A stretch of DNA of 64,000 nucleotides from Corynebacterium sp. ACRPS (GTDB lineage: Bacteria > Actinomycetota > Actinomycetes > Mycobacteriales > Mycobacteriaceae), in the NCBI RefSeq assembly GCF_022346005.1, contig NZ_JAKRMY010000001.1, positions 1 through 64,000 of the forward strand. Reading direction: 5' to 3'. Below, in pieces: positions 1 through 64,000 of this stretch. Both the position numbers and the translations under genes were made by a program. The notes under the pieces were generated by a model. It was not told where the DNA came from, searched no databases, and saw nothing but the letters and a program-made list of their open reading frames with translations. Numbering within the stretch: the first letter of the stretch is position 1; each line of letters opens with the position of its first letter.

Positions 1-120
1 AACGAGACTGCGTCGCGCTTGAACTGCTCGGTGTAGGTCTTGCGTGGCATGGTGGAAAGGTACCTCACTTCCCCAGCGAGATGCTGGTTTCAAGGTGTCC
101 ACCATCTGGGGGTCAGGTCC
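1..120 (-). mobile_element. end of an IS3-type element, truncated by the window edge
   Basis: On the minus strand, bases 50 down to 1 read as the first residues of an IS3-family OrfA (start codon at 48-50, then PRKTYTEQFKRDAV), the usual helix-turn-helix protein N-terminus. Upstream of it the element ends in a terminal repeat whose last bases (about 109-120) match the outer end of the second IS3-type element at 1786-1797 (GGGGTCAGGTCC in both). The rest of the element lies outside the window. Confidence 0.7.
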
Positions 121-167
121 GTCTCGCTAAATAGAGCCGACAACAAAAACTAAAGAACGCCCTATGA

Positions 168-362
168 CAATCATCTTTTGCATCCATCAGATTCCACGAG
201 CGTTCACGCCAATTCTATGAACGAAAGCGCAATGAAGGCAAAAGACACAACGCCGCAGTAGTAGCACTCGCCCGCAGACGACTCAACGTCCTTTACGCCA
301 TGATGCGCAACTACGAGTATTACCACGACCCCGCCCCCGCAAAAGAAGCCGCAGCAGCTTAA
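168..362 (+). pseudogene. C-terminal remnant of an IS110-type transposase
   Basis: An open frame without a start codon runs to the TAA at 360-362. It reads as the conserved tail of IS110/IS116/IS902-family transposases: the FYERKR...GKRHNAAVVALARRRLNVLYAM region followed by a short A-rich end. An in-frame stop at 165-167 and the missing N-terminal DEDD and central domains show it is only a relic. The following bases to about 490 look like the non-coding end of that element. It is sandwiched between two IS3-type ends, so it was probably cut by a later insertion. Confidence 0.65.
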
Positions 363-531
363 CCCCTAACAGTGAAACAAGCCGCCTGGAAAAATCCCAG
401 TCGGCTACCAGTCGCGCGCAAAACAACACACCTAAAAATCCCGAGTTAGGGATCCGCCCCCGTCCACCCCACCCGCGAGATTGACAAACTACATAGGAAC
501 ACCCCCGGAAAGTAGACACGTCGGAGGGTAG

Positions 532-1413
532 CTATGCTACTAGGCTCAATGTAGCTGAATTAAGTGCTTCGAAGTCATCGGGGGCTTGAAAGTTGCACCA
601 GGAGTGTCGTCTGCGCGTGTTGTAGCGTATGCACCACCGGAAGACTTCCTGGCGGCAGCTGATTGGACTTTCGAAGACTTTCCAATCACGCAGGACTTCA
701 CGCTTGAAAGCGGCGTTAAACGATTCTGCTAGGGCGTTATCGGTACTTGTACCCACCGCTCCCATGGATTGGCGCACACCAAGCTGGGCGCAGTGGTCCC
801 TAAATGCCTGCGATGTGTAAACACTGCCGTAATCGGAATGGAAAATTGCCCCTGTAAGGCTTCCGCGGACCTTTCTAGCATGAGACAAAGCTTCGATAAC
901 CAGCGATACCCGCATGCGATCCGCGAGTGCATGGCCAACGAGCTTGCGCGAGTAGGCGTCGATGACTGTGGCCAGGTACATATTCTTGCCGCCCTTACAC
1001 GGCAGGTACGTAATGTCGCCTACGTACACGTGGTTGGGCCTGTCCGCAGTGAATTTGCGGCCTACTAAATCTGGCATGGCTCGGTCGCCAGGCTTACGCC
1101 GAGTGGTGATGCATCGACGCTGTTTCGAAAAGCCTTTAAGCCCCATGGATTTCATGATGCGTGCGACCTTCTTGTGATTGATTGGGCGAATGCCCGAATC
1201 GTTGTTGAGGCTTGCAGCGATGCGTTTAGCACCATAAAGCCCGTGCTCATCATCGAAGATGGTCTTGATTCTTGCGCCAATAAGAGCATCGGAACACGTC
1301 TTTAACCTGCGATTTTCGCGGGTGTTGAGCCATTTGTAGAATGAGGATCGATTGAGCTTTAACACGTGGCACATCCGTGTGAGCCGAGTACTCGGTTCGG
1401 TGGTCATAGACAA
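532..1413 (-). CDS. IS3-family transposase OrfB (DDE integrase), probably 5'-frameshifted
   Basis: The 293-residue product has the retroviral-type integrase core: the first Asp in VGDITYLP, the second in FHSDYGSVY and the Glu in ALAESFNAAFKREV, with an HTH_21-like N-terminal part (LKLNRSSFYKW). It would normally be made as an OrfAB fusion by programmed frameshifting. Here the open frame is the same as that of orfA, separated from it by the orfA stop. The expected N-terminal OrfB segment (RFQFVYDHRTEYS) is readable in another frame at 1423-1385 and rejoins the present frame only if one base near 1384 is ignored. The annotated start (TTG) is therefore a consequence of the lesion. Confidence 0.75.
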   Translation of the reverse strand: MSMTTEPSTRLTRMCHVLKLNRSSFYKWLNTRENRRLKTCSDALIGARIKTIFDDEHGLYGAKRIAASLNNDSGIRPINHKKVARIMKSMGLKGFSKQRRCITTRRKPGDRAMPDLVGRKFTADRPNHVYVGDITYLPCKGGKNMYLATVIDAYSRKLVGHALADRMRVSLVIEALSHARKVRGSLTGAIFHSDYGSVYTSQAFRDHCAQLGVRQSMGAVGTSTDNALAESFNAAFKREVLRDWKVFESPISCRQEVFRWCIRYNTRRRHSWCNFQAPDDFEALNSATLSLVA

Positions 1414-1425
1414 ACTGGAAGCGGA

Positions 1426-1725
1426 TTACCAGCGTGTCTCTTTGGCAAAATACTTCGCGGCCTTGCGCAGGATGTCGCGTTCTTCGCGCAGCTTCGCGTT
1501 CTCTCTTTCTAACTGACAGATCCGCTCTGAATCAGTCATCACTTGAGCTTCATCGCGCAGGGTCTTCGTGCGGGCACGTTTGCCGGTGCCGTACTGCTTG
1601 ATCCAAGAATAAAGTGAGGAACGATTGACTCCTAGCTCTGCTGAAGCCACGTGAAGTGAGAGGTCCTCATTATTTTCGCAGAGGGCCACAGCATCACGTT
1701 TGAAGTGTTAGGAATACCTAGGCAT
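1426..1725 (-). pseudogene. IS3-family transposase OrfA with premature stop
   Basis: OrfA is the helix-turn-helix/leucine-zipper partner of the IS3 transposase and binds the element ends. From the natural ATG at 1723-1725 the frame reads MPRYS, then TAA at 1708-1710, then HFKRDAVALCENNEDL and on to KYFAKETRW before the stop at 1426. A CAA to TAA change would explain the stop. A GTG at 1687-1689 could restart an 87-residue protein lacking the first residues. The downstream part has the HTH (ELGVNRSSLYSWIKQYG) and a coiled coil (QLERENAKLREERDILRKA). Confidence 0.7.
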
Positions 1726-1954
1726 GGTGGTAGATTACCTTTCTTCCCAACCCAACCGGGCTGGATATCAGGTGTCTACCTAACAGGGGTCAGGTCCTTT
1801 TGCTACTTTTTGCCGCAATGGGGTTCCTTTCTAACTTTGGATGTTTTTATCAGTATTGGTTTTGTGAGATTTTTGGGTATTGGCGTTGTCAAATCGTTGT
1901 CGCAAAACGTGGCAACATAAATTACTCCCTGGTCAGACCCTTACATTACGTTAG

Positions 1955-1984
1955 TTGGTGTGAGTTCGAGTCTCACCAGAGGCA
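1955..1984 (+). tRNA. 3' fragment of a tRNA gene (T arm and acceptor strand only)
   Basis: Bases 1960-1976 form a perfect T arm: stem GTGAG/CTCAC closing the loop TTCGAGT. They are followed by a seven-base acceptor 3' strand (CAGAGGC, 1977-1983) and a discriminator A. The matching 5' acceptor strand GCCTCTG, D arm and anticodon arm are absent from the upstream 100 bases, so this is not a functional tRNA. The acceptor would fit a lysine-type tRNA, but the identity cannot be fixed without the anticodon. Such 3' ends are typical attL/attR remnants of elements that integrate into tRNA genes. Confidence 0.65.
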
Positions 1985-1989
1985 CATTT

Positions 1990-2038
1990 CAACCCCGCTT
2001 CCTTCCGGATAAATATCCACGGAGGAAGCGGGGTTTCG
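1990..2038 (+). terminator. rho-independent terminator behind the tRNA remnant
   Basis: An 11-base-pair stem (CCCCGCTTCCT with AGGAAGCGGGG) is followed by TTTCGT. It sits 8 bases after the tRNA fragment, in the position of the original tRNA terminator. Confidence 0.65.
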
Positions 2039-2340
2039 TCATGCCACCTTGTTTATCTTGCTGCTGCCTCGATTGTGCGTATATCCTTCCACGAATTGCA
2101 TATTTACACAACGCTCGAGAAGCATAGCCGTTGCAAAATAACACGTTCTTCCCTCGAGACTTTAAGCACAAGCCCATCTCATATAAGGTAGATAACCGTT
2201 AAAGTAATGAAAGATATGCAGACTTAAACCACCGCGGGCGATGGTGCACCACGCCGTTCGGTCTTGAGCCACGAGTTTTTGGCACCCCGAGTGGCCCGTC
2301 AACCGCAGTCATGTCTTATACCCAGGTAGATTTTTAATTT
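2039..2340. other. intergenic region, nothing recognised
   Basis: About 300 bases between the tRNA-remnant terminator and the DUF368 gene. I see no credible coding frame, RNA or repeat. The promoter for the downstream operon should lie in the AT-richer last 60 bases. Confidence 0.4.
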
Positions 2341-3177
2341 ATGCACTATATTTTGAACGCCATTCGTGGCGCCCTCATCGGTATGGCCGAGCTGGTTCCC
2401 GGCATCTCCGGCGGAACCGTCGCCCTCATCGTGGGGATTTATGAGCGCGCCGTCCGCAATGCCAATGACCTCATTTCCGGCAACTTTAAAAAGGTCGAGT
2501 GGTCCTTTCTGGGCTCTGTCGCCGTCGGCATGCTGATCGCCGTCTTTGGCTTTTCCACGCTCCTATCCAACTTCGTCGACAACAACGTCTCTGCCTCCAG
2601 CGCACTCTTTTTAGGCATGGTGGTCATCTCCATCATCGTTCCGCTATCCATGTTGTCCAAGGCTGAGCGCACCGCCCCCTCCTCCATCATCGCGTTTATC
2701 GCTGCTGCGGTCGTAATTTTCATCGTCACGGGCTTTACCTCCGAGCCGCAGAATGACCCGAGCCTCATCGTGGTCTTCTTTGCGGCAGCGATTGCTGTAT
2801 GCGCGCTAATCCTGCCGGGCATTTCCGGTTCGCTCATTTTGCTAACTATGGGGCTGTACCAGCCGATCATCGGCGCGGTATCAGACCGCGAGTTGGGCAC
2901 CATGGGTGTTTTTGCATTAGGCGCCCTGTGCGGACTCGCCGCCTTCATCAAGTTGCTCAACTATTTGCTCAGCAGCCACCGCGCCCCCACCTTGGCCGCG
3001 ATGGCGGGCTTCATGCTGGGCTCCCTGCGCGCCTTGTGGCCGTGGGGTGCAGACCAGGATGCCTCTTCGGGCGCCATCATCGGATACTTCATCCTCGGTG
3101 CCATTATCGTGTCCGTCTTCATCTACGTAGACCGCAGGAACGCGCGTGCCATTGGGGAAAGGACGGCGGAATATTAA
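2341..3177 (+). CDS. DUF368 / PopT-type polytopic membrane protein
   Basis: 278 residues with many hydrophobic segments and the DUF368 hallmark near the N-terminus (GMAELVPGISGGTVALI, about residues 15-31), echoed by a second glycine-rich turn (LPGISGSL) in the second half, giving an internal two-fold repeat. DUF368 proteins were recently identified as undecaprenyl-phosphate translocases (PopT) that recycle the lipid carrier for cell-wall synthesis. That function is inferred here from the family. The stop codon overlaps the start of the following binding-protein gene (TAATG), so the gene is co-translated with an amino-acid ABC transporter, an unusual pairing. Confidence 0.8.
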   Translation: MHYILNAIRGALIGMAELVPGISGGTVALIVGIYERAVRNANDLISGNFKKVEWSFLGSVAVGMLIAVFGFSTLLSNFVDNNVSASSALFLGMVVISIIVPLSMLSKAERTAPSSIIAFIAAAVVIFIVTGFTSEPQNDPSLIVVFFAAAIAVCALILPGISGSLILLTMGLYQPIIGAVSDRELGTMGVFALGALCGLAAFIKLLNYLLSSHRAPTLAAMAGFMLGSLRALWPWGADQDASSGAIIGYFILGAIIVSVFIYVDRRNARAIGERTAEY

Positions 3178-4064
3178 TGCCCTGGGCGATTAATCATCGA
3201 CCACTCACGGCTGTCGTTATGGCGTGCGTACTCCCCTTGAGCGCGTGCGTGGTCAACGAGGAGGATTCGACTCCAGAGGGCTGGGAGGAACCACAGACCA
3301 GCGAGGTTCCCGAGATCGCCGCGATGTACCACGACGATGACGGCGTGCTGACGGCGGGAACGAACCCGCCCTATGCCCCGTTTCAGCTCAAGGACTCCCA
3401 CGGAGATCTGCAGGGCGTAGAGCTCGACCTTGCCCGCGCCGTAGCCGGGGTGCTGGGTCTGAAATTCCAGGCCCTGGAGCAAGACTTCTCCATGATCCTG
3501 CCGGCGGTACAGTCCGGCCAGATAGACATGGGAGCCTCCGGGTTTACGGATACGGCCGATCGCCGCGATGAGTTCGACTTCGTGGATCACCTCTATGCGG
3601 GCATCCAGTGGGCAGAGCTTGTCGATGGCCCCAATATGGTCGATCCCCAAAACCCTTGCGGTTTGACCGTCGCCGTGCAGCGCACCACCGTGTCCGAGAC
3701 CGACGATGTACGCCCCAAGCAAGAGGCCTGCGACGGCGATCTCACCGTCTTGTCCTATGACACTGGGGATAACGCCGCGCTCGCCGTCCTGATGGGCCGC
3801 GCCGATGCCCTATCCGCAGACTCGCCGGTAACGGCTTGGGCGGTCAATCGCTCCGAGGGAAAGATGCGCGCAGTGGGCGATATGTTCCAGGCCTCTCCTT
3901 ATGGCTTCGCGGTTCCGAAGGACTCGGACTTGGGCAAGGCCTCGGCTGCAGCCCTCCAGCATCTTATCGATACCGGTGAGTACGCGGAGATCTTGGCCCG
4001 CTGGGGAATTGAGGATGGATTAGTAGACCAGGCGATGATTAATGAAAGGCCCATCAATGGTTAA
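3177..4064 (+). CDS. amino-acid ABC transporter, substrate-binding lipoprotein
   Basis: 295 residues. A lipoprotein signal with lipobox LSAC (Cys24) leads into a periplasmic-binding-protein family 3 fold: GTNPPYAPFQ near the start of lobe I, VELDLARAVAGVLG, and GFTDTADRRDEFDFVDH, the typical polar-amino-acid binder signature. It should be anchored outside the membrane and deliver glutamate/glutamine-type or another polar amino acid to the permease encoded next. The start at 3177 was chosen because it overlaps the preceding stop and begins directly before the signal peptide; the same frame is open further upstream but has no signal there. Substrate cannot be assigned from sequence alone. Confidence 0.85.
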   Translation: MPWAINHRPLTAVVMACVLPLSACVVNEEDSTPEGWEEPQTSEVPEIAAMYHDDDGVLTAGTNPPYAPFQLKDSHGDLQGVELDLARAVAGVLGLKFQALEQDFSMILPAVQSGQIDMGASGFTDTADRRDEFDFVDHLYAGIQWAELVDGPNMVDPQNPCGLTVAVQRTTVSETDDVRPKQEACDGDLTVLSYDTGDNAALAVLMGRADALSADSPVTAWAVNRSEGKMRAVGDMFQASPYGFAVPKDSDLGKASAAALQHLIDTGEYAEILARWGIEDGLVDQAMINERPING

Positions 4065-5010
4065 CGAGCACAAAGACACAGCCGGCCCTACGGCACAGCA
4101 GGAGGCACCCGCCAAGGTTGAAGCCCGGCCTCTGCGCCACCCCTGGCGGTGGATTTTTGCCGCTGTACTGTTGATCCTCGGCCTGTGGTTTGTCATAGCC
4201 TCCGCGCGCAACGAGGCCTTTGGGTGGGATACGTACTTCCAGTATCTCTTTGACCGGCGCATCGCCATCGCCTCCCTGCATACGATTGCGATCACCATCT
4301 TGTCCATGATCATTGGCGTGGTAGGCGGCGCCATCCTCGCCGTGATGCGCATGTCGCCCAATCCCATCCTGCGTGCCATTTCCTGGATCTTCTTGTGGAT
4401 TTTTCGCGGCACCCCGATTTATGTCCAGCTGGTTTTCTGGGGCTTGCTCTCCGCGATTTACCAGTCCATCAACTTGGGCTTTGCAGAGGTTTCCCTGCAA
4501 AGCGTGTTGACCAATGCCTTCTTCTTGGCGGTCATGGGCTTGGGACTCAATGAGGCCGCCTATATGGCCGAAATCGTGCGCTCGGGCATTTCCTCAGTGC
4601 CGGAAGGACAAAAGGAAGCCTCCAAGGCCCTCGGCATGTCTTGGTGGATGACCATGCGGCGCACCGTATTGCCGCAGGCGATGCGCATCATCATCCCGCC
4701 GACAGGCAATGAGTTCATTTCCCTGCTCAAGACCTCGTCACTGGTGGTGGCCATCCCCTATACCCACGAGATCTTCGGCCGCGCCACGGACATTTCCGCA
4801 GCCCTCTTCCAGCCCATTCCGCTCTTGATGGTCGCCGCCTCGTGGTACTTGGTCATTACTTCCCTGCTCATGGTGGGCCAGTATTTCCTCGAGCGCCACT
4901 TTGAGCGCGGCGCCACCCGCGAGCTCACCGGGCGCCAACTTGCCGCGCTTGCCGATGCCGAAGGTACTATCCCCCGCAACGTCTCCGTAATCCAGGAGGG
5001 TAAAAACTAA
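4057..5010 (+). CDS. amino-acid ABC transporter permease (HisM/GlnP type)
   Basis: 317 residues. A charged N-terminal extension precedes the inner-membrane permease domain, with the EAA-loop region [19 protein letters not shown] and the following [15 protein letters not shown] stretch that contacts the ATPase. The start at 4057 is preferred over ATG 4042 because AAAGG lies seven bases before it. It overlaps the binding-protein gene by eight bases and its own stop overlaps the ATPase start (TAATG), so the transporter genes are translationally coupled. A single permease gene implies a homodimer. Confidence 0.88.
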
Positions 5011-5774
5011 TGACTACTCCCATGATTTCCGCCCAGAATGTGCACAAATCCTTCGGGCAATTCGAGGTGCTCAAGGGTATTGACTTAGAGGTCCAACCCG
5101 GCGAGGTTGCCTGCCTTTTAGGTCCTTCCGGTTCCGGTAAGTCGACCTTCCTGCGCTGCGTTAACCACCTGGATAAGGCCACGGCGGGCCGCCTTTATGT
5201 CGATGGTGAGCTCATTGGTTACCGCGAAAAGAATGGAATCCTCTACGAAATCAGTGAGAAGCAGGCTGCGCAGCAGCGCTCCGATATCGGCATGGTATTC
5301 CAGTCTTTTAACCTCTTCCCCCACCGCACGGTGATTGAAAACATCATTGAAGCACCGATGCAGGTTAAGAAGATGCCAGAGGATAAGGCCCGGAAGCGTG
5401 CCATGGAGCTATTAGATGAGGTGGGACTTGCGGCGAAGGCCGATAATTACCCGGTCCAGCTGTCCGGTGGCCAGCAGCAGCGCGTGGCCATTGCTCGCGC
5501 CGTGGCGATGGACCCCAAGCTCATGCTTTTCGATGAACCTACTTCCGCCCTCGATCCCGAGCTCGTCGGCGAGGTCCTTCGCGTGATGAAGGATCTCGCG
5601 GCCCAGGGCATGACCATGCTCGTGGTGACCCATGAGATGGGCTTTGCGCGCGAGGTCGCCGATAAAATTTTCTTCATGGACAGCGGCGTAGTCCTAGAGT
5701 CCGGTACCCCGGCTGAAGTGCTCGAAACCCCACAGCAGCCGCGCACCAAGGAGTTCTTATCCTCCCTGCTTTAG
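5010..5774 (+). CDS. amino-acid ABC transporter ATP-binding protein
   Basis: 254 residues of the polar-amino-acid ATPase family. Walker [10 protein letters not shown] lies near residue 37, the Q-loop is [10 protein letters not shown], the signature is [14 protein letters not shown], and Walker B with the catalytic Glu is [11 protein letters not shown], followed by the switch His in [13 protein letters not shown]. An insertion of about 15 residues ([14 protein letters not shown]) before the Q-loop is common in GlnQ/ArtP-type subunits. It closes the operon that starts with the DUF368 gene. Confidence 0.92.
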
Positions 5775-5802
5775 GTGGGCTTCGCGCGGTGCCGGCCGCG
5801 CC

Positions 5803-6549
5803 CTAGGAACCGTAGGTGACGATGCCGCGAATCAGTGCACTGAGTGCACCGAGGCTTGCTACCGATAGCGACAGTGCGCGCGCGATATTCCTGGAGACTA
5901 CATGCGCGATGCGCGTGCCCAGCCAGATGCCGATAAACATGCCGGCAATGCCTGCGGGCCAAATGATCCAGGGCAAGCCATCAAATGTCGCTGCACCGAG
6001 CGCCGTCTTGGTGATAACGGAAAAGAGCCCGCCCACCACAAAAATCGGCTGCAAGGTCGCTGTATACATGGCTTGCGGCCATTTGGCTGCCTGGGCGTAG
6101 ACGGTAATGACCGGGCCTGCCACTCCCGCCAAAGTATTGGTAAATCCGCCAAGAATGCCCGCAGAAATGGCCGGGCCCTTGCCCTCCATCGGCGGGACGA
6201 ACCTAGCGCCGTAGGTCACCACCGCCAAGGCGATAAGAAGCGCTGCACCCACCACTATCAATAGGCCTGCGGTATCGATCTTGCTAATCAACGCCGCGGC
6301 CGCCAGAGAACCGATAATCATCACGGGCGCGATGAGCCCGAACATTCTCCAGCTCACATTGCGGCGGACAGTCACCGTGGTCAGCAGCGCATTGACCGCC
6401 GCCAAGACGTTGATCACGAGGATGCCTTCTACTGGGCCCATCACCAACATAAGAATGGGCCCGCCGATGAGGCCAAGCCCCATGCCGGAGACGCGTTGCA
6501 GCGTGGATCCCGCAACAACGACGGCAAAAATAGTCAGCGCCAATATCAT
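5803..6549 (-). CDS. TSUP (TauE/SafE) family membrane permease
   Basis: 248 residues, almost entirely hydrophobic, with about eight membrane segments and the glycine-rich starts of two TSUP halves (GMGLGLIGGPIL near residue 23 and the ISAGILGGFTNTLAGVAGP region in the second half). The family exports or imports sulfite, organosulfonates or related anions; the ligand here is unknown. Its ATG overlaps the coaD stop (ATGA), so it is the last gene of the coaD operon. The coupling does not by itself indicate a coenzyme A role. Confidence 0.8.
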   Translation of the reverse strand: MILALTIFAVVVAGSTLQRVSGMGLGLIGGPILMLVMGPVEGILVINVLAAVNALLTTVTVRRNVSWRMFGLIAPVMIIGSLAAAALISKIDTAGLLIVVGAALLIALAVVTYGARFVPPMEGKGPAISAGILGGFTNTLAGVAGPVITVYAQAAKWPQAMYTATLQPIFVVGGLFSVITKTALGAATFDGLPWIIWPAGIAGMFIGIWLGTRIAHVVSRNIARALSLSVASLGALSALIRGIVTYGS

Positions 6550-7019
6550 CGGCGGTATTTTTCTTTCACCGCTTGAACTACCGGATCCGGAAGCATCCCG
6601 GTGACCTCACCGCCGAATTGCGCGACCTGTTTGCACAGCGATGAGCTGATGTAGCCGTACTTTTCATCGGTAAGCAAAAAGACCGTATCGATGCCAGATA
6701 AACGCCGGTTCATCTGGGCCATCGGCAGTTCATATTCATAGTCCAGGGAAGAACGCAGCCCCTTGACCAAAACGTCGACGCCGTGCTGCGAGGTATAGTC
6801 CACGAGCAGGCCGGACCAGTAGTCCACGTTAATGCGCGCATCCACGCTTTGGCGGATGAGATCCATGCGCTCGTGCACGCTAAATAACCCGGAAGGCTTT
6901 TCTGGGTTGCCGGTAACGAGCACCGTAACCTCATCAAACATCTCGCTGGCACGCTCAAAAATATTCACGTGGCCAAGAGTGATGGGATCAAAAGAACCGG
7001 GACACACGGCTGTGGTCAT
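6546..7019 (-). CDS. coaD: phosphopantetheine adenylyltransferase
   Basis: 157 residues, the usual length. Catalyses the reversible transfer of AMP to 4'-phosphopantetheine, the penultimate step of coenzyme A synthesis, in the cytoplasm. The nucleotidyltransferase signature is clear: PGSFDPITLGHVNIFERA at residues 8-25 with the T-x-G-H motif, and the C-terminal YISSSLCKQVAQFGG that lines the active site. It follows rsmD by 15 bases, the conserved arrangement in actinobacteria, and overlaps the TSUP gene. Confidence 0.96.
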   Translation of the reverse strand: MTTAVCPGSFDPITLGHVNIFERASEMFDEVTVLVTGNPEKPSGLFSVHERMDLIRQSVDARINVDYWSGLLVDYTSQHGVDVLVKGLRSSLDYEYELPMAQMNRRLSGIDTVFLLTDEKYGYISSSLCKQVAQFGGEVTGMLPDPVVQAVKEKYRR

Positions 7020-7034
7020 ACAATATCTCTTTCT

Positions 7035-7628
7035 CTAGTTATCTAAGGTGTCATCGGCATCGTCAGTACCGGGACGGGTATAGACTGCCATATCCATGCG
7101 CGCGATGCCGAAGGTACGCTTCTTTAATTTCTGCCCCGTCGGCGCAAACCCTTCTGGCCAGTCGGTCTCGGGCGATTCAACGTGGCGTTCAATGACCACC
7201 ATCGCGTTATCCGTCAGCACAGGCTCTACTGCGGCGATGAGCCCGGGGACATCATCAAACGCATAAGGCGGATCGGCTAAAACCAGATCAAAGTAGCCGC
7301 GCGGGGCGCTGGCCAAGTACGTTGATACCTTCCGTTCCTCCACGCGGGCACCAGGATGCTTCACCACGCCAATGTTGTGCTTGATGATGGAGACCGCCGC
7401 AGGGTTGGACTCCACCAGCACTGCCTCGTCTGCCCCACGGCTTAATGCCTCCAAGCCCAAGGCGCCGGAACCAGCGAATAGGTCAAGCACCTTGGAGCCT
7501 GGGAACCCCCAGCGGGCATTCAACGAGGAAAAGAGGCCTTCCCTCGCGCGATCGGCGGTCGGGCGGGTTCCCTCTGCCGGAACTTTAATCGTGCGCCCCC
7601 GTGCTTCGCCTGCAATAATCCGCGTCAT
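7035..7628 (-). CDS. rsmD: 16S rRNA (guanine(966)-N(2))-methyltransferase
   Basis: 197 residues. Methylates G966 of 16S rRNA in the small ribosomal subunit using S-adenosylmethionine. Visible marks are the N-terminal MTRIIAGEARGR, the SAM-binding loop VLDLFAGSGALGLEALSRGA and the N-methyltransferase motif IV LADPPYAFD. The start codon is immediately next to the stop of the small lipoyl-domain gene, so the genes form one transcript. A C-terminal acidic tail (DADDTLDN type) extends slightly beyond the core. Confidence 0.95.
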   Translation of the reverse strand: MTRIIAGEARGRTIKVPAEGTRPTADRAREGLFSSLNARWGFPGSKVLDLFAGSGALGLEALSRGADEAVLVESNPAAVSIIKHNIGVVKHPGARVEERKVSTYLASAPRGYFDLVLADPPYAFDDVPGLIAAVEPVLTDNAMVVIERHVESPETDWPEGFAPTGQKLKKRTFGIARMDMAVYTRPGTDDADDTLDN

Positions 7629-7841
7629 TTACGCTTCTCCAATCTCCATAATTAAGTCTCCGCCAATAACATCGCTAAAATCCGCCACCGCAATGCGCGA
7701 AATCGTCCCTGGACCAGGGGACACGACCGGCGATTCCAGCTTCGTTGCCTCAACGGTAGCGAGCTCCTGACCAGTGCTAATTTTCTCGCCTACATCGACA
7801 TGGCAGCGAGCGATGCCCGCGAAGGGGGCGTAGATTTTCAT
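7629..7841 (-). CDS. small biotinyl/lipoyl-domain protein
   Basis: 70 residues forming one biotinyl/lipoyl swinging domain: MKIYAPFAGIARCHVDVGEKISTG, then the hairpin with the modifiable lysine, then GTISRIAVADFSDVIGGDLI. The hairpin reads EATKLESP rather than the classical biotin AMKM, so biotinylation is uncertain although the lysine is in place. Free-standing carriers of this kind are found in actinobacteria beside recG and rsmD. A partner enzyme is not encoded nearby. Confidence 0.75.
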   Translation of the reverse strand: MKIYAPFAGIARCHVDVGEKISTGQELATVEATKLESPVVSPGPGTISRIAVADFSDVIGGDLIMEIGEA

Positions 7842-7860
7842 ACCTATAGCCTATCCCCTC

Positions 7861-9993
7861 TTAGTTTTTCTCCAAGTATTCCTGCTCGCTTTGGCTCAGA
7901 TTCCGCGTTAGCTCTTCGGCCAACTGGGGATTGCGCTGGACCATGGCATACGCATCCGCGTGGGTGCGCTCGACAATATCTTGGTCATCTGCAAGGTTGA
8001 GCAGCCGCAGCGTCCGGTGCGTACCAGACTGCACCGCACCCAGGATATCGCCCTCGTGGCGTTGCCGAAGGTCTAATTCCGCAAGGTCAAACCCGGACGA
8101 GGTCTGGGCGATCTGGGTAATGCGCCGATACGAGGGCGAGTTATCCTCCGCTTTCGTATGCATCAGGCAAATCGATGCATTCCCACCGCGCCCTACGCGC
8201 CCGCGCAATTGGTGCAGCTGCGAGACGCCAAAATTCTCCGCTTCTCGGATGAGCATGACCGTGGCGTTGGGAACATCGACGCCCACTTCGATGACCGTGG
8301 TGGATACCAAGATATCGATCTCACCCCGGGCAAAAGAGGTCATGACCTCATCCTTATTTGGCATCTTGCCGTGCAAGATATCTACCCGCAGCCCTTTAAA
8401 CGGGCCGGCGGCAAGCTGTTCTGCCAACTCAAGCACGCCGCCCTCGCCTTCGATGCGCGGACAGACGATATACGCTTGGTGCCCATGCGCCACTTCCTCA
8501 CGGATGCGCTCGAGCGCCCGCGCCACCCATATGGGCCGCCATTCCGCCACCACGGCAGACTGGATCGGTTTTCTCCCACCGGGTAGCTCGGCGAGCGTCG
8601 ATACCGCAAGGTCGCCGAAAATCGTCATGGCGATGGTTCGCGGGATAGGAGTTGCCGTCATGACCAAGACGTGGGGGCTAATCCCCTCGCGCGTTTTAGA
8701 ACGCAGGCTATCGCGTTGTTCCACGCCAAAACGGTGCTGCTCATCCACGATCACCAAACCCAAATCGAAGAACTCGACGGATTCTTGAATGATGGCATGC
8801 GTGCCGATGACGATATTCGCCTCACCCGAGACGATATCCAGGAGCGCTTGGCGCTTCTCGGCGGTCCGCATGGAACCGGTTAAGAGCACAACCTTGACGC
8901 CTTCTGGCACGGACGTACCAATGGAGGCCGCGTGCTGGGAAGCCAAGACTTCGGTGGGGGCCAGTAGTGCCGCCTGGCTCCCAGCATCGATGGCCTGCAG
9001 CATGGCGCAGGTAGCAACCATGGTTTTTCCCGAGCCCACCTCGCCTTGCAACAGGCGCATCATGGGTAAGGAACCGGACAGATCATCGTCGATTTCAGTA
9101 ATAACCCTGCGCTGGCCTTGCGTGAGCTCAAAGGGAAGATGGGTCAATAACTCTTCGCGGAAACCGCCCAAAATTGCAGGCATCGTCGGCGCCGTGTGCG
9201 CATGAGCATCGCGCTGGCGTAGCGCCATGACCAGGCCAATGGAAAGCGCCTCGTTGTACTTGAGGCGCTGAATCGCGCGTTGCGGGCCAGCCGCGCCGGG
9301 CTCATGGATTTCGCGCACCGCTTGATCCAGGCTGATAATCATCTGCTGGTCTAAAGGTTCCCTAATGGTTGGGGTGTGGGCGAGCACGTAGTGGATGGCC
9401 CCCATGAGGTACCACGAGGTGATCTTCGCCGTGGCGGGATACACCGGGATCCATTCCCGCTCGAGCAATAATTTATCGAGCCGCCCGAATTGGGACAGGT
9501 TGCGCAGGGACCCGGTTGCCTTCTGGGACTTTTTCTTCCCCGCCGTTGGCGCCTGTTCACGGTAGGCTGCGAGTTCCCCGTCTGGGCGCCCAAAAGCGTC
9601 GATTTCTACGAAATCCGGTTGCTGCAGCTGGGGCTGCTGGCGGAAATATTTCAATTTTCCGCTCATCATCACCCGCTGCCCACGGTGGAGCATCCGCAAG
9701 ACGTACATGGCATTAAAAAACGTCGCGACGATATGACCATCGAGCTGGACATTGATGATGGTGATCTTGCCCGTATCGCGGGTCGTTATTCCCGTTACGG
9801 TTCCGGTTACGGTGACGATATCGCCCTCGGCGGCATCGCCAAGCCCCACGTCTTGATTATGGCGAATGTAATCGCGCGGATAGTGCGCTAAGAGCTCCCC
9901 GCAGGTCTTATACCCCAGCGCCTTAGTGATCTTGGTGGCGTCTTTTTTCTCCAAGACATCGGTCAACGGGCGATCATCTTGCCAGCCGAGCAT
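7861..9993 (-). CDS. recG: ATP-dependent DNA helicase RecG
   Basis: 710 residues. Remodels stalled replication forks and branched DNA. The N-terminal wedge/OB domain contains VTVTGTVTGI, followed by helicase motifs: Walker A GEVGSGKTMVA, motif II IVDEQHRFG, motif III MTATPIPRT, and motif VI QLRGRVGRGG. The start at 9993 (MLGWQDDRPL) was chosen because the family begins here and it lies just after the stop of the DhaL-domain gene; longer in-frame starts would run through that gene. Part of the thiL-coaD operon. Confidence 0.95.
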   Translation of the reverse strand: MLGWQDDRPLTDVLEKKDATKITKALGYKTCGELLAHYPRDYIRHNQDVGLGDAAEGDIVTVTGTVTGITTRDTGKITIINVQLDGHIVATFFNAMYVLRMLHRGQRVMMSGKLKYFRQQPQLQQPDFVEIDAFGRPDGELAAYREQAPTAGKKKSQKATGSLRNLSQFGRLDKLLLEREWIPVYPATAKITSWYLMGAIHYVLAHTPTIREPLDQQMIISLDQAVREIHEPGAAGPQRAIQRLKYNEALSIGLVMALRQRDAHAHTAPTMPAILGGFREELLTHLPFELTQGQRRVITEIDDDLSGSLPMMRLLQGEVGSGKTMVATCAMLQAIDAGSQAALLAPTEVLASQHAASIGTSVPEGVKVVLLTGSMRTAEKRQALLDIVSGEANIVIGTHAIIQESVEFFDLGLVIVDEQHRFGVEQRDSLRSKTREGISPHVLVMTATPIPRTIAMTIFGDLAVSTLAELPGGRKPIQSAVVAEWRPIWVARALERIREEVAHGHQAYIVCPRIEGEGGVLELAEQLAAGPFKGLRVDILHGKMPNKDEVMTSFARGEIDILVSTTVIEVGVDVPNATVMLIREAENFGVSQLHQLRGRVGRGGNASICLMHTKAEDNSPSYRRITQIAQTSSGFDLAELDLRQRHEGDILGAVQSGTHRTLRLLNLADDQDIVERTHADAYAMVQRNPQLAEELTRNLSQSEQEYLEKN

Positions 9994-9995
9994 CG

Positions 9996-11348
9996 CTATT
10001 CCACCCCGATCTCGGTAGGAATATCGGGCACCTGCAAGGCCACTACATCGACGCCTAGCTCTGCTGCCAGCTCTTCTTGCGAGATGGCAAGCGGGCTTAT
10101 AACCGTCACCTGTTCCCCACCGGCGGTAAGCAGCTGGCGGCACGTCTTAGCGATGGCTGCCGCAGATTCTTCTGCCGGGTGCGCCACCCGCATCGAGTGC
10201 GCTGCATCGCGCATGGATTCTACGACCGCGGCGGTATCCGCATTATCCGGCTCATAGACGGAGATGGCGGCCAGCCCCGCCGCAAGGGAAGAGATTTCTA
10301 CTGTATGCGCTGCGGTTGCGTGTTCTTCTAGCCCGCTAGATAACACGATGTCCTGGCCTGCCGCATGGATTGTTTCTCCTGGTTGAACCACCGTCACCCC
10401 GGCGGACTGCACCAGCTCGGCCACGGGGCCGGCGGGCACTGCAGCATAGACGGTGCGCGCATGACTAGCATCGGTCTCTTTGCTCCTTGCCGGGGCTTCC
10501 GGAAGGGACTCTAGGCGCAAGTTGCTCACCGATCCTGTGGCAAAGGCGGTCTCAATGACCTCACCGGCCTGGGTGGAATGAATGTGGATGGAGGCGCTAT
10601 CCTCGCCTGCCTGCGCGATGACCAGGCTCGTACCCAAGGAGGCAATCTTTTCTTTCAGCGCCGCGCTATCACCTTCGAAAAAGAAGACCACCTCGAGTTC
10701 GGTGACGGTCTCTTGCATGGATTCGGGTGCGTGGCTGGTGGTTCCTTCAATTTCTGCAAGGAGGGCTTCTAAAAGGATGACTAAACCGGCACCGCCTGCA
10801 TCCACGACCCCGGCTGCACGCAGTTCTGGCAGCTGCGAGGGTGTTTCCGCAAGAGCTTTCTGGGCAGCCGAAATCGTCTCTGCTACGACGCCGTGAAAAC
10901 TAGATTCGGGTTGCCGCGCGGTGTGCTCCGCCTTTTCTGCTGCACACCGCAATACGGTGATGACCGTGCCTTCCACCGGCTCTGCAATGGCTCGGTCCAC
11001 GAGCTCTACCGCATGCATGAGGGAGGCGGCAAAGATGGCGCCATCGATGGTGGAATCCACGGTGGCCTCCGCGATCCCGCGCAGGACCTGCGAGAGGACC
11101 ATTCCGGAATTTCCCCGCGCCCCGCGCACGGCGCCCATCGCAAGCGCGGCCGCAACGTCGCCGCCACCCTTTTCCACCTCGGCGACGGCGGCTTCCATGG
11201 TGTGCGCCATATTCGAGCCGGTATCAGAATCCGGCACCGGAAAAACGTTGAGCGCATTGATTTCGGCGCGACGATGGGAAAGCTCGCCTACAGCGCGGTG
11301 CGCCCAATTGCGCAATCCGTGAGCGTCCAGCGTACTGGGGTATGACAT
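9996..11348 (-). CDS. DAK2/DhaL-domain protein (FakA/YloV-like)
   Basis: 450 residues. The N-terminal DhaL domain (about residues 1-200) has the ATP/Mg-binding signature NVFPVPDSDTGSNM and the GGAGLVILLEA region; the C-terminal half matches the DegV-partner part of FakA/YloV-type proteins. Family members phosphorylate fatty acids together with a DegV-like binding protein, and no such partner is encoded here. Start 11348 (MSYPSTLDAHGLRNW) was chosen because upstream in-frame sequence lies inside ung. The location between recG and ung is conserved in mycobacteria. Confidence 0.82.
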   Translation of the reverse strand: MSYPSTLDAHGLRNWAHRAVGELSHRRAEINALNVFPVPDSDTGSNMAHTMEAAVAEVEKGGGDVAAALAMGAVRGARGNSGMVLSQVLRGIAEATVDSTIDGAIFAASLMHAVELVDRAIAEPVEGTVITVLRCAAEKAEHTARQPESSFHGVVAETISAAQKALAETPSQLPELRAAGVVDAGGAGLVILLEALLAEIEGTTSHAPESMQETVTELEVVFFFEGDSAALKEKIASLGTSLVIAQAGEDSASIHIHSTQAGEVIETAFATGSVSNLRLESLPEAPARSKETDASHARTVYAAVPAGPVAELVQSAGVTVVQPGETIHAAGQDIVLSSGLEEHATAAHTVEISSLAAGLAAISVYEPDNADTAAVVESMRDAAHSMRVAHPAEESAAAIAKTCRQLLTAGGEQVTVISPLAISQEELAAELGVDVVALQVPDIPTEIGVE

Positions 11349-11358
11349 GCGCAATAGT

Positions 11359-11997
11359 TTACAAGTCCCACGCGATCTCTCGCGCGCCTTGGTCCCGCAA
11401 AAGGGCGTTTGCCCGGGAAAATGGGCGGGAACCAAAGAACCCGCGGCTGGCCGAGAGCGGCGAAGGGTGCGGGGAGGTAATGCAAGGCACATCGGGGAGG
11501 AAGCGCTCGCAGGATTGGGCATCGCGGCCCCATAATATGGCGACCATCGGGGTGCGGTTAAGAGCGCGGATGGCGGCTTCGGTCACCTCTTCCCAGCCAA
11601 TGTGCCGGTGCGAGCCCGCCTGTCCCGGTGCCACGGTTAGCACCCTGTTAAGGAGCAAGACTCCCTGGTCGGCCCAGGCGCTTAGATCGCCGTCCTCGCG
11701 CCCGCGAACGCCCACATCGTCATACAGCTCGCGGTAAATATTGACCAGGGACCGCGGGGGTTTAACCCCCTGCTTGGTGGAAAAGGCCATCCCCATCGCG
11801 TGGCCCGGGGTGGGATAGGGGTCTTGGCCAACGATGAGCACGCGGACATCGTCAAGCGGCATCTGCAATGCCCTGCACACGTCTTCTGCCGGCGGCAGGT
11901 AATCCTGATTGTCCAGCGCCTGAGATATCCGTGGCCACTGCTGCTCCAGCACCGGCGCGAGGACCGGTTCCCACGAGGGATGGTAAGTCGGGTGCAT
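11359..11997 (-). CDS. ung: uracil-DNA glycosylase, family 1
   Basis: 212 residues. Removes uracil from DNA as the first step of base-excision repair. The water-activating loop [14 protein letters not shown] and the C-terminal minor-groove loop [13 protein letters not shown] are intact. The start at 11997 (MHPTYHPSW) is preferred over the upstream in-frame start because an AGGA sequence lies about nine bases before it; the thiL stop is three bases upstream. Ends ten bases before the DhaL-domain gene. Confidence 0.95.
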
Positions 11998-11999
11998 AT

Positions 12000-12962
12000 C
12001 TAAAATCCTGCCCACCCTTCTGCATAACGGGGTTGTTTACCATCCACTGTAACGCCGCTGCCGCGCGAGACGGTGCCAATTTCCCGGAACCCCGAAGGCG
12101 CCTGCTTTGCGGTGGTTCCAATTAAGGTATGGTCCTCGCCGCCGGCCAGGACCCACTGCCAAGGATCGCAATCGAGGACGGTGGCCGCGGCGTGCAGGAG
12201 TGGATCGGGCTGGATGGCATCGGCCTCCAAATCGATGTGGACCCCAGAGCGCTCCGCCATGGTTCCGCAGTCTTGAATCAGTCCATCGGAATTATCGGTC
12301 ATGGCGGTGACCTCGGCGGCGCGGGCGATAACGCCGCGGCCGGGGCTGAGCCAGGGGGCGCAGTGGGCATCAATAAGTGGGTACAAATCCGCATGCTCTG
12401 CCGGCAGGTCGCGGCCAAAGCGCTGCAGCAAAGATAAGCCTGCCGCCGCGTGGCCAATCGCGCCATGGGCTACGACCTTCTGGCCCGCGCGCGCCGCATC
12501 AAGGGTCAACGCTGCCCGGCTACCGCCCAAAAAGCCGACGGCGGTGATGTTGATAACCAGCAGGTCCGATTTCGTAATATCTCCGCCCACCAGCTCGGCG
12601 TTGTAAAAAGAGCAATGCTCGGCGATGCCCTTAGCCACGCCCCTGACAAAACTCACCGGCGTATCACCCGGTGCGGCGATGGCTAAAAGGGCCGCCACTG
12701 GGCGCGCTCCCATGGCCTCGATATCGGCGAAGTTGCGCAGGATGGCCTTTTTGCCTATTTCGCGCGGGGTGGACCATTCCCGCAGGAAGTGCCGGCCATC
12801 TACCATCAGATCGGTAGACGCTACCGTGCGCGAATTGGGCGGTGCCGCGAAAAGTACCGCGGCATCATCCCCATTCAAGCTGCTGGGAGCGGCCGCTGTG
12901 ATTTCTTGAATCACCGCCTGCTCCCCCACGTCCGCGAGAGTCTGACTTAAGTTCACCGGCAT
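12000..12962 (-). CDS. thiL: thiamine-monophosphate kinase
   Basis: 320 residues. Phosphorylates thiamine monophosphate to the cofactor thiamine diphosphate. PurM-like fold with metal/ATP-binding NGDDAAVL and the [12 protein letters not shown] segment, later [17 protein letters not shown] and a C-terminal [11 protein letters not shown]. Start 12962 ([14 protein letters not shown]) was chosen since sequence further upstream would overlap the divergent DUF3515 gene. It is the first gene of the minus-strand operon running to the TSUP gene; only 22 bases separate it from the divergent DUF3515 start. Confidence 0.93.
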
Positions 12963-12984
12963 CCTTTCGATAAAATGAACCCCT

Positions 12985-13884
12985 ATGACATCCCAATTTA
13001 ACCGCACCGCGATCCTCATTTCACTTGGGTTGTCCATAGTGATGGTTCTAGCGGTCCTTTTCGGCGCGAAATACGTATTCACAAACACAGCCAAGGCCCC
13101 CGTGGCGGTTTCCCCGGTGGATTCCCAGGAGGCCGATTCGCAGGCGTGCACGGACTTTGTGCAGGCGCTTCCCGATGAAGCCATGGGTCAACCGCGCGCC
13201 GATATTGCAGAACCCGTCCCCGCCGGCGTTGCCGCTTGGGCCGCTAATTCCCAGGAAAAGGTGACGGCGCGCTGCGGTGTTGCCATGCCCGTCCAGTACA
13301 CCGATTACTCCACGACGCAAGACGTCGACGGTGAGCAGTGGTTCAAGGTCAAGGATGCGACATCTGGTTCTAGCCTCTCTACCTGGTATTCGACCCAGCG
13401 CTTTCCCGTCGTGGCGGTAACGACCTTTAATGATGAAAAGCCGCAGGACCTCAATGAGGCCGTTGCCACCCTGGAGAAAAAGCCAGCCGAGACCCATCCA
13501 GCCCCGTTGCGCGATCTTAAGGCGGCAAAAAATGACCGCTGCGCCGCGGTAGAAAAGGCGCTACCGGATGAGATTGCGGATGGCTACCACCGCCGTGAGG
13601 TTGACGATAAAGACACCTACGTGTGGAGCTCTGAAGGGCACGAGGACATCGTCGCGCGCTGTGGCGTCGCCCAGCCGGAAAATTACGAGGCTGGCGTGCA
13701 GCTCCAGCAGGTCAACGATATTGCCTGGTTTGAGGATACGACCTTGGCCCAAGGCACGACCGCAGGAACCTGGTTTGCGCTCGGCCGCGAGAACTACTTG
13801 GCGCTGCACGCCCCGCAGGATTCCGCACAGGCAGCACTGGTAGCCCTAAGCGATATCACCGCGAAGCACGTCCCAGAAAGGTAA
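12985..13884 (+). CDS. DUF3515 family membrane-anchored protein
   Basis: 299 residues. One N-terminal membrane segment (about residues 9-31) followed by an exported region containing two related units of about 115 residues, each with CxxFVQALPDE / CAAVEKALPDE-like starts, a W-containing turn and a TARCGVA / VARCGVA segment. Length is longer than single-unit DUF3515 proteins, and the duplication is visible by eye. Function is unknown. It is conserved between thiL and ddl in mycobacteria and corynebacteria, which suggests a cell-envelope role. Confidence 0.8.
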   Translation: MTSQFNRTAILISLGLSIVMVLAVLFGAKYVFTNTAKAPVAVSPVDSQEADSQACTDFVQALPDEAMGQPRADIAEPVPAGVAAWAANSQEKVTARCGVAMPVQYTDYSTTQDVDGEQWFKVKDATSGSSLSTWYSTQRFPVVAVTTFNDEKPQDLNEAVATLEKKPAETHPAPLRDLKAAKNDRCAAVEKALPDEIADGYHRREVDDKDTYVWSSEGHEDIVARCGVAQPENYEAGVQLQQVNDIAWFEDTTLAQGTTAGTWFALGRENYLALHAPQDSAQAALVALSDITAKHVPER

Positions 13885-13898
13885 AGGAAGCCGCAGAC

Positions 13899-14966
13899 CT
13901 ACGCGGTCCGGGCCTCTGCGCGTGCGATGAGTACCTCAAGCAGCGTGGGGTACTCCACGCCAGAGGCCGCCAGCACCTGGGGGTACATGGAAATCGGGGT
14001 AAATCCCGGCAGGGTATTGACCTCATTGATGTACAGGCCTTCTTCAGTGACGAAGAAATCCACGCGGGAAAGGCCTGCGCAGTTGAGCGCTTTGAAGGCC
14101 CGAATCGCCATATCGCGCAATTGCGCCGTGAGTTCTTCTGGGAAAGGCGCGGGAATCTGGGCCGTGACCACGTTATCTAGGTATTTGGTCTCAAAGCCAT
14201 AGAAGCCCTCATCGGAGTCATCGATGCCCTTGAGCAGCGCCGGCACCGAGGCAATAAGCTCGCCATCCGGGTATTGCAGGACGCCGACCTCTACCTCGCG
14301 GCCGACGATTTCTGGCTCGACCAAAATCTTGTCATCGTCTTCCAAGGCAATGCGCACTGCTTCTGGGAAATCCGCCCAGTCGCTTACCTTGGAGACTCCA
14401 ATCGAGGAGCCCCCGCGGGCAGGCTTGACGAAGACCGGCAGGCCAAGGCGGTCTTTTTCTTCCGCGGTTAATTCCGTGCGGCCCTGCACAATGACCTCTG
14501 GTGCCACCGGCAGGCCCGCGGCGGATAAAATCTTTTTGGTAAATTCCTTGTCCATTCCCACCGAGGACGCTAATACGCCTGGGCCCACATAAGGGATTCC
14601 GGAGAGCTCGAAAAGCCCCTGCATGGTGCCGTCTTCACCATAAGGCCCATGGAGAATGGGAAAGATAACGTCAACGTGGGCATACAGCGAACCGTCACTA
14701 ATCGTGCGGATTTCACCCTTACGCGATGGATCCGCAGAAAGCGCCAATTCCGTGCCGCGCTTGACCTCAGGCATGACGCCATCGACAATTTCTAAGCCCT
14801 CGGTATCGCCCGGCGTCCACGTACCCTCGCGCGTAATGCCGATGGGCACCACCTCGAATTTTTCCGGATCAAGGTGCTTCATGATTGCGCCTGCGGATAC
14901 GCAGGACACGGAGTGCTCGGTACTGCGGCCACCGTAAAGGACGGCCACGCGGGTCTTTTCAGTCAT
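13899..14966 (-). CDS. ddl: D-alanine--D-alanine ligase
   Basis: 355 residues, normal length. ATP-grasp enzyme joining two D-alanines for peptidoglycan precursor synthesis in the cytoplasm. Visible motifs: VAVLYGGRSTEHSVS at the N-terminus, HGPYGEDGTMQGLFEL, the omega-loop start SSVGMDKEFTKK, the phosphate-binding FVKPARGGSSIGVSKV and C-terminal YINEVNTLPGFTPISMYP. Lies 22 bases after gpsA in a two-gene minus-strand operon and convergent with DUF3515. Confidence 0.96.
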   Translation of the reverse strand: MTEKTRVAVLYGGRSTEHSVSCVSAGAIMKHLDPEKFEVVPIGITREGTWTPGDTEGLEIVDGVMPEVKRGTELALSADPSRKGEIRTISDGSLYAHVDVIFPILHGPYGEDGTMQGLFELSGIPYVGPGVLASSVGMDKEFTKKILSAAGLPVAPEVIVQGRTELTAEEKDRLGLPVFVKPARGGSSIGVSKVSDWADFPEAVRIALEDDDKILVEPEIVGREVEVGVLQYPDGELIASVPALLKGIDDSDEGFYGFETKYLDNVVTAQIPAPFPEELTAQLRDMAIRAFKALNCAGLSRVDFFVTEEGLYINEVNTLPGFTPISMYPQVLAASGVEYPTLLEVLIARAEARTA

Positions 14967-14988
14967 GGGCGATGATTTTACCTTTCTG

Positions 14989-15987
14989 CTACTCCGACTT
15001 CTTGGAGCGACCCATAAGGGCGATAATCATATCGTCTACAGCCATGCCCTGATGGCACACTCCGTAGACGGCTTCCGTTATTGGCATCTCTACCCCAGCC
15101 TGCTGGGCTAGGCGGAAGATGGAATCAGAGGAAAACACGCCCTCTGCTACCTGGCCATTGGTGGCCGCCTTCGCTTCTTCTAGGCTGCCGCCTTGACCGA
15201 GGCGGTAACCGAAGGTCCTATTACGCGAGAGCGTGGAGTTACACGTAGCCACCAAATCGCCCAACCCCGCCAAGCCGGAAAAGGTAAACGGCTCCGCGCC
15301 CAAGGCCGTGCCCAGGCGGGTAATCTCCGCTAAGCCGCGGGTAATCATCGTGGCCATAGTGTTATTGCCCAAGCCCTTGCCCGAGGCCATGCCGCAGGCC
15401 AAGGCGATGACGTTTTTGCAAGCACCACCGATCTCCGCGCCGATAACATCGGTATTTGTATAGGGCCGCAAGTAGGGCGCGGCGATGGCCGCCTGCACCG
15501 CCTTGGCACGCTCTTTGTCAATGCAGGCGATGACCGTGGCCGTAACCTGCCCCTGCGCCACTTCTTTGGCTAGGTTGGGTCCAGATAGCACCGCCACGCG
15601 CTGCGGATCTACGTCGGCGGCATCCACGATGACTTCGCTCATGCGCTTGAGCGTGCTGGTTTCTACGCCCTTGGAAATGGAGACCAGCGTGGAATCCTCG
15701 GGCAATACGGGCGCCCAGCGCTCCACGTTGGCGCGCAAGGACTGGGATGGCACGCCGAAGACCACGATATCCGCGCCGGAAAGCACCTCTTCCTCATCGT
15801 GCGTGGCGCGCAGTGTCTCCGGAAGGTGGATATCCGGCAGGTAATCAGGGTTTGTATGCGTTTCGTTGATCGCTTCCGCCAATTCGGCCCGTCGCGCCCA
15901 CAGGGTGACATCGTTTCCTGCGTCCGCAAATACCTTGGCCAAGGTGGTGCCCCAGGAACCGGCACCCATTACCGCTACTTTTACCAT
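14989..15987 (-). CDS. gpsA: glycerol-3-phosphate dehydrogenase [NAD(P)+]
   Basis: 332 residues. Reduces dihydroxyacetone phosphate to sn-glycerol 3-phosphate for phospholipid synthesis. The Rossmann motif [17 protein letters not shown] is at the N-terminus, with the active-site region [17 protein letters not shown] and the C-terminal [13 protein letters not shown]. Start 15987 (MVKVAVMG) has a strong ribosome site (GGAGG) six bases upstream, which decides it over an in-frame start 11 codons further up. Confidence 0.95.
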
Positions 15988-16136
15988 GGCTTCCTCCAAA
16001 CGTTTTCCTATTAGTTCCACCTTAAGGCATTTATCGCTCTGGGCGTGGCAAGGATGCGGCAGGGATCTCCCCCGTGGAACAATGATTATGAGGTTAACGC
16101 CAATTTTTCAGTCACCGAAGAAAGGCACGAAAAGCT

Positions 16137-17135
16137 ATGCCGAGCGCGAAGAAGATGCACGAGACCGATAAAGATAAAAAGTCCGAAAAATTCATTTCCG
16201 GCCGGCATCAAGAAATTCCGGTGGATCCTGCCAAAGAATTTCCCCGCACTACCCTTGCCGCCGGCGCTGTAGTCTGGCGCGGCGACCCCGCGAACCCTGA
16301 AATCGCGCTCATTCACCGCCCGCATTACGACGATTGGTCCCTGCCCAAGGGAAAGGTGGATCCAGGCGAATCCCTGCCCACCACCGCGGCGCGCGAAATT
16401 GAGGAAGAAACCGGCTTCCAAGTGCGCTTGGGCAAGTTGATTGGCAAGGTCACCTACCCCGTACAGGGGCGCACCAAGGTGGTCTATTACTGGGCGGCGT
16501 TCTACCTCAGCGGCACCTATACCCCTAATGATGAGACCGATGAGCTGCGTTGGGTGCCCATTGACCAAGCACAGCAGCTCTTGTCCTATGACGTGGACAA
16601 CGACGTCGTCGCCAAGGCACAAAAGCGTCTGCAGCTCGCCCCCACAACGCGCGTCTTGTACGTCCGCCACGCCCACGCCCACGACCGCAAGAAGTGGGAG
16701 GGCGATGACAACCTGCGGCCTCTGGATAAGAAGGGGCGCCGCCAAGCAGAAATGCTCGTGCCCATGCTGGCGGCCTACCACCCCACCGCGATCTATTCCG
16801 CTCGCCCGCATCGGTGCCAGCAAACTGCTGCGCCGCTTGCCGATGAGCTGGGTAAAGACATTGCCATTAATAAGGACTTTGGCGACGAGGTGTGGGAAAA
16901 GAATCCGGCGGCTGCCAAGAAGGCTTTCCGTCGCGTCGTAAACGACGGCGGGGTGCCGGTCATTATTAGCCAGGGACAGACCATCCCCGGCATCATCGAG
17001 GACTTAGCCCCGCAATTCCTCAAGAAGCCACAGGAGGAATTGAAGTTTAAAAAGGCCTCGGTGTGGGTTTTGTCCTTCAACAATGGTGAATTAACCGGTG
17101 CTGATTGCCTTCCCAGCCCCCTGCCTGTGCGCTAA
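16137..17135 (+). CDS. Nudix hydrolase fused to histidine phosphatase (MutT1-like)
   Basis: 332 residues with two domains. Residues about 40-165 are a Nudix domain with the complete box G-x5-E-x7-REIEEETGF (GKVDPGESLPTTAAREI...). Residues about 175-332 are a histidine-phosphatase domain opening with LYVRHAHAHDR, the RHG motif being RHA here. The same fusion is MutT1 of mycobacteria, which acts on 8-oxo-dGTP and diadenosine polyphosphates. It sits next to gpsA/ddl on the opposite strand, as in Mycobacterium. The N-terminus is rich in lysine. Confidence 0.85.
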   Translation: MPSAKKMHETDKDKKSEKFISGRHQEIPVDPAKEFPRTTLAAGAVVWRGDPANPEIALIHRPHYDDWSLPKGKVDPGESLPTTAAREIEEETGFQVRLGKLIGKVTYPVQGRTKVVYYWAAFYLSGTYTPNDETDELRWVPIDQAQQLLSYDVDNDVVAKAQKRLQLAPTTRVLYVRHAHAHDRKKWEGDDNLRPLDKKGRRQAEMLVPMLAAYHPTAIYSARPHRCQQTAAPLADELGKDIAINKDFGDEVWEKNPAAAKKAFRRVVNDGGVPVIISQGQTIPGIIEDLAPQFLKKPQEELKFKKASVWVLSFNNGELTGADCLPSPLPVR

Positions 17136-17164
17136 ATAGCTCGGGCCGCGCGAGCCCCTAGCCC

Positions 17165-17953
17165 TTAGCCGCGCATGCCAAGGTTGCGGCGCACGAAGAG
17201 GGTGGGGGCTAAGGCCATGAGCCCCGGCAGCACGACAACACCCACCACGGTTGAGCCCAGCGCCATGTAGAGGATGATGAGCGCGATACCGACCAGCAAG
17301 GTGGTACCGATGTTCCTCTTTGCGATATCCGCGGAAAGCTTAAAGCAGTCACCCAAGCCTAGGTCTGGGCGCGCTGCCTTGACGGCTGGGACCCACCACC
17401 AGAAGAACAGGGCGAAAAGTCCGGGGATTATGAGCAAGACAAAGCCGATGCCGATGACCACGCTAGTGACGAGGTAGGCCAACATGATGCCGCCCATGCC
17501 TTTGAACGTGAAGAAATCCCCGAACATCAAATCCTGGCCATTGACCTGCTTATTAGCGGCTTGGTACCAGATTGCATTTGCCCACAGATAGACAATTAAC
17601 AGGGCTATTACCGCGATGGCGAGTAATAGCACGCCCAGTACGCCGAGGGAACCGTCCAAGGCGGTTCCCTCGGTCGACGCCTCGATGGAAAGGGAGCCGC
17701 CGCCGGCGGCAAAGACTACGGCGATGATGAGGTATGCGACGAAAAGGACGACCATTTGCACTAGTGGGGCAAAAAGCCACTGCACCCAATTGCGACCGAA
17801 ATAGCGGAAACTATCGCCAATAATGTTGACGGCATCGATGTCGCCTGGAGCGGTCGACTCACGAAAATATCCCGGCTGCCCACCTGAGTAGGGCTGTTGG
17901 GAGCGGTGATTGTATCCATCATGGTCGCGTGATCCGGAATAAGGCGAAGTCAT
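17165..17953 (-). CDS. polytopic membrane protein, DUF975/GDPD-membrane-domain-like
   Basis: 262 residues. A hydrophilic Gly/Tyr/Ser-rich N-terminus (about 45 residues) precedes about six membrane segments: LFAPLVQMVVLFVAYLIIAVVF, VLGVLLLAIAVIALLIVYLW, an ISFG-like GIGFVLLIIPGLFALFF and a C-terminal pair. Proteins with this N-terminal disorder and multi-span core are common in actinobacteria and have no assigned role. Start 17953 was chosen because the frame above it is a hydrophobic extension without ribosome site. The hupB gene occupies this position in mycobacteria. Confidence 0.65.
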   Translation of the reverse strand: MTSPYSGSRDHDGYNHRSQQPYSGGQPGYFRESTAPGDIDAVNIIGDSFRYFGRNWVQWLFAPLVQMVVLFVAYLIIAVVFAAGGGSLSIEASTEGTALDGSLGVLGVLLLAIAVIALLIVYLWANAIWYQAANKQVNGQDLMFGDFFTFKGMGGIMLAYLVTSVVIGIGFVLLIIPGLFALFFWWWVPAVKAARPDLGLGDCFKLSADIAKRNIGTTLLVGIALIILYMALGSTVVGVVVLPGLMALAPTLFVRRNLGMRG

Positions 17954-18089
17954 ACCACAGAGAATAATAGATAAACCCAGCTGCACGCTTGCGAAGTCAG
18001 TTTTGTTACTCGACCGTTACCCCACCACTGCCCCGGATCATGACGACGGTGGTGTGCGCCCCGGCAAAGCGTGGGGCGCACCTGCTGGA

Positions 18090-18680
18090 TTAGTCCGCGT
18101 GAACCGCGGGCTTGAAGCTGGTGCGAGAGTTCTCGAAGCTCGTGATCGCCTCTTCATCGCGCAGCGTGATGCCAATGTCATCGAGGCCTTCCATCAGGCG
18201 CCAGCGCGTGTAGTCATCGATGTCGAATGAGTAGGTGTTTTCGCCAATCCGAACGGTGCGCGCCTCCAGATAGACCGTGACTTGGGTTTCCCCGGCCTCC
18301 AACTGCTTCCAAATAAGCTCGATGTCTTCTTGTTCCATCAGCCCAGTAAGCAGACCAGACTTTCCCGAGTTACCTCGGAAGATATCCGCAAATCGGGAGG
18401 AGAATACTGCTTTGAAACCGTATTCGCGCAAGGCCCATACTGCGTGCTCTCGGGAGGAACCGGTGCCGAAGTCGCGGCCGGCAAAGAGTACGGAGCCGTC
18501 CTTAAACTGCTCTTGGTTAAGTACGAAGGTGGAATCAGAGCGCCAGTTGGAAAATAGCCCCTCCGCAAAGCCCGTGCGCTTGACCGATTTGAGGTAGCGC
18601 GCGGGGATGATTTGATCCGTATCCACGTTGGACGCCCGCAGCGGGACTCCCGTGCCGGTATGGGTGATAAATTTCTCCAT
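18090..18680 (-). CDS. leuD: 3-isopropylmalate dehydratase small subunit
   Basis: 196 residues. With LeuC it isomerises 2- to 3-isopropylmalate in leucine synthesis. N-terminal [13 protein letters not shown] and the central [21 protein letters not shown] swivel-domain motif are intact, and the length matches actinobacterial LeuD. It follows leuC after 22 bases and is the promoter-distal gene of leuCD. Confidence 0.96.
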
Positions 18681-18702
18681 TATTTCAACCTTTCTCGCGT
18701 GC

Positions 18703-20124
18703 TTATTTCAGGTCAGCCGGGCTGGACAGGTATCCGGTGACGGCGGTAGCGGCAGCAACCTGTGGGGAAACGAGGTGGGTTCGCCCGCCAGGGCCCTGCC
18801 GGCCTTCAAAGTTGCGGTTGGACGTGGATGCTGAGCGCTCCCCTGGTTTCAGCTGGTCGGGGTTCATGCCCAAACACATGGAGCATCCCGCCGTGCGCCA
18901 CTCTGCGCCGAAGTCTTGGAAAATCCGGTCAAGGCCTTCCTTTTCCGCATCGGCCTTGACCACCGCGGAGGAAGGAACCACGATCATGCGCGTAGTGGAA
19001 TCGATGGTGCGGCCCTTGACCACCTCAGCGGCGGCGCGCAGGTCCTCGATGCGCGCATTGGTGCACGATCCCACGAAGACGGTGTCGATCTTGATGTCGC
19101 GCAGTGGGGTGCCTGGTTGCAGGTCCATGTACTCCAAGGCCTTTTTCACGGTGGCCTTGGAATTGTCATCGCCGAAGTCTTCTGGGTCCGGTACGGTTTC
19201 GCCCAGCGGCAGGCCTTGGCCCGGGTTCGTTCCCCAGGTGACAAATGGGGTCAGGGATGATCCATCGATTTCTACGACGCGATCGAACTCGGCGCCATCG
19301 TCAGTAGGCAGCGTCTTCCAGTAATCCACCGCTTTATCCCAGTCGGCGCCCTTTGGGGCGAACTCACGGCCCTTGACGTACTCAAACGTCGTTTCATCGG
19401 GTGCGACCATACCGGCACGCGCACCGGCCTCAATGGACATATTGCAGATGGTCATGCGGGCTTCCATGGACATCTTGCGGATGGCTTCACCGCGGTATTC
19501 GATGATGAATCCTTGGCCACCGCCGGTGCCAATCTTGGCGATGATGGCCAGAATAAGGTCCTTTGCGGAGACGCCTTCCTGCAATTCGCCGGTGACTTCG
19601 ATGGCCATCGTCTTAAAGGGCTTCAAAGAAAGCGTCTGGGTGGCCATGACGTGCTCTACCTCTGAGGTACCAATGCCCATGGCGATGGAGCCGAATGCAC
19701 CGTGGGTCGAGGTATGCGAATCGCCGCATACAATAGTCATGCCGGGCTGGGTAATGCCCAACTGTGGGCCAACGGTGTGCACGATGCCTTGTTGCTCATC
19801 ACCCATTGAGTGCAACCGCACGCCAAATTCTTCGCAGTTCTTGCGCAGGGTAGAAACCTGGGTGCGCGATACCTCGTCTTTAATCTCTAAGAGGTTGCCG
19901 GATTTAATACCCTCCGTCGGCACGTTGTGGTCCTCGGTGGCCAGGTGCAGTTCCGGGTGCCGCATTGTGCGACCTTGCAGGCGCAGCCCATCGAAGGCCT
20001 GCGGGCTGGTAACTTCGTGCAAAAGTTGAAAGTCAATATAGATAAGGTCTGGTGCGCCCGCGTCGCCCTGCTGGACAACGTGGTCACGCCATACTTTTTC
20101 TGCCAAGGTCAGCTTCTGGTTCAT
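18703..20124 (-). CDS. leuC: 3-isopropylmalate dehydratase large subunit
   Basis: 473 residues. Aconitase-family subunit that holds the 4Fe-4S cluster; the ligands are Cys in [14 protein letters not shown] and the pair in [11 protein letters not shown], and [13 protein letters not shown] is near the middle of the first half. Start 20124 ([12 protein letters not shown]) lies eight bases after GGAG; ATG 20130 would leave only two. The divergent IclR-type regulator and a strong palindrome lie just upstream, so leucine-responsive control is expected. Confidence 0.96.
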
Positions 20125-20141
20125 AAACATCACTCCACACT

Positions 20142-20172
20142 TGAAATCTCATAATTTGGGACGTAGATTTCA
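20142..20172. promoter_or_regulatory. palindromic operator between leuCD and the IclR regulator (LtbR-type)
   Basis: Perfect 8-base arms TGAAATCT (20142-20149) and AGATTTCA (20165-20172) flank an inner imperfect palindrome TCTCA-TAATT-TGGGA (20147-20161). It lies 18 bases from the leuC start and five from the regulator start, so one site could control both genes. In C. glutamicum the IclR-type LtbR binds such a site upstream of leuCD; the assignment here is by position and symmetry. Confidence 0.7.
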
Positions 20173-20176
20173 TTAT

Positions 20177-20860
20177 ATGGGAGAGTATAGCGCAGTTTCC
20201 GGCATTAAGGTACTAGATCGTGCAATGGCCATCATGATGGCCGCCGCAAACAACCCATCGACCCTTAATGAGTTATGTGAAACCACGGGACTACCTCGGG
20301 CAACGACACACAGGCTAGCCACTGCGTTAGAAGCGCACCGCATCCTCGTACGCACCCCTGAAGGAAAGTGGAAAGCCGGTCCTGCGCTCCCCGGCAACCG
20401 CGACCACATTTTAGAAGTCGCAGGCCCCATCATGGACCAACTCCTCGACCGCACCGGTGAGTCCATTCAGCTCTATGAATTCACGGGAACCACCCGCACC
20501 TGCATCGCCACCCGCGAGCCCACGTCAGGGCTACACAACGTGGTCCCAGTAGGCCGCCAGCTGCCGCTGACCTCCGGTTCTGCAGCCCGCATCATCGCAG
20601 GCTACGTAGACTTCCCCCTTGACGCCGCACAATTCAGTGCCGCCGATGTAGAAACCGCCCGCCGCCAGGGCTATGCAGAATCCATCGAAGAGCGCGAGGC
20701 CGGCTTGGCTTCCATTTCCGCTCCCGTCTTTGATTCTTCCGGCGTTTTCCGCGCAGCACTGTCTATCTCCGGTTCCGCTGAGCGCTTCCGCCCCTCGCCC
20801 GCCAAGAAGTACGCCCGCCTGCTAACCTCCGCCGCCCAAGAGCTTTCAGAGCTTCTCTAG
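20177..20860 (+). CDS. ltbR: IclR-family regulator of leucine genes (LtbR-like)
   Basis: 227 residues. N-terminal winged helix (KVLDRAMAIMMAAANNPSTLNELCETTGLPRATTHRLATAL) and C-terminal IclR ligand-binding domain (QLYEFTGTTRTCIA, GSAARIIAGY, GLASISAPVFDSSG). The divergent placement beside leuCD is that of C. glutamicum LtbR, a repressor of leuB, leuCD and trp genes; the name rests on this synteny. Start 20177 (MGEYSAVSG) was chosen as the family start; in-frame codons above it lie inside the operator. Confidence 0.88.
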   Translation: MGEYSAVSGIKVLDRAMAIMMAAANNPSTLNELCETTGLPRATTHRLATALEAHRILVRTPEGKWKAGPALPGNRDHILEVAGPIMDQLLDRTGESIQLYEFTGTTRTCIATREPTSGLHNVVPVGRQLPLTSGSAARIIAGYVDFPLDAAQFSAADVETARRQGYAESIEEREAGLASISAPVFDSSGVFRAALSISGSAERFRPSPAKKYARLLTSAAQELSELL

Positions 20861-20867
20861 CCTCACC

Positions 20868-20910
20868 AACGCCCTGGACCTCCCACCGGCCCAGGGCGTT
20901 GCTGCGTTTT
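20868..20910 (+). terminator. terminator after the IclR regulator
   Basis: Stem AACGCCCTGG (20868-20877) with CCAGGGCGTT (20891-20900), followed by GCTGCGTTTT. Confidence 0.6.
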
Positions 20911-20942
20911 ACCTCCACATACCCCACCCCGCCGTAGCCTAT

Positions 20943-21020
20943 TGAAAAAATATCGAAAATCTCCCGCACGCTATTGAAACCGAACTGAAAACATGATTTA
21001 ATGAAAACAGAGTGAAAACG
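20943..21020 (+). promoter_or_regulatory. AT-rich control region with five TGAAA repeats (possible Zur-type site)
   Basis: TGAAA starts at 20943, 20975, 20986, 21002 and 21013, four of them within 43 bases and two pairs 11 bases apart. The segment 20986-21004, read on the minus strand, resembles the actinobacterial zinc-repressor box (TGAAAATnATTTTCA, from memory) with an extra base. A metal-responsive operator would fit the His-rich protein downstream, but this is inference. Confidence 0.35.
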
Positions 21021-21066
21021 AGAAGGACACTCCTTGACCCCAAAGGCAAAGAAAGGATTCATGATT

Positions 21067-21360
21067 ATGACTCACGCTACCCACACTGAACACGAGCACA
21101 CCCACGGCGAAGGCTGCGGCCACGTTGCTTTCCCGCACGAGGATCACACCGACTTCGTGCACGATGGTCACATCCACCGCGAGCACGAGGGCCACTGGGA
21201 CGAGTGCGAGACCAACGAGCACATTGAGGCTGAACCTCACAGCGACCACACCCATGGTGAGGGCTGCGGCCACGTTGCTGTCCCTCACGGCGACCACGTT
21301 GACTACATCCACGACGGTCACCGCCACGCCGCTCACGGCGATCACTACGACGAGCACTAA
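21067..21360 (+). CDS. histidine-rich, repeated putative metal-binding protein
   Basis: 97 residues with about a quarter histidine and many acidic residues. It is a tandem duplication: each half contains HTHGEGCGHVAxPHxDHxDxxHDGHxHxxH, with one cysteine in the GCGH motif. There is no signal peptide or membrane segment, so it is probably a cytoplasmic zinc/nickel store or chaperone, or a metal sink beside an uptake system. Start 21067 has AGGA nine bases upstream; ATG 21061 and an upstream TTG are possible alternatives. The family is common in corynebacteria and uncharacterised as far as I know. Confidence 0.72.
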   Translation: MTHATHTEHEHTHGEGCGHVAFPHEDHTDFVHDGHIHREHEGHWDECETNEHIEAEPHSDHTHGEGCGHVAVPHGDHVDYIHDGHRHAAHGDHYDEH

Positions 21361-21392
21361 GCTGCGCCGGCACGCGCCCTGCAGCACCCTAG

Positions 21393-21440
21393 CGCCGCGA
21401 TGTTCCACCGCTTTGATGCATGGAGTATCGCGGCGTTTTT
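21393..21440 (+). terminator. terminator after the His-rich gene
   Basis: Nine-base stem CGCCGCGAT (21393-21401) with ATCGCGGCG (21427-21435), then TTTTT. Confidence 0.75.
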
Positions 21441-21460
21441 CTGCGCATTAGCCCAGCGTG

Positions 21461-21593
21461 AATTAACCTTTTATTAACCCTAGCCACAATTGCGTACGTC
21501 GCACGGTGGCCAAGAGGCAATCAAGCTGTCAATTTCGCCGAATCTGCCTGCTTGACTATTAGTTAACACCGTTTCGGTGCTACGGTCTTTCGA
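21461..21593 (+). promoter_or_regulatory. upstream region of the YhgE/Pip operon
   Basis: It contains two direct ATTAACC copies (21463-21480 area) and a GTTAAC palindrome in ATTAGTTAACACC just before the gene. A TTGACT element at about 21552 could be a -35. Only the base patterns are seen; a TetR- or MarR-type operator is a guess. Confidence 0.3.
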
Positions 21594-24266
21594 GTGATTA
21601 CTAGTTGGAAGCTTTTTCTCCAAGACTTCGTCCGCCTGTGGCGGACGCCGCAAGTCTGGGTGATTCTCATCGGTTTGATGATTACCCCTGCCTTATATTC
21701 TTGGGTCAATGTCTCCGGTTTCTGGGACCCCTATGGCAATACCGAACACCTCAAGGTAGCCGTGGTGAACGAGGACAAGGGTGCCTCGTCAGATCTCACC
21801 GGCGATATTGACGTCGGCGGGCAGATGATGGAAAAGCTGCACAACAATGACAGGCTCGGCTGGCAGTTTATGGACCGCGGCGAAGCTGAACACGCCGTAA
21901 AATCCGGCGACGTTTTTGCATCCATCATCGTGCCGGAGGATTTTTCTTCCGACTTTGTCAGCCTGTTCCAAGGCACCTATTCTCAGCCCACCTTGGAGTA
22001 TCAGGTCAATGAAAAAATCAATGCCATTGCCCCCAAGGTCACTGACTCTGGTTCTTCTACCCTAGAAACCACGATTAGCGCGACCTTTAATGAAAACGTC
22101 GCGAAATCGGTTTCCACCGAGTTGAGAAACTCCGGCGGCGACCTCAGCGATAGGATCAATAGAACCGCGGGTGATACCGCGAATTCTTTCTCAGAGACCG
22201 CCGATACCGTGGCCAATTCGCGCAATTCCTTGGCGGATGTCAACACCACTATCGACGATGCTCGACCCACCATCGCACAGGCTCGTCAGTCCCTCGGCTC
22301 TGTGCAGGCCACGATTGATGACGCGCAGCAGGCCTTAAACCAGGTCACCTCCTTGACCGACGAGGTGCAAAAGGAAGTTACTTCCTTCGCCGACGATGCC
22401 ACTGCCGCTTATATCCAAGGCACGACTGCGCTTGCCGATGGCACCGCAAACGCCAATGCCAATATCGGTTCTGTCACCGGGCGGTTAAACGGCGCTCTCA
22501 ACCGCGTCGATGCCGCGACAGACGGCGCCCAAGGCATCCTCGGTCAGGCTGATAAAGCCATCGACCAATTAGCCGGAGTCGCTTCCCTGCCAGCCCTTCA
22601 CCCAGAGGTATCGCAGCAGATCAACCAGTCGGTTTCTGATCTGCGTGACCGCAACGATCAAAACCGCGCGGTGCTAGGAGAGCTGGATTCCCTTAATAGC
22701 GATACTAATGCCACCCTTGATTCGCTGAATAAGACCTCGGAATTGCTCAATTCCATGGCATCCCAGGCCCGCGATGATTCCCACGGACTGCGCGATGACG
22801 TGGCCAACGGCTTACCTAAGCTCAATTCTGCGCTGTCTAATGTCTCCGCTACCGCTGGGCGGCTATCTGCCTCGCTCAACAGCCAAAAGGCTCTGGTTGG
22901 GCAAACGGACGGGCTTCTCGGGGGCGTCGACGAGCAGTTGACCCACGCCCAAGAAGTGGTAAAGCGCTTCTCGGTTGATCTGGATCGCGTTGAAGAAGGG
23001 CTTCGTTCCGCGCGCACCGATGTTATTGCCTTGAGCAACACGGCCAATAACAATACCGTGCTGAAGTCCGTCAACGGTCTTGATACGGACCACGTGTCTT
23101 CATTCCTTTCCTCGCCCGCAGAGATGGAAAGCCATGCAGTCTTCCCCGTCGCGCACTACGGCTCCGGCATGTCCTCGCTGTTTATCAACCTCACGCTGTG
23201 GATCGGTGCCTTTATGCTCCTAATCATTTTCCGTGCCGAGGTTGACCCACAGGGCCGCCGGGATCTGACCATCAATAAGGCGTACTTCTCGCGCTTCTTG
23301 CTCCTCGGCTTTTTCGCCATTGCCCAAGCGCTTATTGTTTCCATCGGTAACTTAGTCATCGGCGTTGAGCACGTCAGCGCCACCGCTTATATCCTTACCT
23401 CTGTATTTATCAGCCTGTGCTACCTCAGCATTACCTATGGCCTCGTCTCGACATTCGGTCACGTGGGCCGCGGCATAGCGGTGGTCTTGGCCTTTATTCA
23501 GATTCCCGGCGCATCAGGCCTGTACCCCATCGAAATGACGCCGGACTTCTTCCGCGCCGTCCACCCCTTCTTGCCCTTTACCTACGGCATCGATGCCATG
23601 CGCGAGACGGTAGGCGGGTTCTACGGCACCCATTACATCCGCGATATCGCCGCGCTGACCGGCATGGCAGTTGTCGCCTACCTCATGGGCACCTTCTTAA
23701 GGCGCGGGCTGTCCAACGTCACCATGCTGGTCAATGACGAGCTGGCCAAGGGCGGGCTCGTTATCAACGAGCAGGTCCACCTGATCGGCAGCCGCTACCG
23801 TTTTACCGACCTCCTGTATGCTTCCGCGGACCGCGAGGGATACCAAAAGAGCTTGGATACCAAGTGGATGACCGCCCGGAAGAATTATTCTCAGCTAATG
23901 AAGCTCACGATCGCCATCGGGATAGCCTTGGTGCTCGCACTCGTGATTTGCTCCCGGTTCATGCCGGAACAGAAAGCGATTCTTTTCGGCATTGCGTGCC
24001 TTGTGGCGCTGATTGCGGTCGCGGTCATTTGCTCGCTGGAATACGTGAAACAAAGCATCGCGCACGATAACCGCTTGGCGGATCTCAGCGATGAAGAAAT
24101 TCAGCAGCACCTAGAACATCAACGCCAAAACCCCAATCAGTATCGGCTAGAAGATGTCCAGTCGGATAAACACCCCGAAATATCTTCTACCCCACAATCG
24201 CAGGGCGATACCACAGATAAGCCCGCCGACGACGGCGAAGAAACCGGAAAGGGAGATAAGTCATGA
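21594..24266 (+). CDS. YhgE/Pip-domain membrane protein (1)
   Basis: 890 residues. One N-terminal membrane segment (VWVILIGLMITPALYSWVNV) leads into a large extracellular region with the Pip signature WDPYGNTEHLKVAVVNEDKG and FASIIVPEDFSSD, then about 300 residues of Ser/Ala/Gln/Asp-rich coiled coil. A C-terminal ABC2-like block of five or six membrane segments follows, with the conserved SGLYPIEMTPDFFRAVHPFLPFTYGIDAMRE turn, and a charged cytoplasmic tail. The family includes phage-receptor Pip and relatives of EsaA/YueB of type VII secretion; the cellular role is unsettled. GTG start, with no clear ribosome site. It overlaps the next paralogue (ATGA). Confidence 0.82.
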   Translation: MITSWKLFLQDFVRLWRTPQVWVILIGLMITPALYSWVNVSGFWDPYGNTEHLKVAVVNEDKGASSDLTGDIDVGGQMMEKLHNNDRLGWQFMDRGEAEHAVKSGDVFASIIVPEDFSSDFVSLFQGTYSQPTLEYQVNEKINAIAPKVTDSGSSTLETTISATFNENVAKSVSTELRNSGGDLSDRINRTAGDTANSFSETADTVANSRNSLADVNTTIDDARPTIAQARQSLGSVQATIDDAQQALNQVTSLTDEVQKEVTSFADDATAAYIQGTTALADGTANANANIGSVTGRLNGALNRVDAATDGAQGILGQADKAIDQLAGVASLPALHPEVSQQINQSVSDLRDRNDQNRAVLGELDSLNSDTNATLDSLNKTSELLNSMASQARDDSHGLRDDVANGLPKLNSALSNVSATAGRLSASLNSQKALVGQTDGLLGGVDEQLTHAQEVVKRFSVDLDRVEEGLRSARTDVIALSNTANNNTVLKSVNGLDTDHVSSFLSSPAEMESHAVFPVAHYGSGMSSLFINLTLWIGAFMLLIIFRAEVDPQGRRDLTINKAYFSRFLLLGFFAIAQALIVSIGNLVIGVEHVSATAYILTSVFISLCYLSITYGLVSTFGHVGRGIAVVLAFIQIPGASGLYPIEMTPDFFRAVHPFLPFTYGIDAMRETVGGFYGTHYIRDIAALTGMAVVAYLMGTFLRRGLSNVTMLVNDELAKGGLVINEQVHLIGSRYRFTDLLYASADREGYQKSLDTKWMTARKNYSQLMKLTIAIGIALVLALVICSRFMPEQKAILFGIACLVALIAVAVICSLEYVKQSIAHDNRLADLSDEEIQQHLEHQRQNPNQYRLEDVQSDKHPEISSTPQSQGDTTDKPADDGEETGKGDKS

Positions 24267-26452
24267 GCAATATTCTGACCATTCTCCGCGATGACCTCAA
24301 GGCCATCCGTGGCAACGTAATGACCGCCGTCATCATTTTCGGCCTCGCCATTATCCCGCTGCTTTTTACCACTTTTAACGTGCTGGCCAGCTGGGACCCT
24401 TTTGCCAATACCAAACAGCTCAAAATCGCCGTCGCCAGTGAGGACGAGGGCCACCAAAGCGACCTAGCTTCGCTCAAGCTTAACTTGGGAGATGAGGTTT
24501 TATCCCAGCTCAGCCGCAACGACGAAATCAATTGGGTTCTTACCAATAGCGATGATGCCGTAGAGGGCACCAAGTCCGGTGAGTACTACGCAGGCATCGT
24601 CTTGCCCAAGGATTTCAGCTCAAACCTCCTCACTTTCTACGTGGAAGGCACCGAGCCAAGCAAACTTAATCTCTATACCAATGAGAAGAAGAACGCGCTG
24701 TCGACCACGATTACCCAACGCAGCGCTACCGGTGTGATCGAGAAGATCGACGAGTCCTTTACCCGCGTTGTGTCCAATGTGGGTCTTGGCGTCATTTCCT
24801 CGTTGGACCAGTACCTTGATGAGGGCGATACCCAGGCCGCGCTCAACAACGTGCACAACCGAGTCAATACCGTACAGTCGCGCCTCGATGCAGCCTCTGG
24901 CACGGTCATGGCGCTGAGTAACCTGGTAGATTCCACCATTCCGCTCACCCAGGCGGCCAATAACATCCTGAATGAAGCGGGAAACCAGGCCTCCAGTACC
25001 ACCAATGACAACGGCGAATCACCCATCGATATCTTAAAGTCCACGCTGGATGAGTCCACTGGTTCCTTGGATGCGTCCCTTGCCGCGACGACGCAGAGCT
25101 ACGAGGTCCTATCCTCACAAATCGAGGAATTGCTGAACAATGCCAGCGCCACCTCCGCGCAGACCGCCCAAACCTTCCGCACTGCCGCGGACCGCGTGGG
25201 ACAGCAGACCGCAGCCTTCCAAGGCGTGAAGGACAGCATCCAGAAAGAAGCCGATAAGGTCGATCTCCCAGGCCCGGTAGCGGCAGGCTATGCGGCCATG
25301 ATGGGGCAGCTGGATGCCAGCATCGCCCAGAGCAATGCGCTGCACGATTCCTTGACCTCTACGGCCGATAACATCGAAAACGGCAGGAATTCCCAAGAGT
25401 CCAAGCAGCAAACGCAAGCTGCGATTGCCAGCGCCAAGCAGGCCGTCGAAAACGCCCGCAACTCCTATAACTCTAATCTGAAGCCACAGCTAGCGGCTCT
25501 GGGAGATAGTGTGGGTACGGTTGCCAACGATGTTGATGCGGTCAAACGCGATATCGCAGGCATCCGAAATACCATCTCTAATGACAACGATGCCCTCGTG
25601 CGGGTGCGCGATCTAACCGCAAGCCTATCCGGTACATTGCAGCAGCAGGCGAGCCGCTTTGGCGAGCTCAGCCAAAAGATCGATGAGATCCGCGACGGCG
25701 GTGACCTCAGCCAGCTCGCCGGTCTCATTGGCGATGATCCCGAGCTACTGGCCTCCCGAATCGCTTCGCCGGTCAACGTGGACCGCCAGCCCATCTACGA
25801 TGTTGCTGCATTCGGTGTTGGTATGACGCCGTTCTACCTCACGCTTTCACTGTGGGTAGGTGCCCTGCTTGCCTGCGTGCTGGTGCACACCAACGCCGAA
25901 CGCAAGTACTTGAAGAAGAACGAAGGCCTCGACAAGAAGGATCACTTCACCAGGAACCAAGTCTTCCTGGGCCGCTTCCTTACCTTTGGGCTCATCGGCA
26001 TCGCTCAAGCCACCCTCGTCGTCCTCAGCCTGATTTTCTTCGTGGAGATCGAGCCCGAGCACCCATTCATGATGCTCTTTGCCTCGTGGATAATCTCACT
26101 GGTGTTTATGTTGATAATATATTCACTGGTTATCACATTCGATAGCGCGGGCAAGGCCCTCGCGGTTCTGCTTTTGGTCATCCAAGTCTCCGGTTCCGGC
26201 GGCGCCTATCCCCTGCCGCTTCTTCCAGAGTGGTTCCAAAATGTCAGCCCGTGGCTGCCGGCCACCTACGGCATCGACGCGTTCCGCAGCGCCATCGCCG
26301 GCATTTACGAGGCCGACATCCTCCGTGAGCTCGGCATGCTCCTTCTCTTCGCCATCCCGGCACTCATCCTCGGTCTGTTCTTGCGTCCCGCCATGGATAA
26401 CTACCACAAGCGCCTCCAGAAGGCGATTAAGAAGACGAAGGTCATGGCATAG
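24263..26452 (+). CDS. YhgE/Pip-domain membrane protein (2)
   Basis: 729 residues, a shorter paralogue of the preceding gene with the same plan: N-terminal membrane anchor (VIIFGLAIIPLLFTTFNVLASWDPFANT), an extracellular coiled-coil region of about 480 residues, and a C-terminal multi-span block with GSGGAYPLPLLPEWFQNVSPWLPATYGIDAFR. The start overlaps the first gene's stop, so the two are made together and may form a heteromeric complex. It ends about 17 bases before a strong terminator. Confidence 0.82.
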   Translation: MSNILTILRDDLKAIRGNVMTAVIIFGLAIIPLLFTTFNVLASWDPFANTKQLKIAVASEDEGHQSDLASLKLNLGDEVLSQLSRNDEINWVLTNSDDAVEGTKSGEYYAGIVLPKDFSSNLLTFYVEGTEPSKLNLYTNEKKNALSTTITQRSATGVIEKIDESFTRVVSNVGLGVISSLDQYLDEGDTQAALNNVHNRVNTVQSRLDAASGTVMALSNLVDSTIPLTQAANNILNEAGNQASSTTNDNGESPIDILKSTLDESTGSLDASLAATTQSYEVLSSQIEELLNNASATSAQTAQTFRTAADRVGQQTAAFQGVKDSIQKEADKVDLPGPVAAGYAAMMGQLDASIAQSNALHDSLTSTADNIENGRNSQESKQQTQAAIASAKQAVENARNSYNSNLKPQLAALGDSVGTVANDVDAVKRDIAGIRNTISNDNDALVRVRDLTASLSGTLQQQASRFGELSQKIDEIRDGGDLSQLAGLIGDDPELLASRIASPVNVDRQPIYDVAAFGVGMTPFYLTLSLWVGALLACVLVHTNAERKYLKKNEGLDKKDHFTRNQVFLGRFLTFGLIGIAQATLVVLSLIFFVEIEPEHPFMMLFASWIISLVFMLIIYSLVITFDSAGKALAVLLLVIQVSGSGGAYPLPLLPEWFQNVSPWLPATYGIDAFRSAIAGIYEADILRELGMLLLFAIPALILGLFLRPAMDNYHKRLQKAIKKTKVMA

Positions 26453-26468
26453 CCTTCCACCTACATTC

Positions 26469-26510
26469 AACGCCCAGTGCAGCCTGAGAGGCTCGCTGGG
26501 CGTTCTTTTT
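26469..26510 (+). terminator. terminator of the YhgE/Pip pair
   Basis: Nine-base stem AACGCCCAG (26469-26477) with CTGGGCGTT (26496-26504), then CTTTTTG. Confidence 0.75.
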
Positions 26511-26744
26511 GCAGTGGCGGACCCATCCCCTCCCTTGGCGCTCACGGGCGCTGACCCGGCCCCAATTCCCGCTGACCCGGTGAGTGCGAAGGGATGGCTG
26601 CGGCTACAGCAGGCGCTTTCCGATGCCTTCTCGCCCACCGCACTCTCTCCAACGCAATGCTCCATGTGGCGCAGCGAGAGCCGTTTAAGCGCCGCTTAAT
26701 CTACTTCTCAAGCCCTGGGAAACGCAGAAAGAAAATGGCAAAAC
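26511..26744. other. intergenic region, nothing recognised
   Basis: About 230 bases between the YhgE/Pip terminator and the tRNA-Glu terminator. One open frame on the plus strand crosses it from inside the upstream gene, but it has no start, no ribosome site and no family resemblance. I see no RNA or repeat. Confidence 0.35.
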
Positions 26745-26778
26745 AAAAGGCTGCGAGCGGTGGCGCTCGCAGCCTTTA
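26745..26778 (-). terminator. terminator of tRNA-Glu (first copy)
   Basis: Eleven-base stem AGGCTGCGAGC/GCTCGCAGCCT on a GGTGGC loop, followed on the minus strand by TTTTGTTTTG, six bases beyond the tRNA 3' end. Confidence 0.75.
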
Positions 26779-26783
26779 AATTG

Positions 26784-26856
26784 TACCCCGTACGGGATTT
26801 GAACCCGTGTTACCGGCGTGAGAGGCCGGCGTCCTAGGCCGCTAGACGAACGGGGC
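26784..26856 (-). tRNA. tRNA-Glu (CTC)
   Basis: 73 bases. Acceptor GCCCCGT pairs with ACGGGGT (G1-U72), D arm TCGTCTAGCGGCCTAGGA, anticodon stem-loop CCGGC-CTCTCAC-GCCGG with CTC, T loop TTCAAAT, discriminator A. CCA is not encoded. It differs from the second copy at one D-loop base and one T-loop base. Confidence 0.93.
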
Positions 26857-27046
26857 TCGGTCGCGCGTAGCACGCAAATCAAAAGCGATGCTGCTTAAAG
26901 CTTGCTTGCTGCGGACTCGTTAAACAGTAAACGATGGGTAAACACATTACAAATCAGCAGATAGTAAGGGAATTCGTGCCAATAGATCCCCCGGGTTAAG
27001 ACCCACTTAACCCCCGTTTAGACCGCAAGCGCACATACGAAAAATT

Positions 27047-28487
27047 GGCTTAAGGGACATTTTGTGTGGGATTTGAGGTGTCGATTCATTCCTTGAGCTG
27101 GGGCAAGGTGCGGATATTGAATTGGAATCAGTTCCAACCTGAGGTTTAGCCCTCAAATACGCCGGTCATTGCCCACCTGTGGTATTTGAACCTGCTACGG
27201 CAATTCTTATGACAGGTCGTAGGAATCGCCCAGCATGCGCGATCTGCGGAACAAGCATGCACAAGAACGGCACAACAACAGCAGGAACCCCACGCTGGCG
27301 TTGCCCCAACTGCAACGCTTCACAAACCGGCACCAGGGCCAACACCGCCAATATCCAGCACTTCAAAGTATTTTTAGACTGGGTCCTTACCGGCGAACCA
27401 GCAGAACGCATAGCACACCGCCTTCACGTCACCCGACGCACACTCACCCGGTGGTTTACCTTCTTCTGGTTCATCGTGGTGCCCTCACATACCGACAAGT
27501 TCCGCGTCTACGACCAGTTGTTTATCGACGGCACCTACTTTCACAACAAATGCCTGCTTGTTGCGTGCACCGCCGAACACCCCGTGGCCTGGCTATGGTG
27601 CACCGGGGAATCAAAATACAACTACGCCAGACTCCTGGACATGCTCGCACCACCGCTGATCGTCACGATCGATGGCTCTGGCGGTGCCCGCGCAGTCATT
27701 AAAAAGCACTGGCCAGATACTAAAATCCAGCGATGTCTCGTTCATGTTCAGCGCAATATCCTCACCGACATCTCACGTCATCCCCGCTATCCAGCGCATA
27801 AAGCACTGCGCACGTTCGCGTATCAGCTCACACATATCGAAACTCAGGATGAAGCACGCGAGTTCATCACCAGAGTCCACAAGGCCAGCGTGACATTCGG
27901 CCCCTGGTTGAAAGAGAAAACATACCGCAGCCAGGTAAAAGCCGCAGATATACCGCGGTGGGTCAAGCCGAGTCAAAAATTCTGGTTCACGCACCGTGGC
28001 GCTAGGCGAAGCTTCAACAGGCTCAATGAACTTATCAACGACGGAACGCTATTTACCTACCTGAATCCGCCTGAAGGCGTGACCTGCGACGTGAAGTCCA
28101 CAACGAACCTGCTTGAAGGCGGAATCAACAAGCAGCTCAAAGACCTTGCCAGAGCCCATCGTGGAACCTTCGATGAGCATCAACGCATCATCATGGATTG
28201 GTGGCTCTATGTCCGCACGGAAAACCCAGTGCCGCCGCTACAGCTAGCTCTTGAGCAAGATTTCGGACGCAAAGGCGAAGAGAAGGCACAGGCGGCCTGG
28301 GCCGAAGAAGAAATCAAGCGCCGAGGCCATGCTGATGGTCGACCAGCCGCCTATGACACGGGAATCGATTCCGAATGGAATCCCAGCCTTGGAGTGCGCA
28401 AAGGCTGGGCTGGACGCGGATAAATCCCACACAAAATGTCTCTTACCACGACACGCCACAGATCCCACACATTTTGTCCCTTAAGCC
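27047..28487 (+). mobile_element. IS1249-type insertion sequence (IS256 family)
   Basis: 1441 bases with near-perfect terminal inverted repeats: GGCTTAAGGGACATTTTGTG at 27047-27066 and its reverse complement at the right end (to 28487), continuing into GTGGGAT/ATCCCAC. An inner second copy of the ACAAAATGTC motif lies at about 28430-28442. It carries a single intact transposase gene and is flanked by AAAATT on both sides. It lies in the T tract of the terminator of the second tRNA-Glu gene. Confidence 0.85.
27209..28423 (+). CDS. IS1249-type transposase
   Basis: 404 residues from ATG 27209 (MTGRRNRPACAIC); a GTG ten codons upstream is also in frame. An N-terminal zinc ribbon (CAICGTSMHKNG...WRCPNC) and an HTH (AHRLHVTRRTLTRWF) precede the DDE core: Asp in FIDGTYFHNK, Asp in VTIDGSGGARAVI and a Glu in LEGGINKQLKDLARAHRG. 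The last 60 residues are low in conservation. The frame is intact, so the element may be active. Confidence 0.85.
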   Translation: MTGRRNRPACAICGTSMHKNGTTTAGTPRWRCPNCNASQTGTRANTANIQHFKVFLDWVLTGEPAERIAHRLHVTRRTLTRWFTFFWFIVVPSHTDKFRVYDQLFIDGTYFHNKCLLVACTAEHPVAWLWCTGESKYNYARLLDMLAPPLIVTIDGSGGARAVIKKHWPDTKIQRCLVHVQRNILTDISRHPRYPAHKALRTFAYQLTHIETQDEAREFITRVHKASVTFGPWLKEKTYRSQVKAADIPRWVKPSQKFWFTHRGARRSFNRLNELINDGTLFTYLNPPEGVTCDVKSTTNLLEGGINKQLKDLARAHRGTFDEHQRIIMDWWLYVRTENPVPPLQLALEQDFGRKGEEKAQAAWAEEEIKRRGHADGRPAAYDTGIDSEWNPSLGVRKGWAGRG

Positions 28488-28524
28488 AAAATTCCTCCAA
28501 CCACTGTGGCTGGAGGAATCTTTT
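28488..28524 (-). terminator. terminator of tRNA-Glu (second copy), T tract split by the IS
   Basis: Stem TTCCTCCA with TGGAGGAA (28492-28517). On the minus strand the run after the stem is only TTTT before the IS end begins; the rest of the original T tract is left at 27040-27046 on the other side of the element. Confidence 0.6.
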
Positions 28525-28530
28525 TATTTG

Positions 28531-28603
28531 TACCCCGTACGGGATTCGAACCCGTGTTACCGGCGTGAGAGGCCGGCGTCCTAGGCCTCTAGACGAACGG
28601 GGC
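28531..28603 (-). tRNA. tRNA-Glu (CTC), second copy
   Basis: 73 bases, same fold as the first copy with anticodon CTC. D loop has AGAGG (AGCGG in the other) and the T loop is the standard TTCGAAT. Confidence 0.93.
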
Positions 28604-28643
28604 ATAGAACTAGTGAGCCTGCTTCAAAAAAGCGTTTTCACTG

Positions 28644-28715
28644 CTGGCCTACCAGGACTCGAACCTAGAATGGCGGTACCAGAAACCGCTGTGTTGCCAA
28701 TTACACCATAGGCCA
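28644..28715 (-). tRNA. tRNA-Gln (CTG)
   Basis: 72 bases. Acceptor TGGCCTA/TAGGCCA, D arm TGGTGTAATTGGCAACA, anticodon loop TTCTGGT with CTG closed by GCGGT/ACCGC, T loop TTCGAGT, discriminator G. The adjacent gltX is consistent with actinobacteria charging tRNA-Gln by glutamylation and GatCAB amidation. Confidence 0.93.
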
Positions 28716-28857
28716 TTTGCTCACTCGCTTGGAATCGCATCCTTATCGGCTGCGCTCCCTTGCTCGCTGCAACGTGTTATAACTATAATCATCGTTTCCC
28801 AATGCGCCAAATCGCCAGCGCAACTGGAATTTTTAGGCGTTTTTCTTGAGCTAAAAT

Positions 28858-28904
28858 AAAGCGGCGGATGACATCTGTGTAGTTCGATATTCATCCGCCG
28901 CTTT
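28858..28904 (-). terminator. gltX terminator
   Basis: Fourteen-base stem AAAGCGGCGGATGA/TCATCCGCCGCTTT, followed on the minus strand by ATTTTAG. It lies 38 bases beyond the gltX stop. Confidence 0.8.
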
Positions 28905-28941
28905 AACGGGCTGCGCCCTCCACACTTCTGGTGGTGCCGAT

Positions 28942-30426
28942 TTACTCCGCAGCTGGAACGTACGGAGTTACCTCGCGGGCAGCACGCAGGCGCGCCAAGG
29001 TGGACTCCTTACCCAGAAGCTCCATGGACTCAAAGAGCGGCGGCGACACCTGGGCGCCGGAAATGGCTACGCGCAGCGCGCCGTAGGCCTTGCGCGGCTT
29101 TAACTCTAGATCTTCAATGAGCGCCTTGGAGAGCGCGGCTTCAATAGCGTCGGTCTTCCACTCCTCTACCGCTTCAAGGGTGTCAATGCCCACCTCGAGC
29201 GGCTGGACGGCGTCGTCTTTCAGGTTCTTCTTGGCCGCCTTTTCATCCAAGGTGAGCTCAGCATCGGGGGTGATAAGGAAGCTGAGTAGCCCATAGGCAT
29301 CGGCAAGCGTCTTAATGCGCGTTTGCACTAAGTCTGCGGCGAAGGCGAATTTCTCGCCATCATAATCGGCCGGGAAATCCGTGTACTCCGTCAGGTAATT
29401 GCGCAGGCGGAAGGCAAACTCTTGGGGCTCGAGCAGGCGAATGTGATCGGCATTGATGGCCTCGAGCTTCTTCTGGTCAAAGCGCGCGGGGTTGCCCAGA
29501 ACATCGTTGACATCGAAGTTCTCAATCAGCTCGTCCATGCTGAAGATGTCCTGATCTGCAGACAGGGACCAACCCAACAGCGACAGGTAGTTGAGCATAC
29601 CCTCCGGGATGATGCCGTTATCGCGGTGGTTGAAGAGGTTGGACTGCGGGTCGCGCTTGGACAGCTTCTTCTTCCCCTCACCCATCACGAAGGGAAGGTG
29701 GCCAAACTCCGGGGTAAATTCCGCGATGCCGATTTCCTTCAGCACGTCATACATGGCCAGCTGGCGCGGGGTGGACGAGAGCAGATCCTCACCGCGCAGC
29801 ACGTGGGTAATGCGCATCAACGCGTCATCGACCGGGTTGACCAGGGTGTACAGCGGGGCGCCGTTGGAGCGCGCCACCACATAGTCAGGCTGCGTTTCGG
29901 ATTTGAAGGACATCTCGCCGCGCACGAGGTCAGTCCAGGCCCAATCCTTGTCCGGCATGCGCAGGCGCCATACGGGCTTGCGACCTTCAGCCTCAAAAGC
30001 ATCAATCTGTTCCTGCGTCAGGTCGCGGTCGTAGTTGTCATAGCCCAACTTGGGGTCGCGCCCTGCGGCCTTGTGCCGCTCTTCTACCTCCTCAGCGGTG
30101 GAGTAGGCGGGGTAGACATGTCCGGCATCGATAAGCTTATTGAGCACATCCTTATAAATGTCCATGCGCTGGGACTGCCGGTACGGTTCATGCGGGCCAC
30201 CCACGTTGACACCTTCATCCCAGCCCAATCCGAGCCAGGTCAAGGAGTCAATGATGGCCTGATAGGACTCTTCCGAGTCACGGGCAGCATCGGTATCTTC
30301 GATACGGAATATCAACTTTCCGCCTGTGTGGCGGGCATAGGCCCAGTTAAACAGGGCCGTGCGCACCATGCCAACGTGCGGGGTACCGGTGGGAGAAGGG
30401 CAAAATCTAACGCGAACTTCAGTCAT
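28942..30426 (-). CDS. gltX: glutamyl-tRNA synthetase
   Basis: 494 residues. Class I synthetase charging tRNA-Glu (and, in organisms without GlnRS, tRNA-Gln). The start of the catalytic fold is [14 protein letters not shown] with HVGM as the HIGH motif; [11 protein letters not shown] follows; the KMSKS loop is KKLSKRD. Start 30426 (MTEVRVRF) was chosen as the family start; the frame is open for 55 codons above but without similarity. Immediately followed by tRNA-Gln and tRNA-Glu genes on the same strand. Confidence 0.95.
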
Positions 30427-30606
30427 GGCCACCATCGTAGTGGAGTCACAGGACACAGTCCGCACCAGCCCAAACCAGCGCCTCACCCTACCACCCAAAA
30501 GTGCGCCCCCATGTACTTTATTACACGCAAAAAGGGGTAGATGATAACGGGTTTCATTATAAACACACAGGTAAACGGGAACAGTTTCCAAAAGATTATC
30601 CAGTAT

Positions 30607-30626
30607 TGGGAATCATTTTCTATAGT
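30607..30626 (+). promoter_or_regulatory. Zur-like box abutting a -10 element, upstream of the anchored-repeat operon
   Basis: TGGGAATCATTTTCT (30607-30621) matches 12 of 15 positions of the actinobacterial Zur core TGAAAATCATTTTCA as I remember it. Its last base overlaps a TATAGT -10 candidate (30621-30626), where a repressor would block transcription. The first operon gene starts 43 bases further on. Confidence 0.45.
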
Positions 30627-30668
30627 TTCGAGGTGAACTACTGACAACTGCAGAAAGGTAACGCGCTG

Positions 30669-33131
30669 GTGGCTTCTCCTCGTATTCGCTTCATGGCCGC
30701 ATTCAGCACGATCGCGCTGATTGCCCCGGCTACCGCCTACGCCGGCCCCGACGATGGCAAACACATCGCAACCCAAACCCACGTCGATTCCCCCAAGAGC
30801 TTTTGGGAAGGAGACAACTTCCTACTGCGATCCGAATTTTCCGGCCAAACTCCGCTTATCGATGACACCGTTGCCTGGATAGGCAAAGGCTATAACCGCG
30901 AAGACGAGGACGGTAAGCGCCGCCAGAACTTTATGTATTCCCTGCCAGAAAACGGCACGCAGGACTACATCGGTCCTACAGGCACCACCTACTACACGGC
31001 CCCGTACCAAGCCTCCGCCAATCAAGAACCCATCTGGATCGGTTTCGGCGCAGACACTGGGCTTCCCGTGAAAGATTTCCGCGATAACATCGCCTTCCTC
31101 GACCTCTTAAGCGTGGATGGCCCAGGCGACGTGGAGCTTTTTACCAACAAGGACGATAAAGACGGCGCCGAGCTCCATCGCATGCTGGGCTCCTTCCAAG
31201 ACTCACCGCACTCTACATACCTCAATGCCGGTACCCATACCCATAACGCCACTCTCTTTACCAAGCCCGGCCGTTATCGATTGACCTATCGCACCACCGC
31301 TCGCACGGCGGATGGGCAGCTCGTGGCTAGTGAGCCGCAAACCACCAGCTACCAAGTGGGCGGGCAAAAGCCAAAGGATGACAAGACCCCAAGCCTCAAG
31401 GAACGCTTCGATAGCTCCTCCTCCGGCGATGCCGCCGCTGCTGGTTACAGCCTGAGCATGGACAAAAAGCAGAACCCGGAAAAGGACGGTGACGATAAGC
31501 TCACCACCATTTCCTTCGATGCGGAAAATAAGGCATCCGGCACGCTTACGCTGCTTATCGATGGCTACTTCCTCACCGATCTGCCTGTCGCCGACGGCCA
31601 CGCCGAGTGGGATGAGTACATGGGCCCAGACTCGTCTAATATCCAGGCGGTATTTACCCCAGAAGGCGATGCGCCGCGCTGGATCTCGCAGCAGGTGGAA
31701 TTTACCCCAGGCTCTTCTGTCCACACCGACTCTTCTGATGCCGCAGAGGCATGGGAAGAAGCCGAAAATCCGCGCCAGCTGGCCCCCACCGAAGAGGTAA
31801 CGCTGCAAGAAACCGGCTATACGGTGCGGATGCGCAAACAGGGCGAAGAAGGAACCAAAATCATCATCGACATGGAGGACAATAACTTCAGCGGCGTGAT
31901 GACTGGTGGTCTCTATGACGACAAGAACGACGCGGAACCCACGGCACCAGTGGAAGCCCCAATTACCAACGGGCACGGAGAGGCAACTTTTACCAATGGC
32001 GAACTCTTTAAGAACACGATTGCCAAAGTAAACGTCTTCCCTCACTCCACTGTCAAGGCAGGACATGGCAGCACGGTGCTAGCTGAGCCCTTTGAATTCG
32101 GCGAAAACTACGAAGCGACAGGCGAGCTTTCTACCAGCGCGGATGACAACGCCGCTACCCCAGGCGAAAAACCTGGGTCCGGCGATTCACCCGCACCCGG
32201 CGATACGCCTGCACCATCTCAACCGTCACAGGACGAGGAAGCTCAGCGCTGCAGCGAAAAGCAGGTACTTGACCGCGGGCACGTCGATATCAAGGCACTG
32301 CCTACTGACGATGGTTTCCGCACCGTCCTACGCGATGACACAGGACAAATTGATAAGAACTCGGTAGACCGCTCGTTGGATGACGTCGTACTTGGCGTGC
32401 ACAAAAACGCGCTTACTCCCCGCTCCCGACAGCTGGGTGATAAGGAGTTCGATTTCCTTGGCAACATCGGTGACCGTTTCTACCACCTGCCGCAGACGCA
32501 GAACCAAGCCATCATCTGGCCGGGGTATAACACCGAAAAATTGGATTACTCCAAGATGAAAGATGGCCAAGTCAATTTGAACCTCAAGCCCAAGCACACG
32601 CCAGAGGGCGCTGAGTGGGGCGTATATATCGATAAAACCAGGGGCGTTGGATATGACATCCTTGCCAATTCCGCCGAAGACGATCACACGATCGAGACCA
32701 CCTTCGCATCGCATAGGCATACCCACTGGGCTTTTACTAAGCCGGGCATCTACACGTTTGAGGCAACCTATACGGCAACTACTACCGACGGCAAAGAACT
32801 TGCATCCAAGCCACAGACGTTGACCTTTGCCATTGGTGATGACGCGGTGAAGTCCTGTTCTACGGCTGCGCCATCCGATGCCCCATCGGAAAAGCCTTCC
32901 GAGACGCCGTCCGAAAAGCCTTCGGACTCGGCAAAGCCATCTAAGCCCTCGAAACCGTCTAAGCCTTCGAAGCCGTCCGAGCCATCTAAGCCGTCTACTC
33001 CTGCGGGGCCATCGTTTAATCCTTGGGCTCTGGTCTTGCCTGCGGTTCTTGGCATCACCTTCAAGGCCTTCTACAACTTCTTCCGCGACAACCAAGATCT
33101 CATTCGTGAGCGCTTTGGCTGGCGCATCTAA
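30669..33131 (+). CDS. anchored-repeat surface protein with two repeat units and C-terminal membrane anchor
   Basis: 820 residues from a GTG start with AGAAAGG nine bases upstream. Signal peptide (residues 1-26, ending ATAYA). Repeat unit 1 spans about 35-235, with THVD at 37-40 and THTH ending in His192. Two related beta-rich segments of about 110 residues follow (240-500) and match no family I know. Repeat unit 2 spans about 530-740, with GHVD (His538), LPQTQ...IIWPGYNT and HRHTH (His682, 684, 686). A Pro/Ser/Lys linker of EKPS/KPSKPSK repeats precedes a membrane segment (about 782-804) and a short basic tail. There is no LPxTG. It matches the actinobacterial ABC-transporter-associated repeat wall proteins. 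First gene of the operon. Confidence 0.82.
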   Translation: MASPRIRFMAAFSTIALIAPATAYAGPDDGKHIATQTHVDSPKSFWEGDNFLLRSEFSGQTPLIDDTVAWIGKGYNREDEDGKRRQNFMYSLPENGTQDYIGPTGTTYYTAPYQASANQEPIWIGFGADTGLPVKDFRDNIAFLDLLSVDGPGDVELFTNKDDKDGAELHRMLGSFQDSPHSTYLNAGTHTHNATLFTKPGRYRLTYRTTARTADGQLVASEPQTTSYQVGGQKPKDDKTPSLKERFDSSSSGDAAAAGYSLSMDKKQNPEKDGDDKLTTISFDAENKASGTLTLLIDGYFLTDLPVADGHAEWDEYMGPDSSNIQAVFTPEGDAPRWISQQVEFTPGSSVHTDSSDAAEAWEEAENPRQLAPTEEVTLQETGYTVRMRKQGEEGTKIIIDMEDNNFSGVMTGGLYDDKNDAEPTAPVEAPITNGHGEATFTNGELFKNTIAKVNVFPHSTVKAGHGSTVLAEPFEFGENYEATGELSTSADDNAATPGEKPGSGDSPAPGDTPAPSQPSQDEEAQRCSEKQVLDRGHVDIKALPTDDGFRTVLRDDTGQIDKNSVDRSLDDVVLGVHKNALTPRSRQLGDKEFDFLGNIGDRFYHLPQTQNQAIIWPGYNTEKLDYSKMKDGQVNLNLKPKHTPEGAEWGVYIDKTRGVGYDILANSAEDDHTIETTFASHRHTHWAFTKPGIYTFEATYTATTTDGKELASKPQTLTFAIGDDAVKSCSTAAPSDAPSEKPSETPSEKPSDSAKPSKPSKPSKPSKPSEPSKPSTPAGPSFNPWALVLPAVLGITFKAFYNFFRDNQDLIRERFGWRI

Positions 33132-33188
33132 CTACTAATCCACAGCTAATGGGAACCCCAGCCCAAACGCTCTAAAGGAATAACAACC

Positions 33189-34781
33189 ATGGATACCAAC
33201 ACCATTTCACGCACCAGAGCTCACCGGCCTGGCAGCCGCATCATCGCGGCGGTAATTACCGCCCTCATCGCGTTTTTCGTTCCGGTCACACCGGCCTTGG
33301 CCTTCGATGAGGTCTTTGATTCCGGACATATCGACGCGTTCTACGTCACGGCACCTGATGGCCAGCTACACCTATCCATGCAGGAAGATGTCACCGGCTC
33401 GCACGTCCAGCGCCCTGGCGATGACGTGCTGCTCCAGGTCGTGGAATCGGCATGGTCCGATGCCACCGAGGCCGTTCCCGAGATTGGAGAATCGACCTAC
33501 TTCCTGCCCCAAACCCAAGACCCAAATATCATCTGGCCGGGCTGGGATACTCAGCCGGCACGCGATGGCGGATTCACCAGCGTTGACTTCGAATTCACCA
33601 ATATCTCTGGGCCGGGCTCAGTCTATGTTTTTGAAACCTCTGGGTTCGGCAACGTCGGTGCCGTGACCAATTCCGGTTCGATGGAGCTGACCAGCGGCGA
33701 GGTTATTAACCAGCCGAGTCCTGCACACCGGCACGTCAACTGGGCCTTTAGTGAGGCAGGTACCTATGAGATGACTGTTCAGGCCTCCTCTAATGGCCAA
33801 ACCAGTAACGCAGTGACCTATACCTGGCAGGTAGGCGAAGGCGGAGAGACAGTCTCCGGTCACCGTTCTGCGGGCGGTTCTGGCGAGGCAGATAACTCCG
33901 GCAATGACGCTGGACACAGCAATTCCGAGGGTGGCCAAGGCGGCAACGCTGCAAGCGGCGGACAGTCCACGGATCCAGAGTGCCGTCCGGGTATTATCCC
34001 GCAGATTAAAGACGATACGGTCTCGCCGCCGCAGTGGCGCGATGCCGATGGCGCAACTTTTTACCTCTCCGATAATTCCAGCGTCGAGCTGCCAGAAGAT
34101 GTTGGACCTGTTTCGGCCGGCCAAGCCTGGATGATTGGTTCTACGCAGGTCGATGGCGTGCCGTGGCTCGGTGCGAATACCCAGAGCCCCTCCATGCGCG
34201 AACACATTCCAGGTGATGTTACTTGGGAGCTCGTCGATATGAAGGGCCCTGGTGCCATGATGGTCTACAGCCAGGGTGGCCTGGGCAAAATCGTCGGCGA
34301 TGAATGGTTCCGCGGCGCGAACGGCGCTGTGGAAGGCAGCTACAATATCGCCCCCAATACCCACGTGCACCCTAACTGGGTCTTCGAAAAGCAGGGCACC
34401 TATGACGTGACGATCCGCCAGGTGGCCCAGACCTCTGCCGGCAAGCAAGTAGCAGGCCAAGCAACGCTGCACTTTGTCGTCGGCGGTGGCAGGCCAGATG
34501 GCTCCTTCGATAATGGCCACTTCGACCTGGGCGCGGAAGTGAACCCGGATGGCGGCGACTGTGGTGTTGGCGCCGCAGCCGGCGCGGGCTCTAATGGTTC
34601 CGGTGCTGGCCAGGATGGCGCTGGCGGTTCCGGTGCGAATACGTCCGGTAAGGGCAGCAACGCGGCTCTTGCCAATACTGGGACCCCCACCATGCCTCTC
34701 GGAATCGGTGTGCTCGGCCTGGGCATGCTGTTCCTTGGCCTGGGTATTGCACGACTCGCTGTCGCGAGGGCAAAGAATTAA
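33189..34781 (+). CDS. anchored-repeat surface protein with LANTG sortase-type signal
   Basis: 530 residues. Signal peptide ending PALA (about 38). Unit 1 (about 44-220): GHID (His47), FLPQTQ...IIWPGWDTQ, HRHVNWAF (His180/182). A Gly/Ser/Asn linker follows. Unit 2 (about 255-430) lacks the GHxD opening and has WLGANTQ and THVHPNW (His392/394). It is followed by a detached opening piece GHFD (His444). The C-terminus is LANTG (494-498), hydrophobic stretch, RAKN: a sortase sorting signal with Ala in place of Pro. Two units in a wall-attached protein beside the binding-protein gene is the arrangement described for the anchored-repeat families, interpreted as a surface receptor. Confidence 0.82.
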   Translation: MDTNTISRTRAHRPGSRIIAAVITALIAFFVPVTPALAFDEVFDSGHIDAFYVTAPDGQLHLSMQEDVTGSHVQRPGDDVLLQVVESAWSDATEAVPEIGESTYFLPQTQDPNIIWPGWDTQPARDGGFTSVDFEFTNISGPGSVYVFETSGFGNVGAVTNSGSMELTSGEVINQPSPAHRHVNWAFSEAGTYEMTVQASSNGQTSNAVTYTWQVGEGGETVSGHRSAGGSGEADNSGNDAGHSNSEGGQGGNAASGGQSTDPECRPGIIPQIKDDTVSPPQWRDADGATFYLSDNSSVELPEDVGPVSAGQAWMIGSTQVDGVPWLGANTQSPSMREHIPGDVTWELVDMKGPGAMMVYSQGGLGKIVGDEWFRGANGAVEGSYNIAPNTHVHPNWVFEKQGTYDVTIRQVAQTSAGKQVAGQATLHFVVGGGRPDGSFDNGHFDLGAEVNPDGGDCGVGAAAGAGSNGSGAGQDGAGGSGANTSGKGSNAALANTGTPTMPLGIGVLGLGMLFLGLGIARLAVARAKN

Positions 34782-36286
34782 TGCCAGTGCCCCACTACCG
34801 TTTCGTACCGCGCGGGCTGCAGGCCGTAGGGGCGCTCTGTAGCGTCTCCCTCCTCGCGGCAGGCTGCACGACCTCGGCAGCGGTGGATACCTCTGATCGC
34901 TTCAGCGTGGTTGCGACGACGCCGATTCTGGCGGATATGGCCCGCCACGTCGCAGGCGAGGATGCCTCGGTCACCGGCCTTATCCCAAGCGGAAAGGACC
35001 CGCACACCTTTGAGCCGACGCTGCGCACGGTGCGCAACGTGGCCAATGCGGATCTTGCCTTGAGCAATGGATACCTCTTGGAACCGCAGTCCCTGATAGA
35101 TACCTTGCACGAGTCCACGGATGCGCCCGTGGTAGAGGTCGCTGACTCCGCCTCCACCCGCGGCGCTACCCTCGTGCCGCTGGTAGAAGATGTCTCCCTG
35201 GATGCCATCTGGTTGGGCCTGCGCATTAGCGGTGCCGAGCAGCGCAACTCCGGCGTGGATTTCCGCATGGTCTCTGCCGAGGGGCCAGGCGATGTCGCAG
35301 CCTACGTGGTCTCCACCTTCGGCACGCCGGAAGTGCTGTTTAATAGCGCCGATGGCATCGACTCAGGCGAAGATGCGGTCACCCTCCCGGCCAACGCGCA
35401 CACGCACGTCTCGTGGGGTTTTTCGGAGCCGGGCATCTATAAGCTGGGCTTTCAGGCAGATGGCACTGAGGTAGAGCATCTAACCGTCGCGGTAGGCGTG
35501 AACCCGCCGGAAGATGTGGATGTCATTGATTCCGGCCACGTGGATATTGCCGCTGATGTGGCTAAGGGATCTATTGATCTGCGCGATCAAGACCAGCATT
35601 TTGATCCCGCTGATACCGCGGTGGCGGTCCCCTCCTCGGTATTGCAGCCCATTCCGCCGGATCCCGCCTACCGCTTCTTGGGAACCCCCGGTGCGGATAC
35701 CTACCTGCTCCCCCAAGCGGTCTTAGGTAAACACATCCACGGCGAAGTGGACCCGCACCTATGGCACAACGTGGACAATGCCATTGCCTATGTCGATGTC
35801 ATCGCTGAAGAAATGGCGAATGCGGATCCGTCGCACGGCGCCGATTACCGCGCCCGTGCCGAGTCCTATATCGCAGAACTGCGCGAGCTTGACGGGTATG
35901 TGGACCGCGCGATCTCTTCCATCCCGCAGAGCAACCGGCACTTGGTCACCACCCACCACGGCTATGCCTACTTAGAGCAAGGCTATGGCCTGTCGGTGGC
36001 TGGGTTCGTGACGCCCAATCCCGCCATTGAGCCTTCGCCACGGGAGGTCATTGCCCTGCGCCGGACGCTGGAGAACCTGCACCTTCCCGCGGTCTTTGTG
36101 GAGCCCGTGGAACAGGCTAGTGCCAGCACGCTGAAGGAGGCCGCCGCGCAGCAAAACGTGGAGCTGTGCCCCATTTACGGCGACACGCTTGATGATGCCG
36201 TGCCTACTTATATCGATCTCATGAAATTCAATGCTGACTCGCTGCAGCGTTGCCTACATCCTTCGAATGGAGATAACCATGCTTAA
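34781..36286 (+). CDS. metal-type ABC transporter binding lipoprotein with inserted repeat domain
   Basis: 501 residues, about 200 longer than ordinary ZnuA-type proteins. Lipobox LAAGC (Cys29). Lobe I starts VVATTPILADMARHVAGED, with the first metal ligand in KDPHTFEP (His75). From about residue 125 to 315 a repeat-type segment interrupts the fold (WLGLRISG, HTHVSWGF with His207/209, then GHVDI with His253 and FLGTPGADTYLLPQ). The binder then resumes with DPHLWH (His326), the third ligand in TTHHGYAY (His392) and GDTLDD (Asp468). His-His-His-Asp is the zinc/manganese cluster A-I set. The start overlaps the preceding stop (TAATG). Confidence 0.87.
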   Translation: MPVPHYRFVPRGLQAVGALCSVSLLAAGCTTSAAVDTSDRFSVVATTPILADMARHVAGEDASVTGLIPSGKDPHTFEPTLRTVRNVANADLALSNGYLLEPQSLIDTLHESTDAPVVEVADSASTRGATLVPLVEDVSLDAIWLGLRISGAEQRNSGVDFRMVSAEGPGDVAAYVVSTFGTPEVLFNSADGIDSGEDAVTLPANAHTHVSWGFSEPGIYKLGFQADGTEVEHLTVAVGVNPPEDVDVIDSGHVDIAADVAKGSIDLRDQDQHFDPADTAVAVPSSVLQPIPPDPAYRFLGTPGADTYLLPQAVLGKHIHGEVDPHLWHNVDNAIAYVDVIAEEMANADPSHGADYRARAESYIAELRELDGYVDRAISSIPQSNRHLVTTHHGYAYLEQGYGLSVAGFVTPNPAIEPSPREVIALRRTLENLHLPAVFVEPVEQASASTLKEAAAQQNVELCPIYGDTLDDAVPTYIDLMKFNADSLQRCLHPSNGDNHA

Positions 36287-37169
36287 CCTTGCCTCTCGAA
36301 CCGTTACCCGCGCGGCCACTCGCACGGCAGCCTGCATCGTCACCGCCGGCTTAGCCGTATCCGCAACGCCTGCTTGGGCCGACGACCTCGCGCAGGTGGT
36401 CGGCGCGGATGAAACCGTGGCGCCCGAGGGCGAAGAAAAGGTCATCGATGCGGGCCACGTTGACATCGGCACGCTGCTGGATGGCTCCGATGCCGAGCTA
36501 TTGGCCCGCGATGATGCAGGCGATTCCCCGGTGTGGCGCCACCTTGATGACCTGGTGTTCTCAGTAGGCGACGCGGCCCAGCAAACGCTGCCGGATACCG
36601 ATGAGTTCAGCTTCGTCGGTGCACAATCTGGCGAGGATGTCTGGGTTGTCCCGCAGACTGAGCAGGCCGGCGTCCCGTGGCTGGGGTGGAATACCCAGGC
36701 GCCTTCGCTTGTCGATAACGCTGATCGCGGCGTCACCATGGAATTCCTCGGCCACTCCGGCCCAGGGGATTTTTCCCTCTTCTTGCAAAACGGCGGCTTT
36801 GAGGCACCCCAGCTGCTGTGGTCTACGGCAGAAAAAGGCGAGTCTGAGTTCTGGGTAGACCTCAATACGCACACCCACGCCAACTGGACTTTTACGGAGC
36901 CGGGCACCCACCAGGTGGGTATCCGGATCAAGGGTGAAACCACAAACGGCGAGGAGTTTAGTACCGATGGCGTGCTGACCTTCGCCGTGGGCGATGGCGC
37001 AGCCATCCAGGCCGCCCAGGATGCGGAGTGGAGCCCAGCAGACGCCACGACCGAGGATTCTTCCCTACCGGTATGGGTGTATGTCTTGGTCGGCGGCGGA
37101 ATTATCGTGCTGATCGCCGGTGTTGCCGTGCTCGTGAAATCTCGTAAGCGAGGCGATGGCCATGTCTAA
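36279..37169 (+). CDS. membrane-anchored single-repeat protein of the transporter operon
   Basis: 296 residues. Signal peptide (to about 34, ending PAWA), then one complete repeat unit of about 190 residues: GHVDIGTL (His60), VVPQTEQAGVPWLGWNTQ, GPGDFSLF, NTHTHANWTFTEPG (His198/200), TFAVGDG. The C-terminal membrane segment VYVLVGGGIIVLIAGVAVLV is followed by KSRKRGDGHV. Start 36279 has GGAG six bases before it and overlaps the binding-protein stop by eight bases. The cleanest single copy of the repeat in the operon, useful for defining its borders. Confidence 0.83.
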   Translation: MLNLASRTVTRAATRTAACIVTAGLAVSATPAWADDLAQVVGADETVAPEGEEKVIDAGHVDIGTLLDGSDAELLARDDAGDSPVWRHLDDLVFSVGDAAQQTLPDTDEFSFVGAQSGEDVWVVPQTEQAGVPWLGWNTQAPSLVDNADRGVTMEFLGHSGPGDFSLFLQNGGFEAPQLLWSTAEKGESEFWVDLNTHTHANWTFTEPGTHQVGIRIKGETTNGEEFSTDGVLTFAVGDGAAIQAAQDAEWSPADATTEDSSLPVWVYVLVGGGIIVLIAGVAVLVKSRKRGDGHV

Positions 37170-37890
37170 GCCGTGCATTCAGGTGCGCGGATTGCAGGTA
37201 GCGCTATCTGGCCGCACCGTGATTGAGGACGCCAACCTCGAGGTAGGTACCGGTGAATTCATTGGGCTTCTAGGCCCCAACGGCGCGGGCAAGACCACGC
37301 TGATGCGCGCCATTTTGGGCCTAATCCCCTCCTCCGGCACGTGCACCGTCACCGGCTCTGTGGGCTATGTTCCCCAGCGCCACGAGGTGGAATGGGGCTT
37401 TCCCATCAACGTGTACCGCACCGTGCTCAGCGGGCGGACCGGACTCATCGGGTGGTTCAAGCGCCCTAAGAAAAAGGATCATGCCGCCGCTGCAGAAGCG
37501 CTGCGCTTGGTGCATATGGAGGAATTTGCCTCCCGGCCCATCGAGGAGCTTTCCGGCGGCCAGCGCCAGCGCGTACTGATCGCCCGCGCCCTCGCCATTC
37601 AGCCGGAGGTCTTGCTACTCGATGAACCTTTTACCGGGCTCGACGCCCCGAATACCGAGGCCCTTTTGGAGCTTTTCGCCGAGCTTGCGGCGCAAGGAAA
37701 ATCCATCGTGATGTCTACCCATAACCTGTCTGAGGCGGCGCACACGTGCAAGCGCCTCGTGCTATTTAATCGCACGGTCATTGCAGACGGCCCCGCCGAG
37801 GAGCTTTTGGCCGAGAAAGATCCGTGGACCCACGCGTTTGGCGTCAGTGCCTCGTCCCCGTTGCTCGCTGCGATTGGAGTGGCTGCATGA
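37156..37890 (+). CDS. anchored-repeat ABC transporter ATP-binding protein (ZnuC-like)
   Basis: 244 residues. Walker A GPNGAGKTTLM, a VPQRHEVEWGFPINV Q-loop typical of metal ABC ATPases, signature LSGGQRQRVLIARAL, Walker B LLLDEPFTGLD, switch His in STHNLSEAAHTC. ATG 37162 is an equally plausible start. The gene overlaps both neighbours (14 bases with the single-repeat protein, ATGA with the permease), so subunit ratios are likely fixed by coupled translation. Confidence 0.9.
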   Translation: MAMSKPCIQVRGLQVALSGRTVIEDANLEVGTGEFIGLLGPNGAGKTTLMRAILGLIPSSGTCTVTGSVGYVPQRHEVEWGFPINVYRTVLSGRTGLIGWFKRPKKKDHAAAAEALRLVHMEEFASRPIEELSGGQRQRVLIARALAIQPEVLLLDEPFTGLDAPNTEALLELFAELAAQGKSIVMSTHNLSEAAHTCKRLVLFNRTVIADGPAEELLAEKDPWTHAFGVSASSPLLAAIGVAA

Positions 37891-38807
37891 TTGATATCTC
37901 ATTTATCGATTTCCTGCGGGATTTAACCAATCCCCACCTCGATTTCCTAGCCCGGGCAGTGGGCATTTCGCTCATCGCCGCCATCGTGTGCGGAATCATC
38001 GGCTGCTATGTGGTGCTGCGTGGCATGGCCTTTATTGGTGATGCCGTCTCACACGCCGTGTTCCCAGGCCTGGCCATCGCCTTTGCGCTGCAGACCTCAG
38101 TCCTCTTGGGCGGGGCGGTTGCCGGCGCGGTCGTCGCGGTGCTTATCGCCGCGTTTTCGCAACGCAACCACGTGCGCGCGGATTCCATTATCGGCATCTT
38201 TTTTGCCGCCGCCTTCGCCTTAGGCATGGTGATCATCTCGCGCACGGATGGCTATAGCGCATCGCTCACCAGCTTCCTCTTCGGTTCGCTCACCGGCGTT
38301 TCGCGCACAGATATCACCGTCGCCGCGAGCGTCTGCCTCGTGGTCCTAGCCGTGGTCGTGGCCTTTGGCCCGCAGCTCAATGCCACCTGCTTGGACCGGG
38401 AGACCGCCCGCGCCATGGGCCTGCCGGTCTTTGCCCTGGATATCATCCTCTACCTGTGTGTGACCGCCGCGGTGGTCATTTCCGTAAGCACGATCGGCAA
38501 TATCTTGGTCCTCGCCCTGCTGATTACCCCAGCCGCCACGGCGCGCCTGCTGACGGCCAACCTCACCACGATGATGTTCCTCTCGGCCATCATCGGTGCC
38601 GTCTGCAGCTTCTTCGGCATCTATTTGGCGTGGGCCATCGATCTTCCCGCGGGCGCGACCATCGTGCTCACGCTCACGGTCCTCTTCCTCATTGTCTGGG
38701 CCCTGCATCCCTTCCTGCGCTCTCGCCGCAAACCGGGCCACTCTTCTCCTCGCGTGCCAGCTAACGCCTCCGAGAACACCCCACGAAAGGAAACCATCGA
38801 ATCATGA
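37887..38807 (+). CDS. anchored-repeat ABC transporter permease (ZnuB-like)
   Basis: 306 residues with about eight to nine membrane segments of the ABC-3 metal permease family: YVVLRGMAFIGDAVSHAVFPGLAIAF near the N-terminus is the diagnostic stretch (metal path), and ALLITPAATARLLT is the ATPase contact region. Start 37887 overlaps the ATPase stop. The C-terminus is a short hydrophilic tail overlapping the next gene (ATGA). It transports whatever the repeat-containing binding protein delivers; metal is the family expectation. Confidence 0.9.
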   Translation: MIDISFIDFLRDLTNPHLDFLARAVGISLIAAIVCGIIGCYVVLRGMAFIGDAVSHAVFPGLAIAFALQTSVLLGGAVAGAVVAVLIAAFSQRNHVRADSIIGIFFAAAFALGMVIISRTDGYSASLTSFLFGSLTGVSRTDITVAASVCLVVLAVVVAFGPQLNATCLDRETARAMGLPVFALDIILYLCVTAAVVISVSTIGNILVLALLITPAATARLLTANLTTMMFLSAIIGAVCSFFGIYLAWAIDLPAGATIVLTLTVLFLIVWALHPFLRSRRKPGHSSPRVPANASENTPRKETIES

Positions 38808-40369
38808 AACCCTTGTGCCGTACCGCTCTTGCCCTAGGCACCGCCGGATTCCTCAGCGTGGGAACCCTCACCGGTGTGGGTCTACCCTCTTCCGTTATGG
38901 CCACCGCGCATGCCGCAGAGACCTGCAGCGCAGAGGACTTTATCCGCATCACCGAAGGCCACCAAGACATGGCGCTCAAGGATGAAGGCGGGGATATCAG
39001 CTTTGTGGTCAAAGACGACCAAAAAGAAAAGGAATACCAGTCCGAAGAATTCGCGGTAGAGGTAGCGGAGAAGAACAAGCAGCGTATTTCTGATCTCAAC
39101 ATCCCTTCCCTGCCTGACGAGGGATGGGTGCTCCCGCAAACCCAGATTGAGGATGTTCCGTGGCTGGGCTTTAATACCCAGGAACTCTCGGAGGAATACC
39201 TCGGCTCGAAGCAGACCGCGACCTTGAGCATGGCCATCGCGTCTGGCCCAGAGGATGGGCGCATCGTGGCCTTCCAAAACGAGGGCATCGGCGATCTCAA
39301 GGTCCGTATGGATACCGAGGACGGCACCGCTTGGGACTATCCGGGCAGGTCCCACTCCCACCCTGCCTTCGCTTTTACCAAGCCGGGCACCTACGCCGTG
39401 AGCTTTACCTTTGAGCTTCCCGATGGCTCCCGCCACCACCTGCACGCCGGATTCCTCGTGGGAGATGACGCGGATCCAGCAGAGCTGTGTGGTGTGGACT
39501 ACGACGAGTCCGATGATGCCGAGGGAAGCGTCCCTTCCGATGGAACCTCCCGCCCGAAACAGCTGGCCAAGGACATCAGGGGAGTAGATAAAGCCATCGC
39601 GGGCCTGGATAAGGAGCTGGAAAATACTTTGAAGGAAGGCCAAAAATTCCTCGAGGGCGATAAAAAGAAGGAGAAAGATTCCAAGGATAAATCCGGCGAT
39701 AAGCCGTCTAAGCAGGGCCAGTCCGGTGGATCCGGCGGCTCCGGTGGGAAGGCCGCAGAGAAAAATTCTGGTTCGAAGCAGGGATCCAACCAAGGCTCCA
39801 AGTCTGGGTCGAAGTCCGGTTCCACCAAGGGCTCTGCTCGCGGTTCTGGCCAGAGCAAGACTAACCAAGCCCACGGTTCTGGGGCAGGCTCTGGTGCTGC
39901 GTCGCGCAATTCGGGTGGGGGCTCATCGAAGGGATCATCGGCAAGCAGCGGCTCTCGCTCCGGTTCTAAGGCTGCGCACTCCAAGTCCGGCGGAAGTTCT
40001 GGCCAGAAATCCGCGGGCAAGTCCTCCCCGCAATCCAAGAGCAACAAGTCTAAGGACAGCAAATCAAAAGGAACGAAGTCTGGAAAGCACAGTTCAGCTC
40101 CTGCGCCCAACGCGTCTGCAGGTGGCAAGAACCAGAACAATGAAGCGCTTGCCGGTGCCGCCTACACCGCCTCACTGACCAAGAGCAGCTTTTGGGCGGG
40201 CATCTTGGCGGGGCTCGGCGCATTCGCCCTCGTGCTAGGAATTGGCCTGTTGGTCTATGTCCAATTCTTCCGCAAGAAGAAGCAAGCTGGAGAACAGTCT
40301 GAGCAGCCAGAACAGCCTGGGCCGCCGCAAGCAGATGATGCCACGACGCAGATCCCGCGCGTCGACTAG
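38804..40369 (+). CDS. single-repeat protein with long Ser/Gly/Lys linker and membrane anchor
   Basis: 521 residues. Signal peptide (to about 38, ending AHA), one repeat unit (about 40-235: GHQD with His53, VLPQTQIEDVPWLGFNTQ, SHSHPAFAFTKPG with His184/186, FLVGDDAD), a short coiled coil (about 255-285), then about 170 residues of Ser-Gly-Lys low complexity. A membrane segment (about 461-489) and an RKKKQ tail with acidic C-terminus follow. The linker would span the peptidoglycan. Last gene of the operon, coupled to the permease (ATGA). The repeat is the most divergent of the set. Confidence 0.78.
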   Translation: MKPLCRTALALGTAGFLSVGTLTGVGLPSSVMATAHAAETCSAEDFIRITEGHQDMALKDEGGDISFVVKDDQKEKEYQSEEFAVEVAEKNKQRISDLNIPSLPDEGWVLPQTQIEDVPWLGFNTQELSEEYLGSKQTATLSMAIASGPEDGRIVAFQNEGIGDLKVRMDTEDGTAWDYPGRSHSHPAFAFTKPGTYAVSFTFELPDGSRHHLHAGFLVGDDADPAELCGVDYDESDDAEGSVPSDGTSRPKQLAKDIRGVDKAIAGLDKELENTLKEGQKFLEGDKKKEKDSKDKSGDKPSKQGQSGGSGGSGGKAAEKNSGSKQGSNQGSKSGSKSGSTKGSARGSGQSKTNQAHGSGAGSGAASRNSGGGSSKGSSASSGSRSGSKAAHSKSGGSSGQKSAGKSSPQSKSNKSKDSKSKGTKSGKHSSAPAPNASAGGKNQNNEALAGAAYTASLTKSSFWAGILAGLGAFALVLGIGLLVYVQFFRKKKQAGEQSEQPEQPGPPQADDATTQIPRVD

Positions 40370-40393
40370 AAGCTCTAAAAGTACTGCCTAGGG

Positions 40394-41500
40394 CTACACA
40401 CGTGTCTTGGTGGAAAGGAAGTCCCACACAACATTCGGGGTATCCGGTTGCCAAAACCACGTGTGTTCAGCAGGCACCTTGATCAATTCCACGTCCTTGT
40501 GGCAACCGTTGAAGTTCAGGCGCTCGGCTCCTCCAACCTCCGCCTGGGTTTGGAAGGTCATTTCGCAGCGATTGCGGTTAAGATAGCCTCCCAAGACTGT
40601 GCGCACGGGAAGATAGCCAGCTTCGTGCCGGTCGCCGCCTTCATAGGTCATCATCTGATCGTGGGTGCCATGCATGATGAGTGTATGCATTGGCGCGTCG
40701 CCGCAATTGGTTTCAACGGGGTTATAAAAAGCTCCGGAGACCATGGCAACCGCAGCAAACGTATCTTGCGCGTGACAGCCCAAGACGGAGGTGAAACCGC
40801 CTCCATTGGACATTCCCGTGGCGTAGACGCGATTGCGATCCACATGATAGTCCGCATCCACCGCATCCAAGATGTGCTTGATGAAGCGGATATCTTCGCC
40901 ATCATGGGTTTTGGCATATGGAGCTGCTTCCCAAGCGCGTTCGTAGCCCTCCGGGTAAATGATGATGGCCTCATCGGTGGCTGACGTATTTCCCATTCGT
41001 GCGTAACTAGAGAAATTTTCCGGGGAATCTCCCCAACCGCCAAATCCAAAAAGCACCGGGGATGGCTTCTCGGGAGAGTAGTGATCCGGGATACGCACGA
41101 GGTAGCGACGCTGTTTTCCCTCGTGTTCCATTTCAAGCGACTCCATAGTTCCCGGTGCAATGGCCGGATCAGGATTAATGCCGGGATCAGCAGAAGGCAT
41201 GGGTGGAGTCGGCTCCGAATTGCCCGGATGTGGTGACTCACCGGGAGCGGACGTATGCTCCTCAGGATTGCGGGGAGTCGATTCAGTGACACCTTCTGGG
41301 AGCAAATGCGAGCCATCTGGTTTTGGAATCACGGGCTCGCCGGAGTGGTGGTCTTGTTCTGGCACAGGTTCCGGGTGCGTCGGTTGTACCGGCGATCCGG
41401 CGCCTTCTTGTTCCTGCGCCGTCGCCGGCACACTTATGGCGGCGCCTATCACTAGGAGCGAGGTCAAGAGATAGGTAAATCGAAGAAAAACTTTAGTCAC
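40394..41500 (-). CDS. secreted LpqC-type esterase (PHB depolymerase / feruloyl esterase family)
   Basis: 368 residues. Signal peptide FLRFTYLLTSLLVIGAAIS...ATA, a Pro/Glu/Ser-rich linker (about 30-125), then an alpha/beta hydrolase with GFGGWGDSPENF (oxyanion region), the nucleophile in ATGMSNGGGFT, an Asp in MHGTHDQM and a His in PAEHTWFW. Members are extracellular esterases, substrate unknown here. Start GTG 41500 is chosen because it puts the signal peptide at the N-terminus; GTG 41509 or further upstream is possible, and no strong ribosome site is seen. Convergent with the anchored-repeat operon. Confidence 0.8.
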   Translation of the reverse strand: MTKVFLRFTYLLTSLLVIGAAISVPATAQEQEGAGSPVQPTHPEPVPEQDHHSGEPVIPKPDGSHLLPEGVTESTPRNPEEHTSAPGESPHPGNSEPTPPMPSADPGINPDPAIAPGTMESLEMEHEGKQRRYLVRIPDHYSPEKPSPVLFGFGGWGDSPENFSSYARMGNTSATDEAIIIYPEGYERAWEAAPYAKTHDGEDIRFIKHILDAVDADYHVDRNRVYATGMSNGGGFTSVLGCHAQDTFAAVAMVSGAFYNPVETNCGDAPMHTLIMHGTHDQMMTYEGGDRHEAGYLPVRTVLGGYLNRNRCEMTFQTQAEVGGAERLNFNGCHKDVELIKVPAEHTWFWQPDTPNVVWDFLSTKTRV

Positions 41501-41513
41501 AGTAGCCACTTTG

Positions 41514-41527
41514 GTAACAATAGTTAC
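41514..41527. promoter_or_regulatory. short inverted repeat between esterase and isochorismate synthase genes
   Basis: GTAAC-AATA-GTTAC lies just upstream of the esterase start. Symmetry is the only evidence; no regulator is assigned. Confidence 0.3.
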
Positions 41528-41608
41528 ATCGGTTGTGTCACAGGGTGCCCACACGCTTGGCGAGGGCAATTTCTACCAACTTTTAACGAGGCACTAAGCT
41601 AGATCCCC

Positions 41609-42712
41609 ATGCACGAAGACAGACCAAGCACCGCCCCCGATTTCTTGCTCTCCCGGGCAACGGGGTCTGTCCGTACCCAAGGTGCGCGGAAAACCTTTAC
41701 CAGTGCCGAAACCGCGGTTGACGCCTTGCACCGAGGCGAGGCCGAGATGGTCGTTGGCGCCATCCCCTTTGACTCCGATACCCCCGCCGCCCTGACTGTT
41801 CCAGAATCGATCATCCGCGAAGACGGCCCGCTAGAACCACATGCGTTCTACCGCAATCAAACCCTCAATTCCCGCGTCGTGGGCTTTGACCCTGAGCCCG
41901 AAGAACACCTGCGCCGCGTGGAGGCGGCCATCGGCACCATCGAAACCTCGAAGCTAGAAAAGGTGGTTCTCGCCCGCGCGGTCGATATCGAATTTGCCTC
42001 CCCCATCGATCCCAGGCTGGTGGCCGCGCGCCTTATCGATCTCTCCGTCAACCGCGATGGCTTCATTGCGGATCTCTCGCCCGCAGGCCGCCCAGGGGCC
42101 ATGCTGGTCGGTTCCTCTCCGGAGGTGCTCATCAAACGGCAAGGCTCGACCGTGTCTGCATTCCCGCTCGCCGGCTCCACCCCGCGCCGGGCCAATAAGG
42201 CGGCAGACCACATTGCCAGCCAAGACCTCTTGCACTCCGCCAAGGATTTGCTGGAGCATTCCTTTGTAGTAGAACACCTGCGCACTGTATTAGAACCGCT
42301 GTGCAGCAGCCTCGATATCCCCGAGACCCCGCAGCTCATACACACCAATGAGATGTGGCACTTGGGCACGCCGGTCACCGGCACGTTGCGGGATAAAGAC
42401 CTCACCGCCCTGGAACTGGCAGAAGTAGTCCACCCCACCCCCGCAATCTGCGGCACGCCGACGGAAGCGGCGCAGGCGCTTATCGAGACCGCTGAGACCG
42501 ACCGCGGCTTCTATGCCGGCACCGTCGGCTGGTGCGATAGCTCCGGCGATGGCGAATACATGGTAGCCATCCGTTGCGCGGAAGTTGCCGGCGATGGCCT
42601 CTCCGCCCGCGCGTGGGCCGGCGGCGGCGTGGTCGGTGCTTCCAATGCCCAAGCCGAGCTGGAAGAAACAACCGCCAAGCTCCAAACAATCCTCCGCGCG
42701 CTCAGCCTTTAA
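41609..42712 (+). CDS. isochorismate synthase (MenF/EntC family)
   Basis: 367 residues of the chorismate-binding family: KLEKVVLARAVDIEF, the SSPEVLIKRQGSTVSAFPLAGSTPR region with the active-site set, EMWHLGTPVTG, HPTPAICGTP and the C-terminal RAWAGGGVVGASNAQAELEET. Converts chorismate to isochorismate, feeding menaquinone (or a siderophore). No other men or ent genes are in the window, so menaquinone is the default inference. Starts at ATG 41609, divergent from the esterase. Confidence 0.88.
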   Translation: MHEDRPSTAPDFLLSRATGSVRTQGARKTFTSAETAVDALHRGEAEMVVGAIPFDSDTPAALTVPESIIREDGPLEPHAFYRNQTLNSRVVGFDPEPEEHLRRVEAAIGTIETSKLEKVVLARAVDIEFASPIDPRLVAARLIDLSVNRDGFIADLSPAGRPGAMLVGSSPEVLIKRQGSTVSAFPLAGSTPRRANKAADHIASQDLLHSAKDLLEHSFVVEHLRTVLEPLCSSLDIPETPQLIHTNEMWHLGTPVTGTLRDKDLTALELAEVVHPTPAICGTPTEAAQALIETAETDRGFYAGTVGWCDSSGDGEYMVAIRCAEVAGDGLSARAWAGGGVVGASNAQAELEETTAKLQTILRALSL

Positions 42713-42722
42713 ACGGTGCGGC

Positions 42723-43295
42723 TTAGAGCCGTTTCGCCACGAGGACCACGTCGCTTGTGTGGTGGGATCCGGCACCGCTAGTAACATGGCGCGACGATCG
42801 CCGCAGGGTCTGCACCGTCAATTCGGTAAGATTATCCGCCAGCCATTCCGGCATGGCAATCTCTTCTGACTCCATATCATGGTGAACATAGAGCAAGGTT
42901 CCACCCGGGGCGACGAGTCTTTCTAACAGCGCCACTTCCCCTGCGGTGGCACGGACGCTGCCGTAGTGAACGGTAACCAGGTCAAAAGAATCGTGGCTAA
43001 ATTCATCAAAGGTAGCAACCTCGGCGGCAACTCCACGTGCCCTAGTCCGCGCTACGGCAGTAGGAGCAAAATCGATGCCGAGCACCTGCCAGCCACGATC
43101 CTGTAGCCACTGCGCATCAGCGCCTTCCCCACAGCCGATATCGAGTGCGGTACCTGCCGGAAGGTCGCTGACATAGTCCACCAGCGTGGCATTCGGGCTC
43201 CCTGACCACACCTGCGCGGTGGCACGGTAGCGCTCCTCCATCTCCTGCGCGCTCGGCGCGGACCCGCGGTGGCCTTGATGTGAATGATCCGGCAC
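42723..43295 (-). CDS. class I SAM-dependent methyltransferase
   Basis: 190 residues. SAM-binding motif I is ALDIGCGEGADAQWLQDRGW, followed by VLGIDFAPTAVARTRARG and FDLVTVHYGSVR; the C-terminus has SGAGSHHTSDVVLVAKRL. It resembles the thiopurine/tellurite-type small methyltransferases. Substrate unknown. Convergent with isochorismate synthase, only 11 bases apart. Confidence 0.82.
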   Translation of the reverse strand: MPDHSHQGHRGSAPSAQEMEERYRATAQVWSGSPNATLVDYVSDLPAGTALDIGCGEGADAQWLQDRGWQVLGIDFAPTAVARTRARGVAAEVATFDEFSHDSFDLVTVHYGSVRATAGEVALLERLVAPGGTLLYVHHDMESEEIAMPEWLADNLTELTVQTLRRSSRHVTSGAGSHHTSDVVLVAKRL

Positions 43296-43347
43296 GCCGT
43301 TCTCCTTCTACCAATACCTCACCAGCGGCAGCTGACGCGAGATGAAA

Positions 43348-44160
43348 CTATTGCGCCCTAGAGATGGTATTGCGCAAAGTACCAACCCCTGGGATCTCAA
43401 TTTCAATGGTATCGCCCGGCACCATCGGTGCGGTTCCTGCTGGCGAACCGGTAGTGATGACATCGCCAGGCAGCAAGGTATAGGCGGCAGAGATTTCTTC
43501 CAAGATGCCGCCCATCTTGACGATCATCTGATCCGTATTGGAATCCTGCTTCTGCTCACGGGAACCATCGTGGGTCAGGTAAGCATTGATCTTCTGATCA
43601 TCAAGATCCAAGCTATCCAGGTCCGTTTCAATCCACGGGCCCAGCGGGCAGAAGGTATCAATACCCTTGGCGCGCGCCCACTGGCCGTCCTTGAACTGCA
43701 GGTCGCGGGAGGAAACGTCGTTGCAGATGGTATAGCCCAGCACGTGGTCTTTCCAGTTTTCAGCCTGGATATTCTTCGATGGCTTGGAAATAACCACGGC
43801 CAGCTCACCCTCAAATTCCACGTTGGTGGCATAATCGGGAATCTTGATGGCCTCATTCGGGCCGATAACCGCAGTCGATGGCTTCAAGAAGATGGTTGGT
43901 GGCAGCTTATCGGAGGACTTCTTGAATACCTCCGCGACGTGGTCGGCATAGTTGCGGCCGAGCGCCACTACCTTGGTGGGCAAGGTCGGCGCCAACAGTC
44001 GCACCTCGCCCAGCTTCCATTCCCGGCCGGTGGGCTCCGGCGGGGTAAATGGAGTGCCGGAGATTTCTTTAGCTACGAGCTCCTCCATCGGGGCATCTTG
44101 TGGCCCTTCAATGATGGCAAAGCAAATTCCTTCTGGGTGTGCAATTCGTCCTAAACGCAT
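43348..44160 (-). CDS. fumarylacetoacetate hydrolase family protein
   Basis: 270 residues. FAH fold: KVVALGRNYADHVAE, PTIFLKPSTAVIGPNE, the metal-binding EFEGELAVVISK and the GYTICNDVSSRDLQ region, then the C-terminal GDVITTGSPAGTAPMVPGD. Such proteins hydrolyse or decarboxylate acylpyruvates. Start 44160 (MRLGRIAHPEG) has AGTAGG nine bases upstream, better spaced than ATG 44169. It lies beside leuB and gltX in the order also found in mycobacteria. Confidence 0.88.
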   Translation of the reverse strand: MRLGRIAHPEGICFAIIEGPQDAPMEELVAKEISGTPFTPPEPTGREWKLGEVRLLAPTLPTKVVALGRNYADHVAEVFKKSSDKLPPTIFLKPSTAVIGPNEAIKIPDYATNVEFEGELAVVISKPSKNIQAENWKDHVLGYTICNDVSSRDLQFKDGQWARAKGIDTFCPLGPWIETDLDSLDLDDQKINAYLTHDGSREQKQDSNTDQMIVKMGGILEEISAAYTLLPGDVITTGSPAGTAPMVPGDTIEIEIPGVGTLRNTISRAQ

Positions 44161-44275
44161 AACGGCCATCCTACTAAAAGGTAGCCTTTACATGTGTGCA
44201 AAGTTTGCGGTGTTAATTTGCAAAGATTATTCAGTTCCCTGACAACACCGCATTCATGCGAAGGACTTCTTACGC

Positions 44276-45295
44276 TTAAGCCTGCAGGCTCTCCGCGATG
44301 CGGTCCCCCACCTCAACGGTCTTGATTGGGGCATCGCCGCGCTTGGCGATGTCCTCCGCCACCGCCTTTTCAATCCTCTGCGCATTGCCTTCATCGCCCA
44401 GCTGCCGCAAGAGCATCGCTGCCGACAAGATGGCCGCGGTCGGATCCGCGATGCCTTGTCCGGCGATATCGGGCGCCGAACCGTGCACCGGTTCAAACAT
44501 GGAGGGGTTTACACCCGAAGCATCGATATTGCCCGAAGCAGCCAGCCCAATCCCGCCGGTAATAGCGCCTGCTAAGTCCGTTAAGATATCGCCGAAGAGG
44601 TTATCGGTAACGATGACATCGTAGCGGGACGGCTCCGTCACCATGTAGATCGTCGCGGCATCGATGTGGTTATAGTCCACTTCCACCTGCGGATACTCTG
44701 CCGAGACTTCTTCTACCGTGCGGTGCCACAGATCGCCGGCGTTGACGAGGACATTCGTCTTGTGCACCAGGGTGAGGTGATTGCGGCGCTGCGATGCCCG
44801 CTCAAAGGCGTCCCGCACCACGCGCTCCACCCCGAAGCGGGTATTTTGCGAAACCTCGCTGGCTACCTCGTGCGGCGTTCCTTCCCGCAGCGTTCCGCCA
44901 TTGCCGCAGTACAGACCCTCGGTGCCTTCTCGCACCACGACGAAGTCAATCTCGCCCGGGTTATCCAGGGGCGAGTGGGCCGTGGGATACAAGATGGAGG
45001 GGCGCAGGTTCACGTGCTGATCGAGCGCAAAGCGCATCTTCAATAACAGGCCACGCTCCAGGACGCCCGGGGGGACCTCGCCGGGTGCGCCGATGGCGCC
45101 CAGCAAAATGGCATCGTGTTCGCGCAGGCTAGCCAGGTCCGCGTCTGTTAAAAGCTCGCCATTGCGCAGGTAGCGCCGCGCGCCCAGGTCATAATCGGTG
45201 GTTTCAATATCGCTGCGCACCGCCCGCAGCACCTTCAGGGCTTCCGCCGTTACTTCTGGCCCAATGCCGTCGCCGCCAATAACCGCTAATTTCAT
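44276..45295 (-). CDS. leuB: 3-isopropylmalate dehydrogenase
   Basis: 339 residues. Oxidatively decarboxylates 3-isopropylmalate in leucine synthesis. N-terminal [15 protein letters not shown], substrate-binding [10 protein letters not shown], metal-binding Asp in [13 protein letters not shown] and the NAD-loop [16 protein letters not shown]. Start 45295 is the family start with AGGAATCC upstream. A site resembling half of the leuCD operator (TCTCA at 45311) lies in its leader, suggesting shared leucine control. Confidence 0.95.
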
Positions 45296-45344
45296 TAGAT
45301 AGGATTCCTTTCTCACATAGTGGATTAGGCTTTAGCTTACCAAA

Positions 45345-45388
45345 GGAAACCCGCCCATCGCAGCAGAAATCTACGCGATGGGCGGGCA
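45345..45388 (-). terminator. serA terminator
   Basis: Twelve-base stem CCCGCCCATCGC (45350-45361) with GCGATGGGCGGG (45375-45386), followed on the minus strand by TTTCCTTT. Confidence 0.75.
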
Positions 45389-45428
45389 CGAGTACGCGGT
45401 TAGGCCACTCTCCTAACCTGCGCTGAGG

Positions 45429-47014
45429 TTATTCATCCATGTCGAATTGCTGGCACGTAGCGCCAAGGGCCGAGTTGATCTCCTCGATGAGAGAATCTGG
45501 TACCTCGGACTCCACGCGCAAGATGAGCACGGCATCCGTTTCCTGCTTGCCCTGCGTCAAGGCTGCAGCGATGATGTTGATGCCCGCCGCGCCCAGCTTG
45601 GTACCCACGGTACCAAGCGCACCTGGGGCATCGGCATAGCGGAAGAACAAGTTGCGGCCCTCGGCCCGCATATCCACGCCGCGGCCATTGATGCGCACAA
45701 ACTTTTCGGTGCCATCGATGCCAATGAGAGCACCGGTGAGCGAAGAGGTCACGCCTTCCGCGCTAATGACCTTGACCTGCAAGGAAGAACGGTGCCCCCT
45801 GGATTCTGGGTTGGTGGATACCGAAACTTCGACCCACGGCTCTCAGCAATCTGCATCGCGTTGACGAAGGTAACCGGCTCCGAGGTCACACCGCTAAACA
45901 GGCCGCGGACGGCGGAAAGGCCCAGCACATCCACATCCTCAGTGGACAGCTCGCCGCAGGCTTCGATCTCCACGGCGACGGGAGCCTGATCAAGCAGGCG
46001 CCCGGCGGTAAGGCCCAGCTTGCGGGCGAGGTCGAGCCAACCGGCAACCTCTTCGCCCACCGTGCCGCCGGAGACGTTGACCGCATCGGGAACAAACTCG
46101 CCGGCCAGAGCCTTGAGCACAGATGCGGCGACATCGGTACCCGCGCGATCCTGTGCCTCCACGGTGGACGCGCCCAGGTGCGGCGACACCGTGACCTGCG
46201 GCAGCTTAAACAACGGGGAATCCGTGCACGGCTCCGTGGAGTAGACGTCAAAGCCCGCACCGCGGTGGTGGCCGGAAGTAATAGAATCCGCCAAGGCCTG
46301 CTCATCTACGAGGCCGCCGCGGGCGGCGTTGATCAGAATCTGGCCTTCCTTTGCCTTGGCCAAAAGCTCCGCATCGAACATTCCGGCAGTCTCGGGCGTC
46401 TTGGGCAGGTGAATGGTGACAAAGTCTGCCTGCGCCATCAGCTCTTCAAGCTCGACCAATTCCACGCCAAGCGCTGCCGCACGCGCCGGATTGGCATAAG
46501 GATCGTAGGCAATAATCTTCGTTTCAAAGGCGCTCAACCGCTGTGCAAAAAGCTGACCGATGTGGCCGAAGCCGACGATACCAATAGTCTTGCCGTAGAC
46601 CTCCACGCCCTTGAAGGAAGAGCGCTTCCACTCGCCCTCGCGCAAGGACTGATCCGCCGCTGGAATCTGGCGGGCAGTGGCCAAAAGCAAGGCAATCGCC
46701 TGCTCGCACGCAGAGTGGATATTGGAGGTAGGAGCGTTGACCACCATGACGCCTTTGTTGGTGGCGGTGTCAATATCCACGTTATCGAGTCCCACGCCCG
46801 CGCGACCCACAATCTTAAGCTTGGGCGCGGCTTCTAGAACTTCAGCGTCGACCGTGGTGGCAGAGCGCACGAGCAGCGCATCTGCTTCTGGAACCGCAGC
46901 AAGCAATTCCTCGCGGTTCGGGCCATCTACCCAGCGCACCTCGACAGAATCCCCCAAAGCCGTCACTGTGGATTGGGCCAATTTATCGGCGATAAGAACT
47001 ACCGGCTTCGACAT
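45429..47014 (-). pseudogene. serA: D-3-phosphoglycerate dehydrogenase, broken by a one-base deletion
   Basis: SerA catalyses the first step of serine synthesis. The gene opens at 47014 (MSKPVVLIADKL), with the NAD-binding GFGHIGQLFAQRL and catalytic LPKTPETAGMFD and GASTVEAQDRAGTD regions. At about 45833-45835 the frame shifts: upstream reads MQIAESRG then 28 unrelated residues to a stop at 45749; downstream reads on in another frame through LQVKVISAEGV and a C-terminal ACT domain (ADAPGALGTVG...) to 45429. Adding one base to the GGG run makes 1587 bases, exactly 528 codons plus stop, the normal SerA length. Either the strain makes a truncated enzyme of about 421 residues without the C-terminal regulatory part, or this is a homopolymer error. 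Confidence 0.85.
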
Positions 47015-47078
47015 ATCATCCTTCGTTTCAATTCGTTGTGCATTACGCGAAAATCACCGCGTGTGAAGGAAGTGTAGT

Positions 47079-47990
47079 TCAGTTTGGGGTGCCCTGCCTT
47101 ATTTTTTCCTTAAATTCTTTCACTTGACCGAATTCCGGGCCCAAAGCAATCAGTGAACCCTCGTCCAGCCCCGCCACCATGGCCATACTCCGCTTATCTT
47201 CCAGCGGATCTGCCGTCGGCATCACCAATACCGAGCCACCATAGGCCGCGGCCGTAATGACATTGGCTACCGGGCTATCCGCCGTGGCCACAATATTGGG
47301 CGCCATCTGGCCATCGCGCCGCGACTGTGCCGGAACGGGCGATAACTTTTTACCATCGTCGTCGGGCTCACCCTCATAAGGAATCCAGGCAGGGCGCAAC
47401 TCAACGTAAGGTGTTTTATCCAGCCGCGCGATGTCCTTGACCATTTGTTTCGGCGAGGCGACCACCTTGGACTCATATTGGAATGCCGTGAAATCTCCCA
47501 ACGCTTCGTGCGTTCCCGGGTCCTTGATGACAGTGAAATCACCGCTGGATTGTGTCCATGGAATATCGCCAATGATGACGAGTCGTTTTACTTCCAAGTC
47601 ACCTACCAGGTTGAGGATGTCACCGCGGCGCGAGCGATCGTATTCCACGGCCGGCAGGTGCTGGTTAATAGCCAACGTCGCCGCGCGCAGTTCGGATTTA
47701 GCATCGGGTGCAAAGAGCACCATCGAGTCAGAATCCTCGAAAAAAGTCCGCGCAGCGTCAATGCCGCTAGGATCATCGATGATTTCAAACTTGCCAGCGA
47801 ATTTGGGATCGATAAGGCGGTTTTGATTCTCTGACTTGGCGCGCTCAAGCTCAACGTCGGACTCGGAGAGATCCGACAGCCCACGCTTTACCAGTTTGGG
47901 CTCCTGCAAGGCATCGCCGCAGCCGACAAGTACAAGGGAGGCTGCGATAACCGCTGCAGCCGCCCGGAACCTCTTAGCGGCCAAATGCAT
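47079..47990 (-). CDS. lipoprotein of unknown function
   Basis: 303 residues. Lipoprotein signal with VLVGC (Cys24), then a mostly soluble region with alternating strands and helices (VKRLVIIGDIPWT, VITAAAYGGSVLVMPTADP, GSLIALGPEF). I recognise no family with confidence; the last part is reminiscent of Rossmann-like cell-wall-binding repeats but too weak to claim. Start 47990 has GAGGGG seven bases upstream and overlaps the end of the DUF262 gene by 17 bases, so the two are probably co-transcribed. Confidence 0.65.
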   Translation of the reverse strand: MHLAAKRFRAAAAVIAASLVLVGCGDALQEPKLVKRGLSDLSESDVELERAKSENQNRLIDPKFAGKFEIIDDPSGIDAARTFFEDSDSMVLFAPDAKSELRAATLAINQHLPAVEYDRSRRGDILNLVGDLEVKRLVIIGDIPWTQSSGDFTVIKDPGTHEALGDFTAFQYESKVVASPKQMVKDIARLDKTPYVELRPAWIPYEGEPDDDGKKLSPVPAQSRRDGQMAPNIVATADSPVANVITAAAYGGSVLVMPTADPLEDKRSMAMVAGLDEGSLIALGPEFGQVKEFKEKIRQGTPN

Positions 47991-49764
47991 GTGGCCCCTC
48001 TTCACCGCCGGCCAGGTTTGCTTCATCGACATCTCGAATGACGGGAATGCCCAAGGTTTCTTCCACCAGGTTCACAAAACGATGGCGCCGATCCGCCAAG
48101 AATTCCTGAATCTTCGATTCCCTTAAGTTAGCGACATCGAGGTCGTGCGACGCCAAGACGGCATCAAATTCCTCGTCTTCCATGATGGACTTGGATTGCA
48201 CGCGTGGCAGGTAGCGATTCGGTGCGAATCCATCGAGGACGACCTCTGTGCGTTTGCCCATCGGGGTAAAGTTCATAACCGACTGCGCCAAGACCGAATC
48301 CACCCCGTGGCGCTGGCACCAATTCAGTGGGAATACTGGGAAAAATCCAGGCTTGAGCTCTTCAAAGGTATGGCGAGTAAACTCGCTGCCCGTCCGCCAG
48401 TCCTTCGCGCCACGAGCCATGAGTAAGGCGTAGATTCCGTGCCAAACGCCATCGTTTTCATCGACCGAGAGCAGGCGGGATTCCCGGAATCCTGCATCTG
48501 CGACCGTTTTGGGAACGTCATCGGTGGCCCCGGCCACCCACTCGGTCACTTCATCCACGTCGCGGGCGGCGCGCAGCGGCACCGCGGAAGAGCCATAGAG
48601 CTCACCAAAGACGCCACACCAGAACCACTGGTCGATGCGATCCCATGCCTGCTGGCTAGAAAGCGCCCCAGGCCGCTTGGCCAAGCGCGCGATGATAACC
48701 GCCAGCGGCACGATCTGTTCCGTATAAGGAACCTGATCCAGGCTTAAAATACGGCGCTGCGCCAAGAATTCGGCGACCTCGTGGAAGGTGATGCGCAGGT
48801 CGTGCGCGGCCGCCTTGTACTCGCATAGGGACAGCTTCAAAATATCTTCGCGCTGGCCGCCGGCATTGCCCTTCTCCCCTGTGACCAAGAGGGATACTGC
48901 GGAGAGGAATTCATTGCGTCCGATGCCATCGAGCGCGGGAGAATCCCGCAGGTCCTTTTCCACCTGCTGCCAATCGTTGGCAAGGTGGAAGGTGGGATCT
49001 TCAGAAGCAAAGACGGCGGTTAAGAGATCGAAGACATCCATCTGCAGGCCGGCGGAATTCGCCTGGGCAAAGATGGAACCGATTCCGGCCCGCTCCGTTT
49101 CGCGGGATAGCCGGATCATCGGGATGTCATAGCCCGCCAAGGGACGCACGATGCGGTTATTGAACGCAGCGAGCTCGGCGCTGTACCGCTCGTGTGTGGC
49201 GGCGAGCTCGAAAAGCATGCTGGTGCCTTCCTCGCTGAGTAGCGAGGCCACAGGGATGCACATATTATCCAGGCCATCCTGGCGGCAGGTGATAGCCCCA
49301 TCAATATCGGGGCCGAAGTGCGAACAGATCTCGCCGTTCTGGTCGACGGCGAAAATGGCGTCATCGGCAAGCAAGTCCCCGCTTACCGCGGCCCGGACGT
49401 CAATGAAAAAGCGGCGGCGAACCTTCTTTTTCCGGAAGTCGGTGGTCTTGACAAAACCCTCGCCGTTAAAGCAGTGATAAAGGGAGGTAAGGCGCTGTTG
49501 GCCGTCCAAAAGGAGCAGCCCAGGCTCGACGCCAGCCTCGGGCGCACCCGCCAACACTCGGGGGCGGAAACGCATCTTTTCATTGCGGATATCCAGGGCC
49601 ATCAGTGCGCCGATGGGATAACCACGCAGGACCGTAACGATAAGTGAGCGGATGCGGTCTTCATCCCAGGCATAGCTGCGCTGGAAATCTGGAAGCTGGA
49701 TATCGCCCCGGTCAATCCGCGAAAAAAGATCCTTGAGATCATAGCTTGGCGTCGTAAAACCCAT
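47974..49764 (-). CDS. DUF262 (GmrS/ParB-like) domain protein
   Basis: 596 residues. The N-terminal DUF262 domain has DLFSRIDRGDIQLPDFQRSYAWDEDRI and the nucleotide-handling motif LLLDGQQRLTSLYH (about residues 85-98). The C-terminal two thirds have no clear DUF1524/HNH nuclease motif; the segment NFTPMGKRTEVVLDGFAPNRYLP is the nearest to one. DUF262 proteins include GmrSD modification-dependent restriction and other phage-defence ATPases. Start 49764 (MGFTTPSYDLKDLF) fits the family; sequence above it is unrelated. It separates serA from ilvC, a position without such a gene in the relatives I know. Confidence 0.75.
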   Translation of the reverse strand: MGFTTPSYDLKDLFSRIDRGDIQLPDFQRSYAWDEDRIRSLIVTVLRGYPIGALMALDIRNEKMRFRPRVLAGAPEAGVEPGLLLLDGQQRLTSLYHCFNGEGFVKTTDFRKKKVRRRFFIDVRAAVSGDLLADDAIFAVDQNGEICSHFGPDIDGAITCRQDGLDNMCIPVASLLSEEGTSMLFELAATHERYSAELAAFNNRIVRPLAGYDIPMIRLSRETERAGIGSIFAQANSAGLQMDVFDLLTAVFASEDPTFHLANDWQQVEKDLRDSPALDGIGRNEFLSAVSLLVTGEKGNAGGQREDILKLSLCEYKAAAHDLRITFHEVAEFLAQRRILSLDQVPYTEQIVPLAVIIARLAKRPGALSSQQAWDRIDQWFWCGVFGELYGSSAVPLRAARDVDEVTEWVAGATDDVPKTVADAGFRESRLLSVDENDGVWHGIYALLMARGAKDWRTGSEFTRHTFEELKPGFFPVFPLNWCQRHGVDSVLAQSVMNFTPMGKRTEVVLDGFAPNRYLPRVQSKSIMEDEEFDAVLASHDLDVANLRESKIQEFLADRRHRFVNLVEETLGIPVIRDVDEANLAGGEEGPHAFGR

Positions 49765-49837
49765 AGGGCCAATACTACCCGCAACACCTCTGCGATACCT
49801 CACGGACTTAAGTGCTGGGATAGCACGTAGCCAAACC

Positions 49838-49874
49838 GCAAAAGCGGCCCGCCGGGAACCTCCCGCGGGCCGCA
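49838..49874 (-). terminator. ilvC terminator
   Basis: Stem GCGGCCCGC (49844-49852) with GCGGGCCGC (49865-49873); on the minus strand it is followed by TTTTGC. Confidence 0.7.
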
Positions 49875-49891
49875 CTGGCTTCAGCTATTGC

Positions 49892-50914
<1,023 letters not shown>

Positions 50915-51007
50915 TCAATTCTTTGGTAGGAGAAGCTGTAATGAAGCGTCCTAACGCAGAGTATATACCACTGCGCGAGACATTGTGTTCACATCGTGAG
51001 ATTTTAT

Positions 51008-51523
51008 TTACTTTTTGGGAGCTGTCGCCTTCGGGCCGCGCCCCAAGGCTACGTGGCCCGATTGCACGAGTTCACGAATCCCGAAGGGCTCGAGAACTTC
51101 AAGCAGCGCCGCGAGCTTGCCCGGCGTACCGGTAGCCTCCACGACAACCGATTCCTTTGCCACGTCCACCACGCGGGCGCGGAAGATATTTACCGCATCC
51201 ACCACCTGCGCGCGGTTGGAATTATCGGCCGATACCTTCACCAGCATGATGGCGCGAGCAACGGTGGAATCTTCTTTAAGTTCCACGACCTTGATGACCG
51301 GAATGAGCTTATTGAGCTGCTTCGTTACCTGCTCAATGATCACCTCAGAGGCATCCACAACGATGGTCAGCCGGTTAATTCCGGGGGTTTCCGTGTGCGC
51401 GGAGACCAAGGACACCAGGCTGTAGCCACGGCGGCTAAACATTCCCACCACGCGGGCGATGATGCTTTCTACATCCTCAACTAATACCGATAAGGTATGC
51501 CGAGTTACCTCGTTTTGCGTCAT
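51008..51523 (-). CDS. ilvN: acetolactate synthase small subunit
   Basis: 171 residues. ACT-domain regulatory subunit for valine feedback: LSVLVEDVESIIARVVGMFSRRGY at the N-terminus and a C-terminal conserved domain ending RELVQSGHVALGRG. Starts four bases after the ilvB stop. Confidence 0.95.
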   Translation of the reverse strand: MTQNEVTRHTLSVLVEDVESIIARVVGMFSRRGYSLVSLVSAHTETPGINRLTIVVDASEVIIEQVTKQLNKLIPVIKVVELKEDSTVARAIMLVKVSADNSNRAQVVDAVNIFRARVVDVAKESVVVEATGTPGKLAALLEVLEPFGIRELVQSGHVALGRGPKATAPKK

Positions 51524-51526
51524 GGT

Positions 51527-53377
51527 TTATGCCTCCTGGATGGTTTCGTCAATCTCAGCCGGGGTTTCCGCGGCGGATTCAGCTTCATCAAAAAGCGGGC
51601 GCAGGCCGCGGGCGTATTGGATTTCCTCATTGGAGGCACCTCCACCGATCATCGGCCACACCTGCGCATCTTGGCCGACGATGAAGTCAATGACAACTGG
51701 CTTATCGTTAATTTCCTGCGCGCGCTTAATGGCCGGAACGACTTCTTCTTCGCTCGTGACCCGGATGGCTTCACAACCGAGTGCCTCGGCCAAACGGACG
51801 AAGTCCGGGGTGAAGGCGTTTTCTTCGCGCAGCTTGGTGTGCGAATAGTGCTGGTCATAAAACAGCGTCTGCCATTGCCGGACCATTCCAAGGTTTCCGT
51901 TATTAATGACGGCAACCTTAAACGGGAAGCCTTCCACGGCGGCGGTGGTAAGTTCCTGGTTGGTCATTTGGAAGCAGCCATCACCATCGATGGCCCAGAC
52001 TTCCTTATCTGGGCGCGCTGCCTTTGCACCCAAGGCAGCGGGAACGGCATAGCCCATGGTTCCAGCACCACCGGAGTTGATCCACGAACGCGGGTGTTCA
52101 AAGTCCAAGAACTGCGCGGACCACATCTGGTGCTGGCCCACGCCCGCACAGTAGATAGCTTCCGGCCCCACGGTCTCACTGAGCTTTTCCAAGACGAATT
52201 GCGGGTTCAGCAGGCCATCATCGGTGGGCTCATAACCGCGCGGGAAACGCTGCTGCATGCCGCGCAGGTAATCATGCCACTGTTTCACCTCGGCGGCCGG
52301 CTGTACATCCTTCTTGCGGTACTCCTTACTCAACGCGGTCAAGCACTTTTTGGCATCGCCGACGATGGGGACCGTAACTTCCCGGATCTTGCCAATCTCA
52401 GCTGGGTCAATATCGGCGTGGACGACCTTCGCATTGGGTGCGAATGTTGAGGTATCGCCGGTCACGCGATCATCGAAGCGGGCACCGATGGCAATGATGA
52501 GATCGGCGCGCTGCATCGCCGCGACGGCTGGGACCGTGCCGTGCATGCCCGGCATTCCCAGGTGCAGCGGGTGGGAGTCCGGAAAGGTCCCCAGCGCCAT
52601 CAAGGTGGTAACCACAGGGATATTCGTGAGTTCCGCAAACTCCAGCAACTCTTGGGAGGCATTAGCTTTAACGACTCCGCCGCCGACGTAGAGCACGGGC
52701 TTTTCCGCTTGCGACATCAATTCCACGGCCTGGGCCACCTGCCGGTGGTGTGGCTTGGTGACTGGCTTGTATCCCTGCAGGTCAAGCGTTTCCGGGAAGC
52801 GATAATCTACAAAGCCGTTTTGCACGTCCTTCGGGATATCCACGAGCACCGGACCGGGGCGGCCGGTGGAAGCCAAGTGGAAGGCAGCCGAAATTGCAGA
52901 AGGGATCTCGGCGGGATCCGTCACGATGTAGTTGTGCTTGGTAATGGGCATGGTGACACCGCGGATATCGGCCTCTTGGAAGGCATCGGTGCCCAAAAGG
53001 TTGCTGCCCACCTGGCCGGTGATGGCGACGATGGGAACGGAGTCCAGGTTGGCATCGGCAAGCGCGGTAACCAGGTTGGTCGCACCAGGACCGGAGGTAG
53101 CGATGCACACGCCCACCTTTCCGGAAGCCTGCGCATAGCCCTCGGCGGCGTGGCCGGCGCCTTGTTCATGGCGGGTTAGCACATGGCGAAGCTTCGTTGA
53201 ACCATGCAGTGCATCGTAGAGCGGAAGCACGGCACCGCCGGGAATACCGAATACGAGATCGGTGCCCAGATCTTCCAGCGTGCGGACAATAGCATGAGCC
53301 CCACTCATTCGCTCCGCAGACGCAGCAGAAGTTGCAGCGGCCGCGGAAGCAGGCGTGGGCGAGGATGTCGTTACCAC
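51527..53377 (-). CDS. ilvB: acetolactate synthase large subunit
   Basis: 616 residues. Thiamine-diphosphate enzyme for the first common step of branched-chain amino acid synthesis. The catalytic Glu is in [15 protein letters not shown]; the ThDP/Mg motif is [15 protein letters not shown]...[12 protein letters not shown]; the quinone-type FAD region is present as [15 protein letters not shown]. The N-terminus is an Ala/Ser-rich extension. It is preceded by an attenuator leader. Confidence 0.96.
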
Positions 53378-53446
53378 GGTGTATGTGCTCCTTGGTTTGG
53401 TCTGTCATGGAAACTGATCATCGAAAACGCCCTAGTTACAACTAAA

Positions 53447-53475
53447 GCCCCCGCGGGCCGGTGGTCTGCGGGGGC
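53447..53475 (-). terminator. ilvB attenuator hairpin
   Basis: Eight-base G+C stem GCCCCCGC/GCGGGGGC followed on the minus strand by TTTAGTT, 30 bases after the leader stop and about 70 before ilvB. A competing stem CGACGTT/AACGTCG (53484-53502) lies between the leader and this hairpin, as expected of an attenuator. Confidence 0.75.
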
Positions 53476-53505
53476 GAAAGCGTCGACGTTCAGGAAACGT
53501 CGCGG

Positions 53506-53547
53506 TCACCGCCGCGCTCGTACCACCTGAAGTCGAATAATGATCAT
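53506..53547 (-). CDS. ilvBNC leader peptide
   Basis: 13 residues, MIIIRLQVVRARR, from ATG 53545-53547 to TGA 53506-53508. Seven of the 13 are Ile, Leu, Val or similar, including three consecutive Ile codons. The C. glutamicum ilvB leader is almost the same peptide, as I recall it. Ribosome stalling at scarce Ile/Leu/Val-tRNA would favour the antiterminator stem. Confidence 0.75.
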   Translation of the reverse strand: MIIIRLQVVRARR

Positions 53548-53679
53548 ATTTCCAACTATATACCGATAGAATTATATCTGGAAGCGATTACCCCCTTTTG
53601 GGAAAACTTTCCCATATGTTGAAACGCGGTGGAAAAATGGTTCGCTTCCCCACCACATGGTCAATTAGGCTGGCTGACT

Positions 53680-54222
53680 ATGACCCCACCAGCACAGGAC
53701 AAACAACCTCGTCAGTCCACCACCCAGGCAGAGGTCTTCACCCCTTCCCGCGACCACATCTTGGGCATTTTAATTCTGTCCACGATCGCCTTATTAAGCA
53801 TTGGCTGGGCGCCCAAATACCTGGGGTGGCTGCTGATTATCCCCGTTATCGGCCTCTGGTGGGTCCTCAAGGCCCGCACACGGGTCTCTGAGAAAGGCAT
53901 TTCCATTTCGTATGCGTTCCGGAAGAACGTTTCTATCGCATGGGATGATTTCGCCGGGATTGGCTTCCAGCGCGCCCGGGCCTTCGCGCAGACTAAAAAT
54001 GGTGCGAAACACAACCTGCCTGGCGTAACCTTCAACTCACTGCCCCGCCTGGCGCAGGCATCCCGCGGGCGCATTCCCGATGCCCTCACTCAAGGCCGCG
54101 AGGCAGCCGATGACAAGGTCGTCATCGTGCACCGCGACGGTCAGCAGATCCTCCTAAGCAAAGAGGAATATGCTGCATACCTAGAAAAACACCCCGAGCT
54201 TAAAGATTCGGCAGAAAACTAA
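53680..54222 (+). CDS. PH-domain protein, CFP6-like
   Basis: 180 residues. A hydrophobic hairpin (ILGILILSTIALLSIGW / YLGWLLIIPVIGLWWVL, about 28-65) is followed by a bacterial PH domain (TRVSEKGISISYAFRKNVSIAWDDFAGIGF) and a polar C-terminus. The Mycobacterium homologue (CFP6) lies in the same position next to ilvB. Function unknown. Start 53680 (MTPPAQDKQ) was preferred over an in-frame ATG 17 codons upstream that lacks similarity. Divergent from ilvB. Confidence 0.75.
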   Translation: MTPPAQDKQPRQSTTQAEVFTPSRDHILGILILSTIALLSIGWAPKYLGWLLIIPVIGLWWVLKARTRVSEKGISISYAFRKNVSIAWDDFAGIGFQRARAFAQTKNGAKHNLPGVTFNSLPRLAQASRGRIPDALTQGREAADDKVVIVHRDGQQILLSKEEYAAYLEKHPELKDSAEN

Positions 54223-54279
54223 ATCTACTTTCTCCTCCCCCCCCCATTGACCAATCTAAAAGGAATGGTGACTTAAACC

Positions 54280-56133
54280 ATGTTCCCACTGCGCTCTAAA
54301 GTAACCACCGTCGGACGTCAAGCCTCCGGTGCGCGTGCCTTGTGGCGCGCTACCGGTACCAAAGAAAATGACTTTGGCAAGCCGATTGTCGCCATCGCCA
54401 ACTCTTATACGCAGTTCGTCCCCGGCCACGTGCACCTGAAAAATGTCGGTGATATCGTCGCCGATGCCGTCCGCGAAGCCGGTGGCGTGCCCAAGGAGTT
54501 CAATACCATTGCCGTGGACGACGGCATTGCCATGGGGCATAGCGGCATGCTGTACTCTTTGCCCTCGCGCGAAATCATCTCCGATTCCATCGAGTACATG
54601 GCCAATGCGCATACTGCCGATGCCCTCGTCTGCATCTCCAACTGCGATAAGATCACCCCGGGCATGCTCAATGCCGCAATGCGGTTGAATATCCCCACGA
54701 TCTTCGTCTCCGGCGGACCTATGGAGGCCGGCAAGGCCGTCGTGGTCGATGGCGTTGCTCATGCTCCGACCGACCTGATTACCGCAATCACCGCATCCGC
54801 AAACGATAGCGTGAGCGATTCCGGCTTGGCCCAGGTCGAAGAATCCGCCTGCCCCACCTGCGGTTCCTGCTCCGGCATGTTTACGGCCAACTCCATGAAC
54901 TGCTTGACCGAGGCTCTCGGTTTGGCGCTTCCTGGCAATGGCACCACCCTAGCCACCCACAGCGCGCGCCGTGAGCTCTTTGAAAAGGCCGGCTCCACCA
55001 TCGTGGATATGTGCCGCCGCTACTACGGCGAGGAAGACAAGTCCGTCCTGCCGCGCAATATCGCCACCAAGGAAGCCTTTACTAATGCCATGGCCCTCGA
55101 TATGGCCATGGGCGGATCCACCAACACCATCCTGCACACCCTCGCCGCAGCGCAGGAGGGCGAAGTGGACTTCACGCTGGATGATATTAATGACATCTCC
55201 TACCGCGTGCCTTGCCTGTCCAAGGTTGCGCCCAACGGCACCTATCACATCGAGGATGTGCACCGCGCCGGCGGCATTCCGGCCATTTTGGGCGAGCTGC
55301 GCCGCGCGGGCCACCTCAACCTCAAGGTGCACACCGCCCTCTATGACAATGCGGAGCAGTGGCTCGATGATTGGGATATCCGCAATCCCCGCGTAACCGA
55401 TCAGGCCCGCGAGCTGTACTACGCCGCTCCCGGTGGCGTGCGCACGACGGAGCCATTCTCCCAGTCCAACCGGTGGGATGAACTAGATACTGACGCGGTC
55501 AATGGCTGCATTCATGATGCCGACCACGCCTTTTCTTCCGACGGCGGCCTGGTGGTCCTGCGCGGCAACCTGGCGCCAGACGGGGCCATCGTCAAGGCAG
55601 CCGGCGTGGAAGAAGAGCTGTGGACCTTCTCTGGCCCAGCCCGCGTGGTGGAGTCCCAAGAGCAGGCCGTGTCCATCATCTTGAATAAAGAAGTCCAGCC
55701 AGGCGATGTCGTCGTCATTCGCTACGAGGGCCCCTCCGGTGGCCCCGGCATGCAGGAGATGCTCCACCCGACGTCCTTCCTCAAGGGCGCAGGTTTAGGC
55801 AAGGCCTGCGCCTTGATTACCGACGGCCGCTTCTCCGGCGGCACCTCCGGGCTCTCCATCGGCCACATTTCTCCTGAGGCCGCCCACCAGGGGCTTATCG
55901 GGCTCATTGAGAACGGCGATACCATTTCCATCAATATCCACGAGCGCGAGCTCACGCTCGACGTGGACGATGATGTTCTGGAGCGCCGCCGCGCCGCGCA
56001 AGAACAACGCGAAAAGCCATGGACGCCGGTGGACCGCAACCGCCCGATTACCAAGGCGCTGCGCGCCTATGCCGCGATGGCGACCTCCGCGGACCGCGGC
56101 GCGGTGCGCGTGGTAGACGGCTTTGTGAACTAG
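54280..56133 (+). CDS. ilvD: dihydroxy-acid dehydratase
   Basis: 617 residues. Dehydrates dihydroxy acids to 2-keto acids, the third step of valine/isoleucine synthesis. Iron-sulfur ligands are in [10 protein letters not shown] and [35 protein letters not shown] and the C-terminal [21 protein letters not shown] are intact. The start has AAAGGAATGG upstream. A run of nine C bases (54237-54245) lies 34 bases before the start codon. Confidence 0.96.
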
Positions 56134-56210
56134 CACAATTGGCTGCTAAATCACTGTGACCTCGGTGGGGTGCGAGCTCTGTAGTTAAAAATCGCGTAAC
56201 TTGTACCGCG

Positions 56211-57482
56211 ATGAAATTCGCTCGTACCCCGTTATTCCGATATACCGTGGCCCTGCTGGGGTTCCTTTTCGGCGCTCGGAAGGTCGTTGAAGACACCCGC
56301 ATCACAGACTTCCCCATCGATATGGTGGTCTACCGCGAGGGAGTCAAGGCCTTCCTCGAGCACCGCTCCGTCTATAGCGCGCCGATGCCCGCCGGCGATA
56401 TTCAGCTGCCCTTCATTTATCCGCCCTTTGGCGCCTTAGCGATGGTGCCGTTGACGGCCTTTGACGCCATCGACCACACCCTGGCCGGCAATATCATGGT
56501 GATCCTTTCGGATCTCCTAGTGCTCGTGTGCCTCTACTTCGTTTTCAGGGCGGTGCTCAAAAAGCCAGAATTCCTCTTGCCCGTAACCGCCATTACCTGG
56601 GCCATTGTCTTACACTTTGAGCCGGTCGACCTCAATAACAACTATGCCCAAATCAATATAGTGGTCATGGCGCTTGTTATCTTCGACCTCGTTCCGCGCA
56701 AGCGATTCCTGCCGCAGGGAATCCTCGTCGGCGTGGCGGCCGCCATCAAGATAACCCCTCTGGCGATGCTGCTCTACTTCCTTGTGCGCAAGGAATGGAA
56801 GCAGATTGCGACCGCACTTTTCTCCGCCGTAGCGGCCACCCTTCTTGCCGCCGCCTTCCGCTGGGAGGCTTTCGTGGAGTTCTTCAGCTCCACACTGCTC
56901 GACATGGGCTCCGGCCGCGACTTCGGCGTGGGAACCGAGTACCAGTCCAATAGCTCCATCAAGGGCGCCATTCAGCGCATGTATCCATCCATCGAACCCA
57001 TGGAGGCGAATGGCCTGACGATAGGCTTCGCGTGGATCGCGGCCTCCCTTATTGTCATCGTCGTTGCAGCGTGGCTCATCAAGCGCCTGTGTGAGGAGCA
57101 TTTGCTTGTCGATGCCCAATTGGTCACCGCCCTCACCGTCCTGCTCATCTCCCCTGTTTCTTGGTCCCATCACTGGGTCTGGCTCACGCTTATCATCCCG
57201 GTCTTCGCCTACCGCGCGTGGAGCTGGCTTTCTACCGGATGGGCTGCCCGCAACCTCCTGGCCGTCCTCATCGCCTGGGCAGCCCTGTTGCTCACCGTTC
57301 CACCGAAGTGGTGGTGGGGAGATCAAGTCGATGTCCATGCCATGAACCACTTCCAGAAATTCTGGGTGGATGACTTCGTCTGGCTCACCGTGCTTACCGT
57401 AGCGCTGTATGCGGCCGCATTCTGTGCCGCCCAGCGCAAGCAGACCACACGTAGCGCTACTCCTGCTCCGCTAGCGACTTAA
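56211..57482 (+). CDS. GT87-family polyprenol-phosphate-mannose mannosyltransferase
   Basis: 423 residues with about ten membrane segments. The first extracytoplasmic loop has DFPIDMVVYREGVKAFLEHRSVY, with the acidic residue that marks GT87/GT-C enzymes, then QLPFIYPPFGALAMVPL. Later segments include FDLVPRKRFLPQGILVGVAAAIKITPL and SPVSWSHHWVWLTLI, also diagnostic. Such alpha-(1,2)-mannosyltransferases build PIMs and lipomannan/lipoarabinomannan in the envelope. The exact linkage cannot be decided. No obvious ribosome site, so possibly leaderless. Confidence 0.82.
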   Translation: MKFARTPLFRYTVALLGFLFGARKVVEDTRITDFPIDMVVYREGVKAFLEHRSVYSAPMPAGDIQLPFIYPPFGALAMVPLTAFDAIDHTLAGNIMVILSDLLVLVCLYFVFRAVLKKPEFLLPVTAITWAIVLHFEPVDLNNNYAQINIVVMALVIFDLVPRKRFLPQGILVGVAAAIKITPLAMLLYFLVRKEWKQIATALFSAVAATLLAAAFRWEAFVEFFSSTLLDMGSGRDFGVGTEYQSNSSIKGAIQRMYPSIEPMEANGLTIGFAWIAASLIVIVVAAWLIKRLCEEHLLVDAQLVTALTVLLISPVSWSHHWVWLTLIIPVFAYRAWSWLSTGWAARNLLAVLIAWAALLLTVPPKWWWGDQVDVHAMNHFQKFWVDDFVWLTVLTVALYAAAFCAAQRKQTTRSATPAPLAT

Positions 57483-57774
57483 GCGCGGCGAGGTGGGCAT
57501 CGAATGCGGACTTGCCGGTAGCAGTGAGCATAACCCACACGGTGTCCTTATCGCGGGAAGACCCGTACTCGCGGAATCGGCTGATATAGCCTTCGTTTTC
57601 CAAGGCGGTTAATTGTTTAGATAAAGTAGCGGCCGATTGCCCCACTTCTTCCCGCAGCGCCGCGAAGCGCATTTCGCGGCGCACCTGTCCCTCCACCGCA
57701 CCCCGCGCGTTTAATACCGCGCAGATCTTGAAGCGATTGAGAGGATAGATAACCGGGTCAATATCACTGAGCAC
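57457..57774 (-). CDS. small winged-helix (MarR/HTH_34-type) regulator
   Basis: 105 residues from GTG 57774, which has AAGGAGAAGG just upstream. The wHTH is YPLNRFKICAVLNARGAV... MRFAALREEVGQSAATLSKQLTALENEGYISRFRE, and the wing is SSRDKDTVWVMLT. It overlaps the end of the membrane-protein gene upstream, so the pair is co-translated, and overlaps the 3' end of the convergent mannosyltransferase gene by 26 bases. A perfect palindrome upstream of the pair is a candidate autoregulatory site. Confidence 0.78.
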   Translation of the reverse strand: MLSDIDPVIYPLNRFKICAVLNARGAVEGQVRREMRFAALREEVGQSAATLSKQLTALENEGYISRFREYGSSRDKDTVWVMLTATGKSAFDAHLAALKSLAEQE

Positions 57775-58219
57775 TACGGCCTTCTCCTTGCCGCGCTGCA
57801 AGGTCCAAGGCACGAGATTGCAGCACCCAGACCATTGCCACTGCCCACACCGCGATGAAGATCACCAAGGCCCACATGTGCTCACGCAGCATGTTGGTGA
57901 TAAAGATCGGGATAAGTATTACTGCCATCCCCGCGTAGTATTTCTTATCGGCCTTGGGCTGTGAATGTGGGTCCTGGCGATAGCTGGTCCGCACCTTGCT
58001 CTGATGATGAAGCAGCGCCCACACGATGAGGCCTATAAGGACAAAGTAGAAAATGAGAAACGCGACGGGGTGTATTATCTCCGCGAATACTGTTATTCCC
58101 ACATAGAACACAGCGAATGCGATCACTAGGAGGATATTTTGCATAAGCCGCTTTCGCTCAGCGCCTTGATCCTGCAGGCTGTCATTAAACTCGAGCGACT
58201 TCTTTAGCTCATCTTCCAT
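57764..58219 (-). CDS. four-span membrane protein paired with a regulator
   Basis: 151 residues: charged N-terminus, two adjacent membrane segments (LLVIAFAVFYVGITVFAEI, AFLIFYFVLIGLIVWALL), a hydrophilic loop, two more segments (YYAGMAVILIPIFITNML, ALVIFIAVWAVAMVWVL) and a polar tail. No family recognised. Gene pairs of a small HTH_34 regulator and such a membrane protein are widespread in actinobacteria and may be a sensor or antibiotic-response pair, which is inference. Confidence 0.65.
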   Translation of the reverse strand: MEDELKKSLEFNDSLQDQGAERKRLMQNILLVIAFAVFYVGITVFAEIIHPVAFLIFYFVLIGLIVWALLHHQSKVRTSYRQDPHSQPKADKKYYAGMAVILIPIFITNMLREHMWALVIFIAVWAVAMVWVLQSRALDLAARQGEGRSAQ

Positions 58220-58242
58220 TTTCTACCACCATCCCCAAAATC

Positions 58243-58294
58243 CAGATTCCATACTTTCCGTTATGGCAATTCTTTCACTTTCCATGATGGAAAG
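58243..58294 (-). promoter_or_regulatory. palindromes upstream of the membrane protein / regulator pair
   Basis: CTTTCCAT-G-ATGGAAAG at 58278-58294 is a perfect 8-base-arm palindrome. A second partial copy, CCATActttccgtTATGG, lies near 58243. Both lie within 75 bases of the first gene's start and are the natural binding site candidates for the winged-helix protein. Confidence 0.5.
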
Positions 58295-58302
58295 CAAGGG
58301 TG

Positions 58303-58338
58303 AAAAGAAAATCCCCACCGCATTAACTGCGGCGGGGT
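58303..58338 (-). terminator. terminator of the DoxX gene
   Basis: Stem CCCCACCGCA (58313-58322) with TGCGGCGGGG (58328-58337), one G-U pair; ATTTTCTTTTC follows on the minus strand. Confidence 0.65.
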
Positions 58339-58365
58339 TCCACTTACGCGGTAGCGAGTAACAGG

Positions 58366-59253
58366 CTAAGCGATGGGGTTTACGGCTGCGCCAAAGAACC
58401 ACACGGCAACCAAGATGGCGATACCGACCACCACAAAGACCCACGACGTACCCAGCGGGCGCCGCGCCCAAGAGCGACCAAAGTCCAAGGAAATGAAACC
58501 AGGACCGGTAAATTGCAGGCCAATCGCGATAACGAAAAGGACCAGCGATAGCCATACCGAGTCCGGCCAGTCAAAGACCTGCAGACCAGCGCCCGATTCC
58601 GCCAGTTCGTGCAAGGCGGTGAAACCGGTAACGACCAAACCGAGCATGGCCGCAAGAGGGCTAATCAGGCCCAAAAGGAGGAATGCTCCGGCGATCAGCT
58701 GCACGGTTGGTACCGCCAAGGCAAAGGAATTAGCCCAAGCGTACTGCGAGTAATCGCTTTCCAGTCCGGAGACTCCGGCGCCATCGCCCAGCGAGAAGAA
58801 CGTGGACACGCCAGCGATGATGAGGTAGGCGCTCATAGCCAAGCGGACAAAGAAGAGGCCAAAGTCAATGGTGCCGCGGCGCCCATAACGCTTGTAGCCT
58901 TCCTTATCCTCCTGTTCCTGCTGAAGCTTGCGCTCTTGTTCCGCCAGCTCTTCTGGACTCAAGCCGGCATCGTCTGCCGCAAAACCTTCGGCCTGCGACG
59001 CCGCTGCGGGATCCAATACCGCGGTATCCTCACCTGCGGATTGCTGGTTTCCCTGCTGCGTGGCCCCATTAGCGGCATTGGGCAAAACCTCCGTCTCCGC
59101 CGCCTCTTGCTTCTGCGGCCGAATTTCTTGCGGTTCGGCGCGCCCTGCGCGGGCAAAGACATCGGGGTTATCCTGCCGCATGGAATCATAGGCTGGAACG
59201 TTAAGATCCTCGTCTAAGGGATTGGCTTTATCCGGTTGCTGCTTATCGCTCAT
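58366..59253 (-). CDS. DoxX-family membrane protein with long acidic N-terminus
   Basis: 295 residues. About 125 residues of Gln/Glu/Ala-rich disordered sequence (with EELAEQERKLQQEQEDKEG) precede a four-span DoxX domain: RLAMSAYLIIAGVSTFF, VPTVQLIAGAFLLLGLI, AMLGLVVTGFTALHEL, WLSLVLFVIAIGLQFTGPG, and a final segment. Actinobacterial DoxX proteins work with SodA and SseA in redox control, by analogy with mycobacteria. Divergent from the reductase gene. Confidence 0.8.
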   Translation of the reverse strand: MSDKQQPDKANPLDEDLNVPAYDSMRQDNPDVFARAGRAEPQEIRPQKQEAAETEVLPNAANGATQQGNQQSAGEDTAVLDPAAASQAEGFAADDAGLSPEELAEQERKLQQEQEDKEGYKRYGRRGTIDFGLFFVRLAMSAYLIIAGVSTFFSLGDGAGVSGLESDYSQYAWANSFALAVPTVQLIAGAFLLLGLISPLAAMLGLVVTGFTALHELAESGAGLQVFDWPDSVWLSLVLFVIAIGLQFTGPGFISLDFGRSWARRPLGTSWVFVVVGIAILVAVWFFGAAVNPIA

Positions 59254-59345
59254 ATGACCAACTTAAGACAGTTGCCTGCAGTTTTGCGGTACCGTTATCG
59301 GCGCGCCGCAATTGTCCCCGCACTCCTCTTCCCCCAGCCCCCATC

Positions 59346-59380
59346 TTGTTGTAATATCAACAATGTCACATAGTTGACAT
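59346..59380 (+). promoter_or_regulatory. two adjacent perfect inverted repeats upstream of the reductase gene
   Basis: TTGTTG-TAATAT-CAACAA (59346-59363) and ATGTCA-CATAGT-TGACAT (59363-59380) share one base and abut the TATAAA-type element at 59380-59385. The second has ATGT...ACAT ends as in PadR-type operators. Two operators for one repressor, or for two, would control the downstream gene. Confidence 0.45.
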
Positions 59381-59448
59381 ATAAACATTAATTACCGGCG
59401 GGGACACTTTCCCCGCCTTATGAATCCACCAGAATTGGGAACGAATCG

Positions 59449-60546
59449 ATGACTTCACACGACTCCGACTGGGCCGGAGATGCCCGCAATGCTTCACCAG
59501 ATGGCGAGTTTATTCGCGATACCACCTATATCGAAGACCGCATTTCACCAAAGGTATCCGAGATAACCGCGCAGGATGATGGCACCTTTTACTGGCCCAT
59601 GGAGGCTGGCCGTTACCGCCTGGTGGCGGCCCGTGCCTGCCCGTGGGCGCACCGCGCGGTCATCGCTCGCCGCCTGTTGGGCTTAGAGGACTCCATTTCC
59701 TTGGCCCTCGCCGGGCCCGTACACGATGCGCGGTCCTGGACATTCGACCTCGACGAGGGCGAAGTAGACCCGGTTTTGGGCTACAAGCGCCTGCAGGAAG
59801 CCTACTTCGAGCGCTTTCCAGATTACCCCCGCGGAATTACTGTGCCAGCCTTGGTAGAAGAATCCACCGGCCGGGTAGTCACCAATGATTACCCCTCGAT
59901 GGTGCGCGATTTTATTGAAAAGTGGACGGACTTCCAGGCAGAAGGCGCTCCCGATCTCTTCCCTGAACAGCACCGCGAGGAGATGAACGAGCTCAACGAG
60001 TACATCTTCCACGGCATCAATAATGGCGTGTACCGCTGCGGTTTTGCCGGCTCGCAAGAAGCCTACGAAGAGGCTTATGACCAACTGTGGGAGGCGCTCG
60101 ATTGGGCCGAGGAGCGCCTGGGCACCCAGCGCTATATGGTTGGCGATCACATTACCGAAACCGATATCCGCCTATTTGCCACCCTCGTGCGCTTCGATCC
60201 CGTGTATTACTCGCACTTCAAGTGCTCGCGCCACAAGATCCAGGAACTGCCCAACCTGCGCGGCTACCTGCAAGAACTATTCCAGCTACCGGGCTTTGGT
60301 GATACCACCGATTTCACCGAGATCAAACAGCACTACTTTGCCACGCACACCGAAATCAACCCCACCCGCATCGTTCCGGTGGGACCGGATATGTCCTGGC
60401 TAGCAGAGCCGCACGACCGCGATCGCTTTGGCGGGCAGCCCTTTGCCCCTGGCGTGCGACTCCCGGGCCCCATTCCCTCCGGCGAGGAAGTAAAGAATCC
60501 GGAAGACTTTCAGCTTAAGCTCTTCCCAGCCCCGCAGCCGCGTTAA
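59449..60546 (+). CDS. Xi-class GST / glutathionyl-hydroquinone reductase-like protein
   Basis: 365 residues. Thioredoxin-like N-terminus with the catalytic Cys in RACPWAHRAVIARRLLGLE, and a C-terminal GST helical domain (GDHITETDIRLFATLVRFDPVYYSHFKCS). E. coli relatives reduce glutathionyl-hydroquinones; corynebacteria use mycothiol, so the physiological thiol is probably mycothiol (inference). The 3' end overlaps the convergent lysG by 32 bases. Confidence 0.85.
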   Translation: MTSHDSDWAGDARNASPDGEFIRDTTYIEDRISPKVSEITAQDDGTFYWPMEAGRYRLVAARACPWAHRAVIARRLLGLEDSISLALAGPVHDARSWTFDLDEGEVDPVLGYKRLQEAYFERFPDYPRGITVPALVEESTGRVVTNDYPSMVRDFIEKWTDFQAEGAPDLFPEQHREEMNELNEYIFHGINNGVYRCGFAGSQEAYEEAYDQLWEALDWAEERLGTQRYMVGDHITETDIRLFATLVRFDPVYYSHFKCSRHKIQELPNLRGYLQELFQLPGFGDTTDFTEIKQHYFATHTEINPTRIVPVGPDMSWLAEPHDRDRFGGQPFAPGVRLPGPIPSGEEVKNPEDFQLKLFPAPQPR

Positions 60547-61387
60547 TCACAGACCGCGTCAGATCGCTTAAGACCTCGGATTCTAGGCGCCAACGCTGCC
60601 AGTAGAGGTCGATGTCGAGCTGGTGGTCATCGAGAAGCAGCAGCTCTTTCGATTCCACCAGCGGCTGGGCCTGGACCTGCGGCAAAAGCCCCCACCCCAG
60701 GCCCACGCGCACGGCCTCCAGGTAGCCTTCCGAAGAGGGAATTTGCGAGACCCGTGCGCGCACGACGTGGGAGTCAATAAAGCGCTCGCGCATGGCATCA
60801 TCGAGCACTTGGTCATTGGGGCCATAGCCCACCAGCGGCATCGTCTCCCAGGTAAACCGCCCTGAATGAAAGCCTTCCGCGATATGCGGGGCGGCAACGG
60901 CGAAATAGCGCATGGTCCCCAAAAACGTGGAATCGCACCCGGATACCGGCGAATGCTCCCTCGTTACCGCACCCAAAACATCGCCGCGCCGCAGCATCGC
61001 GAGCGTGCGGGCCTCATCCTCAATGCGTATGCGCAGGGCAACGTCTCCCTGCTGCGCGGTATCGCTTAATACCTGCGTAAACCAGGTGGCGAGCGAGTCG
61101 GAGTTGATGGCCACCGACAGGGGCACGCGCGCTAGGCGCTGGCCCAACCGGGCATCGGTTTCCGCCTGCACCAACGCCATGCGCCGGGCCGCCTGTACGA
61201 GGACTTCGCCGGCTTCCGTCGCCCCCACCGGATTCGCCCGCCGCACCAGCACACGGCCGGTGCTCGCCTCCAACGCCTTAATGCGCTGGCTTACCGCAGA
61301 TGGGGAAATCCCCAGGACCGAGGCGGCGACCTCAAAGCTTCCTTCCTCCACGATGGCCAGCAAGGTTTCCAAATGTACCGGGTTCAT
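60515..61387 (-). CDS. lysG: LysR-family activator of lysE
   Basis: 290 residues. N-terminal HTH MNPVHLETLLAIVEEGSFEVAASVLGISPSAVSQRIKALEAS and the ArgP/LysG effector domain (SDSLATWFTQVL, PLVGYGPNDQVLDDA, VGLGWGLLPQVQ). The divergent arrangement with lysE is that of C. glutamicum, where LysG activates lysE with lysine, arginine or histidine as coinducer. The intergenic gap is 69 bases. Confidence 0.92.
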   Translation of the reverse strand: MNPVHLETLLAIVEEGSFEVAASVLGISPSAVSQRIKALEASTGRVLVRRANPVGATEAGEVLVQAARRMALVQAETDARLGQRLARVPLSVAINSDSLATWFTQVLSDTAQQGDVALRIRIEDEARTLAMLRRGDVLGAVTREHSPVSGCDSTFLGTMRYFAVAAPHIAEGFHSGRFTWETMPLVGYGPNDQVLDDAMRERFIDSHVVRARVSQIPSSEGYLEAVRVGLGWGLLPQVQAQPLVESKELLLLDDHQLDIDLYWQRWRLESEVLSDLTRSVINAAAGLGRA

Positions 61388-61456
61388 GAAGCTATTCTAA
61401 ACCATATGAAGATAGATTAACTGGACTTATTTACCGCTTGGATCCACACTAGGGGC

Positions 61457-62176
61457 ATGTCCATCGTGCTTGCTGGTTTTGTGCTTGGTTTATCCCTCAT
61501 CGTGGCCGTCGGCCCCCAAAATGCGATGCTGTTGAAATACGGCATCCGCCGCGATCACATCGGGCTCATCATCGTGGTGTGCGCGCTTTCCGATGTCATC
61601 CTCATTACCTCCGGCACCGCCGGTGTCGGCTACCTGGTTGAGCGCTTTCCCAATGCGCTTGAGGCGCTCAAGTACATCGGCGCGGCATACCTCGCCTTTT
61701 TCACCTTCACCTGCTTCCGCGATGCCTTCAAAACCAAGGGCGAGGCCATCGACGTGGAATCCACTTCCCCTAATTCCACCGAGGAAGTCGCGACCTTCGA
61801 CGGCGACACCACGGGTGGGGCCGGCACCGGGCACGGTTCTGTCGCCACAGCTACCGCCACCCAGCGCCAGGAAATTAAGCGCTCTCCCTCCTGGGTTAAG
61901 CCACTACTTACCGCGCTGGCGCTAACCTGGCTCAATCCAGGCGCCTATGTTGATGTGCTGGTCATGCTCGGCGGCATCGCCAACCAGTATGGCGACCCCG
62001 GCCGGTGGCTTTTCGCCGGCGGTGCCATTGCCGCCAGCTTTACGTGGTTTCCCGTCATTGGCTTTGGCGCTGCCCGCTTCTCCCACGTCCTCTCCCGCCC
62101 CGAGGTATGGCGCTGGATCAACGTTGGCATCGGCGTCATCATGGTTGGCCTGACCCTCAAGCTCCTCCTGCTGTAA
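61457..62176 (+). CDS. lysE: L-lysine/L-arginine exporter
   Basis: 239 residues, RhtB/LysE superfamily. Signature GPQNAMLLKYGIRRDHIGLI in the first span, then a central hydrophilic loop of about 65 residues rich in Thr/Ser/Gly (typical of corynebacterial LysE) and TALALTWLNPGAYVDVLVMLGG. Five to six spans. Exports lysine under dipeptide excess. Regulated by the divergent LysG. Confidence 0.93.
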   Translation: MSIVLAGFVLGLSLIVAVGPQNAMLLKYGIRRDHIGLIIVVCALSDVILITSGTAGVGYLVERFPNALEALKYIGAAYLAFFTFTCFRDAFKTKGEAIDVESTSPNSTEEVATFDGDTTGGAGTGHGSVATATATQRQEIKRSPSWVKPLLTALALTWLNPGAYVDVLVMLGGIANQYGDPGRWLFAGGAIAASFTWFPVIGFGAARFSHVLSRPEVWRWINVGIGVIMVGLTLKLLLL

Positions 62177-62236
62177 TCCCTTGGCCAGCTCCAGCCCTAA
62201 GCGTTAAAAGGGGCATCGGCAAGCACAAGGCATAGA

Positions 62237-62274
62237 AAATCCCTCCCCGGGAAATCCTGGGGAGGGAAATTTAT
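62237..62274. terminator. bidirectional terminator between lysE and the YkvI-type gene
   Basis: Stem CCCTCCCC (62241-62248) with GGGGAGGG (62259-62266), flanked by AAAAT and AAATTTATT so it can serve both converging genes. Confidence 0.75.
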
Positions 62275-62289
62275 TGCTCTAAGGCGAGA

Positions 62290-63720
62290 TTACTTCTGGG
62301 AGCTTTCCGCTTCGGAAGACTCATCGTCTTCCTCTGGGTCACCGATAGCACCGGTTTCTTCGATCCACTTTTCAATCTCTTCCGGCGAGCGGTCGTGCTC
62401 TACGCCCTCGCGCTCGATGTAGTAGGTGTGATCGTCCTGGTTTTGCTTCTCAAATTCTTCCTTATCAAAGTCCACATCGTCATCACCGTCAAGCTTTTCC
62501 GTCACCTCGGTCACGAGCTCTTCATAGAGGGATTCGCTATCCATATTGGAATCCTCGAGGTGCTGGCCAATCTCGTCGTCGTAGCGATCTGCGTCGTATT
62601 CCTTGTTCGGGTTCAGCTTCAGGTGCATCAGCGAACGCACGCGCTCGCGGCGCAGCGCCTCGTCCTGAATCTTGGACTGGCTGCGGAACCATGCGAAGAC
62701 CAAGACGGCCACCATCGCGATGCCCATGTAGCCGATGACCGGGTAGACGTACTGCATCAAGGTCTTGAAGCCGAAGAAGGAGACGCCGAAACCTGCGAAA
62801 CAGCCGGCGATGAAGATAACGCGGAACTTTGCCTCATTGCCCGCGGAAAGGCGCTTACCCAATGCGTAGAACATACCAATGGCGGTATTGAAAATCATCA
62901 GGTAAATAATGATGGCCATGATTGCGCCCAAGACTGGGTTGACGCTATCGACCAAGGACAGCATCGGGATATCGGAGCCCTCAATCTCCTCGGCGTTCAT
63001 CAGCAGGGAGAAGCCTGCCAGGCCCATCATGACGGAGTAGACGATGCCGCCTACGATGCCGCCCCAACCGGCCTCACGGGGGCTAATGTTATCGCCGCCG
63101 ATAACCAGCGACATCGAAACCGCCAGCATCAAAGCTAGGCCGTTGTAGTTCAGCGCGGAGACCAACCAGTTGCCGATCGGGGTATCGATTTGGCTGGAGG
63201 CTTCCATTGCCGCACCGATATCGTCCGGCATATTGAACATGGTGTAGATGGCCACACCAATGACGGCAATAATGATGGACGGCGTGAGCATACCGATGAC
63301 CTTGGACACCTTATCGACGTCCATCATACCGACGGCAATCACGAGCCCCAACATCAGCGTCGAGCCGATCCAAGCCTGCCAGCCAAATTGCTGCTCCATA
63401 TTGGAACCGGCACCGGCCAGCATCACGAAGCCGATGGCGAAGAGCGTGATGATAACGGCGACGTCCAATAGCTTAGACACGATAGGGTGGGTGACCTTGC
63501 GGAATACCGTGTTGTGCTCAGTGGCGTGGAAATAGCTGCCCAATTGCAAGAACACGGTGCCCGCCAGCGTCATAATGGCCGCTGCGACCACAATGCCGGC
63601 AATACCCCAGGTGCCGAAGGCGGTGAAATATTGCACGACCTCTTGGCCCGTAGCAAAGCCCGCGCCTACCAGCAGGCCCACGAAGGACATAGCCATGGCG
63701 AGAATATTTTTATAAGACAC
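62290..63720 (-). CDS. YkvI-type membrane transporter with acidic C-terminal tail
   Basis: 476 residues. About ten membrane segments of APC-like fold: FVGLLVGAGFATGQEVVQYF in the first span is the YkvI/branched-chain-like broken helix, and SLVIGGDNISPREAGWGGIVGG is a second landmark. From about residue 350 a 125-residue cytoplasmic tail follows that is strongly acidic (DGDDDVDFDKEEFEK, EDDESSEAESSQK). Substrate unknown; amino acids are likely. Preceded by about 200 bases without recognisable features apart from a short hairpin near 63818. Confidence 0.75.
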   Translation of the reverse strand: MSYKNILAMAMSFVGLLVGAGFATGQEVVQYFTAFGTWGIAGIVVAAAIMTLAGTVFLQLGSYFHATEHNTVFRKVTHPIVSKLLDVAVIITLFAIGFVMLAGAGSNMEQQFGWQAWIGSTLMLGLVIAVGMMDVDKVSKVIGMLTPSIIIAVIGVAIYTMFNMPDDIGAAMEASSQIDTPIGNWLVSALNYNGLALMLAVSMSLVIGGDNISPREAGWGGIVGGIVYSVMMGLAGFSLLMNAEEIEGSDIPMLSLVDSVNPVLGAIMAIIIYLMIFNTAIGMFYALGKRLSAGNEAKFRVIFIAGCFAGFGVSFFGFKTLMQYVYPVIGYMGIAMVAVLVFAWFRSQSKIQDEALRRERVRSLMHLKLNPNKEYDADRYDDEIGQHLEDSNMDSESLYEELVTEVTEKLDGDDDVDFDKEEFEKQNQDDHTYYIEREGVEHDRSPEEIEKWIEETGAIGDPEEDDESSEAESSQK

Positions 63721-63922
63721 AGTTGCCTAACTTTTGTAGCGGATAATTTTCACACACCAGTGCGCGCGTCCTAGGCCCCCTCCTTATCCCCCGACGCGTG
63801 CGGGGAGGCGCGGCGCAGGAGTGTGCTCCTGTGCACATGGTACGTAACCCAATAACGAAATCCTACTTGCACGTGCGTGAAATACAATACATCATCTTTT
63901 GTCGATGAAGTAGCTTACATAC

Positions 63923-64000
63923 TTAATCCGCGAAAGTTTCCGTATCGATGACAAAACGGAACTTCACATCACCGGCAACAACCCGCTCATAGGCTGCGTC
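63923..64000 (-). CDS. zinc-type NAD(P)-dependent alcohol dehydrogenase, C-terminal end (partial)
   Basis: The last 25 codons of a minus-strand gene end at TAA 63923-63925. DAAYERVVAGDVKFRFVIDT is the standard end of medium-chain, YahK/Adh-type alcohol dehydrogenases. The rest lies beyond the window. Confidence 0.65.
   Translation of the reverse strand, partial: DAAYERVVAGDVKFRFVIDTETFAD

What the first reader, a model, noticed from the sequence alone, without database searches (positions are those of the whole stretch)
30669..40369. Seven-gene anchored-repeat ABC transporter island: a possible surface-to-membrane metal relay
Seven overlapping or closely spaced genes encode a ZnuABC-like transporter plus four secreted proteins that share one repeat domain with the binding protein. 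One is sortase-signal-bearing, three have membrane anchors with linkers of different length. The arrangement matches the actinobacterial anchored-repeat transporter families known by model name, for which a substrate-binding relay has been proposed, but I know of no settled ligand or mechanism. Here the set is large (five repeat-bearing proteins), and the graded linkers would place repeats at different depths of the wall.
Basis: partly seen in the sequence, partly recalled or inferred. Interest (0 to 1): 0.85.

Follow-up and report, generated by a model that had tools for sequence, protein, structure and literature searches.

The report
Zinc importer with wall-anchored helper domains
A seven-gene cluster in a Corynebacterium encodes a probable zinc importer and four surface proteins that share one probable zinc-binding domain; its relative in the diphtheria bacterium was characterised in 2025, but the way the domain is re-ordered and grafted onto the importer's binding protein makes the idea of a zinc hand-over chain testable.

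Summary
In detail: seven tightly packed + strand genes (30669-40369) encode an ABC metal importer (binding protein, ATPase, permease) and four exported proteins; five of the seven carry one repeat domain (seven domains). The kind is known: the TIGR03769-03773 models hit, and its relative znuAECB/znuF-G of C. diphtheriae is zinc- and Zur-controlled with zinc-binding ZnuE/F (PMC6711530, PMC12445094). So 'no settled ligand' is out of date: zinc. Two Zur-box matches above all 20 random controls, plus a weaker third, precede the first gene; every complete domain row checked keeps a His-x-Asp/His-x-His quartet. Added here: (1) the domain inside the binding protein is a circular permutation, inserted where the zinc protein AztC has its D-loop, the loop that takes zinc from a partner protein; the sortase-type protein's second domain is permuted too; (2) one relative fuses the binding protein to ZnuE, and a few fuse the permease to the next surface protein; (3) linkers keep their order (medians 25, 59, 243 residues; 17 of 17 measurable loci). 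These favour direct zinc hand-over but do not prove it; published knockouts show the outer proteins dispensable and perhaps zinc-withholding.

The parts
30539..30559 (.). candidate Zur site 1 (AGATGATAACGGGTTTCATTA)
   Evidence: matrix from 5 published C. glutamicum sites scores 20.2, second best in 64 kb; best of 20 first-order-Markov windows 18.1
30573..30593 (.). weaker candidate Zur site 2
   Evidence: score 15.6, third in the window but within the random range (up to 18.1); counterparts at the same offset score 15.9-18.3 in the close relatives L001-L003, L005, L009, L010, L021, L022
30604..30624 (.). candidate Zur site 3 (TATTGGGAATCATTTTCTATA), ending 45 bases upstream of the GTG start
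   Evidence: score 24.1, best in the window
30669..33131 (+). P1: exported two-domain protein, 820 aa, weak C-terminal hydrophobic segment (ZnuF-like architecture)
   Evidence: NF038134 296.4 bits; two domains; linker 60 aa
30768..31358 (+). P1 domain 1
   Evidence: NF038134 139.2 bits
32265..32834 (+). P1 domain 2
   Evidence: NF038134 170.2 bits
33189..34781 (+). P2: sortase-type surface protein, 530 aa, one canonical and one permuted domain (ZnuG-like anchoring)
   Evidence: TIGR03773 304.8 bits, cut-off 190.3
33315..33833 (+). P2 domain 1, canonical order (HxD then HxH)
   Evidence: NF038134 137.3 bits
34002..34544 (+). P2 domain 2, circularly permuted: body first, GHFD strand last
   Evidence: doubled profile 116.4 bits wrapping 27-209 vs 106.4 for the single profile; AlphaFold2 strand 443-451, mean pLDDT 92 for residues 441-450
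34668..34682 (+). LANTG sortase-type motif of P2
   Evidence: sequence, followed by a hydrophobic stretch and short charged tail; motif recognised from memory
34781..36286 (+). ZnuA-type substrate-binding lipoprotein (SBP), 501 aa
   Evidence: TIGR03772 609.9 bits; VIA-align Z about 31-32 to MntC, AztC, YfeA; lipobox-like LLAAGC (recalled motif)
35162..35719 (+). circularly permuted repeat domain inserted in the SBP (residues 128-313)
   Evidence: NF038134 positions 76-167 come first, then 1-74; doubled profile 68.9 bits in one hit vs 43.0 and 19.0
36267..37169 (+). ZnuE-type membrane protein, one domain, C-terminal membrane anchor, linker about 21 aa
   Evidence: NF038134 186.4 bits; linker; start choice 36267 or 36279
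37156..37890 (+). ATPase subunit (ZnuC)
   Evidence: TIGR03771 316.5 bits
37887..38807 (+). permease subunit (ZnuB)
   Evidence: TIGR03770 395.9 bits; start ATG 37887
38804..40369 (+). P7: one-domain protein with about 263-aa low-complexity linker and C-terminal membrane anchor
   Evidence: NF038134 106.0 bits; linker

Best explanation
This is a Zur-repressed zinc-uptake operon of the anchored-repeat (Znu) type. When zinc is scarce Zur lets go of the sites at 30539-30624 and the seven genes are made. The shared ~180-residue beta-sandwich domain holds zinc through a His-x-Asp plus His-x-His quartet. Copies sit on a sortase-type wall protein (P2), on proteins tethered by short (E), medium (P1) and long (P7) linkers, and, as a circularly permuted copy, on the binding protein itself, at the place where AztC has the D-loop that receives zinc from its partner AztD. 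I infer that zinc caught in the wall passes to neighbouring domains, chiefly ZnuE, then to the permuted domain of the binding protein, into its His3-Asp cleft and through the permease. Shown here by sequence: gene run, family, conserved quartets, permutation, SBP site, gene fusions. Shown by others in C. diphtheriae: zinc and Zur control, zinc binding by ZnuE/F, need for ZnuE. Inferred: that the quartet is the zinc site, direct hand-over, and its order. My confidence is about 0.95 that this is a zinc importer of this kind and about 0.45 in direct hand-over; the figure below is for the whole.
For: Family. Zur sites: best two in 64 kb; in 23 of the 26 relative loci (L006-L008 lack the region) the best upstream score is 15.0-28.1, against a 99% point of 12.0 and 5 of 3000 at 15 or more in random 460-base pieces (the over-extended start of L004 was moved). 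Quartet: every row with all four columns is HDHH: SBP 26 of 26, E 26 of 26, P7 22 of 22, P1 domain 1 22 of 27 (4 gapped, 1 partial), P1 domain 2 24 of 27 (2 gapped, 1 partial), P2 domain 1 25 of 27 (the other two are halves of a frameshifted gene), P2 domain 2 17 of 27 (absent or gapped in 10). Permutation: 29 of 29 SBP-type ORFs that passed the filter cross the junction of the doubled profile, and so does L046 from a third family (99.5 vs 43.5 and 43.6 bits); all 96 permease-positive genomes have a TIGR03772 SBP, 90 in one match over the whole model, which spans the insert. SBP site His3-Asp; PsaA, a manganese protein, has Glu where H392 is. Insert lies just before H326, where alignment to solved SBPs breaks; AztC D-loop 117-133 precedes ligand His138 and is essential for transfer from AztD (PMC7463823). 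Fusions: SBP-ZnuE in G253/L039; permease plus repeats in L025 (=G205), L026, G196/L036 and, for the first repeat, G253. Co-occurrence: 96 of 96 permease-positive genomes carry the domain, 6 of 105 negative ones do. Experiments of Peng, Lyman and Schmitt.
Against: In C. diphtheriae znuF and znuG are dispensable with the importer present, and losing their operon restores peak growth without it, which looks like withholding zinc; znuA deletion has only a modest effect; ZnuE(3xA) still shifts with zinc. The quartet could be structural. No coordinates were available to me, so the distance from the permuted domain's quartet to the SBP cleft was not measured; the loop 313-321 has pLDDT under 50. Fusions are rare: one SBP-ZnuE case and two in-frame permease-repeat cases plus one partial among 96 genomes, and adjacent genes fuse most easily. 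In fused permeases a signal-peptide-like stretch remains, so the chain may be cut apart. The loci were found with peptide patterns some of which lie in the insert, and the filter requires an HTH motif, so those two samples lean towards SBPs with the domain. Loci are related and co-occurrence is not corrected for phylogeny.
Confidence: 0.6

Rival explanations
1. Zinc store or buffer: the wall domains bind zinc on the surface and release it as free ions; the importer picks it up on its own. The shared domain reflects common ancestry, not hand-over.
For: Authors' own alternative; plasmid-borne ZnuF or ZnuG harms growth without the importer, and the His residues of ZnuG are needed for that. Domains outnumber importers (5-12 matches per permease-positive genome).
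Against: Does not explain why a copy is built into the SBP (all 96 permease-positive genomes have the TIGR03772 type, 90 as one whole-model match), nor the SBP-ZnuE fusion or the ZnuE phenotype.
Confidence: 0.3
2. Docking system: the domains pair with each other, perhaps through shared zinc, and mainly hold the binding protein in the wall or at the permease; transfer is incidental.
For: Same domain on every extracytoplasmic component; graded linkers with fixed order; re-ordered domain termini suit grafting.
Against: No dimer evidence; every complete domain row keeps a full four-ligand set, which suits one closed site each rather than a bridge. Not tested directly.
Confidence: 0.15
3. The metal is not zinc (manganese, iron or haem).
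For: Importers of this ABC family also carry manganese; the best solved sequence matches of the SBP include manganese proteins.
Against: Zur sites and no DtxR-type iron box within 3 mismatches in the window (the consensus is recalled); His3-Asp site; zinc biochemistry and genetics of the relative.
Confidence: 0.05

Closest known systems
znuAECB / znuFG cluster of Corynebacterium diphtheriae (PMC12445094: abstract, introduction, discussion and the first two of four parts of the results read; PMC6711530: passages and one section read)
   Same: SBP, ZnuE between SBP and ATPase, ATPase, permease, wall and membrane repeat proteins, HxD/HxH motifs in the repeats, motif order reversed in the SBP, Zur control; a three-repeat sortase-type protein elsewhere (CmrA2; here G000:C44, three domains, Zur-like site 21.1)
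   Different: Here one seven-gene run with P1 and P2 in front of the SBP and P7 after the permease, Zur-like sites in front of P1; there the SBP leads and znuF-znuG follow from a second promoter thought to lie in the permease gene. P2 has two repeats, one permuted; ZnuG has one motif. One-to-one orthology of P1, P2 and P7 with ZnuF and ZnuG was not tested.
NCBIfam anchored-repeat set TIGR03769-TIGR03773 and NF038134
   Same: Model hits
   Different: Models name the parts only; P1, E and P7 fall under the TIGR03773 cut-off, P7 under that of TIGR03769
AztABCD of Paracoccus denitrificans (PMC7463823, passages read)
   Same: A partner protein gives zinc directly to an SBP of the same fold; best Foldseek match of the SBP is holo AztC, E 1e-18
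   Different: AztD is a beta-propeller, the repeat a predicted beta-sandwich; here the D-loop position carries a whole folded domain
Streptococcal Pht proteins with AdcAII (as told in the discussion of PMC12445094)
   Same: Wall zinc proteins proposed to feed a zinc SBP
   Different: Pht uses HxxHxH motifs; no homology tested

Membership tests
Anchored-repeat ABC transporter (TIGR03770/71/72) | SBP, ATPase and permease each over the curated cut-off | tested here: met
   609.9/350.45, 316.5/268.8, 395.9/296.8
Anchored-repeat ABC transporter | neighbouring wall protein TIGR03773 over cut-off | tested here: met
   P2 304.8 vs 190.3; P1, E and P7 below it
NF038134 choice-of-anchor M domain | over 55 bits in each of the five proteins | tested here: met
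TIGR03769 short repeat | over 30.9 bits | tested here: inconclusive
   met by P1, P2, SBP (35.7) and E; not by P7 (25.8)
C. diphtheriae-type Znu system | HxD and HxH in every repeat, reversed in the SBP | tested here: met
C. diphtheriae-type Znu system | ZnuE between SBP and ATPase, with membrane anchor | tested here: met
C. diphtheriae-type Znu system | Zur-controlled promoter | tested here: inconclusive
   strong candidate sites only; one Fur-family match in the genome; binding not testable here
C. diphtheriae-type Znu system | zinc binding and role in zinc-limited growth | not testable with these tools
   known for the relative only
Zinc SBP of the ZnuA/AztC fold | fold and metal ligands | tested here: met
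   Z 31.8, rmsd 1.6 A over 254 residues to 6xpn_A; H75, H326, H392, D468 invariant in 24 of 24
AztABCD | AztC equivalog model over cut-off 350 | tested here: not met
   180.9 bits; an AztD homologue was not searched for
Streptococcal Pht family | His triad HxxHxH repeats | not tested
   mentioned for function only

The most novel reading that the evidence does not exclude
The operon builds a physical zinc ladder: like binding domains set at different depths of the envelope by linkers of conserved, graded length pass zinc inward by contact, and the last rung is a circularly permuted copy that replaced the donor-docking loop of the binding protein, so that one domain fold acts as donor, carrier and acceptor gate.
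Probability: 0.3. Interest if true: 0.8.

Novelty: new member of a known kind. Interest (0 to 1): 0.5.

Why it matters
How zinc crosses the thick corynebacterial envelope to a membrane importer when the host withholds it is open; the 2025 study left the roles of ZnuF and ZnuG, and how ZnuE works, unresolved. The permuted domain at the D-loop position, the SBP-ZnuE fusion and the fixed linker order give precise constructs and predictions to separate hand-over from storage, in a system carried by about half of the sampled Corynebacterium species (94 of 201 over the permease cut-off).

Tried and rejected
Fold of the repeat: Foldseek and VIA-align of the P2 model gave only general beta-sandwich matches (best Z 6.8, FmlH lectin domain, rmsd 3.5 A over 122 residues), so no known relative is claimed and none is excluded. 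The searches with the SBP model were filled by the SBP part.

Pfam gives no match at E 0.001 for the four surface proteins. A literature search for 'choice-of-anchor M' or 'zinc' listed ten papers, one of them holding the first term (listing only, not followed). 'circular permut' with 'ZnuA' returned two papers that look unrelated (listing only), and 'ZnuE/ZnuF' only the 2025 paper as relevant. So the permutation was not found in print by these searches; subscription journals and supplements were not seen, nor were the last two parts of the results of PMC12445094.

I first recalled that the loop before the second His ligand of AztC is called the Z-loop; the paper says D-loop (117-133), Z-loop being 222-229, and the argument was rewritten.

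Script one search printed its per-locus table and then stopped in the null model (index error); redid the null with the L004 start moved by hand. In one search rows under 60 bits, and rows under 100 bits, were dropped before counting. One search took SBP-type ORFs through a motif filter that requires an HTH motif: 29 passed, namely the window, L001-L026, L039 and L045. In 28 of the 29 the doubled-profile score exceeds the best single-profile hit; in L039 the best single hit is that of the fused ZnuE part. L046 did not pass the filter and is counted apart; L036, L038 and L040 are not among the 29 (one search shows L038 and L040 in one wrapped hit, L036 in two pieces in permuted order). L027 (Pirellulales, weak match) was left out of all counts.

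Fusion cases: permease frames over 700 aa were G182, G253, G205 and G196 out of 96 matches; G182 proved to carry a tail without a detectable repeat, and in G253 the second repeat lies in another frame. SBP frames over 700 aa were G253, G196 and G276; only G253 is a fusion with ZnuE: the G196 frame ends with the SBP and holds no ZnuE, and G276 has stops inside and was not looked at. L025 and L026 are metagenome bins, by their names of one study.


Full report
What is there. The window comes from a 2.40-Mb genome of a Corynebacterium: the nearest loci are Corynebacterium sp. MSK130 and KPL1814 (98% in the binding protein) and C. macginleyi (96%). Between an ORF that reads by eye like gltX on the other strand and a convergent ORF that reads like a secreted esterase lie seven + strand genes, 30669-40369, mostly overlapping by a few bases. 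In order: P1 (two repeat domains, weak hydrophobic segment), P2 (two domains, LANTG sortase-type signal), SBP (one domain inserted), ZnuE-type protein (one domain, membrane anchor), ATPase, permease, P7 (one domain, long linker, membrane anchor). The finding is confirmed in its main points.

What family. TIGR03770, 03771, 03772 and 03773 are met over their cut-offs, and the domain NF038134 in all five proteins. The experimentally studied relative is the znu cluster of C. diphtheriae, formerly troA-dip0445. There zinc represses it through Zur, ZnuE is required on low zinc, thermal shifts indicate that ZnuE and ZnuF, and probably ZnuG, bind zinc, ZnuF and ZnuG lie in the wall, and the His residues of the HxD/HxH motif matter in vivo though not conclusively in vitro. 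So the statement that no ligand is known is out of date; the mechanism remains open in print as far as I read (abstract, introduction, discussion and the first two of four parts of the results of PMC12445094).

Regulation. A weight matrix from five published C. glutamicum Zur sites (PMC2823685, passages) puts its two best hits of the whole 64 kb at 30604 (24.1) and 30539 (20.2), just before P1, with a weaker third between them (15.6); the best hit in 20 Markov windows of equal size was 18.1. The 23 of 26 relative loci that hold the upstream region score 15.0-28.1 there; random 460-base pieces of the same loci reach 12.0 at the 99% point and 15 or more in 5 of 3000; the loci are related, so these are not 23 independent cases. 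The genome has one Fur-family match and the window no DtxR-type box within three mismatches. A three-domain, 1138-aa sortase-type protein elsewhere (G000:C44, L041:3187-6603), beside a probable sortase gene, has a Zur-like site scoring 21.1 eighty bases upstream, as expected of CmrA2.

The domain. Each domain carries HxD and HxH. In aligned relatives every row that has all four columns keeps H, D, H, H: SBP 26 of 26, ZnuE 26 of 26, P7 22 of 22, P1 22 and 24 of 27, P2 25 and 17 of 27, the rest being gapped, partial or frameshifted rows or proteins without the second domain. AlphaFold2 gives a confident beta-sandwich for P2 (mean pLDDT 76.0 overall, blocks mostly 80-97 within the domains) without a clear relative among solved structures (best Z 6.8).

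Circular permutation. In the SBP the NF038134 profile matches positions 76-167 first and 1-74 afterwards. A profile of ZnuE domains set twice in a row aligns the insert in one piece (model 70-268, 68.9 bits) where the single profile needs two (43.0 and 19.0). All 29 SBP-type ORFs that passed a motif filter cross the junction, and so does the SBP of a genome from a third family (99.5 bits against 43.5 and 43.6, L046), so the permutation is old. That sample leans towards SBPs with the domain; as a check, all 96 permease-positive Corynebacterium genomes hold a TIGR03772 SBP, 90 of them in one match from model position 1-2 to 485-486, which spans the insert, the other six being split or partial. 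P2 domain 2 shows a different cut: its GHFD strand follows the body (116.4 against 106.4 bits; predicted strand 443-451, mean pLDDT 92 for 441-450). The 2025 paper reports the reversed motif order of ZnuA with a shorter spacing; it does not call it a permutation in the parts I read, and two searches found no such statement.

Where the insert sits. The SBP matches MntC, AztC and YfeA at Z 31-32. Sequence alignment to solved SBPs stops at residue 102-112 and resumes at 316-320, six to ten residues before the ligand H326. In AztC the D-loop, residues 117-133, lies just before ligand His138, projects into AztD in a docking model and is essential, with its three His, for zinc transfer (PMC7463823). 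Thus the permuted domain occupies the D-loop position; this equation rests on alignment, not on superposed coordinates, which the tools did not give me. Two further His in the remaining loop, H318 and H320, and the cleft residues H75, H326, H392 and D468 are invariant in 24 of 24 sequences. PsaA, a manganese protein, has Glu at the place of H392, so the site is of the zinc type.

Fusions. G253 (one contig, L039) has one open frame with the SBP behind a lipobox-like motif, about 28 residues of joint between the two matches, and the ZnuE domain with its membrane anchor; no ZnuE signal peptide lies between. It is the only SBP frame over 900 aa among 96 genomes. In L025 (=G205), L026 and G196/L036 the permease reads on without stop into a surface protein with repeats; in G253 it does so for the first repeat only. 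In the sample of 96 that is two in-frame cases, one partial and one tail without repeat (G182). A signal-peptide-like stretch between permease and ectodomain could be cleaved, so these fusions show coupling of production, perhaps also of place.

Linkers. From last domain to hydrophobic segment: ZnuE 0-31 (median 25, 27 sequences), P1 42-111 (median 59, 21 of 25 with a clear segment), P2 32-138 (median 55, 27 of 28), P7 175-263 (median 243, 23 sequences), the window included. The order ZnuE < P1 < P7 holds in 17 of 17 loci where all three could be measured (where a locus has two P1 genes one entered). The window's P1 segment and those of L001-L003 are below my threshold. P2 lacks its second domain and its sortase motif in L011-L016; in L017-L019 the second domain is there but I see no sortase motif, and in L025-L026 the reverse, so the anchoring of that protein is not fixed.

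Distribution. Permease over cut-off in 94 of 201 Corynebacterium genomes, SBP in 95 of 201, domain in 102 of 201; all 96 permease-positive genomes (E up to 1e-70) have at least five domain matches and 6 of 105 negative ones have any. In a sample of the family, the SBP is over its cut-off in 5 of 151 genomes, all in this genus. Across the phylum the permease is over its cut-off in 3 of 396 genomes, this one included.

Mechanism and verdict. The importer kind and its zinc ligand are well supported. Direct hand-over is favoured by the graft at the docking loop, the SBP-ZnuE fusion, the ZnuE phenotype and the fixed linker order; it is weakened by the dispensability of ZnuF and ZnuG, by the modest effect of losing the SBP and by zinc response that survives the His mutations. 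Storage is the main rival. The island is a member of a known kind with structural features that make its open question testable.

Noticed in passing
window 27179-28423: ORF that reads like a transposase of an insertion element, between two tRNA-Glu genes at 26783-26856 and 28530-28603
   Followed up: no
window 53596-53616: Near-perfect palindrome TTTTGGGAAAACTTTCCCATA scoring 14.5 with the Zur matrix, just before an ORF at 53629, between ORFs that read like ilvB (51527-53377, - strand) and ilvD (54280-56133); within the random range
   Followed up: partly
L041:1955-2953 (G000:C44): Probable sortase gene (read by eye) directly before the three-domain CmrA2-like surface protein (L041:3187-6603), which carries its own LASTG-type signal and a Zur-like site
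   Followed up: partly
L017-L019: These three loci, among them C. pseudodiphtheriticum and C. propinquum, carry two P1-like genes in tandem at the head of the operon
   Followed up: no
L038:4008-6182 (G182): Permease runs on into a long low-complexity tail with a terminal hydrophobic segment but no detectable repeat: perhaps a surface protein that has lost its domain
   Followed up: no
L046:9876-11438 (G580): In a 7.8-Mb genome of another family the ZnuE-like protein has two repeat matches and a sortase-like MASTG end instead of a plain anchor
   Followed up: no
G178, G206, G261, G292, G304, G318: Six Corynebacterium genomes carry 1-3 repeat-domain matches without the permease
   Followed up: no
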